Source of the DNA: Bacilli bacterium
GTDB taxonomy: Bacteria; Bacillota_I; Bacilli_A; RFN20; CAG-826
Direction: 5' to 3'
NCBI GenBank assembly: GCA_024408085.1
Contig: JAKSVH010000001.1
Location: 64,816 to 128,815, forward strand
Length of the DNA stretch: 64,000 nt
The notes beneath the pieces were generated by a model. That model saw only the letters and a program-made list of their open reading frames with translations. It was not told the origin of the DNA and did not search any database. The translations under genes and the position numbers were made by a program. Shown here piece after piece: positions 1 to 64,000 of this stretch. The first letter of the stretch is position 1; every line of letters begins with the position of its first letter.

Positions 1-1
1 T

Positions 2-244
2 CTTAGAGGAGAAAGCAAACAAGTATTTAGAAAGCTAGAATTTAGACTTAGTGACTCAGTTGACTCAGGAATTATCCTTTGTACTTATTGGACCAAAAAT
101 GACCAAAACGTATTTATGGAAATTCCACGTGATAAAAATATTATCATCAAGGGTCGATTCGGTTACGAGAAAGAAATTGGAGTTTACTTAATAGTTGAAG
201 AATTTGAAAAATTAAAACCGTATGAAAATCTTGCAGTACATTAA
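2..244 (+). CDS. 3' end of an unrecognised gene (partial)
   Basis: An open frame enters from the left edge and runs 80 codons to a TAA. I do not recognise the family. The visible part is a compact alpha/beta-like tail with a segment reading IILCTYWTKNDQNVFMEIP and a charged end (VEEFEKLKPYENLAVH). It overlaps the start of the next gene by 23 nt, which suggests the two are cotranscribed and translationally coupled. The start is outside the window, so length and domain content cannot be judged. Confidence 0.6.
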   Translation, partial: LRGESKQVFRKLEFRLSDSVDSGIILCTYWTKNDQNVFMEIPRDKNIIIKGRFGYEKEIGVYLIVEEFEKLKPYENLAVH

Positions 245-1043
245 AGTCGTGTTAATTTGTGGTTTACCAATTGTGTTTTACCACCTTTTCTACATGATTA
301 GATATGCAAAGCATCCGGAAAAATATCCATTTGAAAAACGCTACAAAGTAGCGAGAAAAGAAATTAGAATGGTTTTCAAACATTTCCATGTTGACTACAA
401 ATTAGAAAACTATGAAATGTTTACCAAATTAGATAAGAAATGTTTAATCATTTCAAACCATTATTCTTTATTTGATCCATTAGCTTTAATTGCCGCAAGC
501 GATAAACCTTTAACATTTGTGTGTAAAAAAGAAGTTTTTAAAATGCCATTTGTTGGTAAAGTTGCTAAGGCAATTGATTGTTTCGCCTTAGATAGAGAAA
601 ACTTAATGAATCAATTTAGCCAAATTAGAAACATAGTTTCTTATTTAAAAGACGAAAGTAAACCATCTGTTTTAGTTTTCATTGAAGGCACCAGAAATAA
701 AGATCCAGGAACTCCATGTTTAGATTTCCACCCAGGAACACTAAAAATAGCCCAAATGGCGAACGTTCCGCTTCTTTGTGGGGCAACATTCGGCTCATTC
801 AGAATTCTCGATAAAAAGAGCCATATTAAAAAATACCCATATTTCTTTAATTTATTTAGGAAGCTTGATGTAGAAGAAGCAAAATCATATAACACAACTG
901 AACTTGCTCCAATTTTACAAAAAGAGACTGACGCAAGCATCAATCTCTTAAGAAATAAAGATAAAGATTATATTAATTCACTCAAGATGTCTGATAAGAA
1001 AAGAAAATTAGAAACTCGTTTCGATATCAGCGTTAATTCTTAA
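222..1043 (+). CDS. plsC: 1-acyl-sn-glycerol-3-phosphate acyltransferase (PlsC family)
   Basis: 273 residues. The family transfers an acyl group to lysophosphatidate at the inner face of the membrane, making phosphatidate for phospholipid synthesis. An N-terminal hydrophobic segment (about residues 8-28) would anchor it. The HX4D catalytic motif is seen as NHYSLFD near residue 80, and the substrate-binding EGTR motif as FIEGTRNKDPG near residue 154. The length is usual. The start overlaps the upstream frame by 23 nt and has no clear ribosome binding site. The 3' end overlaps the convergent methyltransferase gene by 36 bp. Substrate preference cannot be read from sequence. Confidence 0.85.
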   Translation: MKILQYIKVVLICGLPIVFYHLFYMIRYAKHPEKYPFEKRYKVARKEIRMVFKHFHVDYKLENYEMFTKLDKKCLIISNHYSLFDPLALIAASDKPLTFVCKKEVFKMPFVGKVAKAIDCFALDRENLMNQFSQIRNIVSYLKDESKPSVLVFIEGTRNKDPGTPCLDFHPGTLKIAQMANVPLLCGATFGSFRILDKKSHIKKYPYFFNLFRKLDVEEAKSYNTTELAPILQKETDASINLLRNKDKDYINSLKMSDKKRKLETRFDISVNS

Positions 1044-2285
1044 TCCTTTTGGATAAAGATTTTTAAGTGTTTCGTTCACTACATGAACAACACCGAGATT
1101 CATATCTAGATAGCTAACAAAGTAGTAGCCGTCTGGATATTTTTTATTTATGGATTCACCTCTTAAAAATTTAACAGTTTCTTCTTTATTTAGAGCGATA
1201 GATTCTGCTCCATTTTTAACATGAGAAATGTGGTGCGATGGTATTTCTTTATCGCCAATTTTTGAGCTTACAAAAACACCTGGTCTAAGCGATAATTCGA
1301 TGAACTTTTCTGGTAGAGAATGATTCAAAATAAATGATTGAATTTCATTAACATTCCCTTTAGTTTTTACGGTGCGTTTTATCTCTATTTTTTCAAAGGA
1401 ATTTTGAGTTGAATTTCCAGGCTTTTTTATTAAGGCAATGTAGTGGCCTTCTCCATCAAATTTAGATGGGAATAAATGTATAGTTTCTGGATACTTTTCA
1501 CTTCTAAATTCACCAGGGATTTTTTCAATATATTGTAGTTTTGCAGTGGTTTTTTCAAGTAAATACTCGATTATTTCTTCATCTTCCTCATAAGAATAAG
1601 AGCAAGTTGAGTATACCATTGTTCCGCTTTCTTTTAGCATTGAGTAGCACATCAAAATTAAGTCCTTTTGGATAGCAGAATTTTTAAGTACTTTTTCGTA
1701 GGTCCAATCAGATTTCATTTCGTCAGATTTTCTAAACATTCCAGAGCCTGAACATGGAGCATCTAAAATGATCTTATCGAAGTAGTTTTGGAAACGATCT
1801 TTTTGAGTTGAAAAATCTAATGAAGTTACGACTGTATTTGCAATGCCGAGTCGTTCTATATTGCTAAGTAAAACGTTGGCTCTAGATTTGGATAAATCGT
1901 TTGCAATTATCATGCCTTCATTTTCCATTTTTAGAGCGGTTTGAATTGTCTTTCCGCCAGGTGCTGCACATAGATCTAAAACGATGTCATTTTTGTTTGC
2001 ATTAAGTAAATGTGCGACGAGCATTGCGGAAGGTTCTTGAATGTAATATGCGCCTTGTTCGTGATAGACTTTTTTGCCAAGTTGAATTTCATCTTTATCG
2101 AAAATAAAACCATTTGGCACAACAGGATGATGTTTTAAAGTTGGGAAAAGACTTAACAAAGTTTTTTCACTCATCTTATTTGTGTTTAAATAAATTGCTT
2201 TCTTTTCTTTTTCGTCAAAAGATGAAATTAAATTATCAATTTCTGTATCAGATAGATACTTTTTTAAATGTGTTCTAAAGTCCAT
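1008..2285 (-). CDS. 16S rRNA m5C methyltransferase, NOL1/NOP2/Sun (RsmB/RsmF) family
   Basis: 425 residues from the ATG at 2285; an upstream in-frame extension to 2318 reads through promoter-like AT-rich DNA and is unlikely. A SAM-dependent enzyme making 5-methylcytosine in ribosomal RNA. Visible motifs are the SAM loop LDLCAAPGGKT, motif IV with one conserved cysteine (LDAPCSGSGMFRK) and motif VI with the catalytic cysteine (YSTCSYSYEEDE). About 150 residues follow the catalytic core, as in RsmF-type members with an RNA-binding tail, so RsmF is more likely than RsmB. No Shine-Dalgarno precedes the ATG and a TATTAT box ends 6 nt before it, so initiation may be leaderless. Confidence 0.85.
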   Translation of the reverse strand: MDFRTHLKKYLSDTEIDNLISSFDEKEKKAIYLNTNKMSEKTLLSLFPTLKHHPVVPNGFIFDKDEIQLGKKVYHEQGAYYIQEPSAMLVAHLLNANKNDIVLDLCAAPGGKTIQTALKMENEGMIIANDLSKSRANVLLSNIERLGIANTVVTSLDFSTQKDRFQNYFDKIILDAPCSGSGMFRKSDEMKSDWTYEKVLKNSAIQKDLILMCYSMLKESGTMVYSTCSYSYEEDEEIIEYLLEKTTAKLQYIEKIPGEFRSEKYPETIHLFPSKFDGEGHYIALIKKPGNSTQNSFEKIEIKRTVKTKGNVNEIQSFILNHSLPEKFIELSLRPGVFVSSKIGDKEIPSHHISHVKNGAESIALNKEETVKFLRGESINKKYPDGYYFVSYLDMNLGVVHVVNETLKNLYPKGLRINADIETSF

Positions 2286-2320
2286 ATTATTATAATAATA
2301 TAATACAAATAAAAACACAA
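2286..2320 (-). promoter_or_regulatory. Promoter abutting the methyltransferase start
   Basis: On the minus strand TTGTGT is followed after 17 nt by TATTAT, which ends 6 nt before the ATG at 2285. A transcript starting at the normal distance would begin at or next to the start codon. A second AT box (TATAAT) lies even closer and could not serve as a -10 for this start. Confidence 0.5.
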
Positions 2321-2375
2321 GTGTTTTTATTATTAATGTGAATTTTGTTTTTCTATGTAGTTAGTCTTGATTATG

Positions 2376-2394
2376 ATATAATCTAGACTGAGGT
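2376..2394 (+). promoter_or_regulatory. Extended -10 promoter and RBS of pdp-dtd-mnmA
   Basis: TGA immediately precedes TATAAT (2378-2383), an extended -10 element; no good -35 is seen. The predicted leader is short (about 13 nt) and carries GAGG at 2391-2394, 9 nt before the ATG. Confidence 0.55.
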
Positions 2395-2403
2395 TATATT
2401 TTT

Positions 2404-3708
2404 ATGAGAATGGTAGATATTATTACTAAAAAACGCGATGGCGGTAAATTATCCGATGAAGAAATCGAATTTGTTGTCAACGGTTATGTTGATGGCAAAA
2501 TTCCAGATTATCAAGTTTCATCATTATTGATGGCTATCGTATTTAAAGGTATGTCTAACGATGAAATCGTTACACTTACCGACAGAATGGAACACAGCGG
2601 AGACGTTATGGATCTTAGCTCAATTCCAGGATTCAAAGTTGACAAACACTCTACAGGTGGTGTTGGCGACAAGACTTCATTAGCTCTTGGCCCAATGGTT
2701 GCTGCTTGTGGCGCAGTTGTTGCAAAAATGTCAGGTCGTGGACTTGGCCATACAGGCGGAACGCTCGATAAACTCGAATCAATTCCAGGTATGAACGTTT
2801 TCTTAACACAAGATCAATTTATGGATCAATTAAGAAAGATTGGCGTAGCCATTGCTGGCCAAACTGGAAAACTTGTTCCAGCAGATAAGAAGATTTATGC
2901 ACTTCGTGACGTTACTGGTACAGTCGAATCAATTCCATTAATTGCTTCATCAGTTATGTCTAAGAAATTAGCATCTGGCTCAGATTGTATCTTACTTGAC
3001 GTTAAGTTTGGTAATGGTGCATTCATGAAAAACAGAGAATCTGCTTATGAACTCGCAACAATTATGTGCAACATTGGTAACTCACTTAATAGAGATACAC
3101 GTGCAGTCTTAACTTCTATGGATCAACCTTTAGGTCTTGCCATAGGCAACGCCCTCGAAGTTAAAGAAGCAATTGATACATTACATGGTCATGGACCAAA
3201 AGATTTCCAAGATCTTTGCTATCAATCTGGTGCAATTATGCTTGAACAAGCAAAAGTTGTTAAGAACCAAGAAGAAGGTCTTGCTATGCTTCACAAAGTA
3301 GTTGAAGATGGTTCAGCATTTGAAAAATTCAGACAAATGATTATTGCTCAAGGCGGCGATATTTCTTATATCGATGATCCAAGCAAATTCCCATTATCCA
3401 AAAATATTATTGAAGTCAAAGCTTCAAAACCAGGATACATTAAACAAATCGTTGCCCTTGAAATTGGCGAAAGCGCTATGCGCTTAGGCGCAGGAAGAGA
3501 AACCTTTGATGACGTTATTGATATGTCAGCAGGTATCGTTCTTTCTAAGAAAGTTGGCGACAAAGTTGCAAAAGGTGATGTACTTTGTACAGTTCACACC
3601 AACAAAGATGATTACGAAGCTGTCTTAAAAGACATCCAAAAAGCATTCGTTATCGTTGATGGCTTTGTTGAATATCCTCCAACAGTTCACGATTATATTC
3701 ACAAATAA
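2404..3708 (+). CDS. pdp: Pyrimidine-nucleoside phosphorylase
   Basis: 434 residues, the usual length. Splits uridine, thymidine or deoxyuridine with phosphate to free base plus (deoxy)ribose-1-phosphate in the cytosol. It starts MRMVDII as known Pdp proteins do, which supports the ATG at 2404 over the one at 2410. The glycosyltransferase-fold signature is clear: KVDKHSTGGVGDKTSLALGP and AKMSGRGLGHTGGTLDKLE near residues 80-125, then ALRDVTGTVESIPLIASSVMSKK. It ends TAATG, sharing one base with dtd. The product sugar phosphate would feed phosphopentomutase, whose gene (deoB) lies at 55.8 kb. Confidence 0.95.
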   Translation: MRMVDIITKKRDGGKLSDEEIEFVVNGYVDGKIPDYQVSSLLMAIVFKGMSNDEIVTLTDRMEHSGDVMDLSSIPGFKVDKHSTGGVGDKTSLALGPMVAACGAVVAKMSGRGLGHTGGTLDKLESIPGMNVFLTQDQFMDQLRKIGVAIAGQTGKLVPADKKIYALRDVTGTVESIPLIASSVMSKKLASGSDCILLDVKFGNGAFMKNRESAYELATIMCNIGNSLNRDTRAVLTSMDQPLGLAIGNALEVKEAIDTLHGHGPKDFQDLCYQSGAIMLEQAKVVKNQEEGLAMLHKVVEDGSAFEKFRQMIIAQGGDISYIDDPSKFPLSKNIIEVKASKPGYIKQIVALEIGESAMRLGAGRETFDDVIDMSAGIVLSKKVGDKVAKGDVLCTVHTNKDDYEAVLKDIQKAFVIVDGFVEYPPTVHDYIHK

Positions 3709-4160
3709 TGAGAGTTGTTATTCAAAACGTAACCGAAGCCTCTTGTAGGATCAACAACAAAATCGTGGGAGAAATCTCCCGCGGTTTTTGCATTCTTGTT
3801 GGTTTTACACATGATGACACAAAAGAAATTGTTGAAAAAATGGTCAACAAAATCGTTTCATTAAGAGTCTTCAACGACGAGAATGGCAAAACAAATCTTT
3901 CTTTGAAAGATGTTGATGGAAAAATACTCTCTATTTCACAATTTACACTTTATGCTTCAGTTAAAGATGGTCGTCGCCCAAGCTTTGTAAATGCGATGAG
4001 ACCGGAAGAAGCTACAAAGATGTATGATTATTTTAATGAATGCTTAAGAAACACAGGTTTCGAAGTTCAAACTGGTGTTTTTGGAGCAGATATGAAAATT
4101 TCATTAATCAATGATGGTCCATTTACCACAGTTGTTGATTCTAAGGAGTTAGGACTATGA
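3708..4160 (+). CDS. dtd: D-aminoacyl-tRNA deacylase
   Basis: 150 residues, full family length. Removes D-amino acids (and mischarged Gly) from tRNA, a proofreading role in the cytosol. Seen: the N-terminal MRVVIQNVTEASC, the SQFTLYA motif near residue 78 and the cross-subunit NDGPFT motif near residue 138, both part of the active site. It is packed between pdp and mnmA with overlaps of 1 and 4 nt, so the three genes form one operon. Confidence 0.95.
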   Translation: MRVVIQNVTEASCRINNKIVGEISRGFCILVGFTHDDTKEIVEKMVNKIVSLRVFNDENGKTNLSLKDVDGKILSISQFTLYASVKDGRRPSFVNAMRPEEATKMYDYFNECLRNTGFEVQTGVFGADMKISLINDGPFTTVVDSKELGL

Positions 4161-5287
4161 AAGTAATGGTTGGCCTTAGCGGTGGTGTTGATTCCGCAGT
4201 TGCAGCATATTTACTTAAAAAGCAAGGCTACGATGTCGTTGCTTGTTTTATGCGTAACTGGGATGCCATGGCTAATGGTGATTACCTTGGAAATCCAACA
4301 GTAAATGATGACCAATGTCCACAAGAAAAAGACTACCAAGATGCTCAAAAAGTAGCAGAAAAACTTTGTATTCCACTCTTAAGAGTGGATTTCATAAAAG
4401 AATACTGGGATCACGTCTTTTCTTTCTTTATTTCAGAATACGAAAATGGAAGAACTCCAAACCCAGATATTTTATGTAACAAATACATTAAATTTGATGC
4501 TTTTTTAGAGTTTGCAAAGAAGAATAATTGTGACAAGATTGCAATGGGTCACTATGCAAAACGTGTTGAGAAAGATGGACATTTTTATTTAATGAAATGC
4601 CACGATACAAACAAAGATCAAACTTACTTCCTTTCTCAAATTAATGAGGAACAAATTAAATCATGTTTATTCCCGCTTGGAGACATTGATAAAACCGAAG
4701 TTAGAAGAATTGCTCATGAACTAGACTTAGAGTCTGTTATGGATAAAAAAGATTCAACTGGAGTTTGTTTTATTGGCGAGCGTAACTTTAGAGAATTTCT
4801 TAAAAATTACATTCCAGCACAAAAAGGCAATATCATTGATATTGACACTGGAAAAATAATTGGAGAACATCGTGGAGTTTATTACTACACGATTGGTCAA
4901 CATAAAGGCTTAGGCATTGGCGGGATCTCTGGTGAAACAGCGGCAGGCTGGTTTATCGTCAAAAAAGACGCCAAGAAAAATGTTCTTTATGTTACACGCG
5001 GAGACGCTCAAAAGTACTTAATGTCTAACAAATGCATCGTTAGAAAACTTAACTTTATTAATAAAGACGAAATCTTTCCTCAAGAAGTTGGAGTTAAGTT
5101 TAGATATCGTCAACCTGATCATCCAGCAGTCATTAACCTTGTAAATGGTGAAATTGTCTGTGAATACGATTATTACAAAGCAGTTACACCTGGTCAAGAA
5201 GCTGTCTTCTATAATAAAGACGGCTTAATGATTGGCTCTGGAACAATTGACGAAGTCTATAGAGATAACGTTAGAATTGATAACTAA
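4157..5287 (+). CDS. mnmA: tRNA 2-thiouridylase MnmA
   Basis: 376 residues. ATP-dependent sulfur insertion at U34 of tRNAs for Lys, Glu and Gln. The PP-loop GLSGGVDSAVAA is at residues 6-17. The first catalytic cysteine is in NPDILCNKYIKF and the second in DSTGVCFIGERNF, both spaced as in the family. A beta-barrel C-terminal domain follows. The sulfur donor desulfurase is not in this window. The ATG overlaps the dtd stop (ATGA). Confidence 0.95.
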   Translation: MKVMVGLSGGVDSAVAAYLLKKQGYDVVACFMRNWDAMANGDYLGNPTVNDDQCPQEKDYQDAQKVAEKLCIPLLRVDFIKEYWDHVFSFFISEYENGRTPNPDILCNKYIKFDAFLEFAKKNNCDKIAMGHYAKRVEKDGHFYLMKCHDTNKDQTYFLSQINEEQIKSCLFPLGDIDKTEVRRIAHELDLESVMDKKDSTGVCFIGERNFREFLKNYIPAQKGNIIDIDTGKIIGEHRGVYYYTIGQHKGLGIGGISGETAAGWFIVKKDAKKNVLYVTRGDAQKYLMSNKCIVRKLNFINKDEIFPQEVGVKFRYRQPDHPAVINLVNGEIVCEYDYYKAVTPGQEAVFYNKDGLMIGSGTIDEVYRDNVRIDN

Positions 5288-5298
5288 TTCCATTAAGT

Positions 5299-5320
5299 AA
5301 AAGAGACTTTGTCTCTTTTT
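5299..5320 (+). terminator. Terminator of pdp-dtd-mnmA
   Basis: Perfect hairpin AAAGAGAC-TTT-GTCTCTTT running into a T tract 12 nt after the mnmA stop. Confidence 0.85.
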
Positions 5321-5343
5321 CTTTTGTTCTATATAGCAAAAAT

Positions 5344-5397
5344 TATAGAATAAGTATAGAATAAAATTGACAAAATTATAGAATAAATATAGAATAA
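5344..5397 (+). promoter_or_regulatory. Four phased TATAGAATAA repeats embracing a strong promoter
   Basis: The decamer TATAGAATAA occurs exactly at 5344, 5355, 5377 and 5388, i.e. at steps of 11, 22 and 11 bp. TTGACA (5367-5372), 17 nt of spacer and TAGAAT (5390-5395) form a near-consensus promoter; the -35 occupies the lattice position where a fifth copy would fall and the -10 lies inside the fourth copy. The layout is that of an operator array for autoregulation by the DNA-binding protein encoded next. The factor is inferred, not shown. Confidence 0.7.
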
Positions 5398-5417
5398 ATT
5401 CAGCGAGGTTTCATATT

Positions 5418-6701
5418 ATGAATTTTGGATTTGAAAATGAAATGGTTGAATTTAAAAGCTCATTATCTCAACTTTCTAGAGCTTTAGAATCTTTGTCTGC
5501 TATGCTTAATAAACGCGGAAAAGGAAAAATTTATTTTGGAGTCGATGATAAAGGCGAATTGGTTGGAGTTCAAATCGGAAATAAAACTTTAAAAGATTTA
5601 TCTCACGAAATAACTTCTAGAATAAAACCTCAAGTAATTCCAAGTATAAGCATTGAAACGTACGATGACAAAAATGTTATTGTCTGCTATGCAGAAGGAA
5701 GAAATAAACCCTATTCAGCTGATGGAAATTATTTAATTAGATCTGGATCCGAAAATAAAAAGATTGATCCTGATTTGCTTAGAACTTTAATGTTTTCTAA
5801 TTCAGTAGAATATATTTCAACTTTAGAATCATTTAATCAAGAATTAACTTTTAATGAATTAAGACAACTTTATTTGAGCAAAAAAATTAAAATTAATGAA
5901 GAACAATTTTTATATAATTTAGGTTTTGTTTTATCAAATAACAAATTTAACGAACTTGCTAACTTGCTATCTGATAACAACGATTATTCAATAAAAGTAG
6001 TTCGTTTTAGCGGTAAAGATAAATCAAATATGGTATTTAGAAATGAATATGGATATAGATGTTTACTTATGGCAATGACAGATGCATTTAACTATGTTAA
6101 AAGTTTAAATGAAACAAGAGTTCAAATAAGCGGAAATCTTTCAAGGGAAGAAATGCATTTATTTGATGAAGATAGTTTGAAAGAAGCATGGGTTAATGCA
6201 TGCTTACACACAAATTGGGCTAAAAGAGTGCCTCCAGCAATTTACATTTACGATGATAGAATTGAAATTGTTTCAACTGGTGGAATTCCATATGATTTAC
6301 CATTAGAGAGTTTTTATAAAGGTGTTTCATATCCAATAAATCTCCAACTTCAAAGAATTATGGGTCAATTAGGTTATGTTGAACAAACAGGTCATGGCGT
6401 TATAACAATCTTGAAAGCCTATGGAAAAGAAGCATTTAACATTACTGAAAATAATGTTGTAGTTACATTAAGATTTCCATTTCCAATTTCTTCTAGAGAA
6501 GCTAGTAAAGATTTATTGACTCCATCACAAAAGAAGGTTTACGAAACAATTAAAAATGATCCTTTAATTAAAACTGATGAAATTTCTAAAGTGACCAAAT
6601 TATCTATACCTTCAATTAATAAAATAATTGCTATATTAAAGCAACTTAAAAAGATTGAAAGAATTGGTTCAAATAAATCAGGCTATTGGTTAGCATTATA
6701 A
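5418..6701 (+). CDS. AlbA_2-domain transcriptional regulator with GHKL-type ATPase domain
   Basis: 427 residues. The N-terminal AlbA_2 (Schlafen-type) domain covers about residues 5-115 (EMVEFKSSL ... LSAMLNKRGKGKIYFGVDDKGELVGVQ). A GHKL-type region follows at about 240-350, with the typical ends VNACLHTNW and GYVEQTGHGVITI. A winged-helix domain closes the protein (SQKKVYETIKNDP ... SIPSINKIIAILKQLKKIERIGS). The family is annotated as RecG-like transcriptional regulators, but no helicase motifs are present. GAGG at 5404 gives an RBS 10 nt before the ATG. It is monocistronic, between two terminators, behind the phased repeat array. The signal it senses is unknown. Confidence 0.85.
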   Translation: MNFGFENEMVEFKSSLSQLSRALESLSAMLNKRGKGKIYFGVDDKGELVGVQIGNKTLKDLSHEITSRIKPQVIPSISIETYDDKNVIVCYAEGRNKPYSADGNYLIRSGSENKKIDPDLLRTLMFSNSVEYISTLESFNQELTFNELRQLYLSKKIKINEEQFLYNLGFVLSNNKFNELANLLSDNNDYSIKVVRFSGKDKSNMVFRNEYGYRCLLMAMTDAFNYVKSLNETRVQISGNLSREEMHLFDEDSLKEAWVNACLHTNWAKRVPPAIYIYDDRIEIVSTGGIPYDLPLESFYKGVSYPINLQLQRIMGQLGYVEQTGHGVITILKAYGKEAFNITENNVVVTLRFPFPISSREASKDLLTPSQKKVYETIKNDPLIKTDEISKVTKLSIPSINKIIAILKQLKKIERIGSNKSGYWLAL

Positions 6702-6716
6702 TTTTATACATAGTAT

Positions 6717-6747
6717 AAAAAAATCCGATTTGCATCGGACTTTTTTT
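6717..6747. terminator. Bidirectional terminator
   Basis: TCCGAT-TTGC-ATCGGA (6724-6739) has an A tract before and a T tract after, so it can end both the AlbA_2 gene and the converging ABC operon. Confidence 0.85.
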
Positions 6748-7795
6748 ACTCTCCAGCTTCTTGGAACATTTTAAGCAAATCATCAACAGTAAGTTTTGCT
6801 TTTGCTTTTCCAGAGATGTCGTGAAGGATGTGACCATGGTGGAACATAATAAGTCTATCACCATAGGTGAGCGCATCTTTCATGTTGTGAGTAATCATTA
6901 ATGTTGTAAGTTTCTTGGTTCTTACAATTTTGTCTGTAAGTTCAAGAACTTTCTTTGCAGTCTTTGGATCAAGAGCTGCGGTGTGCTCATCAAGTAAGAG
7001 AATCTTTCTATCTCCATTGTAATCATGAAGTTTGTTTGATAATTCAACTAAACCTGCAAGTTTTTCTTCTGGAGTGGAAGTTTTTGTTACTTTTCTAGCG
7101 TGTTCAGCTTTAGCTTCATCGTAAAATTTACCTGCTTTTTCAGCACATTCTTTCTTTAAAGCTTTAAGCTTGTTTTTAATTTCTTTTTGTTTAGCTTTAT
7201 CAGTTTCGTTTCTGAGCTCAATATTAAGTGGACCAGAAGCGACATCATAGTTCATTTGAATAAATTCTCTTCTTGTATCAATACGAGAATCATTTGCAGC
7301 CATTAACAAAGTTAATGCTTGTCTTTGTCCGCCAGACATACGACCAACTTTTTGATTCATTCTATCTTCAAGTCCTAAATCGAATTGTTTGACTTGAGAG
7401 ATGAAGTAATCTCTAACAGTTTCACTTGAGAATCCCCATCTAATTGGTGAGTGGTGTTTACCACGTCTATACGCAATTTCGAGGTTTTCAAGTACTGACA
7501 TTTCTCCAGTGGTACCCATTCTTGGATCTTGGAAGACTCGGCCGAAGTATTTAGCACGTCTAAATTCTTCCATATGAGAGATTGGCATACCAGAAAGTGA
7601 GATTTCACCTTCGGTTGGTTTATAAGTGCCGGCGATTAAGTTCATAGTGGTGGTTTTACCTGAACCATTTGAACCAATAATAGTAACGAATTCACCATCA
7701 TTAATCTTTAGATTAACGTGGTCTAATGCTACTTTCTTATCTCTTGAATCTCCAGAGAGATTAAAGATTTTGGTTAAATTTGTTAATTCAATCAT
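6746..7795 (-). CDS. ABC importer ATPase, TrpZ-like (COG1101), with a large insertion
   Basis: 349 residues, about 95 longer than usual. Energises the permease encoded just upstream. Walker A is GSNGSGKTT at residues 41-49, the Q-loop is in GRVFQDPRMG at about 86-94, the signature is MSGGQRQALTLLMA at 153-166, Walker B with the family-typical DEHTAALDP is at 264-276, and the H-loop is ITHNM at 301-305. Residues 168-263, between the signature and Walker B, are an extra lysine- and glutamate-rich, probably helical segment; in ordinary members these two motifs are separated by only a few residues. The reading frame is intact and all catalytic motifs remain. Last gene of a three-gene operon. Confidence 0.9.
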   Translation of the reverse strand: MIELTNLTKIFNLSGDSRDKKVALDHVNLKINDGEFVTIIGSNGSGKTTTMNLIAGTYKPTEGEISLSGMPISHMEEFRRAKYFGRVFQDPRMGTTGEMSVLENLEIAYRRGKHHSPIRWGFSSETVRDYFISQVKQFDLGLEDRMNQKVGRMSGGQRQALTLLMAANDSRIDTRREFIQMNYDVASGPLNIELRNETDKAKQKEIKNKLKALKKECAEKAGKFYDEAKAEHARKVTKTSTPEEKLAGLVELSNKLHDYNGDRKILLLDEHTAALDPKTAKKVLELTDKIVRTKKLTTLMITHNMKDALTYGDRLIMFHHGHILHDISGKAKAKLTVDDLLKMFQEAGE

Positions 7796-8779
7796 TTATC
7801 TAGCCTCCCCAGGAATATCTTGTCTAATGTGGAATAATTTCTTAAATCCAGACTTAATAAGTGGCAAACAAAGAGCAATTGTAATAAGTGCTGCGTAGAG
7901 CAAGCTCTTAAGCTCTGTTGGCAAACCAAGTCTTGTTGCAACTGTAACAATTACAAAGTAAATGATTGAACCAAGTGCAACAGAAATGATCCAGTTTTTA
8001 AATGAACGTTTACCAAAGATTGCTTCACCAATAAGAATAGAAGCAAGACCAACAACTAAGTAGCCTGCTGCTGATACTGTTGAAACAGTTTTAACGTCTT
8101 GGACGTAAAGTGAACCGCCAAGTGCTATTAGTCCGTTTGCTATAGCAACACAGACAATAGTGGAGATATTTGCGTTAATTCCTTGTGAATTTGCCATGTT
8201 TTCATTTAATCCTGTAGCACGAATAGCCATACCGTATTCAGTACCAAAGAAGAAATAAATACCAAACATAACAACAAGGACAACGCCTAACATAATTGCA
8301 ACTTTAATGATTTCTGCCCATGGAGCAACTGGCATCCATCTATTAGCGATATCATTAAATTGCCATGGATAACAAAGTGAGTAAATTGTTTGAGGTCCCT
8401 CACCTTTAACTATGTTAGTAAATGAAATTGTTGATGCAAAAATGGAACTATTTCCATCTTTTGCGCCCATGACTAACATTGCAATTGATGCAGCGGCAGT
8501 CATGGTAATAATACCAGACAACAATTTCGGGATTTTTAAATAGCGGTTTAAAACGCCTGTAACTACGCCACATAAGCATCCGCCAAGGAATGCTGCTAAA
8601 GTGGCAAGCCAAGGGTTTAAACCATTAAAAATCATAACTGCAGAGATGGCTGCTCCAATAAGGAAACTGCCTTCAGCAGTTAAATCAGCAAAATCAAGAA
8701 TTCTGTATGTGAGGAAAATACCAAGTGCTAATAAAACACACGGAAGTCCTGAAGATAAAATATTTAATATAATATCCAT
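7796..8779 (-). CDS. ABC importer permease, TrpY-like (COG4120)
   Basis: 327 residues, strongly hydrophobic with 8-10 predicted membrane segments. It belongs to the branched-chain amino acid/ribose-type permease superfamily; ILDFADLTAEGSFLIGAA near residue 26 and the ATGLNENMANSQGIN coupling-helix region near residue 188 are characteristic of this TrpY-like subgroup. It forms the membrane channel with the binding lipoprotein upstream and the ATPase downstream. No gap separates it from the ATPase start. Confidence 0.88.
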   Translation of the reverse strand: MDIILNILSSGLPCVLLALGIFLTYRILDFADLTAEGSFLIGAAISAVMIFNGLNPWLATLAAFLGGCLCGVVTGVLNRYLKIPKLLSGIITMTAAASIAMLVMGAKDGNSSIFASTISFTNIVKGEGPQTIYSLCYPWQFNDIANRWMPVAPWAEIIKVAIMLGVVLVVMFGIYFFFGTEYGMAIRATGLNENMANSQGINANISTIVCVAIANGLIALGGSLYVQDVKTVSTVSAAGYLVVGLASILIGEAIFGKRSFKNWIISVALGSIIYFVIVTVATRLGLPTELKSLLYAALITIALCLPLIKSGFKKLFHIRQDIPGEAR

Positions 8780-8793
8780 TTACAAAAACCTAC

Positions 8794-9789
8794 TTATTTT
8801 GCGGAGATATCACTGAAACTTGTTTTAATTGATTCTGGAAGAGAGATTCCTGAACCTGCTAAGTTTGCGGAAGAGTAAACTTTTGAGCAAGTAGAAGCAT
8901 CCATAAATTTAACTGGGAAATCAGATGGTTTCTTACCATTTTTGATTATTTCAACAGCCATTTTACCTGCTTCTTTACCAAGTTGTTTGTAATCGACTGA
9001 AATGGTGATGTGACCGCCATCTTGAAGCATACCTTCTTCGCCACAGACAACTAAAACTCCTTTGGAGTTAGCAGCTTGTTTGACATCGTTCATATGAGCT
9101 GCGATGTTATTGTCGGTTGGAACGTAGATTGCGTTAACTTGTTCTGCAAGTGCTAAAGCAGCAGCATTAATATCTGATGGACCTGACACTGCTTTTTCAA
9201 CAACTTCAACACCTGGAGCATTTTTGCTAATAATTTCTTTAACTTGATCCTTTTGGATTACAGAGTTTTCTTCACTTTGTGTATACAAAACACCAAGTTT
9301 TGATGCAGTTGGTAGAATTTGGTTGATGAGTAAAAGCTGATCAGCAATTGGTTGAGCATCGCTTGTTCCACAGACAAATCCATTAGGATTTTCTACGTTA
9401 GAAACTAAGTTTGCAGCAACTGGATCTGTAACAGCAGAGAAGAAAACTGGATTTGTGAGTCCTTTTTCAATTGATGCTGACATAAGTTGCTTTGAAGCAC
9501 CTGTGCCAAGACCAAAAGTCATGTCTTTTGTTGAAACTAAATCTTTAGCCATTGCTGTTAAGTCTGCATCACTTCCGCCTGCGTTCTTAATGTCAAAGCT
9601 ATAATCTGAACCTTCAACTAAGCCAGCTTCATTCAAAGCTTCCTTAAATCCATTTGCACAAGTTCTAAGTGCAGCGTGTTCAACTGGGAGTAAAACACCG
9701 ATTTTGCATTTAGCGTTGTCACCGCATGATGCGAGACCTGCCGCAGCAGTTGCTAAAGCAAGTAATGAGATTAATTTTGATTTTTTCAT
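8794..9789 (-). CDS. ABC importer substrate-binding lipoprotein, TrpX-like (ABC_sub_bind)
   Basis: 331 residues from the ATG at 9789, chosen because AAGGAG (9801-9806) lies 11 nt upstream and the protein then begins with a normal lipoprotein signal (MKKSKLISLLALATAAAGLASC, lipobox LASC). A TTG start at 9810 would read through the RBS. The mature part is a two-lobed binding protein of the ABC_sub_bind family (GVLLPVEHAALRTCANGFKEAL, AVTDPVAANLV). Family members have been proposed as tryptophan importers because some lie behind trp T-boxes. Here the leader instead carries Phe and Tyr codons, so an aromatic ligand other than Trp is the better guess. Confidence 0.9.
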   Translation of the reverse strand: MKKSKLISLLALATAAAGLASCGDNAKCKIGVLLPVEHAALRTCANGFKEALNEAGLVEGSDYSFDIKNAGGSDADLTAMAKDLVSTKDMTFGLGTGASKQLMSASIEKGLTNPVFFSAVTDPVAANLVSNVENPNGFVCGTSDAQPIADQLLLINQILPTASKLGVLYTQSEENSVIQKDQVKEIISKNAPGVEVVEKAVSGPSDINAAALALAEQVNAIYVPTDNNIAAHMNDVKQAANSKGVLVVCGEEGMLQDGGHITISVDYKQLGKEAGKMAVEIIKNGKKPSDFPVKFMDASTCSKVYSSANLAGSGISLPESIKTSFSDISAK

Positions 9790-9810
9790 AAAATTTAATA
9801 CTCCTTTCAA

Positions 9811-9900
9811 AAATAAATCCCGGGAGTGAACACCGGGCTATTTTTGCTTGGTGTTCAACTTGCGTCTCCCACCAATTATTTTTACAGCAGGAAACAATTA
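9811..9900 (-). promoter_or_regulatory. Attenuator with terminator and competing antiterminator upstream of the ABC operon
   Basis: Reading the minus strand, these perfect pairings are visible: 9916-9907 with 9885-9876 (10 bp, its 5' arm inside the Tyr/Phe codons); 9875-9870 with 9853-9848 (TTGGTG/CACCAA); 9857-9850 with 9834-9827 (8 bp, TGAACACC/GGTGTTCA); and 9837-9833 with 9823-9819 (CCCGG/CCGGG) followed by ATTTATTTTT. The third and fourth share 9834-9833 and exclude each other, as antiterminator and terminator. The second blocks the third. UUUCCU at 9894-9889 can also pair with GGGAGA at 9870-9865, which would release the antiterminator strand. The direction of control is inferred. Confidence 0.75.
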
Positions 9901-9969
9901 CCTATAGTAAAAATAACCAAAGTAAAAAGCATTGATTTTAATGATATTTGAAACACAATTTTTCATCAT
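9898..9969 (-). CDS. Phe/Tyr-rich leader peptide of the ABC operon
   Basis: A 23-codon frame from ATG 9969 (or 22 from ATG 9966) to TAA at 9900-9898. AGGAAG (9979-9974) is a good RBS, 7 nt from the second ATG. The peptide ends AFYFGYFYYR: seven of eight residues at positions 15-22 are Phe or Tyr (codons TTT TAC TTT GGT TAT TTT TAC TAT), followed by Arg and stop. This codon run sits exactly where a stalled ribosome would alter the downstream alternative hairpins, as in the leader peptides of amino acid operons in proteobacteria. It contains no Trp codon. Too short for ordinary gene finders. Confidence 0.78.
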   Translation of the reverse strand: MMKNCVSNIIKINAFYFGYFYYR

Positions 9970-10083
9970 TTTGCTTCCTACCTTGCGTATATATTAACTT
10001 ATTTTAAATAAAAGTGTTAGAAAAATTGAAAATTCTGAATATTTGTAACCGCTTACTAAATTGATAGATTTTATATAATAAGG

Positions 10084-10092
10084 TGATATAAT
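10084..10092 (+). promoter_or_regulatory. Extended -10 promoter of the MarR gene
   Basis: TGA-TATAAT (10084-10092), the same extended -10 form as before pdp. The leader is about 18 nt and contains AAGGG before the ATG. Confidence 0.5.
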
Positions 10093-10116
10093 AGTAAACA
10101 TAAGGGACTAATTACT

Positions 10117-10548
10117 ATGGAAAAAGAGCTAAAAGAAATCAAAATTAACTGGTTCAAAGTCAGCTGCATCTATAATCAACTTGCTGACAGACATTTGATC
10201 AATAATTTTTCAATGAGAGTATTTAATTTGATCAATATTTTTGAAAAAGATTGCACTCAAAAGAAGATTGTTGAGATGACTGGTGCACCAAAACAATCAG
10301 TTAATAATGTTATTCAAGATTTCTTAGATAAAGAATACATTACTTTAGTAACTAATCCAAAAGATAAACGTTATAAACTCATTAAGCTTACTAGAAAAGG
10401 TAAGACTTTATATCATTCAACACTTGAGAAAATTGAAGAAGCCGAATTAAAGGTTTTAAGCAATTTTAGCGAAGAAGAAATTAAGGCTTACATTGATTTT
10501 TCTGCTAAATATAACGAATTATTAGAGAAAGAAACCGAGGAAATTTAA
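10117..10548 (+). CDS. MarR-family transcriptional regulator
   Basis: 143 residues. The winged helix-turn-helix is at about 45-105 (TQKKIVEMTGAPKQSVNNVIQDFLDKEYITLVTNPKDKRYKLIKLTRKG); the DKR of the wing is the family signature. Helices on both sides would form the dimer interface. The gene is divergent from the ABC importer and sits one base before a secreted C11 protease, with which it is surely cotranscribed. It may control the protease, itself, or the importer; no perfect palindrome stands out between the divergent genes. The ligand cannot be guessed. Confidence 0.88.
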   Translation: MEKELKEIKINWFKVSCIYNQLADRHLINNFSMRVFNLINIFEKDCTQKKIVEMTGAPKQSVNNVIQDFLDKEYITLVTNPKDKRYKLIKLTRKGKTLYHSTLEKIEEAELKVLSNFSEEEIKAYIDFSAKYNELLEKETEEI

Positions 10549-10549
10549 T

Positions 10550-13500
10550 ATGAAGAAGTTTGCAAAAGTTTTTATATTATTAACACCATTGGTTTTGTCA
10601 TCATGTGATTTTGGAAATGTTCAAATTGCAAGACAATTGAGCATTTCTGACCAAAAAGCTTTTGATTATCATATTGGTGAAGTCTTTGATGACTATGTCA
10701 ACGCTGGTGGTCTTAAAGTAAATGTTATCATGTCCGATGATTCTGTTTTATTAGCAGAAAAAGGAACTTTCACATATCAAATTACCGAGAAAAACAATCC
10801 AGATAAAACAATTGACGGAACAAAACCATTCACAACTGCTGGTAACTACATTGTTACTGTTTCTAAAGAAAAATTGCCATCTGTAAGTGAAAATATTACA
10901 GTTTTAGAAAAAGAAGATCCTCAACCAACAACCGTAACTTTATCATCAATTTCAGCTTCAGATTATACAAAAGAAGTTTATCAAAACGAAGCTTATACTT
11001 TTGACGGAAAAGTTACTGCAAAATATAGCGACGGATCTACAAAAGACGTTACTAGCAAAGCGACAATTGGAACAATTTCAACCACAACTTTAGGTGATAA
11101 ATCTCTCTCAATTTCATACACTGAAGATAACATCACTAAAACAACAAGTGCAAAAATTACAGTTATCGAAAAAGGTGTAGATCCAGTTGTTAAAACTTTG
11201 TCAAAAATTGATGCATCTGGTTATAAAACCAGTGTTTATCAAAATGAGACTTATACATTTAACGGAATTGTCACTGCAACTTATAGCGATACAACAACCG
11301 CAAATGTAACCAGTAAAGCATCAATTGGCACAATTTCAACATCAACTACAGGAACTAAAACTGCAACAATTTCATATACAGAAAATGGTGTAACAAAAAC
11401 AACAAATTATTCAGTTAACGTTGAAGAAAAAGAGCCTTCATATGAAACAATTACGCCAGAACAAGCAATTAGCATTTGCGAAGATTTGGGTAGTGCAGTT
11501 GTAAGCGATAAAGAATACTATGTAAAAGGTATTGCGGAAGATGTTACTTATAGTAAACAATACGATAATTACTCAGGTAAATTCCAAGATTCAAATTTCT
11601 ATTTCACACAAACAAACTCAAATAATCTTGTTTCAAGTACTAGTGATGTTGATGGAAAAGAAGTAATAATTCGCGGTTATTTAGAACTTTACAATAGTAA
11701 ATATCAATTACCATATTTACCTGCAAGTTCTTCTCCAACAGGATCTGCATATCACTCGAAATTTATTGAAGTAAAAGATGTTCCTGTTGAAAAAATCTTA
11801 GTTACAAACGTTTCATTTACACTTTCTAGTAAAACAATGAATGTCGGTGATACATTTACTGTCAGTTATACAGTTTCACCAAGTAATGCTACTAACAAAA
11901 GCTTATCTTGGTCATCAAGCAACACAACAGTTGCATCTGTTTCAAATGGTGTTGTTACTGCAAAAGCTGCAGGCACAACAACAATTACTGCAAAGTCAAC
12001 TGATGGAAGCAATAAGCAAGCTTCTTTGACTGTTACCGTAACAAAAGTAGATGTTGCAGTTACTGATATTTCACTTGACAAATCCACACTTTCGATTCAA
12101 AAAGGTAAAACAGCTCAATTAACAGCCACAATTTCTCCATCTAATGCAACTGACAAGGAAGTGACTTGGAGTGGCTCAGCAAACGGAATAAACGTTAATT
12201 CTAGCGGTTTAGTTTCTGTTTCATCAACTGCAACGGTTGGAACAAAAGCAACAATTGTTGCTACAGCACACGGAAATATAGCTAAAACTGCCTCTTGTGT
12301 TGTTACTGTAACTGAAGCTCCTGTTGTTGAAAAAGATGCTTGGACAATCATGATTTATATGTGTGGTTCAACTCTTGAATATGATCCAGAGTATCCAACA
12401 GATGGAGGCTATGCATCTGAAGATATTGTTGAAATTTTAAAATCTAATGCAATTCCAGATGATGTAAACATTCTTATTGAAACTGGTGGTGCAGGCGATT
12501 GGGAATTAGCAAGCAAATACATTACAAATGGAAAGACATCAATTTCATCAAGTAAATTACAAAGATGGGAAATTGTAAGTAAGAAAGATAGCTCATCAAA
12601 TAATAAACTTTCTTTTGTAAAAGAATTAAATACAAATCAATTGTCATCTCAAAGTTCATTTGAAAGTTTCCTGGAATGGGGATTGACTGATTATCCAGCA
12701 GAAAACACTGGTGTCATTATGTGGAATCATGGTGGAGCTTTAGGCGGTGTTTGTTATGATGAAAACTACACCTATCCATATGAATATGAGCATAAAACTT
12801 ATTATTATCCAAACAGCTTAAATTGTAGCGAAGTAGCTCAAGCAACTAAACAAGCTTTAGCAAATACTGGTGGAGATAAAATGACATTCATCGGTTATGA
12901 TGCATGTTTGATGAGTGTTGCAGACATTGCAACAGTTAATTCTGATTACTATAAATATATGGTTGCATCACAAGAAAGCGAACCGGGTTATGGTTGGGAT
13001 TACACTACATGGTTAAATAATCTTTATAATAATAAAGATAATACAACTTCAAAGATTCAAAATGTATTAGATAAAATTTGTTCATCATTCCTTACACATA
13101 ACTGTGACAATGGTGGATGTGGTGAATACGATTCATACTATCATGAATACTATTATTGCTATTCAACATTATCTGTCCTTGATCTTAGTAAAGCTGATGC
13201 ATTAGTCTCAGCATTCGAAACTTATGCAACAAATATTAAGAAAATTTCTGGTTATTACAATAAGATTAAAAACGCATTTAATAACGCGAAAAATTACGGC
13301 TTTGGTGAAGGAATATATGGGGTAGTTGACTTTGTCAAATTCCTTGAATATATGGACAAACAATTCTCATCTGTATCAAGCACGAATGTCAAGAATGTAA
13401 TTACTTCTCTAGTAATTTCAAAATACAATTGTGATGAGTATAATTACACGCCTTGCGGTGTTAACGCATTCGTTCCAGAAATTACTGATACAAGTGGTGA

Positions 13501-13594
13501 TTACGGACTTCAATGTGAGTATGAAGATTACGAAGGAGAATACGCCACAAAATTCTCAACTTGGCAAGAAATAATGCTTGCAAACTGGTATTAA
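10550..13594 (+). CDS. Secreted C11 (clostripain) protease lipoprotein with Ig-like domains
   Basis: 1014 residues. The lipoprotein signal ends LSSC at residue 19. Two Ig-like repeats of the kind with KYSDGSTKDVT lie at about 127-205 and 214-293, an OB-fold-like region at about 300-395, two BIG2 domains at about 418-500 and 502-590, then the C11 cysteine peptidase from WTIMIYMCGSTLEYD (about 598) to the end. The catalytic pair is His727 (WNHGG) and Cys786 (YDACLM). Known C11 enzymes cleave after Arg or Lys and are often self-processed. It should act at the cell surface, held by lipid and spaced out by the Ig-like stalk. Cotranscribed with the MarR gene. Confidence 0.88.
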   Translation: MKKFAKVFILLTPLVLSSCDFGNVQIARQLSISDQKAFDYHIGEVFDDYVNAGGLKVNVIMSDDSVLLAEKGTFTYQITEKNNPDKTIDGTKPFTTAGNYIVTVSKEKLPSVSENITVLEKEDPQPTTVTLSSISASDYTKEVYQNEAYTFDGKVTAKYSDGSTKDVTSKATIGTISTTTLGDKSLSISYTEDNITKTTSAKITVIEKGVDPVVKTLSKIDASGYKTSVYQNETYTFNGIVTATYSDTTTANVTSKASIGTISTSTTGTKTATISYTENGVTKTTNYSVNVEEKEPSYETITPEQAISICEDLGSAVVSDKEYYVKGIAEDVTYSKQYDNYSGKFQDSNFYFTQTNSNNLVSSTSDVDGKEVIIRGYLELYNSKYQLPYLPASSSPTGSAYHSKFIEVKDVPVEKILVTNVSFTLSSKTMNVGDTFTVSYTVSPSNATNKSLSWSSSNTTVASVSNGVVTAKAAGTTTITAKSTDGSNKQASLTVTVTKVDVAVTDISLDKSTLSIQKGKTAQLTATISPSNATDKEVTWSGSANGINVNSSGLVSVSSTATVGTKATIVATAHGNIAKTASCVVTVTEAPVVEKDAWTIMIYMCGSTLEYDPEYPTDGGYASEDIVEILKSNAIPDDVNILIETGGAGDWELASKYITNGKTSISSSKLQRWEIVSKKDSSSNNKLSFVKELNTNQLSSQSSFESFLEWGLTDYPAENTGVIMWNHGGALGGVCYDENYTYPYEYEHKTYYYPNSLNCSEVAQATKQALANTGGDKMTFIGYDACLMSVADIATVNSDYYKYMVASQESEPGYGWDYTTWLNNLYNNKDNTTSKIQNVLDKICSSFLTHNCDNGGCGEYDSYYHEYYYCYSTLSVLDLSKADALVSAFETYATNIKKISGYYNKIKNAFNNAKNYGFGEGIYGVVDFVKFLEYMDKQFSSVSSTNVKNVITSLVISKYNCDEYNYTPCGVNAFVPEITDTSGDYGLQCEYEDYEGEYATKFSTWQEIMLANWY

Positions 13595-13600
13595 ACTAGC

Positions 13601-13640
13601 AAAACGCTTTCTTAGAAAACACTAACGGAAGCGTTTTTTT
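13601..13640 (+). terminator. Terminator of the MarR-protease operon
   Basis: AACGCTT ... AAGCGTT with a T tract. Its left half (AAAACGCTTTCT then AGAAAA) closely resembles the terminator of the second protease gene at 18095. Confidence 0.8.
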
Positions 13641-13781
13641 ATTTTCAAAATATTATTTAGAAAATGATTAAAGTTTCGATTAAATCATACTTTTCGTTAT
13701 TTAAAAATGAAATTTTCTTATTTATTTGATAAACTTTAATTAATTAAAAATCTGATTTAGAACCGGCTAGGATTTTACTAT
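13641..13781 (+). promoter_or_regulatory. AT-rich spacer with the RBS of the second protease gene
   Basis: This 141 bp spacer is very AT-rich. I see TTGATA at about 13726 without a convincing -10, and AGGA about 10 nt before the ATG at 13782. No clear operator or hairpin. Confidence 0.3.
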
Positions 13782-16700
13782 ATGAAAAATAGAAATAAAT
13801 TATTTACATCAATCGCTATATTAGGGTCTGCTATTTTTGGAATGGTCCTTACTGCAGGAACTGGAGTTTTTGAAGCATTAGGTTTATTCAATAACACCAG
13901 AACAACTTCTTCAAATGCAACAAATTTAATTTTAAATAAAGATAACGCTTATTCTAGCGGATCATCTCAAACAATAAATACAACATTTGGTAAAAATCCA
14001 ATAGTTTTTGATTATAGTAGCGGCTGTAGCTCTTTTTCTAACGCGCACGTTAATATGGCTGATGGTGCTACTGTTGGCAACTACTGGAAAACAAATGATA
14101 AAAACTCAGGCATTAATTGGAACAATAAGTTAACTTCCATTGAATCAATTAAGCCTGTTTTTAATGCCGAATCAGGTGCTTCTTTACAATTTAGAGCGTC
14201 TTATGACGGAAAAACTTCAGGTGCTTGGGGTAATTTTGCTCCACTTACTAGTAACACATCATTCACACTTGCTTCTAATCCTTATTACATTGAATTAAAA
14301 GCAGTAGGTGGATCAGTTTCCCTTACTTCTTGCGAGATTTGTTTTAGTTGTATTGTAAATACATCTGCTAGCGGAACACCAGTATACGAAACTAAAGCAA
14401 CAGTAAATGATGGAACCAAAAAGACATATTCAGTTGATGACTCATTTGATAACTTAATCGGTGGTTCCACGAAGAAAAGAAGTGTTACAATTTCTGATTC
14501 CTTTGAAGTCGTTGAGACTTTGTCTAATGGAACAACAAGAAAATTAAATAAAGGAGAATTTAATTACAAAGTAAATAATCCATCTGGAACACAAATCGAT
14601 ACAAGCAAAGCATTTGGAACAACTGGCACATATACAGCATTTATAAAGGTTGGAAGCTTAGCAGAAGTTGCATATGAATTTAGTGTTGAAGAAAGATTAG
14701 TTGAAGAAATTGTAATTCCTGCAACAAAATCAATGAATACTGGTACTAGTGGTTCTATTTCGGTTACATCCATTAGTCCAAGCAATGCACATAATAAAAC
14801 TATTACATGGTCATCAAGTGATACAAGTGTTGCAACAATTAATTCAAGTACTGGTGCAATTAGTGCATTAAAAGCTGGTACAACAACAATTAAAGCAACT
14901 GCAACCGATGTTGGTGGCGTTGCTTCAAATGGATGCACATTAACTGTTACAGACATTTCTGTCACATCGGTTACATTGGATAAAGATTCATTATTACTTT
15001 ACACAGATGATAATGATGTTACATTAACAGCAACCATTCTCCCGGAAGACGCTACAGTTAAAAATATTAATTGGTCTTCTAATAATACAAGTGTTGTAAC
15101 CGTCGAAAATGGCGTTGTGCATCCTATTGGCGTTGGTACTGCAGTAATTACTGCAACCTCTGGTAGTGCATCCGATACATGTGCTGTTGAAGTAAAAGAT
15201 GCCAGCGAAAGACCTGTTATTGTGAATGTTCCAATTACTGGAGGAACGAATGGTAGTGAATGTACCGTAAATGGCAATGACGGCATTAAAATAGGAACTT
15301 CAAGTAAAAGTGGCGATTTTACTATTACTGTACCTTCTGGTGCCACAAAACTATATGTTTATATTGCTGCTTGGAATGGAAGCACTAATACTGAAATGAG
15401 TATTACTCCTGCATCTAAAGTTTCTAATTCCACATTATCTATTTCTGCAAATAATGGAATTGCAGGTAATTCACCTTTCACCCTTTCTGAAGGTTCTGAT
15501 GAAGAAGATTATTTGTTCGAAATCTCATTAGTTGGAATAACAACCGAAACTACTTTAACATTTGCTTCTGGAAAACGTTGTGTAGCATGGGGTGCTAGTT
15601 GCTTATCTTCTGGTGGAAGTTCTTCTACTGTTGAACTTACTAGCATTTCTATATCAGACTATAAAACACAATTTACTGTTGGTGAATCATTCTCTTTTGG
15701 CGGAACTGTAACTGCTAATTACAACAATGGTGAGCATGTTAATGTAACTGATAGCGCAACTTTCGGTGGTTATGACAAAGATACTATTGGAAATCAAACC
15801 ATTACAGTCTCGTATGGAGGCAAAACAATAACATATATTATTACTGTAAATTCTGTGGTACATCCTCAAAGTGTTTCATTGTCTCCTGAAACTGCAACAA
15901 TAAAAGTTGGCGAAGATATTACTTTAACTGCAACTGTAAATCCTAGCAATTCATCAAATAAAAACGTTACTTGGTCATCTAATAAACCAGAAATTGCTAC
16001 AGTAAATAATGGAATTGTTACAGGTGTTTCCAAAGGAACTGCAACAATCACAGTTTCAACTGTTGATGGAAATAAAACAGATACTTGCGAAATTACTGTT
16101 CAAGGAAGTAGTACTCCAGCATCTGGTGATATTATTATTGATACTTCTGAATTAGCTGGATATAGCGATAATGCAACCGCTACCTACACTGGTTCAGATA
16201 ATAACAATTACACTTTCAACGTTTCCAATGTTGGTAGTTTTGGTTCTGGTGTTCAATTTAAAGCATCTTGTGGATTTGTGTCCAATACAACTGCTTTGTC
16301 AATAATGTCTATTGAACTTGTAACTCAGAACAACAAAGATTTTGATGGTGTTTTATATTGGGGGTCCTCTATGAACCCATCAGGTAATAATGTTGATGTT
16401 GAAGATGGCAATACATATACAAATCCTGGACAGTATACATATTTTAAGTTGCTTAAAGACAGTTCTGGTGCAGGTTATCTTAAACAAATAATTATTCATT
16501 TGGGATCTTTTGAACCAACTAATCCAGAAGGCATCTCAATTCCATCAACGACATCAATTGGCGTTGGACAAAAAACAACGTTAGATGTCACATATTACCC
16601 ATCTTATTGTAACCAAAACAAAGGCGTCACCTGGTCTATTAGTGAAACTAATCCAAGCGGATGTGCAACCATTAATACATTAACTGGCGAAATTACAGGC

Positions 16701-18074
16701 GTTGCACCAGGCACAGCTAAAGTCACTGCAACATCTACATTTGATAGTTCCTTTAAATCTTCTTGCGTTGTTACAATTACTGAAGTTCAAAAAGATGCAT
16801 GGACAATTATGATTTACATGTGTGGTTCTACACTAGAATACGATAGTACTGCAACCACAAAGAAAAAAGGTTTTGCCACTAGTGACTTAAAGCAGATGCT
16901 AAATGTCTCTTTACCAGATGATGTGAATGTTATTATTGAAACTGGCGGGGTTGATGGTGAATGGTCATTGGGATCATCATATTTCGATACTTCATTGCCT
17001 ACTGCACAAAGAAAAATTTCAAACACTAATTTGCAACGTTGGGAAATCAAAAATCAAAAATTATCACTGATAAGTAATTTGAGTACAAATGAAATGTCCA
17101 AGCAAAGTGAAGTACAAAGTTTCCTTGAATGGGGCATTAATGATTATCCAGCAGAAAATACTGGTGTTATTTTCTGGAACCATGGTGGTGGAATTGGTGG
17201 TGTTTGTTCTGATGAAAACTATTTAGAGTCATATGAATATGAAGGTGAAACATATTATTATAGTAATAATTTAAATTGCGAAGAAATTGCTAGAGCTTCA
17301 AAAGCTGCATTAGATAGTACCGGAGCAGATAAATTTACATGGATTGGTTATGATGCATGTTTAATGGGTGTTGCTGATTTAGCTACTGTTAATGCAGATT
17401 ATTACGATTATATGGTAGCATCTCAGGAAACAGAACCTGGATCTGGATGGGATTACAATTCTTTCTTTACATCATTAATCAAAAATAAGGAAAATAGTAA
17501 AAATAATATAGAACTTATTCTTGATGAAATATGCACATCTTTTATCGATGAAAATTGTTCTCATGGAGATTGTGGACTTTATGACAGATATTATGAGGAG
17601 TACTACTATTGTTACTCAACATTAGCAGTATATGATTTGTCAAAAGCTTCTAATTTAATTAACGCATTCAATGCATACGCAGAGAATTTAAATATTTCTA
17701 ATACAAACGGTTATAAAAAGATTAAAAATGCATACACAAATTGTTATTCCTATGGCGAAGATTCTGATGGATCTCTTTACGGAAATGGTGATTTTATTGA
17801 CTTCTTGGATGAAATGGATAAGCAATTTACAACTGTTTCAAGTGCAAATGTAAGATCTGCTATCAAAGATATTGTTATATCTAATCATTATTGCCCATAT
17901 TATACTCAAAATAAAAATTTAATACCTTGCGGAATTTGTGTTTTTGTTCCAGAGGCTTTAAGAAATGGTGATAGTGATTACGGATTACAATGTTATAAAG
18001 AAGATTATGAAGGAACGTATGCAACTAAATTTAGTGCATGGCAAACCATTGTGAGAAAATATGGAACCTGGTAA
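13782..18074 (+). CDS. Large secreted C11 (clostripain) protease with multiple Ig-like domains
   Basis: 1430 residues, a paralogue of the gene at 10550. The N-terminal hydrophobic segment (about 8-30) is a signal or anchor without a lipobox. Then come a beta-sandwich-like region (about 40-190), BIG2 domains at about 307-390 and 393-470, a second sandwich region (about 480-610), an Ig-like repeat (615-690), a further BIG2 (693-775), a third sandwich region (785-905), a BIG2 (915-1000) and the C11 peptidase (1004-1430). Catalytic His1134 is in WNHGG and Cys1193 in YDACLM. The two peptidase domains match closely; the stalks differ in order and number. Extracellular proteolysis after basic residues is expected from the family. 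Confidence 0.88.
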   Translation: MKNRNKLFTSIAILGSAIFGMVLTAGTGVFEALGLFNNTRTTSSNATNLILNKDNAYSSGSSQTINTTFGKNPIVFDYSSGCSSFSNAHVNMADGATVGNYWKTNDKNSGINWNNKLTSIESIKPVFNAESGASLQFRASYDGKTSGAWGNFAPLTSNTSFTLASNPYYIELKAVGGSVSLTSCEICFSCIVNTSASGTPVYETKATVNDGTKKTYSVDDSFDNLIGGSTKKRSVTISDSFEVVETLSNGTTRKLNKGEFNYKVNNPSGTQIDTSKAFGTTGTYTAFIKVGSLAEVAYEFSVEERLVEEIVIPATKSMNTGTSGSISVTSISPSNAHNKTITWSSSDTSVATINSSTGAISALKAGTTTIKATATDVGGVASNGCTLTVTDISVTSVTLDKDSLLLYTDDNDVTLTATILPEDATVKNINWSSNNTSVVTVENGVVHPIGVGTAVITATSGSASDTCAVEVKDASERPVIVNVPITGGTNGSECTVNGNDGIKIGTSSKSGDFTITVPSGATKLYVYIAAWNGSTNTEMSITPASKVSNSTLSISANNGIAGNSPFTLSEGSDEEDYLFEISLVGITTETTLTFASGKRCVAWGASCLSSGGSSSTVELTSISISDYKTQFTVGESFSFGGTVTANYNNGEHVNVTDSATFGGYDKDTIGNQTITVSYGGKTITYIITVNSVVHPQSVSLSPETATIKVGEDITLTATVNPSNSSNKNVTWSSNKPEIATVNNGIVTGVSKGTATITVSTVDGNKTDTCEITVQGSSTPASGDIIIDTSELAGYSDNATATYTGSDNNNYTFNVSNVGSFGSGVQFKASCGFVSNTTALSIMSIELVTQNNKDFDGVLYWGSSMNPSGNNVDVEDGNTYTNPGQYTYFKLLKDSSGAGYLKQIIIHLGSFEPTNPEGISIPSTTSIGVGQKTTLDVTYYPSYCNQNKGVTWSISETNPSGCATINTLTGEITGVAPGTAKVTATSTFDSSFKSSCVVTITEVQKDAWTIMIYMCGSTLEYDSTATTKKKGFATSDLKQMLNVSLPDDVNVIIETGGVDGEWSLGSSYFDTSLPTAQRKISNTNLQRWEIKNQKLSLISNLSTNEMSKQSEVQSFLEWGINDYPAENTGVIFWNHGGGIGGVCSDENYLESYEYEGETYYYSNNLNCEEIARASKAALDSTGADKFTWIGYDACLMGVADLATVNADYYDYMVASQETEPGSGWDYNSFFTSLIKNKENSKNNIELILDEICTSFIDENCSHGDCGLYDRYYEEYYYCYSTLAVYDLSKASNLINAFNAYAENLNISNTNGYKKIKNAYTNCYSYGEDSDGSLYGNGDFIDFLDEMDKQFTTVSSANVRSAIKDIVISNHYCPYYTQNKNLIPCGICVFVPEALRNGDSDYGLQCYKEDYEGTYATKFSAWQTIVRKYGTW

Positions 18075-18094
18075 TTTAAACTATTTTTTTGAAG

Positions 18095-18133
18095 AAAACG
18101 CTTTCTAAGAAAAATTCTGAAAAAGCGTTTTTC
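18095..18133 (+). terminator. Terminator of the second protease gene
   Basis: AAAACGCTTT ... AAAGCGTTTTT hairpin with T tract, similar in sequence to the terminator after the first protease. Confidence 0.8.
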
Positions 18134-18151
18134 TTTTGGTTTGATATTATT

Positions 18152-18157
18152 TATAAT
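18152..18157 (+). promoter_or_regulatory. TATAAT box 7 nt before the DUF1846 start
   Basis: TATAAT is followed by 7 nt and then the ATG at 18165; there is no Shine-Dalgarno. A transcript starting at the usual distance would begin at the start codon. No strong -35 is seen. Confidence 0.5.
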
Positions 18158-18164
18158 AATAAAC

Positions 18165-19637
18165 ATGAATTTTGCATTTAATAATGAACACTACATTGAA
18201 CTTCAAAAAGAAGCGATTTTAAAGCGTGCATCCGCGTTCCATAAATTATATTTAGAAGTTGGAGGCAAACTCTTTGATGATTATCACGCATCAAGAGTTC
18301 TTCCAGGTTTTAATCCAAACAATAAAATTAATATTCTTCTTTCTTTGAAAGAAAAGAGTGAAGTTGTTATTGCAATTAACTCAAATGACATTAAAAATAG
18401 AAAGATTCGCTCAGATCTAGGAATTACTTATGATGTTGAAGTAGAAAGACTCATTAGAACCTTCTTAGAGATGGGTTTAGATGTAAACTCAGTTGTATTT
18501 TCATTTTATGAACCAAATGTAGAGGTTGATAAGTTTATGCGTAAGCTTAAACGTATGAAAATACAAACCTACAAACATTATAAGATTGCAGGTTATCCTC
18601 AAGATGCATCATTAATTGTTTCGGATAATGGTTTAGGCAAAAACGAATACATTTCAACTACAAAAGACATTGTTATCGTAACAGCACCAGGACCAGGTTC
18701 TGGAAAGATGGCAACTTGTCTTTCTCAACTATATCATGATCAAAAACATGGCATTATTTCAGGCTACGCAAAGTATGAAACATTCCCGGTCTGGAATCTT
18801 CCTTTAAATCACCCAGTAAACATTGCTTATGAGGCTGCAACCATTGATTTAAACGATATCAACATGATTGATCCATATCACTTAGATGCTTATGCAGTTT
18901 CAAGTGTTAATTATAACCGTGATATTGAGGTTTTTCCTTTGTTAAGGAACATTTTCATGAATATCTCTGGTTCTTGTATGTATAAATCACCTACAGACAT
19001 GGGTATTAATATGGTTGGTTTTGCTATCGAAAATGATGAAAAAATTAAGAAAGCATCAAATGAAGAAATTATCCGTCGTTACTACCAAACAAAGAAAGAT
19101 GTTTTACTCGGAAAACTTGAAGAAGAAGCAGTTACTAAATGTGAAATGCTTATGAATCGTCTTGGTTTAGCTGCAAATCAAAGAAAAGTAGTGGAATTTG
19201 CCAACGAAAAGGCTAAAACCAGTGGTCGTCCGGCCATCGCTATTGAATTACACGATGGTAGAGTAATTACGGGCAAAAGAAGTAAACTTCTTGCCCAATC
19301 TGCTGCGCTTTTACTTAATGCATTAAAAACTTTAGCAGGTATTAACGATGAGATTCCACTTTTAACTCCAATGGTTATTGAACCAATTATGAACTTAAAA
19401 GTTGAATCTCTTAAGAATAATAACCCAATTATTCATGCTGAAGAGATATTAATTGCTTTAGCAATTCAAGCTAATACAAATCCACTTGCAAACTTAGCAT
19501 TAAAGAAACTTCCTGAACTTGCAGGTTGTGAAGCACATGCTTCATGTATGATTAATACCAATGACTTAAAATTACTTAACAAAATTGGTGTTAGAGTTAC
19601 AGAAGAACCAATCTCATTATTATTTAAAATAAATTAA
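18165..19637 (+). CDS. DUF1846 family protein
   Basis: 490 residues from the ATG at 18165, whose product MNFAFNNEHYIELQKE matches the usual start of the family; the longer frame from 18141 reads through the -10 box. DUF1846 proteins are conserved in Firmicutes and have no firmly known reaction. Conserved stretches seen here are GGKLFDDYHASRVLPGF, ITYDVEVERLI, VTAPGPGSGKMATCLSQLYHD (a P-loop-like segment near residue 183), TFPVWNLPLNHPVN and YKSPTDMGINM. Full length. Monocistronic, probably translated from a nearly leaderless mRNA. Confidence 0.88.
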   Translation: MNFAFNNEHYIELQKEAILKRASAFHKLYLEVGGKLFDDYHASRVLPGFNPNNKINILLSLKEKSEVVIAINSNDIKNRKIRSDLGITYDVEVERLIRTFLEMGLDVNSVVFSFYEPNVEVDKFMRKLKRMKIQTYKHYKIAGYPQDASLIVSDNGLGKNEYISTTKDIVIVTAPGPGSGKMATCLSQLYHDQKHGIISGYAKYETFPVWNLPLNHPVNIAYEAATIDLNDINMIDPYHLDAYAVSSVNYNRDIEVFPLLRNIFMNISGSCMYKSPTDMGINMVGFAIENDEKIKKASNEEIIRRYYQTKKDVLLGKLEEEAVTKCEMLMNRLGLAANQRKVVEFANEKAKTSGRPAIAIELHDGRVITGKRSKLLAQSAALLLNALKTLAGINDEIPLLTPMVIEPIMNLKVESLKNNNPIIHAEEILIALAIQANTNPLANLALKKLPELAGCEAHASCMINTNDLKLLNKIGVRVTEEPISLLFKIN

Positions 19638-19653
19638 TTAGTTCATTCTTTGT

Positions 19654-19682
19654 TTTACAAAGTGAATTAGTAATGTTATATT
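19654..19682 (+). promoter_or_regulatory. Promoter of the T-box leader
   Basis: TTTACA (19654-19659), 17 nt, TATATT (19677-19682). Start expected near 19689, giving a leader of about 145 nt to the terminator. Confidence 0.6.
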
Positions 19683-19688
19683 ATTTAC

Positions 19689-19835
19689 GCTCCAATAAGG
19701 GAAATTTGCCACTTCCTTAGGAGTCGATGATGAATCGACGTAGCTCTGCGTTAAAGAGTATTAATTAAGTGCAATACAAAGTATTGAATTAGGATGGTAC
19801 CACGACTAAAGTCGCTCCTAAGAAATACTTTTTTA
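19689..19835 (+). ncRNA. Compact T-box leader, probably tRNA-Ala responsive
   Basis: The T-box core AGGATGGTACCACG is at 19791-19804; its TGGT can pair with the ACCA end of tRNA, fitting discriminator A as in tRNA-Ala. The terminator is TTAGGA (19789-19794)/TCCTAA (19816-19821) enclosing CGACT/AGTCG, then a T tract at 19829-19835. Upstream hairpins are CTCC..TAAGG/CCTTA..GGAG (19690-19724), GTCGAT/ATCGAC (19723-19739), CTCT/AGAG and CAATAC/GTATTG (19772-19786). The first hairpin is far shorter than a usual Stem I. I could not place the specifier with certainty; GCC at 19708 is a candidate Ala codon. The nearest synthetase downstream is alaS, one gene away. Confidence 0.82.
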
Positions 19836-19855
19836 TTTTGTTTAGGAGAATACTT

Positions 19856-21022
19856 ATGAAGAAAAAAGCTTTATTTATCGTATTAACTGCTTTATTTGGC
19901 ATTGGTACTTTATCATTTGCTGGGTTAAATCATAAATCAACTCCAACAGTATCCGTGTTTGCGACTGAAGAGCCAGAAGAAGATGAATTTGCAGAAGAAA
20001 GAGAAAATGCAAAAGCACAAATACTTGAATTAGCTTGTTTAGATGAATATTCTGGCAAAGCTAGAGAAGAACTTGAAGCAAAGATAGTAGAAGTTAATCA
20101 AGAAATTGATAGAGCTCCAGAACAATTTTATATTGATGCTGCAGTTAATAACTTTAAAGCCTATCTTGAATACTATTTTTATCACGAATATTATCCTTCA
20201 CTAGGTTATTACAAATCAGTTAAAAAGATGGAAGTTGAAAGTTTCCCAGAAGATTTTAGCATTGATCCAAATTATGAAGATCTTCTTAATCAAAAAATTG
20301 AAGAAGCTAAGGAAAACATTCAAAATTCATCAAGTATTGAGGAAGTTGATCGCAAATTTGAAGAATTTTGTTATTATTTTGAATTTGTTTTTTATAGAAC
20401 ATACAGAGTATTTGATGAATTAAAACAAGAAGTTCTTGATTATGTTAATTGGACACTTGATAAGATTGATGAATATGATGCAGAACATCAAATTCAAATT
20501 CAAAGATCAGCTCAACACACTAAGGAATTTGTAAATCAAGCCACAACTAATGCACAACTTTATAGTGAATATGATGAATACAAAGATTTCTTCGAAAAAC
20601 TTCCAACATTAGCAGAGACGCAACTAAAGAAAGTAATCGAAAATTTACTTTCAGATATGCATATTGCCTGTACTATTGGCGAAATGGCTTTAGGAAACAC
20701 TCATGAAGTTGATGTATTCCATATCTATTACGATTGGGCTTATGCTGACATTGAAAATGCAAAAAGCATTGAAGAAGCATATGAATTTTATGAAGGCTTC
20801 CTTGATGCAGCAGAAGAATATGTTCCAGATATTCGCGAAAGAATCGAATTATATAAAGGCGGTTATAGAACTAACGAACCTAATGATGATACAAAAGACA
20901 AAGAAGCAAACTTAAAGATTGCTTTGATTGTTATCTGCGCTTTAGAAGGCGGAGTTATTATTATTGGTGCTGGCGGCCTTGTATTTTATTTCTTAAGAAA
21001 TAAGAAACGCAAAATAGGTTAA
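19856..21022 (+). CDS. Unknown membrane-anchored helical surface protein under T-box control
   Basis: 388 residues from the ATG at 19856 (AGGAG 7 nt upstream; the in-frame ATG at 19838 lies in the terminator region). An N-terminal signal (about 1-36), then some 300 residues rich in Glu, Asp, Tyr and Phe, probably long helices (FAEERENAKAQILELA, EEVDRKFEEFCYYFEFVFY), then a C-terminal membrane segment (about 358-380) and a KKRKIG tail: outside domain, one anchor, basic inside. I do not recognise the family. It lies between the T-box and alaS with no terminator after it, so it shares alanine-responsive control with alaS. Nothing in it suggests a role in translation. Confidence 0.75.
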   Translation: MKKKALFIVLTALFGIGTLSFAGLNHKSTPTVSVFATEEPEEDEFAEERENAKAQILELACLDEYSGKAREELEAKIVEVNQEIDRAPEQFYIDAAVNNFKAYLEYYFYHEYYPSLGYYKSVKKMEVESFPEDFSIDPNYEDLLNQKIEEAKENIQNSSSIEEVDRKFEEFCYYFEFVFYRTYRVFDELKQEVLDYVNWTLDKIDEYDAEHQIQIQRSAQHTKEFVNQATTNAQLYSEYDEYKDFFEKLPTLAETQLKKVIENLLSDMHIACTIGEMALGNTHEVDVFHIYYDWAYADIENAKSIEEAYEFYEGFLDAAEEYVPDIRERIELYKGGYRTNEPNDDTKDKEANLKIALIVICALEGGVIIIGAGGLVFYFLRNKKRKIG

Positions 21023-21046
21023 ATTATAAATAAAAGGAGACAAGTT

Positions 21047-23650
21047 ATGAAAAGATTAACAGGTCAACAAATTAGAGAAACATGGTTAAAGTTCTTTGAA
21101 AGCAAAGGACACCATATTGAAAAAGGCGCAAACCTCATTCCGTACAATGATCCATCTTTACTTTGGATTAACTCAGGTGTTGCAGCCTTAAAGAAATACA
21201 TGGATGGAAGTGAAGTTCCTCCTACAAGAAGAATTACAAACGTTCAAAAATCAATTCGTACAAACGATATTGAAAACGTTGGTTTTACTGCAAGACATCA
21301 AACTTTGTTTGAAATGCTTGGAAATTTCTCAATCGGAGACTACTTTAAGAAAGAAGTTATCGCCTGGGCTTACGAAATCTTAACTAAAGAATTTGAAATG
21401 CCAAAAGATAAACTTTACTTTACCTATAACCCAATCGATGAAGAAACTCACAAACTTTGGTTAGCACAAGGTGTTGAAGAATCTCATCTTATCCCACTTG
21501 ACGGAAACTATTGGGAAATTGGTGAAGGCCCAGCTGGTCCAAACACCGAAGTTTTCTTTGATAGAGGTGAAAAATACGATCCTGAACACTTAGGTGAACG
21601 TTTACTTCGCGAAGAAATTGAAAACGACAGATACATTGAAATCTGGGGTATTGTTTTCTCCCAATTTAACGCTCAACCAGGTACTCCACGTAGTGAATAC
21701 AAGGAATTACCATCCAAAAACATTGATACAGGTGCAGGTCTAGAAAGAATTGCATCCGTACTTCAAGAGACTGATACAAACTTCGAAACTGACTTATTTG
21801 AACCAATCATTAAAGCAGTTGAAAAGATTGCTTCAGTTCCATATAAAGCTCCAAATTTAACACCATATAGAGTTATTGCAGACCACATTCGTGCAGTTAC
21901 ATTTGCTATTGGTGATGGAGAAATGTTCTCAAACGAAGGACGTGGCTACGTTTTACGTAGACTTGTCCGTAGAGCCATGAGATTTGCTAAACAAATTGGA
22001 ATTCATAAACCATTTATGTACACCCTTGTTCCAGTTGTCGCAGAAAAATACAAAGAATTCTATCCAGAATACATGGATAAGATTGATCATATTTCCAAAA
22101 TGCTTAAAGCTGAAGAAGAGAAGTTTATTGTTACTTTAGAGAGTGGCGAAGCTTTGCTTCGTGAAAAACTTGCTGGTGGCAAGAAAGTTCTTGAAGGTAA
22201 AGATGCCTTTATGCTTTACGATACATTTGGATTCCCACTTGATTTAACAAAGGATATTTGTAAAGAAAGTGGTGTTACAGTTGATGAAGATGGCTTTAAT
22301 AAAGAAATGGAAGCTCAAAAGGAACGTGCAAGAAACGCAAGAAGCGGTGAACAATCTATGCACAAACAATCTAAAGACCTTCTTGATTTCAAAGAACCAT
22401 CAGAATTTGTCTATGATCACGCTGAACTTGATGCAACAGTCATTGGCTTATTTAAAGATGGCGTCAAAGTTGACGTCATAACTGATGAAGGCGAAGTAAT
22501 ACTTGATAAGACCAATTTCTACGCTGAAATGGGCGGCGAAGTAGCAGATACAGGCAAATTAACATCAGAAGATGTTGAGCTTAAAGTTACCTCAACCCAA
22601 AAAGCTCCAAATAAACAACATTTACATTCAGTAAAAGTTATTAAAGGTTCAGTCAAAGTTGGCGATAAACTTCATGTCGCTTTAGACGTTGAAAAACGTG
22701 AACTCATTGAAAGAAACCACTCTGCAACACACTTACTTCAATCAGCATTAGATAAAGTCTTAGGCGATGGAATTAAACAAATGGGTTCATTCGTTTGTGA
22801 TGAATACATGAGATTCGACTTCACCCATTATGAAAAGGTTTCAGATGAACAACTACATGAAATTGAGCGCCTCGTTAATGATATGATTGCTAAAGCAATC
22901 CCATCAGATATTAGAGTTATGTCTAAAGACGAAGCCTCTAAACTCGGCGCTAAAGCATTCTTCTCTGAGAAGTATGGCGATGAAGTTAGAGTTGTTAGAT
23001 TTGGTGATGAATCTATTGAATTCTGTGGTGGTTGCCACGTTAAAAACACTTCAGATATCGGAGTTTTTGTAATTGAAAGTGAATCTTCAGTTGCAGCAGG
23101 CGTTAGAAGAATTCAAGGTAGATCATCCATTGGTGGATACAAACTTCTCAAAAAGAAGGAAGATGCTTTAATGGCAGTTTGTAAATCAATTGGATGTTCT
23201 AATCCAAAAGATGCTCTCGCACGTACACATGACTTATTAAATAAGTTAAGTGAAGCAAACAAGAAACTTGATTCCATGATGGATAAAATTTCACATCAAA
23301 ATGCTGCAAATGTTGAAGCAGAATTTATTGACTTTAAGGGTTACAAAGTTCTTGCAAAACATTTTAAAAACAACTCAATGGAAAACATCAATTCCATTGG
23401 TGATGAATTAAAAGTTAAATTTAATGACTATGTCATTATGTTAGTGGGTGGACACGATGGTGAACTCCCAATTGCTATTTTCGTAGGTGGTAAAGCCCTT
23501 GAAAATAACAAGGCTGGCGATTTAGTTAGAGAAGTCGCTAAAGTCTTAGGTGGAGGCGGTGGAGGACGTCCGAATATGGCAAATGGTCGTGGACGTTTAC
23601 TTGCTAAACTTCCAGAAGCAATTGAAACATTCAAAGGACTTATTAAATGA
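21047..23650 (+). CDS. alaS: Alanyl-tRNA synthetase
   Basis: 867 residues, full length. Charges tRNA-Ala in the cytosol. The catalytic class II domain begins WLKFFESKGHHIEKGANLIPYNDPSLL; the editing domain carries HSATHLLQ (about 563) and the metal-site FCGGCHVKNTSDIG; the C-terminal C-Ala domain ends with the glycine loop GGGGGGRPNMANGRG. AAAGGAG precedes the ATG. The operon continues with ruvX (ATGA overlap) and a DUF1292 gene. Control by the T-box at 19.7 kb is expected through the intervening gene. Confidence 0.97.
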   Translation: MKRLTGQQIRETWLKFFESKGHHIEKGANLIPYNDPSLLWINSGVAALKKYMDGSEVPPTRRITNVQKSIRTNDIENVGFTARHQTLFEMLGNFSIGDYFKKEVIAWAYEILTKEFEMPKDKLYFTYNPIDEETHKLWLAQGVEESHLIPLDGNYWEIGEGPAGPNTEVFFDRGEKYDPEHLGERLLREEIENDRYIEIWGIVFSQFNAQPGTPRSEYKELPSKNIDTGAGLERIASVLQETDTNFETDLFEPIIKAVEKIASVPYKAPNLTPYRVIADHIRAVTFAIGDGEMFSNEGRGYVLRRLVRRAMRFAKQIGIHKPFMYTLVPVVAEKYKEFYPEYMDKIDHISKMLKAEEEKFIVTLESGEALLREKLAGGKKVLEGKDAFMLYDTFGFPLDLTKDICKESGVTVDEDGFNKEMEAQKERARNARSGEQSMHKQSKDLLDFKEPSEFVYDHAELDATVIGLFKDGVKVDVITDEGEVILDKTNFYAEMGGEVADTGKLTSEDVELKVTSTQKAPNKQHLHSVKVIKGSVKVGDKLHVALDVEKRELIERNHSATHLLQSALDKVLGDGIKQMGSFVCDEYMRFDFTHYEKVSDEQLHEIERLVNDMIAKAIPSDIRVMSKDEASKLGAKAFFSEKYGDEVRVVRFGDESIEFCGGCHVKNTSDIGVFVIESESSVAAGVRRIQGRSSIGGYKLLKKKEDALMAVCKSIGCSNPKDALARTHDLLNKLSEANKKLDSMMDKISHQNAANVEAEFIDFKGYKVLAKHFKNNSMENINSIGDELKVKFNDYVIMLVGGHDGELPIAIFVGGKALENNKAGDLVREVAKVLGGGGGGRPNMANGRGRLLAKLPEAIETFKGLIK

Positions 23651-24081
23651 AGAAATATTTAGGTCTAGATTTAGGAACTACAACAGTTGGAATTGCTACT
23701 AATGATTCCTTAGGAATCAGTGTGCATCCAGTTGAAACTTTTAGATTTGAACCTGGAAACTTCAAAGCTGCAAGAGAACATGTAGTGGACTTATGTCACA
23801 AAGAAGGTATTAAAGACATCGTTTTAGGTATGCCACTTTATCAATCTGGTGATTTATCTCCACATGCTCAAAGTTGCATTCGTTTTAGAGATGATTTACT
23901 TAAACTTGATCCTACATTAAATATCGAAATGGTGGATGAATCATTCTCAACAATTGAGGCTGATGAAAAACTCAAAGCAACCACAAATCTTAGTTACGAT
24001 AAACGTAAAAGAATCATTGATGAATGTGCAGCAGTCGTTATTTTAGAAAGATTTTTGTATTCAAAAGGAGAAATAAAATGA
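23647..24081 (+). CDS. ruvX: Putative pre-16S rRNA nuclease YqgF/RuvX
   Basis: 144 residues, normal length. RNase H-like fold; proposed to process the 5' end of 16S rRNA, formerly annotated as a Holliday junction resolvase. Seen: LGLDLGTTTVGIATND (first catalytic Asp), LGMPLYQSGDLSPHAQ, and the late acidic motif VDESFSTIEADEKL and DECAAVVILERFL. It overlaps alaS by 4 nt. The alaS-ruvX-DUF1292 order is common in Firmicutes. Confidence 0.92.
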   Translation: MKKYLGLDLGTTTVGIATNDSLGISVHPVETFRFEPGNFKAAREHVVDLCHKEGIKDIVLGMPLYQSGDLSPHAQSCIRFRDDLLKLDPTLNIEMVDESFSTIEADEKLKATTNLSYDKRKRIIDECAAVVILERFLYSKGEIK

Positions 24082-24341
24082 TACTTGATGATGAAATGAT
24101 TATCACCAACGAAAATGGTGAAGAAAAAGTTATGAAAATCTTGTTTACTTATGAAAGTGAACAACGTAACAAATCATATGTTTTTCTCTATGAGAAAGAT
24201 GATGAGGATAATGTCATGGTTTTCGCAGTAAATGAGGAAGACCAATCACTTCAAGAAATTGAAGATGATGAAGAATATTCTGAGGCTGAAGAAGTCTTCA
24301 ATGCCTACATGAATGACGAAAAAATCCAAGAAATAAAATAA
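24078..24341 (+). CDS. DUF1292 family protein (YrzB-like)
   Basis: 87 residues from the ATG at 24078, chosen for the AAGGAG 8 nt upstream and the typical start with acidic residues (MILDDEMIITNENGEE). Small acidic protein of unknown function. The family normally follows alaS and ruvX, as here. The gene starts within the last codons of ruvX. Confidence 0.85.
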   Translation: MILDDEMIITNENGEEKVMKILFTYESEQRNKSYVFLYEKDDEDNVMVFAVNEEDQSLQEIEDDEEYSEAEEVFNAYMNDEKIQEIK

Positions 24342-24405
24342 ATATTAATTTACAAACATAAAGAGTATTGATAAACTCTTTGTTGCTATTTAGGAGGATA
24401 ACACT

Positions 24406-24882
24406 ATGTCCGTAAATAAAGTTGAACTTACAAAAGAAGGCGCTGAAAAGCTTGAAAAAGAACTCCGCCATTTAATTGATATTGAACGTCCAGAAGTCAT
24501 TGAAGCACTTCAAGCAGCACGTGCTCAAGGCGACCTTTCAGAAAACGCCGATTACGATGCAGCAAGAAACAAACAAGCTGAAATTGAAGGTCGTATCAAA
24601 GAAATTGAAAACATTTTAGCAAATGTTAAGATTATTACTGAAAAAGCAAAAGCTACAAAAACAGTGGTTTTAGGCTCAACAGTCACTATTAAAGACTTAA
24701 GTGATAACACAACCGCAACCTACACAATTGTTGGCACCGTTGAAGCTAAACCAATGGAAGGACTAATTTCAAACGTTTCTCCACTTGGTAGAGCAATCGT
24801 TGATCACGCTGTTGGTGATGTCGTTGTAGTCCACGTTGCCCAAGAATACAAAGTCGAAATTTTGAAGATTGAATCAAAATAA
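24406..24882 (+). CDS. greA: Transcription elongation factor GreA
   Basis: 158 residues, full length. Rescues backtracked RNA polymerase by stimulating transcript cleavage. The N-terminal coiled coil (about 5-75) carries ELRHLIDIERPEVIEALQAARAQGDLSENADYDAAR; the acidic tip D and E that reach the polymerase active site are in DLSENADYD. The C-terminal FKBP-like domain ends SPLGRAIVDHAVGDVVVV. A strong AGGAGG-type RBS precedes the ATG. Confidence 0.96.
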   Translation: MSVNKVELTKEGAEKLEKELRHLIDIERPEVIEALQAARAQGDLSENADYDAARNKQAEIEGRIKEIENILANVKIITEKAKATKTVVLGSTVTIKDLSDNTTATYTIVGTVEAKPMEGLISNVSPLGRAIVDHAVGDVVVVHVAQEYKVEILKIESK

Positions 24883-24903
24883 TTGACAATTTCAGAAAAA
24901 AAC

Positions 24904-24937
24904 AAGGAACCCTACTGGGTTCCTTTTAATTTTTTTC
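24904..24937 (+). terminator. Terminator of greA
   Basis: AAGGAACCC-TACT-GGGTTCCTT, nine base pairs, followed by T-rich sequence. Confidence 0.9.
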
Positions 24938-24990
24938 AGCGGAAATGCGAAATTGCACTGCATATTGTATATGAGAGGAGATTTATTTTT

Positions 24991-25167
24991 ATGAAATACA
25001 AATTGAGTGAAAAACAAGCTTCCGAAATTGTCACAGGCGAAGTAACTCTAACTGCCGTTTTGGCAATTTGTGCAATTGCAATTGTTGCAGTCATCGCTTA
25101 CAAGATGTTCATGTCCAAAGAAGGAAGTTCCGCAGTTCCAGGTGGCTGGAAGTTTTCTTGGAAATAA
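24991..25167 (+). CDS. 58-residue hydrophobic peptide coupled to radC
   Basis: Starts at the ATG at 24991 behind GAGAGGAG. The N-terminal 17 residues are charged (MKYKLSEKQASEIVTGE), residues 18-38 form one membrane-spanning segment rich in Ala, Ile and Val, and the tail is short, glycine- and tryptophan-containing and basic (VPGGWKFSWK). The layout resembles a small membrane protein or a leader-plus-core bacteriocin-like peptide, but there is no GG cleavage site at the right place and no maturation or export gene nearby. The stop and the radC start share a base (TAATG), so the two are translationally coupled. Family not recognised. Confidence 0.65.
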   Translation: MKYKLSEKQASEIVTGEVTLTAVLAICAIAIVAVIAYKMFMSKEGSSAVPGGWKFSWK

Positions 25168-25874
25168 TGGCCATAAAAGATATTCCTATCGAATTACGCC
25201 CACGTGAGAAAGCAATACATTTTGGAATAGAAGAATTATCAGATTCTGAACTTTTAGCATTACTTATTGGTTCAGGCTACAAAGGAAAATCTGCAATAGA
25301 TGTTGCAAATGACCTTTTATCTAGCTATTTCAATTCGATGTATTCTTTGAGTAATTCAAATTTAACATCATTAATGGCTCACACAGGTCTAAAAGAAGCG
25401 GTGGCTTTACGCCTTTTAGCAACCTTCGAATTTCATCATAGACTGAACTCTCCAAAGTATCAAAAACAAGACTCAATAAAGTCAACTGATGAGATTTATT
25501 TAAGGTATCAATATTTAGAGAATTACGATCAAGAAGTTCTTATTTTAATCATGCTTGATTCAAAAAACAGAATTAAGCAAGAAAAGTTACTTTATAAAGG
25601 CACTTTTGATTCCTTTGAAATTGACATCAGGCAAATACTTCAAGAGATAATATTAGCTAAAGCTAAATCTTTCATCTTAATCCATAATCATCCGGATGAA
25701 GCTAACTATGCAAGTGATAACGATATTTTAGCGACTCAAGTGATTGAAAAATCCGCTAAAAATCTCGGAATTAAGCTCATTGATCACATCATAATTTACC
25801 GAGGCGGTTATTGCACAATTAAAGGTGAAAAAGACAACAAACAAAAAGAAAACTTAGGCAATCTCTATACCTAA
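25167..25874 (+). CDS. radC: RadC family JAB-domain protein
   Basis: 235 residues from the ATG at 25167; a longer frame from 25068 would overlap the peptide gene in another frame and is rejected. N-terminal helix-hairpin-helix region (DIPIELRPREKAIHFGIEELSDSELLALLIGSG) and a C-terminal JAB/MPN metalloprotease-like domain with the metal-binding HNHPDEANYASDND motif at about 171-184. The true biochemical function is unsettled; it was named for a DNA repair phenotype later assigned elsewhere. No RBS of its own: it depends on the peptide gene. Confidence 0.9.
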   Translation: MAIKDIPIELRPREKAIHFGIEELSDSELLALLIGSGYKGKSAIDVANDLLSSYFNSMYSLSNSNLTSLMAHTGLKEAVALRLLATFEFHHRLNSPKYQKQDSIKSTDEIYLRYQYLENYDQEVLILIMLDSKNRIKQEKLLYKGTFDSFEIDIRQILQEIILAKAKSFILIHNHPDEANYASDNDILATQVIEKSAKNLGIKLIDHIIIYRGGYCTIKGEKDNKQKENLGNLYT

Positions 25875-25965
25875 GTCTAAGAAATAAATTCTTGCTATAA
25901 ATATTCAATCATAAATATGAAATTTATTCAATAAGTATAATCGAAGATTAGCAAATCAATAAAAA

Positions 25966-25994
25966 TTGATAAGTTATTATGAATAAAGTATAAT
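25966..25994 (+). promoter_or_regulatory. Near-consensus promoter of the acyltransferase gene
   Basis: TTGATA (25966-25971), 17 nt, TATAAT (25989-25994). The ATG at 26006 follows after 11 nt without a Shine-Dalgarno, so the 5' leader would be only about 4-6 nt. Confidence 0.75.
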
Positions 25995-26005
25995 ATTTCG
26001 CGATT

Positions 26006-27370
26006 ATGGCTAAAAAACAAAATATAAATATTAAGGCGAAAGTAGAGAATACCCGCACAAAACTTTTTAATCATAGAATGGTTGAACAAGATATCGCAAA
26101 AGGATTGATGATTTTTGCAGTTATCTTTTGTCATACTGTTCCATTACCACAACTCGCAGACACAATTCTCAGATCTATTTTAGGAATGGTCATACCATTT
26201 TTCTTCTTTATTTCTGGTTATAACTATAAAGAACCTGAATCTATACCTGAAACATTTAAAGGAAAAGCAGCTCTTTATTGGCAAAGAGTTAAGAAAAGAT
26301 TAAGACAAATTCTTGTTCCATTACTTTTCTGCTCCCTAATTTTATTAGGAATTGGTGCTGGTTATGCTGCTTTACCTCTTAATAAGAGTGATGTTACTTC
26401 ACTTGATATGGTAAAAGCTTTTGCTGGGTTCTGGATTAGTGAGCCAATTTCATCTGCAGTAGGATGGCATACAATAGGCACTTTCAATGGAATTGAAAGA
26501 TTATTTGAACCTAACTGGTTTATTCTTCATATGACTTTAGCCTATGTTGTTTTCTATGCAGTAGTTGACTGGGCTTTATCTAATAAAAAACGTTATATTT
26601 CTGTAATGTTTGCTCTTATTGCAGTGTCATGTATTTTCAATTTCTTCCAATTAAAGATGTTCTGGGGATTTGAAAACTCTGCTGCTTATGCAGCAATTAT
26701 GCTTATGGGTTGTGGTGTTAAACACAAAAACCTATTCTCAGAAGAACGTTATTCAAAGAAATACTGGCCATGGATTAACTGTGCAGCCTGTTTCTTAATT
26801 TGTCTTGCATTAGGCTTCCTTTGGCCAAGAGCTGGACAAATCTCTGGTAGCGGTCAAATTACCAAAGTTTTTACAGCATTTGCTGAAGCTGCAGGACAAC
26901 CAGCATTTGCTATCTTAGAAATCCCATTCACTATTATTTATAGTGTTATATCTTCATATTTCTTAATTTGGGCTTGCAAATTACTTGCAAAAGTTAAACC
27001 AATTAAGTTCTTCTATTCTTACATGGGTAGAAACTCATTAATGATCTTAGTTTTCCATTTAGTTTTTGCATCAGTTGCTTGTGCAATTTTCAAAATTCAA
27101 ATGGCTACAAATATTGGTCAATATGCTGAAACATTCGAACCAATTAGACTAGCAGTCTTTGTTGTAACTGTTATTCTTTCATTAATCTTCGTTACTTGCA
27201 ACGTTGCCTGCAAAGAAAGATATAGAAAACATAAGAAAATGAATAAACTTTGCAAAGAAAAACTCGAAGAATTAAGAAAAGACGCTTCATTATCTGAAGA
27301 ACAAATAAAAGAACAAATTAAAGCATTTAGATCAGAGCTTAGAAAGACTATTAAAGTTCAACTTGGATAG
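26006..27370 (+). CDS. Acyltransferase 3 family membrane protein
   Basis: 454 residues with about ten membrane segments. The family O-acylates sugars of surface glycans or other small molecules using an acyl donor from the cytosol. The N-terminal motif is typical: DIAKGLMIFAVIFCHTVPLP (the conserved His is in FCHT), then MVIPFFFFISGY and a conserved-type arginine region KRLRQILVPLL. The last 60 residues are a cytosolic, charged helix (LEELRKDASLSEEQIKEQIKAFRSELR). It stands alone, so its acceptor cannot be inferred. Confidence 0.85.
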   Translation: MAKKQNINIKAKVENTRTKLFNHRMVEQDIAKGLMIFAVIFCHTVPLPQLADTILRSILGMVIPFFFFISGYNYKEPESIPETFKGKAALYWQRVKKRLRQILVPLLFCSLILLGIGAGYAALPLNKSDVTSLDMVKAFAGFWISEPISSAVGWHTIGTFNGIERLFEPNWFILHMTLAYVVFYAVVDWALSNKKRYISVMFALIAVSCIFNFFQLKMFWGFENSAAYAAIMLMGCGVKHKNLFSEERYSKKYWPWINCAACFLICLALGFLWPRAGQISGSGQITKVFTAFAEAAGQPAFAILEIPFTIIYSVISSYFLIWACKLLAKVKPIKFFYSYMGRNSLMILVFHLVFASVACAIFKIQMATNIGQYAETFEPIRLAVFVVTVILSLIFVTCNVACKERYRKHKKMNKLCKEKLEELRKDASLSEEQIKEQIKAFRSELRKTIKVQLG

Positions 27371-27423
27371 TTTTCATTGAAAAATTGCTTTACAAATAAA
27401 CTAGATAATATTAATATTATAAA

Positions 27424-27530
27424 CGTTGTCGCCTCACGAGCTACAACCGCATAGAGAAGGTTCTCTAAGTTAATGCCTATGGCATTACACCTTAATAGCG
27501 AGTCCTTAGTGAGAAAGTAGAGGTATTTAA
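27424..27530 (+). ncRNA. Structured leader of the rplU-prp-rpmA operon (L21 leader type)
   Basis: Upstream of rplU, after a promoter-like TTTACA-17-TAATAT, the transcript can form GTTGT/ACAAC, AGAGA/TCTCT, AATGCC-TAT-GGCATT and a long-range CTCAC/GTGAG pairing that closes the element just before the RBS (AGAGG). Position and compact nested hairpins fit the L21 leader family of Firmicutes, thought to mediate feedback by ribosomal protein. I have not matched it to a covariance model. Confidence 0.6.
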
Positions 27531-27839
27531 ATGTACGCTATAATTGAATCAGGTGGAAAACAAATCCGCGTTGAAGTCGGACAAAAGATTTTTGTCGAAA
27601 AATTAGATGTTAAGGAAAATTCAAAATACGTTTTTGATAAAGTCCTTCTCGTCGCAGACAAAGACGTCAAAGTTGGTACACCATACGTTGAAGGTGCTAA
27701 AGTATCTGCTAAAGTCGTTAAGAACGGACTCGGCAAAAAGATTCGCATCTACAAATACAAAGCTAAACACAACTCAGCACGTAGAACAATTGGTCATAGA
27801 CAACCATATACATGCTTAGTCGTTGAATCAATTGCCTAA
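27531..27839 (+). CDS. rplU: 50S ribosomal protein L21
   Basis: 102 residues, full length. A 23S-binding protein of the large subunit. [25 protein letters not shown] and the C-terminal [19 protein letters not shown] signature are clear. First gene of the conserved rplU-prp-rpmA operon. Confidence 0.97.
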
Positions 27840-27842
27840 TTT

Positions 27843-28154
27843 ATGATTAAAATTGAGGCAACTCGAAAAGACGGAAAGATAGTTAATCTAACCGTCAAAG
27901 GGCACGCAAATTCTGCTCCAAAAGGTGAAGACCTTGTCTGCGCTGCAGTAAGCTCAATACTTGTTGGAGGATGTAATGCTCTATCTCAACCTAATTGCTT
28001 TGCAATTAAATTGGATAGTGGTGATGCATCAGTTAAAGAAATTAAACGTGCTAATGAACACGATTACGAAGTGCTTGAAACAATGATTACTCAATTCAAA
28101 ACAGTTGAAGAATCAAGTTCAAAATTCCTTCATGTAATCGAGAAAGGAAATTAG
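27843..28154 (+). CDS. prp: Ribosomal-processing cysteine protease Prp
   Basis: 103 residues. Cleaves the N-terminal extension of L27 before assembly, an essential step in Firmicutes and Fusobacteria that have that extension. The catalytic pair is seen as His21 (VKGHANSA) and Cys33 (EDLVCAAVS). It lies between rplU and rpmA, its substrate gene. Confidence 0.93.
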
Positions 28155-28156
28155 TT

Positions 28157-28438
28157 ATGTTATTTAAATTAGATCTACAACTCTTTGCTTCCAAAAAAGG
28201 TGTCGGTTCTACCAAAAACGGACGTGATTCAGAATCCAAGAGATTAGGTGCTAAGTTATCTGATGGACAATTCTGTACAGCAGGTAGTATCATCTATCGT
28301 CAAAGAGGTACCAAAATTCTTCCAGGAGTTAACACCAAACGTGGTGGAGATGATACAATCTTCGCAACAATTGATGGTATTGTTAAATTCGAAAGAGTTG
28401 GTAAAAACAAAACCCGCGCTTCAGTTTACGCAAAGTAA
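28157..28438 (+). CDS. rpmA: 50S ribosomal protein L27 with Prp-cleavable N-terminal extension
   Basis: 93 residues. L27 reaches into the peptidyl transferase centre. The protein begins [19 protein letters not shown]: the LQLFASKKG box is the Prp cleavage site (between F and A in studied homologues), so the mature protein should start ASKKG. The body is standard ([24 protein letters not shown]). Confidence 0.97.
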
Positions 28439-28459
28439 GTTAAAGACGAAAATAATTAA

Positions 28460-28486
28460 GACCGCAATAAAATTGTGGTCTTTTTT
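28460..28486 (+). terminator. Terminator of the rplU operon
   Basis: GACCGCAAT-AAA-ATTGTGGTC followed by TTTTTT. Confidence 0.9.
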
Positions 28487-28499
28487 ATACTCGCGTGTG

Positions 28500-28505
28500 T
28501 ATAAT
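28500..28505 (+). promoter_or_regulatory. TATAAT box 8 nt before the obg start
   Basis: TATAAT at 28500-28505, then 8 nt, then ATG; no Shine-Dalgarno. Suggests a leaderless or 1-3 nt leader mRNA. Confidence 0.5.
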
Positions 28506-28513
28506 ATAGATGT

Positions 28514-29785
28514 ATGTTTATCGATAAAGTTGTTGTAGAAGTTCGTTCTGGCAAGGGCGGCGATGGTATGATTGCTTTCTTAAGAGAGAAATGCATGCCA
28601 AAAGGTGGCCCAGCTGGAGGTAATGGCGGTCGTGGTGCTTCCATTATTTTTAAGGCTGTCAGAAACATCAACACTTTATTTAATTTTAGACACAGCAAAG
28701 TCTTTATCGGACCAGATGGTGAAAAAGGCGGAACCAAAAACAAATACGGTCACAAAGCCGATGATGTAATCATCGAAGTACCATGTGGAACCGTAGTTTA
28801 TGAAGAAAAGAATCATAAATTCGTTGGAGACTTATCCGAAGAAGGCCAAACTTTAGTAGTTGCTAAAGGCGGTCGCGGCGGTAGAGGTAACGCGGCTTTC
28901 AAAAACGATAGAAACAAATGTCCAAAGATCGCAGAAAATGGACTTCCAGGCGAAACTAAACGTCTTATCATGGAGCTCAAACTTCTCGCTGATGTTGGTT
29001 TAGTTGGACTTCCAAATGCTGGTAAGTCAACACTTTTAAGTGTTGTGTCTAATGCAAACCCAGTTATTGCTGATTATCCATTCACAACCTTAGAGCCAAA
29101 TCTAGGCGTTGTTAATGTAAATAAAGATTCATCCTTTGTTATGGCGGACCTTCCAGGTCTTATTGAAGGTGCCTCAGAAGGTAAGGGTCTCGGACTTTCG
29201 TTCCTACGTCATCTTGAAAGATGCCGTGTAATTATCCATCTAGTTTCTATGGAGGAAGAATCTCCATACGAGAACTATAAGATGATTCAAAACGAACTCA
29301 AGTCTTATGGAATGGGCTTAGATAAACGCCCATTAATTGTTGTAGCAAGCAAAGTTGACTCTGAAGAGTCTGAAATTAAATTCAAAGAATTTAAAAAGCA
29401 CTTTAAAACGCCTGTTATAGCTTTATCTAGCCTCACAAACCAAGGTGTTAAGGAGATTGTAAGTAAGTGCCAAGAACTTCTTGCTAAAACAGAGAAATTC
29501 CCACTCTTTGGAAATGAAAAAACTCCAGAAGTTAAAGTTTATGATGCTTATGCAGAAGAAAAGCCAGTTTTTGAAGTTATTCGTGAAAAAGATCATGTCT
29601 TTAGACTTGTGGGCGAATCAATTGAAAGAACTTATGGTCTTATTAATATTTCAACCGATGAAGGTATGTTAAGACTTCTTAACTATCTTAAAAAGATAGA
29701 TGTTGAATCTGCACTTAAAGAGAAAGGCGCTCAAGATGGCGATTCTGTATGGCTTTGCGATTTTGAGTTTGAATATTTAGAGTAA
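28514..29785 (+). CDS. obg: GTPase Obg/CgtA
   Basis: 423 residues. An essential GTPase of large-subunit assembly and stress signalling. The glycine-rich Obg fold is N-terminal (FIDKVVVEVRSGKGGDGMIAFLREK, GKGGRGGRGNAAF). The G domain has G1 GLPNAGKSTLL, G3 DLPGLIEGASEGKGLG and a G4 read as VASKVDSEE, where the usual NKxD is SKVD. The OCT domain closes it (about 340-423). Head of an operon with a small anchored protein and nadE. Confidence 0.95.
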   Translation: MFIDKVVVEVRSGKGGDGMIAFLREKCMPKGGPAGGNGGRGASIIFKAVRNINTLFNFRHSKVFIGPDGEKGGTKNKYGHKADDVIIEVPCGTVVYEEKNHKFVGDLSEEGQTLVVAKGGRGGRGNAAFKNDRNKCPKIAENGLPGETKRLIMELKLLADVGLVGLPNAGKSTLLSVVSNANPVIADYPFTTLEPNLGVVNVNKDSSFVMADLPGLIEGASEGKGLGLSFLRHLERCRVIIHLVSMEEESPYENYKMIQNELKSYGMGLDKRPLIVVASKVDSEESEIKFKEFKKHFKTPVIALSSLTNQGVKEIVSKCQELLAKTEKFPLFGNEKTPEVKVYDAYAEEKPVFEVIREKDHVFRLVGESIERTYGLINISTDEGMLRLLNYLKKIDVESALKEKGAQDGDSVWLCDFEFEYLE

Positions 29786-29786
29786 T

Positions 29787-30254
29787 ATGAAGGCTTTTGG
29801 AAAATTTGTTGTTGGATTACTTGTTGTTGGAGCATCTATAGGTGTTGGTATTTTTATTGGCGAAAGAATAGAAGATGATAAAAACAATAAAAAAGCTACT
29901 CCTTATGGTTCTGTTGAATCTTCTACATCAACAAGTTCAGTTTATGTTCCGCAACTTTTATCTAGAAATGCAACTAGAAATGATTTTACTGTTGAACAAA
30001 GCATAGAACAGACTCTTCTTAAATTTAAAGATTCATACAAATTGATTCCAAATGTTGATATTAGCGATTTAAAAGTAACAATTTATTATCAAGATAATAA
30101 TGGCTCAACATTTTTGCAAAAAACTGCAAATGTTGGTGATGTTACTAAAAATTCTACTTATTACTTTTCATTTGAACATTCATTAACAGAAATGTTTAAA
30201 ATGGAATCTTATTCTTATAATGCATCTGGAGGAAAAGTCTCTTATTTTGCATAA
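29787..30254 (+). CDS. Unknown membrane-anchored protein
   Basis: 155 residues, one base after obg. An N-terminal membrane segment (about 6-26, FGKFVVGLLVVGASIGVGIFI) followed by GERIEDDKNN, resembling the start of YtxH-like small proteins, then a Ser/Thr-rich linker and a C-terminal domain of beta character (LKVTIYYQDNNGSTFL, YYFSFEHSL). The family is not recognised. Between obg and nadE, clearly cotranscribed. Confidence 0.65.
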   Translation: MKAFGKFVVGLLVVGASIGVGIFIGERIEDDKNNKKATPYGSVESSTSTSSVYVPQLLSRNATRNDFTVEQSIEQTLLKFKDSYKLIPNVDISDLKVTIYYQDNNGSTFLQKTANVGDVTKNSTYYFSFEHSLTEMFKMESYSYNASGGKVSYFA

Positions 30255-30267
30255 AAGAGGTTTTAAT

Positions 30268-30996
30268 ATGGAACTTAAAGAATATTTATCTGAAATTGAA
30301 AAATTTCTTCAAGACTATTTAGAGAAATCACATTGTAAATCCTATGTTTTAGGTTTAAGCGGTGGCGTTGATTCTTCTTTAGTTGCAGCAATTGCAAGAA
30401 AAGCAGTTGGAAAAGACAAGCTTTATTGCTATGCAATAAGTATTGATTCAAATAAAGCAGATGTTAACGACGCAATCGAAGTTGCAAAACAACTCGATTT
30501 AAACCTTGAAATTATTGATTTAAGTAAGACTTACCACAAATTCTTAAAAGAACTTGGTGGCAAGGATTTTATTAGACTTACAAAATCAAATCTTAAAGTC
30601 AGAATGAGAATGTGCGCTTTATTTGCTTATGCTCAAGAGCATAGCGGACTCGTTTTAGGCACAGACAACATGGACGAAAGATACGTTGGCTACTTCACAA
30701 AATATGGTGATGGTGCAGCAGATGTTCTTCCAATTGTTTATTTAACAAAGGCAGAAGTTAGAGAAGCTGCTGAAATTTATGGCGTTTCTAAAGCTTTAGC
30801 TTTAAGAGTTGCATCAGCAGGCTTATTCGAAGGTCAAACTGATGAAGGCGAAATGGGTGTTAGCTATGCTGATCTTGATGCTTTCCTTCTTGGCAAAGAA
30901 ATTGCTCCTGAAGCAAAAGCAAAAATCGAACACATGCACGCTGTGAGCGAGCACAAGCGAGTCGACATTCCAACTCCAGCACCTTTTAAGCGATAA
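30268..30996 (+). CDS. nadE: NH3-dependent NAD+ synthetase
   Basis: 242 residues from the ATG at 30268 (AGAGG 8 nt upstream); an ATG at 30220 lies inside the previous gene. Final step of NAD synthesis: deamido-NAD + NH3 + ATP. The PP-loop is LGLSGGVDSSLVAA at about 27-40; GTDNMDERYVGYFTKYGDGAADVLPI is the conserved NAD-binding and ammonia-site region. There is no glutaminase domain, so free ammonia is used. The previous step, NadD, is encoded at 60 kb. Confidence 0.93.
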   Translation: MELKEYLSEIEKFLQDYLEKSHCKSYVLGLSGGVDSSLVAAIARKAVGKDKLYCYAISIDSNKADVNDAIEVAKQLDLNLEIIDLSKTYHKFLKELGGKDFIRLTKSNLKVRMRMCALFAYAQEHSGLVLGTDNMDERYVGYFTKYGDGAADVLPIVYLTKAEVREAAEIYGVSKALALRVASAGLFEGQTDEGEMGVSYADLDAFLLGKEIAPEAKAKIEHMHAVSEHKRVDIPTPAPFKR

Positions 30997-31019
30997 TTTT
31001 TAAAAATATTTAATAATTT

Positions 31020-31042
31020 ACTTCCTATTTAGGAAGTTTTTT
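31020..31042 (+). terminator. Terminator of the obg-nadE operon
   Basis: ACTTCCT-ATTT-AGGAAGT followed by TTTTT. Confidence 0.88.
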
Positions 31043-31120
31043 ATTATAATAAAAAGCAAGAACAATATAAGAGAAATATTCGCCTATTAGAACAAATTAG
31101 AAAAGAAAGGCGGTATTTTT

Positions 31121-31696
31121 ATGCTTTATTCAATTAAAGGAAAAGTATCTTTTGTCGACCGACGTTTTATTGTGGTCGAAACAGGCGGAATTGGTTATGA
31201 AATTTTAGTAGCCAATCCAGAATCTTATGTAGTGGGAGAAGAAACATTTTTATTCTTACATCACGAAATCAAAGAGTTTGATGAATATTTGGCAGGTTTT
31301 AGATGCCAAGAAGAGAAAGATGCGTTTGATTTATTGCTCCACGTTAATGGAGTTGGACCAAAATCAGCATTAACAATTTTATCGAACGTAAAATATCAAG
31401 ATTTAATGGTTGCAATTTCTAACGCAGATCTTGAATTTATCACCAACATTCCAGGTATTGGACCACGTGCAGCAAATCAAATTCTATTAGATCTCCAAGG
31501 TTTTATTGCTAAAAGCATTAGAGAAAACGTAAAACAGTATTCTGAAGTAAAAGCAGCACTTAAAGCTCTTAAATTTAAGGTAAAGGATATTGATAGGGTT
31601 TTACCTCAAATCTACATTCCTAATGGCACCAATGAAGAAATAATTAAAGAAGCACTTAAGAGGCTACATTATGCCGAGACTTTCGGACAAAAATAA
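31121..31696 (+). CDS. ruvA: Holliday junction DNA helicase subunit RuvA
   Basis: 191 residues. Binds four-way junctions as a tetramer and recruits RuvB. N-terminal OB domain (MLYSIKGKVSFVDRRFIVVETGGIGYEI), helix-hairpin-helix motifs (LLHVNGVGPKSALTIL and ITNIPGIGPRAANQILLDL) and a short C-terminal RuvB-binding domain. AAAGGCGG precedes the start. Its end overlaps ruvB by 26 nt. Confidence 0.95.
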   Translation: MLYSIKGKVSFVDRRFIVVETGGIGYEILVANPESYVVGEETFLFLHHEIKEFDEYLAGFRCQEEKDAFDLLLHVNGVGPKSALTILSNVKYQDLMVAISNADLEFITNIPGIGPRAANQILLDLQGFIAKSIRENVKQYSEVKAALKALKFKVKDIDRVLPQIYIPNGTNEEIIKEALKRLHYAETFGQK

Positions 31697-32666
31697 AAAC
31701 TTAAAGGAAGAAGCAATCGAAGCTTCTTTAAGACCTCAAACTTTAGATGATTATGTTGGTCAAGATGATTTAAAGAACAATTTAAAAATATTTATTGGTG
31801 CTGCAAGAGGAAGAAATGAAGTTCTTGATCATGTTTTACTTTATGGACCTGCTGGATTAGGTAAAACCTCTTTAGCTTATATTATTGCGAATGAAATGCA
31901 CGGTAACATAAAATTAGTTAATGGCCCAAGCGTCGAAAAACCTGGAGATTTGGCAGCTGTTTTATCTACTTTAGAAGCTGGAGATATCTTATTTATCGAT
32001 GAAATTCATCGATTACCACGTGTAGTTGAGGAAATTCTTTATAGTGCAATGGAAGATTATAAATTAATCATTATGATTTCACGTGACGCTACAACAGCAT
32101 CCACAATAACCGTTGATCTTCCACCTTTTACTTTAGTAGGAGCCACAACTAGAGCTGGTGATTTATCTTCACCATTAAGGGCAAGGTTTGGAATTTCTGA
32201 AAAGATAAATTACTACACAATCGAAGAACTCAAGAATATTGTGCTTAGGACTGCGAATTATTTTGGAGCCACAATCGATGAAGTTTCTGCTACCGAAATT
32301 GCTAAACGTTCACGCGGAACGCCGCGTATAGCAAATCGTATTTTTAGAAGAGTTAGAGACTTTGCAAATTATGAGGAAAGAAACATCATCAGCATAAATG
32401 ATGCAGAGAAGGCTTTAAAGGCTCTCAAAATAGACGAAAATGGGTTAGATGAGGTAGATATTAACTACTTACAAACGATTAAAAATCGTTTTGGTGGTGG
32501 ACCAGTCGGTTTAGAGACTATTGCGTCTGCTATTGGAGAAGAGACTTCAAACCTTGATGAAGTTTATGAACCATACCTTTTAAAAATGGGATTTATTGAT
32601 CGCACTCCAAAGGGAAGAATCTTGACCGAAAAGGGAAAAAGATATTTGAAAGGAAAAGAAAAATGA
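31671..32666 (+). CDS. ruvB: Holliday junction branch migration ATPase RuvB
   Basis: 331 residues, full length. The hexameric motor of branch migration. RPQTLDDYVGQDDLK, Walker A GPAGLGKTSLA at about 59-69, Walker B LFIDEIHRL, sensor GATTRAGDLSSPLRARFG with the arginine finger, and a C-terminal winged helix (GGGPVGLETIASAIGEE). It ends in TGA overlapping the next ATG. Confidence 0.97.
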   Translation: MPRLSDKNKNLKEEAIEASLRPQTLDDYVGQDDLKNNLKIFIGAARGRNEVLDHVLLYGPAGLGKTSLAYIIANEMHGNIKLVNGPSVEKPGDLAAVLSTLEAGDILFIDEIHRLPRVVEEILYSAMEDYKLIIMISRDATTASTITVDLPPFTLVGATTRAGDLSSPLRARFGISEKINYYTIEELKNIVLRTANYFGATIDEVSATEIAKRSRGTPRIANRIFRRVRDFANYEERNIISINDAEKALKALKIDENGLDEVDINYLQTIKNRFGGGPVGLETIASAIGEETSNLDEVYEPYLLKMGFIDRTPKGRILTEKGKRYLKGKEK

Positions 32667-33046
32667 AAGCATTAGATAAAAACGGTTTTAAAGTTAAAAA
32701 ATATGAATGTTATCATGTTCATAATGCTGATTTAGGACTTGATGACGCGAAAATGACTCATGAATGTTTTGTAATAAAAATATCCAAGAAAAATAATAAA
32801 TCAAAAGTTGTTACAATTACTTCTTTAGAAACCTACAAAGCTAAAACAAATCAATATTCTTTCAAAAATTGGAAATTAAATGATTTAAAACTCGGCAACA
32901 TTATTCCGGTTCCAATTAATCAAATTAATACTACTTTCTATAGTGGAATTTTTGTAAAAGGTATTTGGGTGGAAAATGGAAAAATAGAAAAATCAAATAA
33001 AAATTATAAATTTCCTTATAAATATAAGAAGTTATTAAAAGATTAA
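32663..33046 (+). CDS. Unknown 127-residue basic protein
   Basis: Overlaps the ruvB stop by 4 nt (ATGA), so it is translated from the ruvAB mRNA. It is very lysine- and asparagine-rich. The middle part (SKVVTITSLETYKAKTNQYSFKNWKLNDLKLGNIIPVPINQINTTFYSGIFVKGIWV) looks like a small beta-barrel, loosely reminiscent of PemK-like folds, but no catalytic motif can be pinned down and I do not claim that family. No antitoxin-like partner is adjacent. More AT-rich than ruvB. Confidence 0.55.
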   Translation: MKALDKNGFKVKKYECYHVHNADLGLDDAKMTHECFVIKISKKNNKSKVVTITSLETYKAKTNQYSFKNWKLNDLKLGNIIPVPINQINTTFYSGIFVKGIWVENGKIEKSNKNYKFPYKYKKLLKD

Positions 33047-33112
33047 AAAAAAGACGGCACTTACGCCGTCCAGCACATTGGCTTATACGCCAACACTACT
33101 GGGATAAACCCT
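33045..33112 (-). ncRNA. Orphan structured small RNA with its own promoter and terminator
   Basis: On the minus strand TTTACT (33146-33141), 16 nt and TATAAT (33124-33119) predict a start near 33112. The transcript can form a long hairpin from CCAG at 33103 through loop GTATAA to CTGG near 33071 (13 pairs, some G-U, one bulged A), then GACGGC-GTAAGT-GCCGTC and eight U residues (33052-33045). Length is about 68 nt. No frame with a start and RBS is present. It does not match tmRNA, RNase P, SRP RNA or 6S RNA as I know them. Confidence 0.6.
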
Positions 33113-33324
33113 AGAATAATTATAACAAAATAAACATTTAAGTAAAGTAAAAGTACAAATATTTGAAATTCAATTATATCGCTATATAGTTCTTTCATTT
33201 ATGAATTTTTACTATACTTTCTTAATGACGAAAACCATTATTTTCTTTACTTTATAAGTAAATCATAGTAAAATCTTACGCGGTCGAAAAATTGACACTA
33301 TTTATTACATAAAGGAACAAGATT
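33113..33324. other. Spacer between the small RNA and secDF
   Basis: AT-rich stretch holding the minus-strand promoter of the small RNA (33119-33146) and, on the plus strand, the upstream region of secDF, with possible -10 elements around TAGTAAAAT near 33267. AAAGGA at about 33311 is the secDF RBS. No repeat or operator seen. Confidence 0.4.
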
Positions 33325-35982
33325 ATGCGTAGATTAATAGCTTACATCACAATGGCAGTATCAATGCTCATTGCAATCGGAGTTGCAGCAACTCCAGTTT
33401 TAACAAAGTTAAATGGAGGACGTGAATTCAATACTGGTAGAGAAATTGTATTCAATATCGATGCCAGAGATGGTGAACCAGCAGTCACTCAAGAAGATGC
33501 CGATAAAGTCGTTGAAGAAATGAAAACTCGTTTAGACAACTGGCACATTGAAGATTACTCAATTAAAGTTCAAAGCGACAAAGCCCAAGAACCAACATAT
33601 TCAGTTGCAGTTTCAATTGATGTTGAAAAAGATACATTCAACTATGTTGCAAAATATCTTTGCTTCCAAGGTGAAAACTTTGCTATTTCTGCTGCAGACC
33701 CAACAACTTTAAAAGAAAACGTTTTAAATGTTGCAGATGCAAGAATTGTCTACGAATCCGATGTTGTTCCTGTAATTGTAATTCCTGTAAATGAAGATAA
33801 AAAAGCTGATCTTGAAAACCTTATTAAACAATTAAATCCTGAAGAAGAAAGCGGCGGAGAAACCAAAGCTATCAAAAGAGATGGCGAAGTTGCACCAACT
33901 GAAGGCGGTGAAGAGCAACCAGCAAAAACACCAGACATCTTCTTATGGGCTAATTATGAAGAAGGCGATTTATACGAAAAAGCAGGTGTTGACCCACTTG
34001 TTAAGGATAAAATCCTTATGTCATTCTTCTCAACTGCTATGTGGTATGAAAAATCAAGCGAAGAACACACAGAAGTTCAATTCATCTGTGGATCCGCTGA
34101 CCAAGAAGGTAACTATGACTTTACAAAGCTTAAAGATGCAAACGTTGTCGCAAATTATTATTTGAATATGCTTCATGCAAAGAAATACAACGTTGAAGTT
34201 ACTTGCCCAACAAGAAATGTTACATCACAAGAAATCGATTATTATACAAACGCACAAGAAGTTCCTGCATCAATGGAAAGCTTATTGTCCTTTGGTAATA
34301 ACGTTAACATTAAGTTATCTACAACATTAATCTCAACATTAATTGCATTCGTTATCGTTGCATTATTACTCGTTGTTTATTTTAGAATCAATGCTATTGC
34401 AATCATTGCAACAACACTTGGTTCATTGTTTATAACAATGCTTTCATTCTCAACAATGAATGTCTTATTTAACTTCCCAGCATTACTTGGCTTAGTCATT
34501 TTAGCTGGTGGCTTATTATTTGGCCAAATCGTCTATTGCCATAGATTCAAAGAAGAAGTTTACAAAGGACGTTCTTTAAAGAAAGCTAACCAAGAAGCAA
34601 GCAAAAAATCAAATCTTCTTACTCTTGATGCATCAATTATTTTGGCCTTCGCAGGCTTAATGATGTACGCATTAGGTGGAACAGCATTAAAACCAATGGG
34701 TGTTATCTTATTCTTCGGTTCAATCTTCGGACTATTAATGAACCTCATTGTCTTCAAGATTTTAATGTATTTAGTTACAAATTCTACAAATTTACAAGGC
34801 AAATACTCTGTATTCAATATTGAAGGAAGCAAAGTTCCTAACTTAATGGATGCAGAAGAAAAAGAACCATATCAATCTGCTTACGAAAAGGTTGATTTCA
34901 CAAAGAGAAGAAAAATTTCTTCAATTGTCTTAGGTGCATTAACAGTTGCTGCAATCGCAGTCATTACTGTCTTCGGCGTTAAAAATGGTTCTCCATTAAA
35001 CGTTACAAATGCAACAAAGAACTCTGCAGTTGTTTATTCTTCACTCAAAGTTGAAAATGGCTTAATTAATGATGTTGAATCATTCAAACAATACGCACTT
35101 AGTGAAGTTAAGATTGATGATTCTACTCTAGTAGATGTTAAGAATTTCGATGTTGAAATGAAGAAAGTTAGCACCTATACATACATTGATGAATCAAGTG
35201 CTCCAACTGAAGAATCTTACTTCTTCATCGCAAAGATTAATAATGATTACAATGCTGACCAACTTAACAGTATTCAAAATAGCATTGTTCAAAAAATGGA
35301 AGAAAATATTTCAAGTGATAAATTCACTGTAAATGTTGAAAGTTCACAAGAACTTAACTACACACCAGATCAATCATTAGTTGCATTAGCAACAGCAGTA
35401 ACTATCGCAGGCGTTGCAGTTTACTTCGCATTACGTTTCCGCCCATCACGCGGACTCGCTGCATTAGTTGTCTCTGGTGGCTCAACAGCAATTGCATACG
35501 GTCTATTTGTTGCAATTAGAATTGGTACAAGCGCTGTAACATCACTTGCAATGCCAGTTGTTGCAGTCTCAACACTTATTGCTTCTATGTTCTATTTTGC
35601 AACTGAAAAAGCAATGATTAAAGAGAAGCATTCTGAACTCTCTTTCGAAGAAAGAAAAGAAATTATGGTCAAGGCACTTGCTAAATCAGCATCTCCAATG
35701 CTCGTTTTAGTCCTTATCATGATGTATCTTTCAATCAACTACTTCGGATTTGGTCTTAACGCAACTGCATTCTTATTTGCATCAGCACTAGTTGGTCAAA
35801 TCGTTGCAGTTATCGCAATGCTTACAATTATGGGCCCACTTGCTTGTATGTTTGGTAAATGGTTCAGTAAGATCAATATGCCAAAAATCAAGATGTTCAA
35901 GAACAAGGACAAAACAAACGTTCCTCATAAACGTAATTCAAGTGAACCAGAAGAAACAATCTTCATTGGTATTAACGACTAA
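33325..35982 (+). CDS. secDF: Fused protein translocase subunit SecDF
   Basis: 885 residues, longer than the usual fused form. Uses the proton gradient to pull exported proteins through SecYEG. An N-terminal membrane helix precedes the conserved-type GREIVFNID; a large external P1 domain with an acidic Glu-rich loop (EEESGGETKAIKRDGEVAP) follows; then five membrane helices of the SecD half (about 335-470), a linker, a SecF-type P4 domain and a second set of five helices (about 690-850). Sequence is divergent from model SecDF but the two-times-six-helix plan is intact. It fits the large number of exported proteins in this window. Confidence 0.85.
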   Translation: MRRLIAYITMAVSMLIAIGVAATPVLTKLNGGREFNTGREIVFNIDARDGEPAVTQEDADKVVEEMKTRLDNWHIEDYSIKVQSDKAQEPTYSVAVSIDVEKDTFNYVAKYLCFQGENFAISAADPTTLKENVLNVADARIVYESDVVPVIVIPVNEDKKADLENLIKQLNPEEESGGETKAIKRDGEVAPTEGGEEQPAKTPDIFLWANYEEGDLYEKAGVDPLVKDKILMSFFSTAMWYEKSSEEHTEVQFICGSADQEGNYDFTKLKDANVVANYYLNMLHAKKYNVEVTCPTRNVTSQEIDYYTNAQEVPASMESLLSFGNNVNIKLSTTLISTLIAFVIVALLLVVYFRINAIAIIATTLGSLFITMLSFSTMNVLFNFPALLGLVILAGGLLFGQIVYCHRFKEEVYKGRSLKKANQEASKKSNLLTLDASIILAFAGLMMYALGGTALKPMGVILFFGSIFGLLMNLIVFKILMYLVTNSTNLQGKYSVFNIEGSKVPNLMDAEEKEPYQSAYEKVDFTKRRKISSIVLGALTVAAIAVITVFGVKNGSPLNVTNATKNSAVVYSSLKVENGLINDVESFKQYALSEVKIDDSTLVDVKNFDVEMKKVSTYTYIDESSAPTEESYFFIAKINNDYNADQLNSIQNSIVQKMEENISSDKFTVNVESSQELNYTPDQSLVALATAVTIAGVAVYFALRFRPSRGLAALVVSGGSTAIAYGLFVAIRIGTSAVTSLAMPVVAVSTLIASMFYFATEKAMIKEKHSELSFEERKEIMVKALAKSASPMLVLVLIMMYLSINYFGFGLNATAFLFASALVGQIVAVIAMLTIMGPLACMFGKWFSKINMPKIKMFKNKDKTNVPHKRNSSEPEETIFIGIND

Positions 35983-35990
35983 TTTAATTT

Positions 35991-36013
35991 GGGCTACTTT
36001 GTAGCCCTTTTTT
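35991..36013 (+). terminator. Terminator of secDF
   Basis: GGGCTAC-TTT-GTAGCCC followed by TTTTTT, ending 10 nt before the recJ start codon. Confidence 0.9.
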
Positions 36014-36023
36014 GTACTTAAAT

Positions 36024-37580
36024 ATGGATTTCAAAGAAAAGTTATTAGAATATTTTCACCTTAACGAATCAGATTTTAACGAACTTAGTAAACCATTAAA
36101 CGAGATTAAACTTCTTGATCCAAATTCAATTGAATCAATGAGTAAAATCAAAGATCGTATTTTTAAAGCAATCCACAATAACGAAAAAATTATTGTTTAT
36201 GGTGACTATGATTGCGATGGTGTAAGTGCCACAACAATTGTAGTGAAAACATTCGAAAAACTTAACTATAAAGTAAGCTACTATCTTCCAATAAGATACA
36301 GTGATGGTTATGGGCTTAACGTTAAAAACGTTATAAAGATAAAAGAAGCCGGTTTTAGCCTCATAATTACAGTAGATAATGGAATTGCCCAAGATGAAGC
36401 AATTAAGAAGGCTAATGAGCTTGGAATGGACGTTATCGTGGTGGATCACCATGAAGCACCAGAAGTTCCAGTACCAGCTTATGCTGTAATTCACCCAATT
36501 GTTTCACATATCTCTGATATTTATGGCTCTGGTGGATACATGTCGTTGTTTTTGTCTGCAGGACTTCTTGGTTATTACGACGACTATTTAGTCACAATTG
36601 CAGGAATGTCGGTTATTTCCGACATGATGGAACTAAAAGGTTACAACCGCGATGTTGTTAGACTAGCAATTGAGAATCTAAAAAAGAACCGTTATTTGCC
36701 ATTAATGTACCTTGTAGATTCACCAATAATTACCGAGAAAACCCTTGGTCTAGAAATTGCTCCAAAAATTAACGCAATCGGACGTCTTGTTGATGACAAA
36801 AACATCAATCTTTTGGTCAAATATTTGATCAGCGAAAATGAAAACGAAATTTACAAGATTTCTAACTGGATTAAGAACAATAACGAACTAAGAAAAACGC
36901 TCACAAAAGAGGCAGTTGAAGCACTTCCTCAAGATGAAATTAACGATGCCGGAATTGCCCTTAAATTAGACATCAAAGAAGGCCTTTTAGGACTCATCGC
37001 AAATCGACTTTTGAACGAAAAGAATGTACCAGTTATCATCTTTACTGAAGACTCAACTGATAAAACTTTCCTAAAAGGAAGTATTCGTTCAAAAGAAGGA
37101 TTTAATGTCCAAAAAGCATTTGAATCTTTGTCAAAATATATGGTCGCAGGTGGTGGCCACGCCATGGCTGGAGGTCTTACAATTAAAGCCTCTGATTTTA
37201 ATGATTTTAGACGTGATTTTATTAAACTTTGCGAAGAACATAAATTCACAAAAGAAGAACCACCTTCAATTGAACTTTCAATAACAGAAATTAACAATCA
37301 AAATTACGAAATATTAAGACAATTTTCACCATTTGGAGTTGGTTTTCCAGAACCAGTATTTTCACTTAGAAATTTACCAACAAAATCTCTTCAATTTATT
37401 AGCTTCGGAAAACACATTTCAACCCCAATTTCGATAAACTCAAAAATTCTTGGTTTTAACATGCCAGAAAGCGAAATAAGAAAATATAATTCTCTTGATT
37501 TATTTGGCAATTTGAATATGTCTAGCTTTAGAGATAGATTAACTCTTGAGTTTAGAATTAGCGATTATATCGCTAAATAA
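36024..37580 (+). CDS. recJ: Single-stranded-DNA exonuclease RecJ
   Basis: 518 residues from the ATG at 36024; a TTG at 36012 would start in the terminator tail. A 5'-3' ssDNA exonuclease of recombination and mismatch repair. DHH-family motifs: VYGDYDCDGVSATT, TVDNGI, VVDHHEAPE; the DHHA1 motif is GGGHAMAGGLTI near residue 375. It is shorter than the 560-780 residue RecJ of many bacteria because the C-terminal extension is reduced. No Shine-Dalgarno lies upstream. Confidence 0.9.
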   Translation: MDFKEKLLEYFHLNESDFNELSKPLNEIKLLDPNSIESMSKIKDRIFKAIHNNEKIIVYGDYDCDGVSATTIVVKTFEKLNYKVSYYLPIRYSDGYGLNVKNVIKIKEAGFSLIITVDNGIAQDEAIKKANELGMDVIVVDHHEAPEVPVPAYAVIHPIVSHISDIYGSGGYMSLFLSAGLLGYYDDYLVTIAGMSVISDMMELKGYNRDVVRLAIENLKKNRYLPLMYLVDSPIITEKTLGLEIAPKINAIGRLVDDKNINLLVKYLISENENEIYKISNWIKNNNELRKTLTKEAVEALPQDEINDAGIALKLDIKEGLLGLIANRLLNEKNVPVIIFTEDSTDKTFLKGSIRSKEGFNVQKAFESLSKYMVAGGGHAMAGGLTIKASDFNDFRRDFIKLCEEHKFTKEEPPSIELSITEINNQNYEILRQFSPFGVGFPEPVFSLRNLPTKSLQFISFGKHISTPISINSKILGFNMPESEIRKYNSLDLFGNLNMSSFRDRLTLEFRISDYIAK

Positions 37581-37665
37581 ATTATATACACATTTGTATG
37601 TATAAGTGCGTATATTCTTGTTAAAATATAGAAAATGTAGTTTCTAATAAAGTGGAGGCTAAGTT

Positions 37666-39885
37666 ATGATAAGTAAAAAATTAAAAATTGCTCTCATTTC
37701 TACAGGAGGCGCTTTAGTCGTAGGTGGTGGTCTTGGTGTAGGCCTTGGTCTTGGACTAAACCAAAATAAAGATGATCCAAAGAAGGAGCAATGTCCAGAA
37801 GGCACATGTGTTGATAATGACCATGATACTTTATGTGATGTTTGTGGTTATCAATGTGTTTTTGATTTTAACCATGCTACAAAATGTAAAGGTGACCCAA
37901 ATTACTCATTCCAAATGGGCGTTGGCGAATCCAAAGTTATTGAAGCAACACTTGATCCTGTTCCATATAAGTACTCCGAAAGAGACTTTACTTGGGAATT
38001 AAGCAATCAAAATATTATTTCTTATGAAATAAATCCTGAGAAATCTGCTCAAGTTACTGTTAAAGCATTAAAAACTGGAACAGTTAAATTGACTGCTACA
38101 AATACTTACAATACTGAGCTTTCACATGTATTTGAAATTAGAGTTATTAAGTACGATGCCGAGTCCATGTATTTATGGCAATACAATACTGATGCAGGCG
38201 ATAGAGCTCAATTCGGTTATGATTCAAAGATCAATACAAGTGGTACAAAATCAGGAACCGCAATTCTTGGTGGCTTAAAGTGGGCTTATGATCGTAGCGC
38301 AGTTAATTCACTTCAATCAGATAAAGGCGCAATTGCATTTGGCAAAGGCAAAGCACCTGAAACAAGTGTCAAACTTGTCGCCAAAAATGATAGAAAAATT
38401 AAACGTGTTTCTTTAGAAACAGCATCCGCTAATGGTCTTGCCACAGCAATAGTTAAAATTGGTGATACAAAAGTTATTGAAAAGGCAACACCAGCATCAA
38501 ACGACGGCATTGGAGAGATTAGAAGTTCATTACTCGAAGATTTAGAAGGTGACATTTCAATTGAATTTGTTTCTCCTGAATTTGATATTTCAAAAGCTGA
38601 AGATCCAAATTACAGAGCACCAGGTGCAGTTTACTTAAAATCAATCTTTATAGAGTTTACAGAAAAATATGCTTATAAGACAGTTAAGTCTTATGACTTA
38701 GAAGCAAAATTTAATAATCCAGATGATCCAGACTTTAGTGGATTAACAGGAACTGCAAAACCTATATCTATGAGCGATGATGATTTCGAAATCAATTTTG
38801 AAAAAGTTGCTAAACCAGGAAAAGATGATAAAGTACAAGGCTTTGCCTTGACAAATGGCTATATCGACATCAAAACAAAATCTGATACTGAAATCATTAA
38901 GAGTGTTGAATTTAATTATGAAAATGGTACAACCGCAAATACTTATAGCATTTGCCAATCATTCGTTGGTGGAGAACCATTTACTGATAAATTAATTAGT
39001 TCAAAAACAGGAAATATCGCTACTATCATCTATGATAAAGCTGTTACAGCAGTCAGATTAGCAGCAGGCGGAACATCAAAAGTTGGCTTAAAATCAATTA
39101 ATGTTAAAACAATTGAAGGAGCACACGCTGAAGTTTCTTCTGTTGAACTTAAAGAAGGTGCAAAACCAGATAGAGACGAATTTTACACTGGTGAAAAGTT
39201 TGATTCAACAGGACTTGGAGATGTTATTATCTCATTTGTTGATAATGTAATAGCACCAATTAATTATTCAACTTCATTACTTACTTTCTATGATGGACAA
39301 TCATATGATAACCCAGCAGATCATAGTGCTGCTTCTGAAGTTTTACGTGAAGGAACAACTAAAGTTGTTGCAGTATTCTTAAACAAAGAAATTCAAGTTG
39401 ATATTAAACCAGTTACAACTAAGACAACAACATTTGCAAAAGTTAAATCAAATGAAGAATTAGCAAGTGGTTCATATTTACTTACTGCTCCTAGTAAAAA
39501 AGCAGTCTTAAAAGGATCAGCTAGTGATTTAGCTTCTAAAGCAGCAGTTGAAACTTTATCTACTTGTGACTTTGCTGATTCTATTACTTTAAATTATCTA
39601 GTTGAAAATGAACAACTTGTGTTTACAAAGGCTGGAGACTTTTACAATATTAAAACAATTGATGGTAGAAAAATTGGAATGACTGAAAAACATGCCTTAT
39701 CCGTCACAGGTACAAAAGATCCATTTTATATGAATTGGACAATTAGCATCGATGAGAGTGGAATTGCTACATTTAAAATAAACGATTCCGAATCAGTTAA
39801 TTATTACTTTGGCTATGGTACCTCAACATTTAAACTTCAAGATAGCAATCCATCAAACATTGTTCTTTACAAAATTGCACAATAA
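37666..39885 (+). CDS. Large secreted protein with BIG2-like domain, function unknown
   Basis: 739 residues behind GGAGG. A signal or membrane anchor with a Gly-Val-Leu run (about 8-35), then a cysteine-rich segment CVDNDHDTLCDVCGYQC (about 48-63), common at the head of surface proteins and possibly metal-binding, then a BIG2-like domain (about 80-165) and several beta-rich regions without recognised enzymatic motifs. A late part (about 590-739) repeats short beta hairpins (YLLTAPSKKAVLKGSASDLASKA). Probably an adhesin or glycan-binding surface protein; this is a guess from architecture. Confidence 0.7.
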   Translation: MISKKLKIALISTGGALVVGGGLGVGLGLGLNQNKDDPKKEQCPEGTCVDNDHDTLCDVCGYQCVFDFNHATKCKGDPNYSFQMGVGESKVIEATLDPVPYKYSERDFTWELSNQNIISYEINPEKSAQVTVKALKTGTVKLTATNTYNTELSHVFEIRVIKYDAESMYLWQYNTDAGDRAQFGYDSKINTSGTKSGTAILGGLKWAYDRSAVNSLQSDKGAIAFGKGKAPETSVKLVAKNDRKIKRVSLETASANGLATAIVKIGDTKVIEKATPASNDGIGEIRSSLLEDLEGDISIEFVSPEFDISKAEDPNYRAPGAVYLKSIFIEFTEKYAYKTVKSYDLEAKFNNPDDPDFSGLTGTAKPISMSDDDFEINFEKVAKPGKDDKVQGFALTNGYIDIKTKSDTEIIKSVEFNYENGTTANTYSICQSFVGGEPFTDKLISSKTGNIATIIYDKAVTAVRLAAGGTSKVGLKSINVKTIEGAHAEVSSVELKEGAKPDRDEFYTGEKFDSTGLGDVIISFVDNVIAPINYSTSLLTFYDGQSYDNPADHSAASEVLREGTTKVVAVFLNKEIQVDIKPVTTKTTTFAKVKSNEELASGSYLLTAPSKKAVLKGSASDLASKAAVETLSTCDFADSITLNYLVENEQLVFTKAGDFYNIKTIDGRKIGMTEKHALSVTGTKDPFYMNWTISIDESGIATFKINDSESVNYYFGYGTSTFKLQDSNPSNIVLYKIAQ

Positions 39886-39904
39886 TTGAAATATTAAACA
39901 AAAT

Positions 39905-39931
39905 AGTCCTGTACTAGTACAGGACTTTTTT
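39905..39931 (+). terminator. Terminator of the secreted protein gene
   Basis: A 20-bp perfect palindrome centred on CTAG (39906-39925) followed by TTTTTT. Confidence 0.9.
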
Positions 39932-40048
39932 ATTATTTAAATTTATTCTACAAAGTAGGGAAATATTAATGTATAATTTATGTAGTTAGAAGTGGAAAAC
40001 GTACGATTCCATTCCTAGCAAAAAAAGTAATAGGAAAGGAGAAAATCA

Positions 40049-40615
40049 ATGAAAAAAAGTTTATTCTTATTACCATTATTAGCAGCTTTTGCACTTTGCG
40101 GCTGTGGTGACAACGGCGGTGGCGGCTCCGGCGGTGGCGGAGGCGGTTCCGGTGGCGGCGGAGGCGGATCCGGCGGCGGAGGCGGTGGAGGTACCTTAGG
40201 CGCTCTTATCGCAAAAATCACAATGAAAAATCCAAGTTCAACTGGAACAAAAGTTTCAGATGATGAATACACTTGGTCAAAAAATGGTTGTGAAGTAAAA
40301 GTTGAAACATACAAAAACGAAGAAGCAAATCAATATGTTGCAAAAGCAGTTGAACTCTCAAAACAAAATGAAATGAGAGTTTATAACAAATACTTAATGA
40401 CATTAAGTTCTGATCAAGAATTTAGTGCCTTCAAAGTAATCTGCACAACCTTCTCTGATGGAAAGTATAATTATGACGATCCAAATCTCGAAGGAGCAAC
40501 TTTTGAATTTGATGGTACAGATACAACAACAGTTTATTTAGATCAACCAGCATCTGAATGGGAAGTCTATGCTTATAAACAAATAAGAGTTACTGCTGTC
40601 GAATTCTACAAATAA
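40049..40615 (+). CDS. Lipoprotein with Gly6-Ser repeat linker
   Basis: 188 residues. The lipoprotein signal ends LCGC (lipid on Cys19). Residues 23-48 are an almost pure Gly/Ser linker of GGGGGGS units, then a small beta-rich domain of about 135 residues without recognised motifs. The linker DNA (40114-40192) is strikingly GC-rich for this genome and built of near-identical 21-bp units. AAAGGAG precedes the start. First of three tandem lipoprotein genes. Confidence 0.75.
   Translation: MKKSLFLLPLLAAFALCGCGDNGGGGSGGGGGGSGGGGGGSGGGGGGGTLGALIAKITMKNPSSTGTKVSDDEYTWSKNGCEVKVETYKNEEANQYVAKAVELSKQNEMRVYNKYLMTLSSDQEFSAFKVICTTFSDGKYNYDDPNLEGATFEFDGTDTTTVYLDQPASEWEVYAYKQIRVTAVEFYK
40114..40192 (+). 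repeat. GC-rich 21-bp minisatellite encoding Gly6-Ser
   Basis: GGCGGTGGCGGAGGCGGTTC-type units are repeated about three and a half times with only synonymous changes, in DNA otherwise about one third GC. Repeat-number change by slippage would keep frame and alter linker length. Confidence 0.75.
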
Positions 40616-40637
40616 ACTTATTCTTATTACAAAACTA

Positions 40638-40665
40638 GACACTTGCTTCGGCAGGTGTCTTTTTT
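40638..40665 (+). terminator. Terminator of the first cassette lipoprotein
   Basis: GACACTTGC-TTCG-GCAGGTGTC hairpin and T tract. The stem-loop is identical to that at 41292. Confidence 0.9.
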
Positions 40666-40716
40666 ATGGATAAAATGGAAAAATTATTTTAAAATAATTA
40701 TAAACGAGGTACTAAA

Positions 40717-41280
40717 ATGAAAAAAATATTTATTGTTCCCTTAATAGCTTTAGCTAGCGGAATGCTCGCTAGCTGTGGCGGAAAAGAAGAAAAAGATGAT
40801 AAAATCGATTTTAACATTGAGGAATTTGTGACCGAAAAAGATAATCACGATGTTCAAACTATTAGAATAGGCGATTATGAATATTACGACAGACAAGCTT
40901 ATTTCTCTGAAAGCAAAGCAGCTCTTTGGTTCTTCAATAAATGGGACGACAACATGGATGAAGATGGAAAAGCTACTCAAGATACAGTTTGGGCATTTAT
41001 CGCCAACAAAACTGCATATACCAAAGGTATTTCCAAGATTACATTTACAACAAATGAAGGTACTGGCGGTGTAAAAGTATACGCAACATTTGGTGATTCT
41101 GCTTTCGGTGATGCTCAAAAAACTGGCAAATCTGTAATCTGTACAGCTTCAACAGAAAAAGAGTATACAATTGAATCTAATGGAACTAGCAAATACTTTG
41201 CATTATCAACATATGGCGATCCAGGATATGGCGTTAAAAATTTAATGCTTAACAGTTTAACCATTTGGTTTGCAAAATAA
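40717..41280 (+). CDS. Small lipoprotein, second of the tandem set
   Basis: 187 residues. Signal MKKIFIVPLIALASGMLASC with lipobox LASC. The mature part has an aspartate/glutamate-rich start and a single domain with beta character (ISKITFTTNEGTGGVKVYATFG), resembling the small beta-sandwich domains in the C11 protease stalk but without clear homology. CGAGG lies before the ATG. Its upstream region is nearly the same as that of the third gene. Confidence 0.7.
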   Translation: MKKIFIVPLIALASGMLASCGGKEEKDDKIDFNIEEFVTEKDNHDVQTIRIGDYEYYDRQAYFSESKAALWFFNKWDDNMDEDGKATQDTVWAFIANKTAYTKGISKITFTTNEGTGGVKVYATFGDSAFGDAQKTGKSVICTASTEKEYTIESNGTSKYFALSTYGDPGYGVKNLMLNSLTIWFAK

Positions 41281-41291
41281 AAATGAAAATT

Positions 41292-41320
41292 GACACTTGC
41301 TTCGGCAGGTGTCTTTTTTT
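41292..41320 (+). terminator. Terminator of the second cassette lipoprotein
   Basis: Same 22-base stem-loop as at 40638 followed by TTTTTTT. Confidence 0.9.
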
Positions 41321-41380
41321 ATTTTTTTATAGTCAAAATGTAAAAATTATTTTATAATATTTACACACGAGGTATTAAAA

Positions 41381-42109
41381 ATGAAAAAATTAGTTATTCT
41401 CCCTTTACTCGCTTTAGCTGGCGGAATGCTCGCAAGCTGTGGCGATAAACCAAATCCAGGACCAGTTGGACCAAGCGATGAAAAATTAGGACCAGCATCA
41501 TTTGTTGATTCAGAAGGAAAAGAACACAAGAGAGTTACTTCCATCGAAAATGGCAAATCATATTATCTTGCTTACTATAGAGCAACTGATGATGAAATTA
41601 GAGTTGCTAATGCAGAACCACATAAAGATGGTGGAAAAGAATATCCATTCTATATGGGAACATCACCATGTGATTCAGGCGAAGAAGCAGCAATCAAAAT
41701 TGACTTCACAGATGACAAACATTTCACAATGCAATTTGATGCACCAGGTGCAGCATGGGATGGCAAATACATTTCAGTTTATGAAGCAGACAGCGGATAT
41801 AACGAAGTTTATTCCATTTATGCAGGTGAAAATATCGGCGATTCAAATCCTGATGCTAAAGAAACAGACAGTGATGAATGCCATTATTACTTTGAAATGT
41901 TAGATGAATACGACGGATACACTTTAGGTGTTCCAACTATTTCTTGGACCGATACAAGAGATTCATATGGTGAAACAGAAGATACACCAAAATTCTTAGG
42001 ATCAGGTGTTGATGGTGACGGCTATGGATTTATTTCAATCGATTGTGGAGGTTGGATCAAGAAAGCTTCACTCGATACATATAATCTTGCATTCTTCTAC
42101 GAAATCTAA
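41381..42109 (+). CDS. Small lipoprotein, third of the tandem set
   Basis: 242 residues. Signal MKKLVILPLLALAGGMLASC, lipobox LASC, then a Pro/Gly-rich start (GDKPNPGPVGPSDEKLGP) and an acidic domain rich in Asp, Glu and Tyr. No family recognised. The signal peptide and the promoter-RBS region match those of the second gene much better than the mature part does. Confidence 0.7.
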   Translation: MKKLVILPLLALAGGMLASCGDKPNPGPVGPSDEKLGPASFVDSEGKEHKRVTSIENGKSYYLAYYRATDDEIRVANAEPHKDGGKEYPFYMGTSPCDSGEEAAIKIDFTDDKHFTMQFDAPGAAWDGKYISVYEADSGYNEVYSIYAGENIGDSNPDAKETDSDECHYYFEMLDEYDGYTLGVPTISWTDTRDSYGETEDTPKFLGSGVDGDGYGFISIDCGGWIKKASLDTYNLAFFYEI

Positions 42110-42131
42110 TTAATTTTCAATCAAAATACAT

Positions 42132-42160
42132 AAAGGGTAACTTAATTGTTATCCTTTTTT
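42132..42160 (+). terminator. Terminator after the lipoprotein array
   Basis: AAAGGGTAAC-TTAATT-GTTATCCTTT with T tract. Confidence 0.85.
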
Positions 42161-42183
42161 CTTTCAAAGAAAGTAAAAGAGTG

Positions 42184-42189
42184 TATAAT
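42184..42189 (+). promoter_or_regulatory. TATAAT box 12 nt before the rel start
   Basis: TATAAT, then 12 nt to the ATG at 42202 with no Shine-Dalgarno. The leader would be about 5-6 nt. Confidence 0.5.
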
Positions 42190-42201
42190 TAATAAGCACG
42201 T

Positions 42202-44403
42202 ATGGAAGAAAATAAGTCAAATTCTCAAATTAAGCTTCATACCTTTGATGAACTCAAAGAACGTTTTTATGTTTACATAACAGACAAAAATGCTAGAGAA
42301 AAAATCGAAGAGGCTTATCATTTTGCAGAAGAAGCTCACAAAGGACAATTTAGAAAATCTGGTGAACCTTACATTCACCATCTTATTGAAGTTGCCTACA
42401 TTCTTGCCGAAATTCAAACAGGTCCATCCACAATCATTTCGGGACTTTTACATGATACAGTTGAAGACACAAACGTTTCTTTAGATGTTATCAAAGATAA
42501 ATTCGGTGAAGACGTTATGACTATCGTTGATTCTTTAACTAAGATTCAACGTTTAAAACTCTCTCATAGAAGCGAAGATGATTTTGTCGCTGAAGATCAT
42601 CGTAAGATTTTCCTTGGCATGGCAAAAGATGTCCGCGTTATTTTAATTAAACTCGCAGATAGACTTCACAATATGAGAACCTTAGATTCCTTGTCTCCAG
42701 AAAGACAAAAAGTCCTTTCTAGAGAAACTCTAGAAGTTTTCGCACCTATCGCTCACCGTTTAGGTATGAATACAGTCAAATCTGAACTTGAAGACTTATG
42801 TCTTAAGTATTTGGAGCCAGAAAAATATCAAGAAATTGTTAAACTCGTCGAAGGCAAGATTAAAAATGGTCAAAAGTCACTTGATACAATGGCTAAAAAG
42901 ATTGCAGATGACTTATTTGAAAAGAAAATTACCTTCCAAATGGAATCTAGAGTTAAATCAATCTATTCTATTTATAGAAAGATTTATGTAAAAGGACGTA
43001 AATTTGAAGAAATTTTCGATATTTTAGCTTTGCGTATCATTACTGAGACAGAGCTTAACTGTTACGAAATCTTAGGTATTATTCACTCAACATATAAACC
43101 AGTTTTAGGTAGATTTAAAGATTACATCGCAATGCCAAAACCAAACATGTATCAATCTTTACATACATGCATTCTTTCAGGCGACGGAAATACATTTGAA
43201 GTTCAAATTAGAACAAAGAAAATGGACGAAATCGCTGAAAGCGGTGTTGCAGCACACTGGGCTTATAAAGAAGGCACAAACTACAATCCTAAGAAAGAAC
43301 AACAAGAAATTGAAGAACAACTACATTGGCTTCGTGACTTTGTCAACATGTCTGAAGAAAATGAAAATGCTAAAGAATACGTTGAAGCTCTTTCTCATGA
43401 TATTTTTCAAGCAAACGTTTACGTTTTCACTCCAGCTGGTAAAGTTATTGAACTTCCAACTGGTGCAACACCTATAGATTTTATCTATAAGATTCATACA
43501 GGGCTTGCTGAAAAGGCAGTGGGAGCAATTGTTAACAATGTTATGGTTCCGCTTAATACCGAGCTTAAAACAGGTGATATTTGCGAAATTAAAACAAATG
43601 ATAAGTCACCAGGGCCAAATGAAGGCTGGCTTAATATCGCGACAACTAGCTTTGCTAAATCTCACATTCGCAAATTCTTAACTAAGAAAAATGCTGAGTT
43701 CTTAAAACAAGACAGAATTCAAAAAGGTAAAGAAACAGTCATTGAAGCATTTAAACAAATTGGTATTGGTGAAACTGACGCACAAAAATACGTTGATAAT
43801 GCTGATCTTTGGGAACACTTTGGCGTCGATAATTTAGATGACTTTTATATTGCAATTGTTGCTAAAAATCCAACAGCTGGAGCTGTCATTGATTATCTAA
43901 ATTTGAAGAGACCAGAAGATGTTGTTAAACTCGGAAAAGTTCGTAAAAATGATGATGATGGATCACCAGTTTATGTTGCAAATGCAGGGGACATTGCAAT
44001 TACTTTAGGCAACTGTTGTACACCTATTCCAGGTGACCCAATTATTGGTTATATTACCAAAGGTAAAGGCATTACAGTTCACCGTAAAGACTGCCCAAAT
44101 ATTGCAAACGAAAAACAACGTTTAATCGAAGTTTTTTGGAAAGAAAACCTCAAGACTTCAACCTATCCAGTTGACTTAAAAATTGAATGTTATGAACGTA
44201 GCAATTTAGTCGTTGATATCATGGCAGTTTTATCTCAAAAGAAGATCACAATTACCTCACTCAACGCGGTGCTACACGCACAACAAAATACATCAACAAT
44301 TTCAGTGACAATTTATGTTCAAAATGCTGACGTCTTGCAAGACATAATTAACAACCTTTTGAACATTAAAAACGTCTATGAAGTTACAAGAGCAACTCAC
44401 TAA
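42202..44403 (+). CDS. relA: Bifunctional (p)ppGpp synthetase/hydrolase Rel
   Basis: 733 residues, full length. Makes and degrades (p)ppGpp in response to starvation. The hydrolase HD domain has HHLIEVAYILAE and GLLHDTVEDTNV at about 51-92; the synthetase has YIAMPKPNMYQSLHT; then TGS (VFTPAGKVIELPTGATPIDFIYKIHT at about 410-435), a zinc-finger-like region with NCCTPIPGDPI and a C-terminal ACT domain (about 660-733). Hydrolase residues are intact, so it should be the sole long RSH here. Monocistronic. Confidence 0.95.
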   Translation: MEENKSNSQIKLHTFDELKERFYVYITDKNAREKIEEAYHFAEEAHKGQFRKSGEPYIHHLIEVAYILAEIQTGPSTIISGLLHDTVEDTNVSLDVIKDKFGEDVMTIVDSLTKIQRLKLSHRSEDDFVAEDHRKIFLGMAKDVRVILIKLADRLHNMRTLDSLSPERQKVLSRETLEVFAPIAHRLGMNTVKSELEDLCLKYLEPEKYQEIVKLVEGKIKNGQKSLDTMAKKIADDLFEKKITFQMESRVKSIYSIYRKIYVKGRKFEEIFDILALRIITETELNCYEILGIIHSTYKPVLGRFKDYIAMPKPNMYQSLHTCILSGDGNTFEVQIRTKKMDEIAESGVAAHWAYKEGTNYNPKKEQQEIEEQLHWLRDFVNMSEENENAKEYVEALSHDIFQANVYVFTPAGKVIELPTGATPIDFIYKIHTGLAEKAVGAIVNNVMVPLNTELKTGDICEIKTNDKSPGPNEGWLNIATTSFAKSHIRKFLTKKNAEFLKQDRIQKGKETVIEAFKQIGIGETDAQKYVDNADLWEHFGVDNLDDFYIAIVAKNPTAGAVIDYLNLKRPEDVVKLGKVRKNDDDGSPVYVANAGDIAITLGNCCTPIPGDPIIGYITKGKGITVHRKDCPNIANEKQRLIEVFWKENLKTSTYPVDLKIECYERSNLVVDIMAVLSQKKITITSLNAVLHAQQNTSTISVTIYVQNADVLQDIINNLLNIKNVYEVTRATH

Positions 44404-44438
44404 TTTTATATAACTTTATAACTCCTTCTAATAATGTG

Positions 44439-44467
44439 TTGAACTTATAGTTAATATAAACTATAAT
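44439..44467 (+). promoter_or_regulatory. Promoter of hisS-aspS
   Basis: TTGAAC (44439-44444), 17 nt, TATAAT (44462-44467). The leader is about 24 nt with AGAGGAG at 44481, so this transcript has a normal RBS. Confidence 0.8.
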
Positions 44468-44497
44468 ATTCTCGATTAATAGAGGAGTTTTTTATTT

Positions 44498-45811
44498 ATG
44501 GAAATTAACCCAGTTAAAGGAACACACGATATAATCGGAGACGAAGCAGAGCTCTATAGGGAAATCGAACAAAGATGCATTTACATTGCTGATCTTTTTG
44601 CCTATAAAGAAATCCGTACTCCTATTATCGAACACACACCTCTCTTCTTAAGAAGTGTTGGTGAATCAAGTGACATTGTCACAAAAGAAATGTATACATT
44701 CATGGATAAAGGCGATAGAAGCGTTACACTTCGTCCAGAAATGACTGCTGGAGTTATGCGTAGCATTGTTTCAAACAAATTATACGCAAACCCAGATTTG
44801 CCACTTAAATATTTCTATCTTGGTCCATGCTTTAGATACGAAAGACCACAAGCAGGTAGATACCGTCAATTCCATCAATTTGGCATTGAAGCCGTAGGCG
44901 CTCCAAGTTTCTACCAAGATGCTGAAGTTATTTCTATTGGACATCGTATCTTATTAACCCTTGGGTTAAAGAATGTAAAAGTCTTAATTAACTCTCTCGG
45001 TGATGAAGAATCTAGAGCCGCCTACAAAGTAGCTCTTAAAGAATACTTCTCAAAACACATCGACAAAATGTGTCCAGATTGCAAACGTAGACTTGAAATC
45101 AATCCACTTAGAATTCTTGATTGCAAAGTTCCAGAAGACATTGAAATTGTCAAAGGTGCTCCAAGAATGACTGATTATTTATCAGATTCCGCAAAAGATT
45201 ACTTAGAAAAAGTAATTCATGCTCTTGAATCAGTTGGAATTGAAGTTGAAATCGATACAAACCTCGTTAGAGGTCTTGACTATTACACAGGCGTTGTATT
45301 TGAATACCACGCCGTTCCTACCGAAGGTATGCAAGACGTTGGAGCCTTAGGTGGTGGTGGCCACTATGCAAATTTACTTGCAGAAGTCGGTGGTCCACAA
45401 ATGGAAGGTATTGGACTTGCAATGGGAATTGAAAGACTTGCTTATGTTGTTTCACAAACAGTCAAAGATAATCCATTAAGTGGCCCAGACTTCTATCTTA
45501 TGGGAATGACTGACGAAATCATTGAAAAGAACTTTGCTTTAGCAGAATTACTCAGATCAACTGGTTTAGTCATTGATTCAAACTATCAAGTTAAGTCAAT
45601 TTCAGCTCTTATTAAGGTTGCACTTCGTAAGAAAGCAAAATTCGCCATCATTATTGGTGAAGATGAAATGACTAAAAAAGAAGTTACAGTCAAAAATTTA
45701 ATGTCGCAAGAACAAACATTAGTCAACTTTGATGACTTAGAAACTGTTCTACATTCATTATTAAATGAATACATATCAAAACTCGCCAAACTTGACGAAG
45801 AGGAGGAATAA
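44498..45811 (+). CDS. hisS: Histidyl-tRNA synthetase
   Basis: 437 residues. Charges tRNA-His. Class II motif 2 is FRYERPQAGRYRQFHQFG, the histidine-binding motifs are GLDYYTGVVFEY and GGGHYANLLAEVGG, and motif 3 is GIGLAMGIERL; an anticodon-binding domain follows. There is no T-box in the leader. aspS starts 2 nt downstream, the usual hisS-aspS pair. Confidence 0.96.
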   Translation: MEINPVKGTHDIIGDEAELYREIEQRCIYIADLFAYKEIRTPIIEHTPLFLRSVGESSDIVTKEMYTFMDKGDRSVTLRPEMTAGVMRSIVSNKLYANPDLPLKYFYLGPCFRYERPQAGRYRQFHQFGIEAVGAPSFYQDAEVISIGHRILLTLGLKNVKVLINSLGDEESRAAYKVALKEYFSKHIDKMCPDCKRRLEINPLRILDCKVPEDIEIVKGAPRMTDYLSDSAKDYLEKVIHALESVGIEVEIDTNLVRGLDYYTGVVFEYHAVPTEGMQDVGALGGGGHYANLLAEVGGPQMEGIGLAMGIERLAYVVSQTVKDNPLSGPDFYLMGMTDEIIEKNFALAELLRSTGLVIDSNYQVKSISALIKVALRKKAKFAIIIGEDEMTKKEVTVKNLMSQEQTLVNFDDLETVLHSLLNEYISKLAKLDEEEE

Positions 45812-45813
45812 AT

Positions 45814-47538
45814 ATGTTAAGAAGTTCATATAACACAGATTTAGGCCTTAAAGACGTCGGCAAAGAAGTCTTACTTGTAGGCTGGGTAGCCAAGAAAAGA
45901 AACCTTGGTTCCTTAGTTTTCATTGATCTTCGTGACAGAAGTGGAATCATCCAATTAACTGTTAACGAAGGCGTTGAAATTCCTGATATTCGTAACGAGT
46001 ACGTTATCCAAGCAAAAGGTAAAGTTAGCAAGAAAGATGTTGCCAACAAAAATTTAAAGACTGGCGAAATCGAAGTTATCGTTAGTGAAATCAAAGTACT
46101 TAGCAAAGCTAAAACTACACCTATGATTATTGCTGATGAAACAGATGCTCTTGAAGATTTACGTTTAAAATATCGTTATCTTGATTTACGTAGACCTTGT
46201 TTACAAGAAAATCTTAAGAAGAGAGCAAAAATTGTCCATTGTGCTCACGAATACTTTGATGAAAACGGATTTATTGAAGTTGAAACTCCATGTTTAACTT
46301 TATCAACTCCAGAAGGTGCTCGTGACTACATTGTTCCATCAAGAATTACACACGGAGCATTTTATGCTCTTCCTCAATCTCCACAATTATTCAAACAACT
46401 TTTAATGATTGGTGGAATGGAAAGATACTATCAAATTGCTCGTTGTTTCAGAGATGAAGACTTAAGACAAGATAGACAACCTGAGTTTACTCAGATTGAT
46501 ATGGAAATGTCATTCCTTGATCAGGATGAAATTCTTACAATCATGGAAGGTTTCTTAAAGAAAACATTTAAAGAAACAATTGGAGTAGACATTAAAACTC
46601 CACTTAGAAGAATGGATTATGCTGAAGCTGTTGATGTTTATGGCTCAGATAAACCAGATACAAGATTTGGATTACATCTTATAGATGTAACTGATGTACT
46701 TAAAGCTACTGAATTTAACGGTTATAAAGATGCAACTTGCATTAAAGCTATGGTTTGCCCAGGCTGTGCCGCTGAAACAAGTAGAAAAGTTATTGATAAT
46801 TTAACACTCGAAGCCAAGAAGTTTGGATTCGGTGGTATTGGCGTTTATAAAGTTATGGAAAGTGGTGTTGAATCATCTCTCCTTAAATTTATGAATGAAG
46901 CACAAGTCAAAGACTTAGTTAGCAAAACTGAAGCCAAAGTTGGCGATTTAATCTTAGTTTTAGCTGGTAAGCATGACCCAGTTTGCTTTGCAATGGGTGC
47001 TTTACGTAGCCAATACGCCCGCAAACTTGGCTACATTAAGCCAAATACCTACGACTTACTTTGGGTCGTTAATTTCCCATTATTTGAATACAGTGAAACT
47101 GAAGGTAGATATAAAGCCTTACATCACCCATTCACAAGACCAACTCCAGAAACAGAAAAATACTTAGACACAGATCCAAGCAAAGTTCTTTCTGCAGCTT
47201 ATGACATTGTCATTAATGGTTATGAAGCTGGTGGTGGTTCACTTAGAATTTATGATCAAGATATGCAAAAGAAGATATTTAATATCTTAGGCTTCTCTGA
47301 TGAAGACATCGTTCGCAAGTTCGGTTACTTTGTCAAAGCCTTTGAATTTGGCACTCCTCCACATGGCGGAATTGCCTTTGGACTTGAAAGATTATCTATG
47401 ATAATTTGCGGAACAGACAACATTCGTGATGTCATTGCCTTCCCAAAGAACCTTAGAGCTGCATGCCCAATGAGCAGCGCTCCTCAAGGAGTTGATCCAG
47501 ATCAATTGAAAGATCTTGGTATCAAAATTGAAGAATAA
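45814..47538 (+). CDS. aspS: Aspartyl-tRNA synthetase
   Basis: 574 residues with the bacterial-type insertion domain. OB-fold anticodon domain (about 1-105), then the class II core: QSPQLFKQLLMIGGMERYYQIARCFRDEDLRQDRQPEFTQID around motif 2 and GIAFGLERLSMI as motif 3. GGAGGA lies in the end of hisS as its RBS. Whether it also charges tRNA-Asn cannot be told here. Confidence 0.96.
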   Translation: MLRSSYNTDLGLKDVGKEVLLVGWVAKKRNLGSLVFIDLRDRSGIIQLTVNEGVEIPDIRNEYVIQAKGKVSKKDVANKNLKTGEIEVIVSEIKVLSKAKTTPMIIADETDALEDLRLKYRYLDLRRPCLQENLKKRAKIVHCAHEYFDENGFIEVETPCLTLSTPEGARDYIVPSRITHGAFYALPQSPQLFKQLLMIGGMERYYQIARCFRDEDLRQDRQPEFTQIDMEMSFLDQDEILTIMEGFLKKTFKETIGVDIKTPLRRMDYAEAVDVYGSDKPDTRFGLHLIDVTDVLKATEFNGYKDATCIKAMVCPGCAAETSRKVIDNLTLEAKKFGFGGIGVYKVMESGVESSLLKFMNEAQVKDLVSKTEAKVGDLILVLAGKHDPVCFAMGALRSQYARKLGYIKPNTYDLLWVVNFPLFEYSETEGRYKALHHPFTRPTPETEKYLDTDPSKVLSAAYDIVINGYEAGGGSLRIYDQDMQKKIFNILGFSDEDIVRKFGYFVKAFEFGTPPHGGIAFGLERLSMIICGTDNIRDVIAFPKNLRAACPMSSAPQGVDPDQLKDLGIKIEE

Positions 47539-47565
47539 TTAATTTATTAATTAAGGAGAAAATAT

Positions 47566-49539
47566 ATGAATCAAAAAGAATTAGACAAACTTTCCGTTAG
47601 CGCAATCAGATCAATGTGCATCGATGTTGTTAACAAAGCAAAAAGCGGACACCCAGGAATGGCTCTTGGTAGTGCACCAATTCTCTATACTTTGTTTACA
47701 AAACATTTAGTCGCTAACCCAAAAGATCCAATGTGGTTCAATAGAGACCGCTTTGTTCTCTCAGCAGGCCACGCAAGTTCTTTACTTTACACAATGCTCC
47801 ACGTTTCAGGATACAATGTATCCTTAGATGACCTTAAGAATTTCCGTCAACTCGGAAGTTTAACTCCAGGACATCCAGAATGGAAACACACTCAAGGCGT
47901 TGATGCAACAAGCGGACCTTTAGGTCAAGGAATTGCTCAAGCTGTTGGCATGGCCATGGCTGAACGTGCAGTAAAAGCACAATATCCACAAGGAAAAGCT
48001 GTTTGTGACCATTACACATACGTACTATGTGGCGACGGATGCCTTCACGAAGGTATTTCCCAAGAAGCAATCTCACTTGCTGGACACCATAAGTTAAATA
48101 AACTTATTCTTTTCTATGATTCAAATGAAATTACACTCGATGGTGGTTTAGGCCTTAGCTTTTCTGAAAACGTTAAGATGAGATTTAAAGCCTCAGAATG
48201 GAACGTTTTAGAAGTTAATGATGGAAATGACGTCGATGCAATCGATGCAGCCATTAGCAAAGCTAAAACAAGCAAATCTAAGCCAACTTTAATCATTGTC
48301 CACACCATTATTGGTTATGGCAGTGAAAAACAAGGCACTTGCAAAGTCCATGGAAGCCCACTCGGTGAAGAAGATGGTGCAAAGGCCAAAGCCTTCTATG
48401 GATACGATTATCCAGCATTCACAATTCCTGACGAAGTTTATAAACACTTCCAAGACACATTTGCAAAACGTGGTGAAGAAGCTTATAAAGCTTACCAAGC
48501 AAACTTCAAAGCTTGGGAAGAGGGCCACGCTGGTGCTGCAAAGAAACTTCACAACGCTTTAAATGAAGATTTATCTTCATATTTCAAGAAAGAACCAGTA
48601 TTTGCTGCTGATAATAACGACTCATCAAGAGTTGCTTCAGGCAAAGCTTTAAATGAAAACTACAACAAGATTCCATTTTTAATGGGTGGATCTGCTGACG
48701 TTGCTGGTTCAGTTATGACCAAGATTACAGATGGCGTCAATTTTGAACCAAAATCACCAAAAGGTCGTAACGTTAACTGGGGCATTAGAGAATTTGCAAT
48801 GGCAGCCGCTCAAAACGGTATGTTATTACATGGAGGTCTAAAGACCTACGTTGGTTGTTTCTGTGTCTTTGCTGACTACATGAAACCAGCTATTAGAATG
48901 GCTGCACTTTCTAAACTCCCAGCAATTTATCTTTTTTCACATGACTCAATCGCAGTTGGCGAAGATGGTCCAACCCATCAACCAATTGAACAATTAGCTA
49001 TGCTAAGAAGCATTCCAAATTGCGATGTTATTCGTCCATGTGATGCACGTGAAACCTACGCTGCATGGGAAATCGCTTTAAAAAGCGTTGATCACCCAAC
49101 AGCCTTAGTTTTATCAAGACAAAATCTTCCATTACTTGCTAGCAAGTATAAAGAAGTTTCAAAAGGTGCTTATGTCATTTCAAAAGAACATAAACACTTA
49201 GACGCAACAATTGTTGCAACCGGTTCAGAAGTCTCTTTAGCAGTTGCTGCTCAAAAAGCTCTTCTTGAAGAAGGTATCGATGTTCGTGTTGTTTCAATGC
49301 CATCATGGTTTGCATTTGAAAAACAAGATGAACAATATAAATCTGATGTATTTGGCGTAAGTAAAGACAAAGTCTTTGCTGTTGAAATGCTTTCCAGCTT
49401 TGGATGGCATAAATACGCTGATCATATTATGAGCGTTGATTCATTTGGTACAAGCGCTCCAGCAAAAGAAGCAATCAAAGCTTTCCATTTCCTTCCAGAG
49501 GATGTGGTGGCATTTGTTAAGAAAGGACTTGCCAAATAA
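47566..49539 (+). CDS. tkt: Transketolase
   Basis: 657 residues. Thiamine-diphosphate enzyme of the non-oxidative pentose phosphate pathway. SGHPGMALGSAPI, GHPEWKHTQGVDATSGPLGQGIAQAVG, the TPP motif GDGCLHEGISQEA ending in YDSNEITLDG, and EDGPTHQPIEQLAMLR are all present. AAGGAG precedes it. Its stop shares a base with the asp23-type gene (TAATG), placing it at the head of the asp23-nusB-xseAB run. The pentose phosphates link to nucleoside salvage by pdp and deoB. Confidence 0.96.
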   Translation: MNQKELDKLSVSAIRSMCIDVVNKAKSGHPGMALGSAPILYTLFTKHLVANPKDPMWFNRDRFVLSAGHASSLLYTMLHVSGYNVSLDDLKNFRQLGSLTPGHPEWKHTQGVDATSGPLGQGIAQAVGMAMAERAVKAQYPQGKAVCDHYTYVLCGDGCLHEGISQEAISLAGHHKLNKLILFYDSNEITLDGGLGLSFSENVKMRFKASEWNVLEVNDGNDVDAIDAAISKAKTSKSKPTLIIVHTIIGYGSEKQGTCKVHGSPLGEEDGAKAKAFYGYDYPAFTIPDEVYKHFQDTFAKRGEEAYKAYQANFKAWEEGHAGAAKKLHNALNEDLSSYFKKEPVFAADNNDSSRVASGKALNENYNKIPFLMGGSADVAGSVMTKITDGVNFEPKSPKGRNVNWGIREFAMAAAQNGMLLHGGLKTYVGCFCVFADYMKPAIRMAALSKLPAIYLFSHDSIAVGEDGPTHQPIEQLAMLRSIPNCDVIRPCDARETYAAWEIALKSVDHPTALVLSRQNLPLLASKYKEVSKGAYVISKEHKHLDATIVATGSEVSLAVAAQKALLEEGIDVRVVSMPSWFAFEKQDEQYKSDVFGVSKDKVFAVEMLSSFGWHKYADHIMSVDSFGTSAPAKEAIKAFHFLPEDVVAFVKKGLAK

Positions 49540-49865
49540 TGGCAAACTACTTAAAAATTAACGAACACACCACTAAAAGTGGTGAACTTGCCATTTCTGA
49601 CAAGGTATTTGAACGTATTGCAACTAATGCTGCAAATAAGGTGATGAAAAAGCATCCTGACGATGTCAGAATGCCTTCACCAGTCAAAGTCTCCTTTAAA
49701 GGAGAAAATCAAGTCACAATTAAAGTAAGCATTTCTATCAGAAAGGGCGTTAAACTCTCAAGTATTTCTTATGAAATACAAACAGAAATTGCTCGTGCCT
49801 TGGAAGTCTATGTTGAATCAGTACCATTCGACATTGACGTGTCAATTGTAGAGTTTAAAAAATAA
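49539..49865 (+). CDS. Asp23/Gls24 family protein (YqhY-like)
   Basis: 108 residues. The family is a small alkaline-shock-type envelope or cytosolic protein; the YqhY branch normally sits before nusB, as here, and has been linked to acetyl-CoA carboxylase control in Bacillus. The domain covers the whole protein (GELAISDKVFERIATNAA ... VKVSISIRKGVKLSSISYEIQTEIARALE). No RBS; translation is coupled to tkt. Confidence 0.85.
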   Translation: MANYLKINEHTTKSGELAISDKVFERIATNAANKVMKKHPDDVRMPSPVKVSFKGENQVTIKVSISIRKGVKLSSISYEIQTEIARALEVYVESVPFDIDVSIVEFKK

Positions 49866-49867
49866 TT

Positions 49868-50278
49868 ATGGAAGCCGTTTTTCTAAGTCGTAACAAAGAA
49901 CATGAACTTGCTATGATAAGCATCTATGATGCTTTGACTTATTCAGCAATGAATGAAGAATTTTCACTTGAGGATATCATGGCAACAGTTTTTGATATGC
50001 CTTATGAAGAAATTCCTTTATTCTCAAAAACCTTAATTATTAAAACTCTCGCTCACATTAATGAAATTAAACCTGTTTTCCAAGAGAAAATGCCAAAATG
50101 GAATTTTGATAGATTAAATCTATTAGAACAATCCATCTTGCTCATGAGTTATACTCATGCTAAAGAAGAAAAAGGTGACAAACACGTTATCATTGATGTA
50201 GCAGTTCGCTTAGCGAAAAAGTATTTAGACAAAGACGATTACAAATTTGTAAACGCAGTATTGGATAACATTCTATGA
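49868..50278 (+). CDS. nusB: Transcription antitermination factor NusB
   Basis: 136 residues, all-helical. Acts with NusE in antitermination at rRNA operons. The C-terminal signature is clear: WNFDRLNLLEQSILLMSYTHA and VIIDVAVRLAKKYLDKDDYKFVNAVLDNIL. The N-terminal basic box is weak. Two bases after the Asp23-type gene, overlapping xseA by 4 nt. Confidence 0.92.
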   Translation: MEAVFLSRNKEHELAMISIYDALTYSAMNEEFSLEDIMATVFDMPYEEIPLFSKTLIIKTLAHINEIKPVFQEKMPKWNFDRLNLLEQSILLMSYTHAKEEKGDKHVIIDVAVRLAKKYLDKDDYKFVNAVLDNIL

Positions 50279-51480
50279 TGGAGAAAGATCTATTTTCTGT
50301 AAGTTCATTAAATAGATACATCAAACAATTGTTTGATAGAGATTTCACATTAAAAGGTTTACGCCTTAAAGGCGAAGTCTCAAACTTCAAACGTTATCCA
50401 AGCGGACACATTTACTTCACCCTTAAGGATGCAGAATCATCCATTAAGGCTGTAATGTTCTATGAATACACAAAGTTTATTCCAAGCACCATCAAAGATG
50501 GTGATGAAGTAATCATTACAGGTTACGTGTCTGTCTACCCAGCTAGAGGCGAGTATCAAGTATACGCGCAAGCGATGGAATTATTCGGTGAAGGAACTCA
50601 GCTCTTAGAGTTAGAACTTCTAAAGAAGAAACTCGCTGCAGAAGGATTATTTGATGCCTCTAGAAAAAGAAAGATAAATATCTTTCCAAAAGCAATCGGT
50701 GTCATAAGCGCACCTGGAAGCGCGGCTCTTGCGGATATTAAAACTAACCTTCTAAGAAGAAATCCGCTAATAGAGGTCAAAATATTTCCGTCCCTTGTCC
50801 AAGGTAGCGACGCCCCAAAAGAGCTCTTAAAAGCGCTAAAAAAGGCCAAAGAAGAGCAAATTGACACTCTAATCATCGGTCGAGGTGGCGGTGCAAGTGA
50901 AGATCTCTCTGCATTTAACGATGAAATTCTAGTAAGAGAAGCTGCCAACTTCCCAGTGCCGATTATATCGGCAGTTGGACACGAGATAGATTTTACGCTC
51001 ATAGATTACGTTGCGGATGCGCGTGCGTCTACACCAACAGGTGCAGCAGAGCTTGCAACAATCGATAAGCGCGAAATCTACGAACTACTTGGAAACAAAC
51101 AAGTAGAATTAGATGAGATAATTACTGATAAAATCAGTAACTATAGACATAAACTTGATTTAATGAAGATGAATTCATTCTTCGAAAATCCTAAAGTTAT
51201 GTATGAGAATACCTTGGTAGAAGTTGAAAACACCAAGAAAAGGCTTGATGCTTATATGGCCCATCTCTTGGAGATGAAAGCTGAAAAAGTACATTCATTG
51301 TCCAAACAACTTCATTCAATTTCTGTAGATGCAACCTTGCAAAGAGGATTCGCTATCATGGAAAACGAGCAAGGAAAGATCGTAAAAGACATTAAAGATG
51401 TTGAAGTTAACCAATTGGTTAAAACAAGATTAAAAGGCGGTACAGTAACCGCTAAAGTAGTGAGCAAGGAGGCTAACTAA
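50275..51480 (+). CDS. xseA: Exodeoxyribonuclease VII large subunit
   Basis: 401 residues. With XseB it degrades single-stranded DNA from both ends. The N-terminal OB fold (FTLKGLRLKGEVSNFKRYPSGHIYFTLKD) and the catalytic domain (IGVISAPGSAALADI, IIGRGGGASEDLSAFNDE, PIISAVGHEIDFTLIDYVADARASTPTGAAE) are complete, followed by the helical region and a short C-terminus. The start may be the ATG at 50275 or 50278. Confidence 0.96.
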   Translation: MMEKDLFSVSSLNRYIKQLFDRDFTLKGLRLKGEVSNFKRYPSGHIYFTLKDAESSIKAVMFYEYTKFIPSTIKDGDEVIITGYVSVYPARGEYQVYAQAMELFGEGTQLLELELLKKKLAAEGLFDASRKRKINIFPKAIGVISAPGSAALADIKTNLLRRNPLIEVKIFPSLVQGSDAPKELLKALKKAKEEQIDTLIIGRGGGASEDLSAFNDEILVREAANFPVPIISAVGHEIDFTLIDYVADARASTPTGAAELATIDKREIYELLGNKQVELDEIITDKISNYRHKLDLMKMNSFFENPKVMYENTLVEVENTKKRLDAYMAHLLEMKAEKVHSLSKQLHSISVDATLQRGFAIMENEQGKIVKDIKDVEVNQLVKTRLKGGTVTAKVVSKEAN

Positions 51481-51481
51481 A

Positions 51482-51670
51482 ATGGTAGAAGAAAAAATTG
51501 ACTTTGAAAAGTCTCTTAAGAGACTTGAAGAAATCGTTTCAAAGGTTGAATCAGAAACACTTCCTTTAGACGAATCACTTAAGCTTTATGAAGAAGGTAA
51601 GAAGCTCATTGCTTCTTTAGAAAAAACCCTCAAAGAAGCTGAAAGAAAAGTAGAGGACTTACAAAAGTAA
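51482..51670 (+). CDS. xseB: Exodeoxyribonuclease VII small subunit
   Basis: 62 residues, one helical hairpin: FEKSLKRLEEIVSKVESETLPLDESLKLYEEGKKLI, the family signature. Several XseB copies coat one XseA. An AAGGAGG in the last codons of xseA serves as RBS. Confidence 0.95.
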   Translation: MVEEKIDFEKSLKRLEEIVSKVESETLPLDESLKLYEEGKKLIASLEKTLKEAERKVEDLQK

Positions 51671-51718
51671 CAAAGTTAAGGTTTCTATTTTAGTATTAAT
51701 TTAGTAGTTTTGTAGTAT

Positions 51719-53590
51719 ATGAGCAAGAAAGATATTAACAAAGTTAATCACATTGACTTAGATTCCATTAAGGATCCTAAATTTTTAGCTGGCTTAAATT
51801 ACGAAGAACTTGATGTTTTAGCTTCTGATATTAGAAGTAAAATACTTAAAGTTACAAGTAACTTAGGCGGACATCTTTCAAGCAACCTTGGTGTTGTAGA
51901 GCTTACAATTGCTTTACATCGTGTCTTTGATTTATCAAAGGATAAGTTAATATTCGATGTTGGACACCAATGCTACACACATAAGATTTTAACCGGTCGT
52001 AAGTTAAATAACTTAAGACAAGAAAGTGGAGTCTCTGGATTCCAAAAAATGGATGAATCTCCTTATGATGTTTATGAAGCAGGGCACTCATCAACAAGTA
52101 TTAGTGCTGCAAATGGCTTTGCCATTGCTCGTGATTTGAATAAGGAAAAGTATAACGTAATCGCACTAATTGGCGATGGCGCTATTAACTCTGGACTTGC
52201 ATTAGAAGGTTTAAACAACATTGCTCACTCTGATCACAAAGTGATTATTGTCTTAAATGACAATGGCATGTCAATTTCTAAGCCAGTTGGAGGACTCTCT
52301 AAATTCTTCGCAAACATCTCAACATCCAGAAGCTATAACCGTATGAAACACGGCTATCAAAGAGTATTTAGTAAAACTAAATTCGGTAGATGGATTCTTC
52401 ATGTTTCATCAAAATTCAAAAACTGGGTTAAACGTGTATTAACAAGTGGCAACATTTTCACAGCATTAGGCTTTGCCTATATTGGTCCAGTTGACGGAAA
52501 CAACATTAAGAAAATTGAAAAAGCATTACTTAGAGCTAAAAACACCAAAAAATCTGTTATTATCCACGCAAATACCTTAAAAGGTAAAGGCTACAAATAC
52601 GCCGAAGAAGATGAAACAGGTTATTGGCATGGAGTTTCTCCATTTGATTTAGAAAGCGGTGAACCAAAGAATAAACATGAAGGCATGGTTTCTTGGTCAC
52701 ATGTCTATTCAGACATTACAGCTTTAGAACTCCAAGAACACAAAGATGCAGTTTTAATTTCACCAGCCACAATTAAAGGCGCTGGACTTGATTGCTTAGA
52801 TAAGAAATTTGCTAACAGAATTATCGATGTCGGCATAGCCGAAGAACACGCAGCAACACTCGCAAGCGGTTTATCTTTAGGCGGACATCATCCAATTATT
52901 TCTGTTTACTCAACCTTCCTTCAACGTGCCTATGACGAAGTCAGCCATGACCTAGCACGTATGCATTGTAATGCAACATTCCTTGTTGATCGTGCTGGTT
53001 TAGTCGGTGCAGATGGTGAAACTCACCAAGGCATCTATGATGAAGCTTATTTATCAAGCATTCCAGGAACAGTTATTACAATGGCATCCAACATTGATGA
53101 AGCAAAGCTTCTTTATGATGAATCATTCAAAAACCATGGTCCATTCTTTATTAGACTTCCAAGAACATTAACTTGCAAACAAGATGGTTTCAATGATATT
53201 GAACATCCATTTGGTAAGTGGATGAAAGTCATGGAAACTTCAAAGAAGACTGTTGTTATTTCATGCGGCCCATTATTGCGTGCACTAGAACGTGCATTAA
53301 AAAATAATCGCGTCGAATGCACTCTTATAAACGCACTTTACATCAAACCAATCGACAAATCGATGCTCAACGAGATCCTTGAAGCGAAGAAAATTGTCAT
53401 TTATGACCCTTATTCAACCCGTGGAGGGCTTGTAGACTCTACGATGGCATATTTACTCGAGAAAAAGTTTAAGGGGTCTATTTCAGCCTATTTCGTACCT
53501 GATGAATTTGTAAAGCAGGGAACAATAGAGCAACAACTTGCTAGATATAAGATTCGCGTCGAAGACGTAATTGAAGAACTTAAGAACTAA
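51719..53590 (+). CDS. dxs: 1-deoxy-D-xylulose-5-phosphate synthase
   Basis: 623 residues. First step of the MEP isoprenoid route, from pyruvate and glyceraldehyde-3-phosphate, also giving a precursor for thiamine and pyridoxal. LGGHLSSNLGVVELTIALH, FDVGHQCYTHKILTGR, the TPP motif GDGAINSGLALEGLNN ending in LNDNGMSISKP, and DVGIAEEHAATLASGLSLGG with the catalytic Glu are present. No Shine-Dalgarno; a TAGTAT box touches the ATG, so the true promoter is uncertain. Presence of dxs implies the MEP rather than mevalonate pathway. Confidence 0.95.
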   Translation: MSKKDINKVNHIDLDSIKDPKFLAGLNYEELDVLASDIRSKILKVTSNLGGHLSSNLGVVELTIALHRVFDLSKDKLIFDVGHQCYTHKILTGRKLNNLRQESGVSGFQKMDESPYDVYEAGHSSTSISAANGFAIARDLNKEKYNVIALIGDGAINSGLALEGLNNIAHSDHKVIIVLNDNGMSISKPVGGLSKFFANISTSRSYNRMKHGYQRVFSKTKFGRWILHVSSKFKNWVKRVLTSGNIFTALGFAYIGPVDGNNIKKIEKALLRAKNTKKSVIIHANTLKGKGYKYAEEDETGYWHGVSPFDLESGEPKNKHEGMVSWSHVYSDITALELQEHKDAVLISPATIKGAGLDCLDKKFANRIIDVGIAEEHAATLASGLSLGGHHPIISVYSTFLQRAYDEVSHDLARMHCNATFLVDRAGLVGADGETHQGIYDEAYLSSIPGTVITMASNIDEAKLLYDESFKNHGPFFIRLPRTLTCKQDGFNDIEHPFGKWMKVMETSKKTVVISCGPLLRALERALKNNRVECTLINALYIKPIDKSMLNEILEAKKIVIYDPYSTRGGLVDSTMAYLLEKKFKGSISAYFVPDEFVKQGTIEQQLARYKIRVEDVIEELKN

Positions 53591-53641
53591 GGAATGAGGC
53601 GATTGCCTCTTTTCTTTTTGCTAACTTTGGTTAACATAATA

Positions 53642-53670
53642 TTGCTATTCTCACTCAATTTCTATAAAAT
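53642..53670 (+). promoter_or_regulatory. Promoter close to the dinB start
   Basis: TTGCTA (53642-53647), 17 nt, TAAAAT (53665-53670), then 7 nt to the ATG at 53678. No Shine-Dalgarno, consistent with leaderless initiation. Confidence 0.5.
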
Positions 53671-53677
53671 AGAAGTG

Positions 53678-54877
53678 ATGAGTAAGATTATCCTTCACAT
53701 AGATTTAAATGCCTTCTTCGTCAGATGCGAAGAGCTTTTAAATCCATCACTTGAAGGTAAGCCAGTTATCATTGGTCATAGTGGACGTGGTGGCATTGTT
53801 TCAACTTGCAGCTATGCTGCGAGAAAGTACGGAGTTAAATCTGGAATGCCAACTTATAAAGCATTGCAACTTTGTAAGAACGCCATCATGATTTACGGAC
53901 ACTTTGATCTTTACCAAAAGAAGTCAAAAGAATTTATTAACTTTGTTAAAAAGTATTCAAACATTATCGAACAAGCTTCAATTGATGAATGCTATGTCGA
54001 TATGACCAAGGTTCTTCAAAATGAGAAGAATCCTTTGAATTTTGTTAAACAAATGCAAGCAAATCTCCTAAAGGAGACTGGTTTAAAGTGCTCAATCGGA
54101 ATCGCACCAACTAAGTTTTTAGCGAAAATGGGTTCTGATATGAAAAAGCCTATGGGAATAACAGTTATTCGCCGCAAAGATGTTAGAAAAATGTTGGACC
54201 CTCTTCCAATTGAAGATTTCTTTGGAATTGGCAAGAAAACATCACCAAGACTTAGAGAAATGGGCATAAACACCATAGGTGATTTAGCAAAATTAATTAA
54301 TTCAGATGACCAAGACATTAAAAGATTCTTAGGTAAATTTTACTTTGGTATTAAAGAATGGATTAACGGCTACGGCTCAGATACGGTGGACACAGAGCCT
54401 TGGGATCCAAAACAAATTGGACACTCAACAACTTTACCTAGAGATGCGGAAGATGCTGACGAAATTAAGATATATCTTAAACAAATGGCAGAAGAAGTTT
54501 CAAAGGATGCAAAAGCTGAGAATAAAGTTGGAAGTTCAGTTCAATTAATTCTCAAGGATAATGAGTTCAAAGTTATCAATAGATCAAAACGTATAAAAGA
54601 TAAAACCAATGAATTTGAAGTCATTTACGAAGAAGGTCTCAAACTTTTAGCAGCAAATTATGATGGCAGACCGATTCGTTTAGTAGGAATTACTTTGCAA
54701 AACCTAGTAAATAAAGACGAAATTGTCGAGCAGTTATCAATATTTGATAATTATGAAGAAGTCAAAGAAGCAAATGCTGTTAGACTTTTAATCGCAGAAC
54801 TGAATCGCCAAATCAAAGGCGCAGATTTTAAAACTGCTGGCGATTACTTAAGGGAGAAGAAAAATGGAACTCATTGA
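53678..54877 (+). CDS. dinB: DNA polymerase IV (Y family)
   Basis: 399 residues from the ATG at 53678: the protein then begins MSKIILHIDLNAFFVRCEELL, the normal DinB start, whereas the longer frame from 53594 reads through the promoter. Translesion polymerase. Metal-binding residues are in DLNAFF and SIDECYVDM; the HhH region is DFFGIGKKTSPRLREMGINTIGDLAKL; a little-finger domain follows. The C-terminus lacks a clear QLxLF clamp motif, though EQLSIFD near residue 347 could serve as a beta-clamp peptide. Its TGA overlaps xerD. Confidence 0.93.
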   Translation: MSKIILHIDLNAFFVRCEELLNPSLEGKPVIIGHSGRGGIVSTCSYAARKYGVKSGMPTYKALQLCKNAIMIYGHFDLYQKKSKEFINFVKKYSNIIEQASIDECYVDMTKVLQNEKNPLNFVKQMQANLLKETGLKCSIGIAPTKFLAKMGSDMKKPMGITVIRRKDVRKMLDPLPIEDFFGIGKKTSPRLREMGINTIGDLAKLINSDDQDIKRFLGKFYFGIKEWINGYGSDTVDTEPWDPKQIGHSTTLPRDAEDADEIKIYLKQMAEEVSKDAKAENKVGSSVQLILKDNEFKVINRSKRIKDKTNEFEVIYEEGLKLLAANYDGRPIRLVGITLQNLVNKDEIVEQLSIFDNYEEVKEANAVRLLIAELNRQIKGADFKTAGDYLREKKNGTH

Positions 54878-55742
54878 TGCTGTTGAACTTTATTTTCAAT
54901 ACCTTAGAGTAGAAAAAGGTGTTTCAAATGAAACAATCAGGAATTATTACTACGATTTGAAGTTCTTTTTTGAGACTTTAGACAAACACACAACAGATGA
55001 TTTTATGCCTACTGACATTCAAGATTTTGTGAGGATTCAGTCTAAAGAAATGCTTTCGGTTCCTACGATTCTTAGAAGGATTTCTTCAACCAAAAACTTC
55101 TACCTTTTCTTAGAAAAAGAGCACATTATTGACACTCAACTTAAGAAATTTGATAAACCAAAAGGCGCTAAAAAACTTCCTGTTTGTATTTCTATTGAAG
55201 AAGTCGAAGCTTTGCTTGATGCTCCAAATATTGAAAAACCAGAAGGCCTAAGAGACCGTGCGATGCTTGAAGTTATGTATTCGTCTGGCCTTCGTGTTTC
55301 AGAACTCCTTGGTCTAAAAATAAATCAAATCAATTTTGAAAAAGGAATTATCAAAATCATTGGCAAAGGATCAAAAGAAAGACATGTTCCAATTGGAGAT
55401 TATGCATTGGAATACTTAAATAAGTATATTGAAGGTCCTAGACGTAAAAATCCCGGAAGAAATACTGGATTCGCATTCCTAAATCGATACGGAATGCCAC
55501 TTAGTAGACAGTATTTCTTCTTGCAGATAAAAAAGTATGCTGAGCAAGCTGGCATAAAAGAGGAAATTTCTCCTCATACTTTGCGCCATTGCTTTGCAAC
55601 ACACATGCTTGAAAATGGCGCCGAGCTACGTGCAGTGCAAGAAATGCTTGGACACACAAACATTGCAACCACACAAATCTACACGAACATCTCAAGCAAG
55701 CGCATTTTGAGCGCATATGATTTGTATAGCAAACGAAAATAG
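54864..55742 (+). CDS. xerD: Tyrosine recombinase XerD-like
   Basis: 292 residues. Site-specific recombinase that resolves chromosome dimers at dif. N-terminal SAM-like core-binding domain (about 1-85) and a catalytic domain with the complete R-K-H-R-H-Y set: SSGLRVSELL, GKGSKERHVP, SPHTLRHCFATHML, LGHTNIATTQIYTNI. Length and gene order (xerD then deoB) fit the housekeeping XerD of Firmicutes rather than a mobile-element integrase. Overlaps dinB by 14 nt. Confidence 0.88.
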   Translation: MELIDAVELYFQYLRVEKGVSNETIRNYYYDLKFFFETLDKHTTDDFMPTDIQDFVRIQSKEMLSVPTILRRISSTKNFYLFLEKEHIIDTQLKKFDKPKGAKKLPVCISIEEVEALLDAPNIEKPEGLRDRAMLEVMYSSGLRVSELLGLKINQINFEKGIIKIIGKGSKERHVPIGDYALEYLNKYIEGPRRKNPGRNTGFAFLNRYGMPLSRQYFFLQIKKYAEQAGIKEEISPHTLRHCFATHMLENGAELRAVQEMLGHTNIATTQIYTNISSKRILSAYDLYSKRK

Positions 55743-55775
55743 AGTAAAATACTACTCGGAATTGGAGAACAAACC

Positions 55776-56972
55776 ATGAAAAAATTCAAAAGAATATTCG
55801 TAATTGTTGCTGACTCAGTTGGTATTGGTGAAGAACCAGATGCAGCTAAGTTTGGTGATGTTGGAACAAATACTTTTGTTCACACAGCAGAAAAATGCGG
55901 TGGACTTAATGTTCCAGTCATGAACTCACTTGGCCTTGGAGATCTTGCTGACATCAAAGGAACAAGCAAAGTTAGCCACCCACATGCCTATTGCGCAAGA
56001 CTTCGCGAAGCCTCAAACGGTAAGGACACAATGACAGGTCACTGGGAAATGATGGGTATTTATACAACCAAACCATTTGTTACATTTACAGACACTGGTT
56101 TCCCAGAAGTTCTTATTAAAGAACTGGAAGAAAAAACTGGCCACAAAGTTATCGGAAACTATGCCGCTAGTGGAACTGAGATTCTGAAAGAATTAGGTGA
56201 AGAACAAATGAGAGATAATTCTCTCATTGTCTATACATCCGCAGACAGCGTACTTCAAATCGCTGCACACGAAGAAGTTACAGGTGTACAAGAATTGTAC
56301 AGATGCTGTGAAATTGCTCGTGAAATCTGCTTAAGACCAGAATATTACGTTGGTAGAGTTATTGCTCGTCCATACGTTGGAAAAGACAAAGACAGTTTCA
56401 AGAGAACTCCAAATAGACATGACTTAGCAGTCTCTCCAAGTGGAATTACTACAATGGACATTCTCAAAGAGAATGGTTATATGGTTTCCTGCGTTGGTAA
56501 GATTGGAGACATCTTCAACCAAGTTGGTGTTGTCAAAACTCAAAAGACGGTTTCTAACATGGATGGAATGGATAAGACAATTGAAGAAGCCAAAAACCAT
56601 AACTTTGAAGGTTTGTGCTTCGTCAACTTAGTTGAATTCGACTCAGAATTCGGCCACAGACGTAACGCACTCGGCTATGGAAAAGCTCTCGAAGAATTCG
56701 ATGTCCGTTTAGGTGAATTACTTGATGTTGTGAAAGATGATGATTTGGTCATCGTTACAGCAGACCACGGTAATGATCCAACCCACACAGGCACAGACCA
56801 CACAAGAGAAAAAGTACCATTCCTTGCTTATAGCAAATCCTTCAAAAATGGTAAATACCTTGAAGAAAGAGAATGCTTTGCAGACATTGGTGCAACAATC
56901 TTAGAAAACTTTGGATTAAAAAAGAGTCCAAATCAAATTGGAAAACCAATTGATGAACTCTTAAACGATTAA
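55776..56972 (+). CDS. deoB: Phosphopentomutase
   Basis: 398 residues. Interconverts (deoxy)ribose-1-phosphate and -5-phosphate, with Mn2+ in the alkaline-phosphatase fold. [39 protein letters not shown] and [25 protein letters not shown] carry the metal and phospho-acceptor residues. GGAG precedes the ATG. Works downstream of pdp (2.4 kb). Converges with the CRP-like gene, overlapping it by 4 nt. Confidence 0.96.
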
Positions 56973-57559
56973 TCTATTAAATCAATTTGATGAAGGGAAC
57001 GTTTAATAACGTTCTCTTTTTCTAACTTTGTTAGAAGTCTTGATAATGTTTCTCTTTGAAGATGCAAAATACCTGCAAGTTCAGAAACTGATTTAAATTC
57101 AATTTTTCCATTGTGGTTGAATAAATAGAAACGAAGTCTTTCTTCAGCGGATGAATAAGATAGCAGTTTAATGGTTGAGTTAAGCTTTTTACTGAAATTT
57201 GATTGAGCATTCAAATAAGAAATCATAAACTCTTTATTACTTTGTAATAGCAACACTAAATTATCGCGTTTTATTACAACAATTGTTGAATCTTTAGTCG
57301 CAATAACATCACCTTTATAGAACGGATCATCAGAGAAAATTAAGTTATTTCCAAAAACATCATTTTTATGAAGAACATTGTAAATTAATTCTTGACCTTC
57401 AAATGAAGTTGTTGAAATTTTGACTTCTCCTGAAACAACAATAGAAACTGATTCGCATTTTTCATCTTCTCTAAAGAGAATTTCGTTTTTCTTAAGTGTT
57501 TTTACTTCGAGAAGTTTTTTCTCGTCTTTAGATAAATTCAATAAAATATTATTTTCCAT
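56969..57559 (-). CDS. CRP/FNR-family transcriptional regulator
   Basis: 196 residues, shorter than CRP (about 210). The cyclic-nucleotide-binding-type beta roll (about 15-110, [23 protein letters not shown]) lacks the full cAMP pocket and the FNR cysteine cluster, so the signal is unknown. A long helix and winged HTH follow ([31 protein letters not shown]); the recognition helix has R-E-T-L-S-R, close to the CRP type. A perfect palindrome just upstream of its ATG is probably its own site. Divergent from an ABC binding protein gene. Confidence 0.85.
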
Positions 57560-57567
57560 ACAAATCC

Positions 57568-57581
57568 GTGATTTAAATCAC
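57568..57581. promoter_or_regulatory. CRP/FNR-type palindrome in the divergent promoter
   Basis: GTGATTTAAATCAC, a perfect 14-bp palindrome with the TGTGA/TCACA-like half sites expected for a CRP-family protein. It lies 9 nt upstream of the regulator's ATG, and its centre is about 40-42 bp upstream of the start predicted from TATATT/TATTAT (57602-57609) for the plus-strand gene: autorepression on one side and class II activation on the other. Confidence 0.65.
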
Positions 57582-57634
57582 ATACTTATTATCGAATATT
57601 TTATATTATATGTCCACCAAAAATGGTGAAGATT

Positions 57635-58558
57635 ATGAAACAGACGTTGTTATTATTACTTGCATCAATAGCAATTACGGGTTGTTCTTCTAATGAAGAA
57701 GGAACAAATTTAAGAATTGTTTCTCCAACTGGGGCGCCTGCAGTAGCATTTTACAATTACTCAACAAGTGATAATTTTCAAACCAACTCAGATCCATCAA
57801 ATATCATTCCGATGATGCTTAACGAAACTGTTGATGTTGCAGTTTTACCAACAAATGCTGGTATCCAAGCAATTGTTGGAAAGAAGGTAAATTATAAGAT
57901 TGCTGCAACAATTACCTTTGGTAATATATTTATTGGAGCAACAGGAAATGATGACGATGGCGTTATGGACGCAGATGATTACATTGTTTCGTTCCAACAA
58001 GGCGCTGTTCCAGATAAAATCTTCCATTACGTTTATGGCAACACTTACGACAATGCTTTGCATTACGTTTCTAACGGCCAAGAAGCCGCGAAATGTTTGA
58101 AGACTGGTAAAAACCTAGCCGAAGATGGAAAAGCGGTGGATTACGTTGTTTTAGCTGAGCCAGCTTTAACTACAGTAATTTCATCAACTCCAGGAAGAAC
58201 TGTTTATGCAAATCTTCAAGACCTTTACAAAGTAAAAAGTGGAAATTTGCAAATCTTCCAAGCCTCATTATTTGTAAACAACAAGTTAGAAAGAGATGTA
58301 GTTGATAAATTTTTAGAAGATCTTAAAAAAGACATAAATGTTGGAATCGCAAATCCAGAAATCATTCAACAAGGACTAGCAGCAAACTCTGCAGCCGAAG
58401 CTTTATATGGAATCAAACCTGAACAAGCAAAGGCTGTTACAGCAAATAATAACGGAATGGGTTTAGGTTTTGCTAAAGCAAAGGACAATAAAGAAGCAAT
58501 AGATTTATTCTTATCATTGTTCGGAATAGGAGCAACAAGTGAAGAAATTTATTACTAA
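57635..58558 (+). CDS. ABC transporter substrate-binding lipoprotein (SsuA/ThiY/NMT1-like)
   Basis: 307 residues from the ATG at 57635, chosen because GGTGA lies 5 nt upstream and the product is a clean lipoprotein (MKQTLLLLLASIAITGC). An ATG at 57623 would add four residues. The periplasmic-binding fold has GAPAVAFYNYS and a D-V-A-V-L-P-T-N motif (VDVAVLPTNAG) as in nitrate/sulfonate/thiamine-precursor binding proteins. The ligand is not clear. Possibly activated by the CRP-like protein. Cotranscribed with the permease gene; no ATPase follows. Confidence 0.85.
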   Translation: MKQTLLLLLASIAITGCSSNEEGTNLRIVSPTGAPAVAFYNYSTSDNFQTNSDPSNIIPMMLNETVDVAVLPTNAGIQAIVGKKVNYKIAATITFGNIFIGATGNDDDGVMDADDYIVSFQQGAVPDKIFHYVYGNTYDNALHYVSNGQEAAKCLKTGKNLAEDGKAVDYVVLAEPALTTVISSTPGRTVYANLQDLYKVKSGNLQIFQASLFVNNKLERDVVDKFLEDLKKDINVGIANPEIIQQGLAANSAAEALYGIKPEQAKAVTANNNGMGLGFAKAKDNKEAIDLFLSLFGIGATSEEIYY

Positions 58559-59327
58559 CAAAGCAGTTTTATACATCCTTGGATCCTTGTTCCTTATAGG
58601 ACTTTGGTTCATTGTTTCGGCATGTATCGATAAGAACTCTATGATTTTTCCTGATCCAATTAAAACATTCGGAAGGATGTTTCAGCTCCTTGGAGTAGGC
58701 GACACTTATCGTTATTTAGGATTCTCAATCTTAAGACTTTTGATTGGTTTCGTTATTTCATTTGTAGTTGCATTCCTTTTAGGAATGTTAGTTAACAATA
58801 ATGAACATTTATATAATTTCTTTACGCCTTTAATGACATTCTTTAAGGCTGCACCAACAGCAACATTTGTCTTTTTGTTCATCATCCTTATCGGCGCCAA
58901 GAATGCTCCAATCTTTGTTGTCTTCACAGTGACAATGCCAATCCTTTACGAATCAATCGTTGGAGCTTTTAGAGGAACTGACAAAGCTGTTTTAGCTGCA
59001 GCACAAATTGATGGAGCAAGCAGATTTAAAACAATGATTAAGGTTCAAATACCTTTAGGTATTCCTGTAATTTCTATTGGTGTTGCATCAACATTTGCAA
59101 TGGCATTTAAGATTGAAATCATGGCAGAAATTATTACAGGATTTACAAACGGTGGCCTTGGATCAATGATCCATAATTCACAAGTAGTCAACCCAACAGA
59201 CCTTACAGACATGTTCGCGTATAGCTTGATGGCCATTATTTTAGTGTTATTAATCACAATTTTAGCCTCATTTTTGAAGAAGAAAAACATGCCAAGAAAG
59301 CTTCACAGACGTGAGTATAGTGCATAA
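58539..59327 (+). CDS. ABC transporter permease (SsuC/TauC-like)
   Basis: 262 residues with six predicted membrane segments, starting at a GTG inside the end of the binding-protein gene (20-nt overlap). The BPD-type permease loop that contacts the ATPase is seen as AAAQIDGASRFKTMIKVQIPLGIPVI (EAA motif region at about 150-175). Ends in a basic tail. The ATPase subunit is missing from this operon, which stops at a terminator after this gene, so an ATPase must be encoded elsewhere or shared. Confidence 0.87.
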   Translation: MKKFITNKAVLYILGSLFLIGLWFIVSACIDKNSMIFPDPIKTFGRMFQLLGVGDTYRYLGFSILRLLIGFVISFVVAFLLGMLVNNNEHLYNFFTPLMTFFKAAPTATFVFLFIILIGAKNAPIFVVFTVTMPILYESIVGAFRGTDKAVLAAAQIDGASRFKTMIKVQIPLGIPVISIGVASTFAMAFKIEIMAEIITGFTNGGLGSMIHNSQVVNPTDLTDMFAYSLMAIILVLLITILASFLKKKNMPRKLHRREYSA

Positions 59328-59362
59328 TATTTAGTAGATATTTAGTAGTTTTAATTTGTGGG

Positions 59363-59393
59363 AAACTCACGATTTTGTGGGTTTTCTTTTTAT
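59363..59393 (+). terminator. Terminator of the SBP-permease operon
   Basis: AAACTCAC-GATTTT-GTGGGTTT followed by T-rich sequence. Confidence 0.75.
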
Positions 59394-59426
59394 TTAAATT
59401 GAGAAGTTTATAGATTTTGAGAAAAT

Positions 59427-59452
59427 AAAAAGTCCGAATTAATCGAACTTTT
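59427..59452 (-). terminator. Probable terminator of the yqeG-yqeH-nadD operon
   Basis: AAAAGTCCGA ... TCGAACTTTT inverted repeat with one mismatch, flanked by A and T tracts, about 70 bp beyond the nadD/yqeK stop on the minus strand; symmetrical, so it could work both ways. Confidence 0.6.
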
Positions 59453-59518
59453 CTATATATTTGGTTAACATAATAGTTATTATGCGAAGTTATCTATATT
59501 TTTGGCTTTCCACAAAAC

Positions 59519-60613
59519 TTACTTAAGATACTGGGCAAAACATTCATCAGTTAATTTATTGGTAATATCTTTGTTATGTGCGAGTAAATATTTTTTATTA
59601 TCTTCTAAGGTTGTTAAGAATCCAATTTTCCAGTTTTTCATACAGGCATCGATAAGCCAAGTTGAATCAAATTCTCTGGTTGGCTCAATTTTATCGCATG
59701 CGTATACGACCATTCCGAGCGCGGACATGTTTGCTTTACCTGTGCAATGGAACTTAATTGCGTCTAAAATTTCTGGATCATCAATTCCAAAATCTCTATG
59801 AGCTAAGAACTCACCAATAAATTGGTGATACGCAAAAGGTGGCAAATCCAAGTAGTCAGGATAATGTTCCTTCATTAATGAAATCATGTCTTCACCATCA
59901 TTTTTATATGTTTTTCCAAGATCATGGAATAAAGCTGCGTAGAAATATTTTTCAATTGGTTCAAGATTATTAACTTTTGCAACCTTATAGGTTAAGTTAG
60001 CAACCTCAATTGAGTGGTTTAATCTCTTTTCAGGAAGATATTTAGCGAGTTTCTTTACATAGTAAAGACGATTGCGTTCAATGTAATTCAAAACCTCAAA
60101 AGGAAGATCAATTGACTTCATCTCGCGGATTGCAGATGAACTAACTTCACCGCTTTCATAAAACTCTAAGTCCACCATATCATATTCTTCAATAACTCTG
60201 TTATTGAGTTCAATGCCTGGACGGTTTACAAAGCAAATCTTTGCAAGTTTGCTTAATTCTTTAGCATCCTTCCAATCGCCGAATTTGTTAACTTGATCTG
60301 CTCCAATAAGGAAATAAAGGGTGTCATTCGGGTGAATACTGATTAAATATCTGACTGTGTCAATAGAATAATTGACTTCGTCTTTAGAATTTAATTCATA
60401 TTCACAGATTTCATAGTTAAAAGTTGCATCTTTTAGTGCAATTTTTAACATTTCTAATCTTTGATTAGAAGTTTCTTCTGGTGATTTCCATCTTGGGGAT
60501 TTTGCTGGAACAAAAATAAGAGAAGCATTTAGCTTCTTTGAAGCTGCTTCACTTATTCTTAAATGACCGTTATGGATTGGATCAAAAGTTCCACCAAAAA
60601 TTACAAGATTCAT
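59519..60613 (-). CDS. nadD: NadD-YqeK fusion: nicotinate-nucleotide adenylyltransferase plus HD-domain phosphohydrolase
   Basis: 364 residues in two parts. Residues 1-185 are NadD, which makes deamido-NAD from nicotinate mononucleotide: GGTFDPIHNGHL at 7-18 and VSSSAIRE at 157-164 are the nucleotidyltransferase motifs. Residues about 198-364 are a YqeK-type HD domain (HSIEVANLTYKVA, FHDLGK at 229-234, HQFIGEF, DAIKFHCTG, DKIEPTR), a family shown to hydrolyse diadenosine tetraphosphate. In Bacillus these are two adjacent genes; fused forms are known in Mollicutes. No frameshift. Separated by 2 nt from yqeH. Confidence 0.93.
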   Translation of the reverse strand: MNLVIFGGTFDPIHNGHLRISEAASKKLNASLIFVPAKSPRWKSPEETSNQRLEMLKIALKDATFNYEICEYELNSKDEVNYSIDTVRYLISIHPNDTLYFLIGADQVNKFGDWKDAKELSKLAKICFVNRPGIELNNRVIEEYDMVDLEFYESGEVSSSAIREMKSIDLPFEVLNYIERNRLYYVKKLAKYLPEKRLNHSIEVANLTYKVAKVNNLEPIEKYFYAALFHDLGKTYKNDGEDMISLMKEHYPDYLDLPPFAYHQFIGEFLAHRDFGIDDPEILDAIKFHCTGKANMSALGMVVYACDKIEPTREFDSTWLIDACMKNWKIGFLTTLEDNKKYLLAHNKDITNKLTDECFAQYLK

Positions 60614-60615
60614 AA

Positions 60616-61764
60616 TTAATCGTTTTTGACTTTTGGTCTAGATGTGTAAATCGCGACACCTTTTGGAACGTAGATACGTAATTTTTGGTTGGTTGAGTTA
60701 ATTGTAACCCATCCTAAACCTGCAAATCCGATATCTCTTGCGATTGGTTTCTTATTTTGGAATGTAATATCAAAGATTTCCATATCTTTAGTAGACTTAA
60801 TTCTATTAAGAGATGGATTTAATTGACCTTTTGAGTTCAAAGAGATGAATTTCTTCTCTACATCTGTGATGTGAGACTTACGTAATTGTACATTATCGTG
60901 GAAATAGCATGTAAATGTGGCTTTATCGCCTTCTAATACCTCGATGATGCCTAATCCACCAATGAATAAAGATTGATGCTCAGAAATGGACATTTCACGA
61001 GCCTTAACTGGTTTAGTAAGATAAATTGATTTCAAAGTCTTTGCATCAAGACCAAATAAAATTGAGTTTGTAATTGAAATACCTGGGGTTTCATACATTG
61101 ATGAACGGTTATTTAAAGGAATTTCCATTACTTTAAGATTTGTGCTCTTGTATTCGTGAGTCATGATATTTCCGTTTGAAAGATTTGAATAAATCTTTAA
61201 GAATGCGGAAATAAGAGCAGTTTTACCTGAATCAGATTGACCAATGATAAAGACGTCTTTGCCATTCTTTAATTCGAAGATACGAGTTAAAGTTTCTTGG
61301 ATTGAGTCATCATCTTGTTTGGTTGTAATCATTACATCTTCAGATTTAATCTTTAAACCTGCAACTCTAAATCTATGTGCGACGTATTCGGAAGTGTCAT
61401 AAAGACTTGTTCCTTCTGGAAGAAGGTCGAACTTAGTGCCGACAACTAAAATATTACCACCGCTTATAAGCTCAGTAAGTTCTTTGGAGAATGAAGTTTC
61501 AAATGAGAACAAGTTTACTACGTAAACGATTAAACAACCTTTTTCTTTGGCTTGTTTAATTACTTCGATGAATTCTTCATCGATGTATGGTTCATTGGAA
61601 ACTGATGAGAAACGTTCAGCTTCAAAACATCTGTTACAGAATAAGAAGTTCTGGGTAGGATTTTCTAAGACTTCTTTGTTAACATAGCCTTCCTTAGAAG
61701 GATCATCACATTGAAGTGTTGCACCACAGCTGTAGCATTTTCTGATTTTCTTAATTTGTTCCAT
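60616..61764 (-). CDS. yqeH: Ribosome-assembly GTPase YqeH
   Basis: 382 residues. A circularly permuted GTPase needed for 30S assembly. A zinc-binding start (CYSCG at 10-14 and CNRC at 43-46), then the G motifs in permuted order: G4 GTKFDLLPE before G1 IGQSDSGKTALISAF and G3 YETPGI. The C-terminal part binds RNA in homologues. Overlaps yqeG by 14 nt. aroE and yhbY, which sit between yqeH and nadD in Bacillus, are absent here. Confidence 0.94.
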   Translation of the reverse strand: MEQIKKIRKCYSCGATLQCDDPSKEGYVNKEVLENPTQNFLFCNRCFEAERFSSVSNEPYIDEEFIEVIKQAKEKGCLIVYVVNLFSFETSFSKELTELISGGNILVVGTKFDLLPEGTSLYDTSEYVAHRFRVAGLKIKSEDVMITTKQDDDSIQETLTRIFELKNGKDVFIIGQSDSGKTALISAFLKIYSNLSNGNIMTHEYKSTNLKVMEIPLNNRSSMYETPGISITNSILFGLDAKTLKSIYLTKPVKAREMSISEHQSLFIGGLGIIEVLEGDKATFTCYFHDNVQLRKSHITDVEKKFISLNSKGQLNPSLNRIKSTKDMEIFDITFQNKKPIARDIGFAGLGWVTINSTNQKLRIYVPKGVAIYTSRPKVKND

Positions 61765-62284
61765 TGATTTCTCTCCAATCTTTAAGCAAATGCTTTTTAT
61801 TTAGTTTTCTTCTTAACGGATTATCGAATAAACGATTGAATCTTGTTGTTGGCTGATCTTCTTCCACTAATTTCTCAGTCAACACACTTCTAATTCCTGC
61901 TCCATTAGCGCAGCTAATGTCGGTGACAATCTGATCACCAATTAAGATAACCTCATGTCTGTAGATTTTTAATCCTTTAAGCTTTCTAAGTAACTTCTTA
62001 GAAAAAGGTTTTGCAAGTTTTGACATAAATCTAACGCCAAGAGCTCTCGCATATTTTGTGACCCTTTTTCCGGTGTTGTTTGATGTGATAATTAACTCGA
62101 TTCCTTCCGTTAATAAATCCTCTTTGAGATCTATTACTCTTTTTGAAGGTGTTGCAGTCTTGTAAGAATCAAGAGTATTATCTAGGTCAACCAAGATGAA
62201 TTTTACACCCAATTCTTTGTAGAATGAAACATCGATTTCAAAAATCGATTGAGCATGTGCGAAAGGAATCAAGCGTTTCCACAT
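61751..62284 (-). CDS. yqeG: YqeG family HAD phosphatase
   Basis: 177 residues from the ATG at 62284 (MWKRLIPFAHAQSIFEID, the usual start). HAD superfamily IIIA: the nucleophile motif is VDLDNTLDSYK, the Thr/Ser motif is IITSNNTGKR, the Lys is in KLAKPFSKK and the acidic motif is LIGDQIVTDI. Related to mitochondrial phosphatidylglycerophosphate phosphatase; the bacterial substrate is not settled from sequence. TATAAT ends 7 nt before the ATG and there is no Shine-Dalgarno. Confidence 0.9.
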   Translation of the reverse strand: MWKRLIPFAHAQSIFEIDVSFYKELGVKFILVDLDNTLDSYKTATPSKRVIDLKEDLLTEGIELIITSNNTGKRVTKYARALGVRFMSKLAKPFSKKLLRKLKGLKIYRHEVILIGDQIVTDISCANGAGIRSVLTEKLVEEDQPTTRFNRLFDNPLRRKLNKKHLLKDWREINGTN

Positions 62285-62291
62285 AGTCAAA

Positions 62292-62297
62292 ATTATA
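62292..62297 (-). promoter_or_regulatory. TATAAT box 7 nt before the yqeG start
   Basis: On the minus strand TATAAT is followed by 7 nt and the ATG at 62284; no RBS. Another leaderless-type arrangement. Confidence 0.5.
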
Positions 62298-62352
62298 CAC
62301 TATTTTTAGAAAAATAATACTTTTCTAACAAGTAATATAAATCGCGTATATG

Positions 62353-62381
62353 AAAAAAGCGCCCAATTTGAGCGCTTTTTT
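62353..62381 (-). terminator. Terminator of parC
   Basis: AAAAAAGCGC ... GCGCTTTTTT, symmetrical A and T tracts, 14 nt beyond the parC stop on the minus strand. Confidence 0.88.
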
Positions 62382-62394
62382 GATGAAATTTTAA

Positions 62395-64000
62395 TTAAGC
62401 TTCATCATCGTCATCAAAGATGGAGATCTGGGTGTAACCATTTACTGGTTCATCCTCTTCTTCCTTCTTAGAAGGAACTTGCCCGACAACTTCTTCCTCT
62501 TTTACCTTCTCTTCTTCTGGAATTACTCTAGCGTGAGATTCGGTATTTGCGAGGATTCTATCATGGCCTTCAATAAAGGCAATTTCGAGTCTATTTTTCT
62601 TACCAATATTTACGGATTCGTGGCAATAGTAATCCATTGGAGTTAAATGATAATCATTAACTTCAATGTCTTGTATTGCTTTCATATTTGTTAAGAAATG
62701 GAGCAAATTCTTTTCAAGCGAAGTATCAAGTTTGAATGCATAGACAAGTTTGTGTTCATCAGATTTGAATGTTTTGAAGACCTGGCTTGGCTTACCTAAA
62801 CGGTTCACTAAATTGGTCTTTTCTGGATCGTAAATTCTGATACAAGCTTTGTCGGTAATTAAGCAAACTTTTCCATCAACCTTATCCGATGGATAAGCAA
62901 TGATATTAACAATCTCTGCGGAACCAAGTTTTGAAATGCCCTTAACACCACCGCTTCTCATGCCTGCTGCAGGAAGTTCATTTTCATTGTAGAATGTGGC
63001 ATTTCCGTCGCTTGTGAAGATCATTAAATTACTGTCTCCATCAGTGAATGCAACATCAGCAAGTTCGTCATCAGAAAGTAGTTTCATACAAATAAGTGGT
63101 TTTGAATAACGAACAACTGAGAAATCCTGTAAGGATAAACGTTTGATTTGACCACGTTTTGAAATCAAAACAAAGAACAAATCATCTCTAAATTTCTCAA
63201 TTACGTATGCACGCACAATTTTTTCATTAGGATTTAAATTAATTAAGTAGTTAATGTGGCTGCCTTCTTCTTTCCATTTGCATGATTTAATTTCATACAC
63301 TGGAATATAGAGGAAGTTTCCTAAATTTGTAAAACAAATTAGGAAGTCGGTAGTCATTGCGCTACCGCTATAAACACAAACATCGCCATCTTTCATACCT
63401 GGAAGAGGATTATCACCACTTGATTTGTATGATTTGATGGATGATTGTTTGATGTATCCGTCACGAGTGACTGCAAGCATAACTTCTTCTTTTGCAATGA
63501 GGTCACGAACATCGATTTGTTGGTTACCGTCTTTCTCAATAATTTGAGTTTTTCTTTCATAACCATAAGCATTAGAAATCTTTCTCAAATCAGAGACCAA
63601 AAGTCTGTTAAGTTTGCTTCTATCTTCAAGGATTCCGTTTAAGAATTCGATGTTAGCTTCTAAGTCTCTCTTTTCGTTCTCTAATATAGTAATATCAGTG
63701 TTAGACAACTTATAAAGTTGTAACATAACGATAGCTTCACTTTGTGCATCGTTAAATCCGAACTTATTTTGGATGTTAATTTTGGCGTCTTGTTTATCTT
63801 TTGAAGCTCGAATTGTGTCCACAACTTGATCCAAAATTGAGATAGCTTTTATTAAGCCATTTACGATGTCCAAACGTGATTTTGATTTGTTCAAATCGTG
63901 GGTTGAACGACGTGTAATAACATCAACTTGGTGATCGATGTAGCAATCAACAAAATCAAGTAAGTTCATGGTCTTTGGTGAGCCATTTACAATGGCCACC
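62395..64000 (-). CDS. parC: DNA topoisomerase IV subunit A (3' part)
   Basis: The last 534 codons; the gene runs in from the right edge, and the GTG at 63999 is an internal valine, not a start. Seen are the end of the breakage-reunion domain and the coiled-coil gate (SEAIVMLQLYKLSNTDITILENEKRDLEANI), then the C-terminal six-bladed DNA-wrapping domain. That domain lacks a canonical GyrA box and has blades like GDNPLPGMKDGDVCVYSGS, which together with NTDIT favours ParC over GyrA. The tail is very acidic with a VKEEEVVGQVPSKKEEEDE stretch. The catalytic tyrosine is outside the window. Confidence 0.88.
   Translation of the reverse strand, partial: VAIVNGSPKTMNLLDFVDCYIDHQVDVITRRSTHDLNKSKSRLDIVNGLIKAISILDQVVDTIRASKDKQDAKINIQNKFGFNDAQSEAIVMLQLYKLSNTDITILENEKRDLEANIEFLNGILEDRSKLNRLLVSDLRKISNAYGYERKTQIIEKDGNQQIDVRDLIAKEEVMLAVTRDGYIKQSSIKSYKSSGDNPLPGMKDGDVCVYSGSAMTTDFLICFTNLGNFLYIPVYEIKSCKWKEEGSHINYLINLNPNEKIVRAYVIEKFRDDLFFVLISKRGQIKRLSLQDFSVVRYSKPLICMKLLSDDELADVAFTDGDSNLMIFTSDGNATFYNENELPAAGMRSGGVKGISKLGSAEIVNIIAYPSDKVDGKVCLITDKACIRIYDPEKTNLVNRLGKPSQVFKTFKSDEHKLVYAFKLDTSLEKNLLHFLTNMKAIQDIEVNDYHLTPMDYYCHESVNIGKKNRLEIAFIEGHDRILANTESHARVIPEEEKVKEEEVVGQVPSKKEEEDEPVNGYTQISIFDDDDEA

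Follow-up and report, generated by a model that had tools for sequence, protein, structure and literature searches.

A predicted tyrosine-responsive leader-peptide attenuator before an aromatic amino acid importer operon in Bacilli

Described leader attenuators and the window locus

T-boxes are the textbook means of controlling amino acid genes in Gram-positive bacteria, and the his operon attenuator of enteric bacteria, with its segments A-F, has the trp and pheA attenuators as simpler relatives. Candidate His leader-peptide attenuators have been described in the Erysipelotrichales, the Peptostreptococcaceae and the B. cereus group (PMC9413887), and the hisS/hisZ leaders have been put forward as predicted attenuators in Gram-positive bacteria (PMC2965389). 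In addition, the uORFC-13-1 motif is found upstream of aroF in Acholeplasma, its 24 representatives coming from one genus and environmental DNA (PMC8632094). An earlier note on the DNA studied here had called ribosome-mediated attenuation rare in Firmicutes; uncommon it is, but it has already been described there, His attenuators in Erysipelotrichales included (PMC9413887).

The window considered here is a 64,000-nucleotide stretch of DNA from a small-genome Bacilli bacterium, in which a short leader frame stands before an ABC-importer operon on the minus strand. Like the enteric his attenuator, this element has a leader rich in the controlling amino acid and an alternating chain of hairpins running to a terminator, and stalling would lead to antitermination. 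Unlike it, the window element is predicted to sense Tyr (with Phe) and to control an importer rather than biosynthesis; the 5' arm of its helix P1 sits in the loop of helix P0 and is not paired within P0, and it has no Rfam match. The His leaders share predicted ribosome-mediated attenuation in Gram-positives in place of T-boxes, but they carry His codons and precede biosynthesis or hisS/hisZ genes (PMC9413887, PMC2965389). uORFC-13-1 likewise has an upstream frame with at least one Phe codon beside a terminator, in aromatic metabolism, and differs in using Phe only, in preceding a biosynthesis gene and in having no Tyr runs, with no importer described (PMC8632094). The Leu/Ile leader of S. 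aureus ilv-leu is also a case of leader-peptide attenuation in a Firmicute, there with genetic support, but it concerns branched-chain amino acids and biosynthesis (PMC5794164). The trpXYZ genes of Streptococcus suis, under a Trp T-box, encode a related importer controlled by tRNA charging through a transcription terminator; that T-box binds tRNA directly and is Trp-specific, whereas the window has a translated leader and no T-box (PMC9382623). Neither a Tyr-sensing leader attenuator nor one on an aromatic importer was found in the open-access literature searched, outside which most subscription papers lie. The principle of attenuation is known; the amino acid, the target and the spread are new.

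The leader frame and helices of the window copy

The importer operon comprises a substrate-binding lipoprotein (PF04392; 8794-9789), a permease (PF02653; 7796-8779) and an ATPase (PF00005; 6746-7795), all on the minus strand. As the earlier note had described, a 23-codon frame led by a ribosome binding site (RBS) and ending AFYFGYFYYR lies 5' of this operon, between that RBS and a terminator (9898-9969, minus strand). The frame, MMKNCVSNIIKINAFYFGYFYYR*, was delimited from the sequence, the conserved leaders of relatives and a frame test, and reads ATG ATG AAA AAT TGT GTT TCA AAT ATC ATT AAA ATC AAT GCT TTT TAC TTT GGT TAT TTT TAC TAT AGG TAA. Seven of its last ten codons specify Phe or Tyr (peptide end ...NAFYFGYFYYR*). 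The Shine-Dalgarno-like AGGAAG (9979-9974) is better spaced for the second ATG at 9966, an alternative start, than for that at 9969. Shortly 5' of this RBS a promoter-like -10 (TTAATATA) can be picked out by eye, as can TATAAT-like boxes at about the same distance in several relatives; a simple promoter scan gave no match on the minus strand. At the far end, the T-rich tract of the terminator (TTTATTTTT, 9817-9809) stops just 5' of the lipoprotein RBS (9807-9801), with the lipoprotein ATG at 9789. The folding energy of the leader RNA lies 5.6 SD below that of shuffles, and the fold pairs the RBS region with GCUUUUUACUUUG. Rfam searches at gathering and permissive thresholds gave no match at the leader locus, known amino-acid leader families included, and neither did the T-box riboswitch (RF00230; stem I with specifier, UGGN in the antiterminator).

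Other features of the locus were recorded in passing. The stretch from the SGGQ signature to Walker B, about 20 residues as a rule, is unusually long in the importer ATPase (112 residues) and is also long in 8 of 8 relatives examined (96-123 residues). On the plus strand, 10550-13594 and 13782-18074 encode two large adjoining exported proteins with, by eye, Ig-like repeats and a common C-terminal domain (DAWTIMIYMCGSTLEYD...); they apparently resemble clostripain-type peptidases and form a tandem duplication.

Five helices, P0-P4, can be drawn on the leader RNA (all coordinates on the minus strand). P0 is the perfect 10-bp hairpin reported earlier, whose 5' arm TTATTTTTAC (9916-9907, from the fold and pair counts) does lie inside the Tyr/Phe codons and pairs in the fold with GTAAAAATAA (9885-9876). 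P1, identified by helix-chain search and folds, joins GTTTCCT (9895-9889), 3 nt past the stop codon, to GGGAGAC (9870-9864). P2 crosses P1 and joins TTGGTG (9875-9870) to CACCAA (9853-9848), which sequesters the 5' arm of the antiterminator. The antiterminator P3 is formed by TGAACACC (9857-9850) and GGTGTTCA (9834-9827), and the terminator P4 by CCCGG (9837-9833) and CCGGG (9823-9819). The earlier picture of mutually exclusive hairpins ending in a terminator stands as to the chain and its coordinates, with five helices in place of four, and its proposed wiring, 9894-9889 with 9870-9865 releasing 9857-9850, is the one that covaries in relatives.

A mutually exclusive antiterminator and intrinsic terminator are found before the first structural gene, codons for the regulating amino acid are overrepresented in the short RBS-led frame, and a stalled and a terminating ribosome would free and mask different segments. 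RNA of the window copy from 9901 on folds as P1 with P3, with no terminator. With a ribosome at the stop codon the equilibrium fold is mixed (P4 probability 0.53), and when the T tract is included the minimum is another long hairpin; because this state is ambiguous at equilibrium, co-transcriptional folding must be assumed to decide.

Conservation across the family and beyond

Homologous lipoprotein genes are present in 22 of the 24 genus genomes, and close orthologues of the lipoprotein (45-55% identical) are preceded by leaders ending ...SYFYFGYFYFR, ...NFYFYYYYM and ...SFYFYYYFFSYNS. By covariance model, one leader copy per genome was found in 10 of the 24 genus genomes and in two other genera of its family, with a PF04392-type lipoprotein downstream of every copy whose next gene was read. 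Because stem sequence drifts, the single covariance model (R1) matched only 12 of 279 genomes of the order; the remaining family loci were found through lipoprotein homology, after which their upstream regions were inspected. A related-locus search in named genomes returned only one distant match.

An ATG frame in which six or more of ten residues are aromatic precedes 74 of the 93 family lipoprotein homologues whose upstream region is complete, and L088 provides a weaker 75th. Such frames arose in 55 of 3,700 shuffled upstream regions (1.5%) and on none of 74 antisense strands. The clusters contain TAT 259 times, TAC 130, TTT 139, TTC 49 and TGG 1, Phe thus making up 188 of the 578 aromatic codons and Trp appearing once. 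Each cluster has 3-7 Tyr codons, never none, and 0-5 Phe codons, with three leaders having no Phe in the cluster. Based on this, the earlier suggestion of Phe/Tyr charging as the signal is supported by the leaders and can be refined, Tyr being constant and Phe optional. Per ten codons, Tyr appears 5.26 times in the leader frame and 0.01 and 0.04 times in the other two, so the composition is no by-product of U-rich RNA and the coding is selected. Shine-Dalgarno matches are more frequent at leader ATGs than at other ATGs of the same regions, 12 of the 74 leaders having none. The family leaders span 13-32 residues, place F and Y in any order and conserve nothing outside F/Y; neither an invariant arrest motif nor a set distance to any one residue was seen among them.

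Eighteen homologues with a complete upstream region are leaderless, 13 of them with the acidic specificity residue discussed below. L013-L016, L018, L019 and L021-L023 are leaderless paralogues from the genus with Glu at that position; several such paralogues have in common a short GGTGAA/TTCACC hairpin 5' of the gene, and an Rfam scan of L013, L018 and L021 gave no match.

The helix chain was searched for as P1-P2-P3, with neighbours mutually exclusive, in each leader with a recognisable terminator (n=71). The P1-P4 chain is complete in 70 of the 71 loci, and in 64 none of 30 dinucleotide shuffles, made outside the terminator, scores as high. The 5' arms of P1 vary widely (GTTTCC, AATCAAT, ATAGCA, GATTTTC, TTTATCT), each being complemented downstream. 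In two alignable subfamilies, 84-95% of cells are paired and cells with double changes exceed those in shuffles, a signal that collapses when the register is slid. These compensatory changes fall chiefly in P3 and P4. In P1, and in the P0 stem CCAAGA:TCTTGG, changes are mostly one-sided; P1 varies little within subfamilies, and its covariation comes mainly from comparison between them. P2 is partly misaligned in subfamily A4. Both features that the earlier note wished to see compared among relatives, the aromatic codons and the alternative stems, are kept across many genera.

An open search for P1 placed the start of its 5' arm at a median of 10 nt past the last aromatic codon (IQR 9-11), counted from the first base of the last such codon in the cluster. 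This spacing falls within 7-13 nt in 61 of 70 loci, compared with 14% in shuffles, and in 34 of 41 distinct peptide tails. The position of the arm relative to the stop codon is variable (-17 to +6): in leaders ending ...YYYPRGNQ P1 lies over the stop codon, and in those ending ...YFYFR just past it. In the window copy and L012 the strongest candidate for P1 in the open search was P0, which puts this distance (D) at -14; measured to the GTTTCC arm it is 10-11. A ribosome with that codon in its A site would cover about 12 nt, and the constant distance to the last aromatic codon is compatible with stalling on Tyr codons and would otherwise be hard to explain.

Moving the modelled ribosome edge from mid-cluster to the stop codon raises the mean probability of P4 from 0.50 to 0.80 and lowers that of the antiterminator from 0.47 to 0.16. 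A shift above 0.2 in the expected direction is seen at 32 loci, against 2 in the opposite direction, and the mean probability of P1 is only 0.20 even mid-stall. The equilibrium folds, as models, indicate the direction of the switch and not clean switching.

Beyond the family, 60 homologues from other families of the class include Tyr-rich leaders with the same chain in f23, f12, f16 and f25; the leader of L147 (f14) is probably spurious. Leaders of f23 are mostly Tyr runs, two f25 homologues have Tyr (UAC) T-boxes, and the f20 genes have no Tyr-rich leader, several of them having T-boxes. The earlier note named T-boxes or TRAP as the usual control of amino acid genes in Firmicutes, and the window genome itself has T-boxes before ileS, thrS, valS and pheS, with a weak, sub-threshold match (49.6 bits) at 19654-19822 (plus strand), 5' of a putative secreted protein and alaS. 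In genome G001, the leader region of L012 (positions 126-364 of its upstream region) is 92% identical to that of the window (222 of 242 columns) on an operon whose lipoprotein and permease are only 31-32% identical, which indicates that leader and transporter are exchangeable. It seems reasonably likely that this class of Tyr-sensing attenuator is old in several small-genome families, with stems that drift freely, a conserved ribosome-scale spacing and the behaviour of a portable cassette, and that T-box and leader replace each other on one transporter family.

Importer substrate, proposed mechanism and alternatives

The lipoprotein scores 229 bits against the TrpX equivalog (NF041285), under the curated cut-off of 390. 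Its nearest solved structures are 6HNI, 3LFT and 3LKV, which hold Tyr (as CD0873), Trp and Phe respectively (PMC6816091). C. difficile CD0873 (6HNI), a Tyr binder, is the closest of these, albeit a distant homologue (E 5e-41). In that protein Glu263 reads the Tyr hydroxyl and Tyr279 excludes Trp (PMC6816091), and the window lipoprotein keeps both Glu and Tyr at these positions. Among leader-bearing family lipoproteins the Glu263 position is Glu in 62 of 75 and Asp in 13 of 75, and the five family paralogues with Ala or Val there are all leaderless. T-boxes with UGG (Trp) specifiers precede three of these five and two V-type f23 paralogues; the T-boxes of Glu proteins elsewhere carry UAC (Tyr) or UUC (Phe), the specifiers being read by eye from alignments. 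In these sequences, whose counts include related members, an acidic residue (Glu or Asp) accompanies Tyr/Phe control, and Ala or Val accompanies Trp control. Exceptions occur among distant homologues, where the alignments are less sure: L173 (Thr, Tyr leader) and L153 (Phe T-box, aligning with Cys). As Glu is also found in proteins under Phe T-boxes, it does not separate Tyr from Phe. The importer therefore most likely carries Tyr and/or Phe, and not Trp, on the basis of the specificity residue and the T-box specifiers of relatives, in line with what had been proposed from the window. Chorismate synthase is missing from 23 of the 24 genus genomes, the window genome included, many of these genomes being incomplete; G011, the sole genus genome with it, is without the lipoprotein.

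We consider the element to be, with a probability of roughly 0.9, a ribosome-read transcription attenuator that responds mainly to Tyr-tRNA charging and to a lesser degree to Phe, controlling an importer of Tyr and/or Phe. Comparison establishes a leader biased toward Tyr and Phe, helices that exclude one another and covary, and the spacing; stalling, termination, a role for P0 and the transported substrate are inferred. When charged Tyr or Phe tRNA is scarce, a ribosome would stall in the aromatic codons, covering the P0 5' arm and leaving the next segment free. P1 could then form and occupy the region of the P2 5' arm, allowing the antiterminator P3 to form and block P4, so that the importer would be transcribed. 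When the tRNAs are charged, a ribosome at the stop codon would mask the P1 5' arm, P2 would capture the 5' arm of P3, and P4 would form and end transcription. With no ribosome, P0 would close over the P1 5' arm and the switch would tend to off. The importer would probably be made only under ribosomal tyrosine shortage, and would bring Tyr and/or Phe into a cell unable to make them.

The relative weight of the two amino acids is the point on which another reading has most to offer, namely that Phe weighs as heavily as Tyr in the switch, or more so, or is its only signal. Phe codons, in the proportion given above, occur in nearly all leaders, and Phe T-boxes precede f20 homologues that share the Glu residue. 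The leaders with no Phe in the cluster speak against it, none having fewer than three Tyr, as do the Tyr runs of f23 and the UAC T-boxes of f25; we consider such a Phe switch unlikely, if worth keeping in mind. Alternatively, the nascent aromatic peptide might itself arrest the ribosome in the manner of TnaC or Erm leaders, with a small molecule or drug rather than tRNA charging as the signal. A leader peptide with exclusive hairpins would look alike in that case, and aromatic runs could slow elongation, but the conservation of aromatic composition only, in peptides of free length and F/Y order with no fixed arrest motif or distance, makes this very improbable.

More doubtful still is control of the operon by the adjacent, divergent MarR gene (10117-10548), which would leave the leader little weight: none of the homologous importers fetched has a MarR relative nearby, whereas the leader is present. 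MarR control as a conserved feature was rejected on the same observation. The least probable reading takes the conserved, translated-looking frame for a functional hydrophobic micropeptide and the hairpins for an ordinary intergenic terminator, since residues outside F/Y are not conserved, the P1 arm follows the last aromatic codon and not the gene end, and P2 and P3 are conserved though of no use to a plain terminator.

With ribosome-read attenuation responding mainly to Tyr-tRNA charging as the preferred reading, a lineage in which T-boxes occur, pheS being among the genes that carry one, would be using a translated Tyr leader for an aromatic importer, and would do so family-wide. Within a transporter family about which little is known, the element would mark importers as carriers of Tyr/Phe, not Trp, in genomes mostly without aromatic biosynthesis. 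Its natural variants, constant in spacing and free in stem sequence, are also well suited to working out the rules that govern such attenuation.
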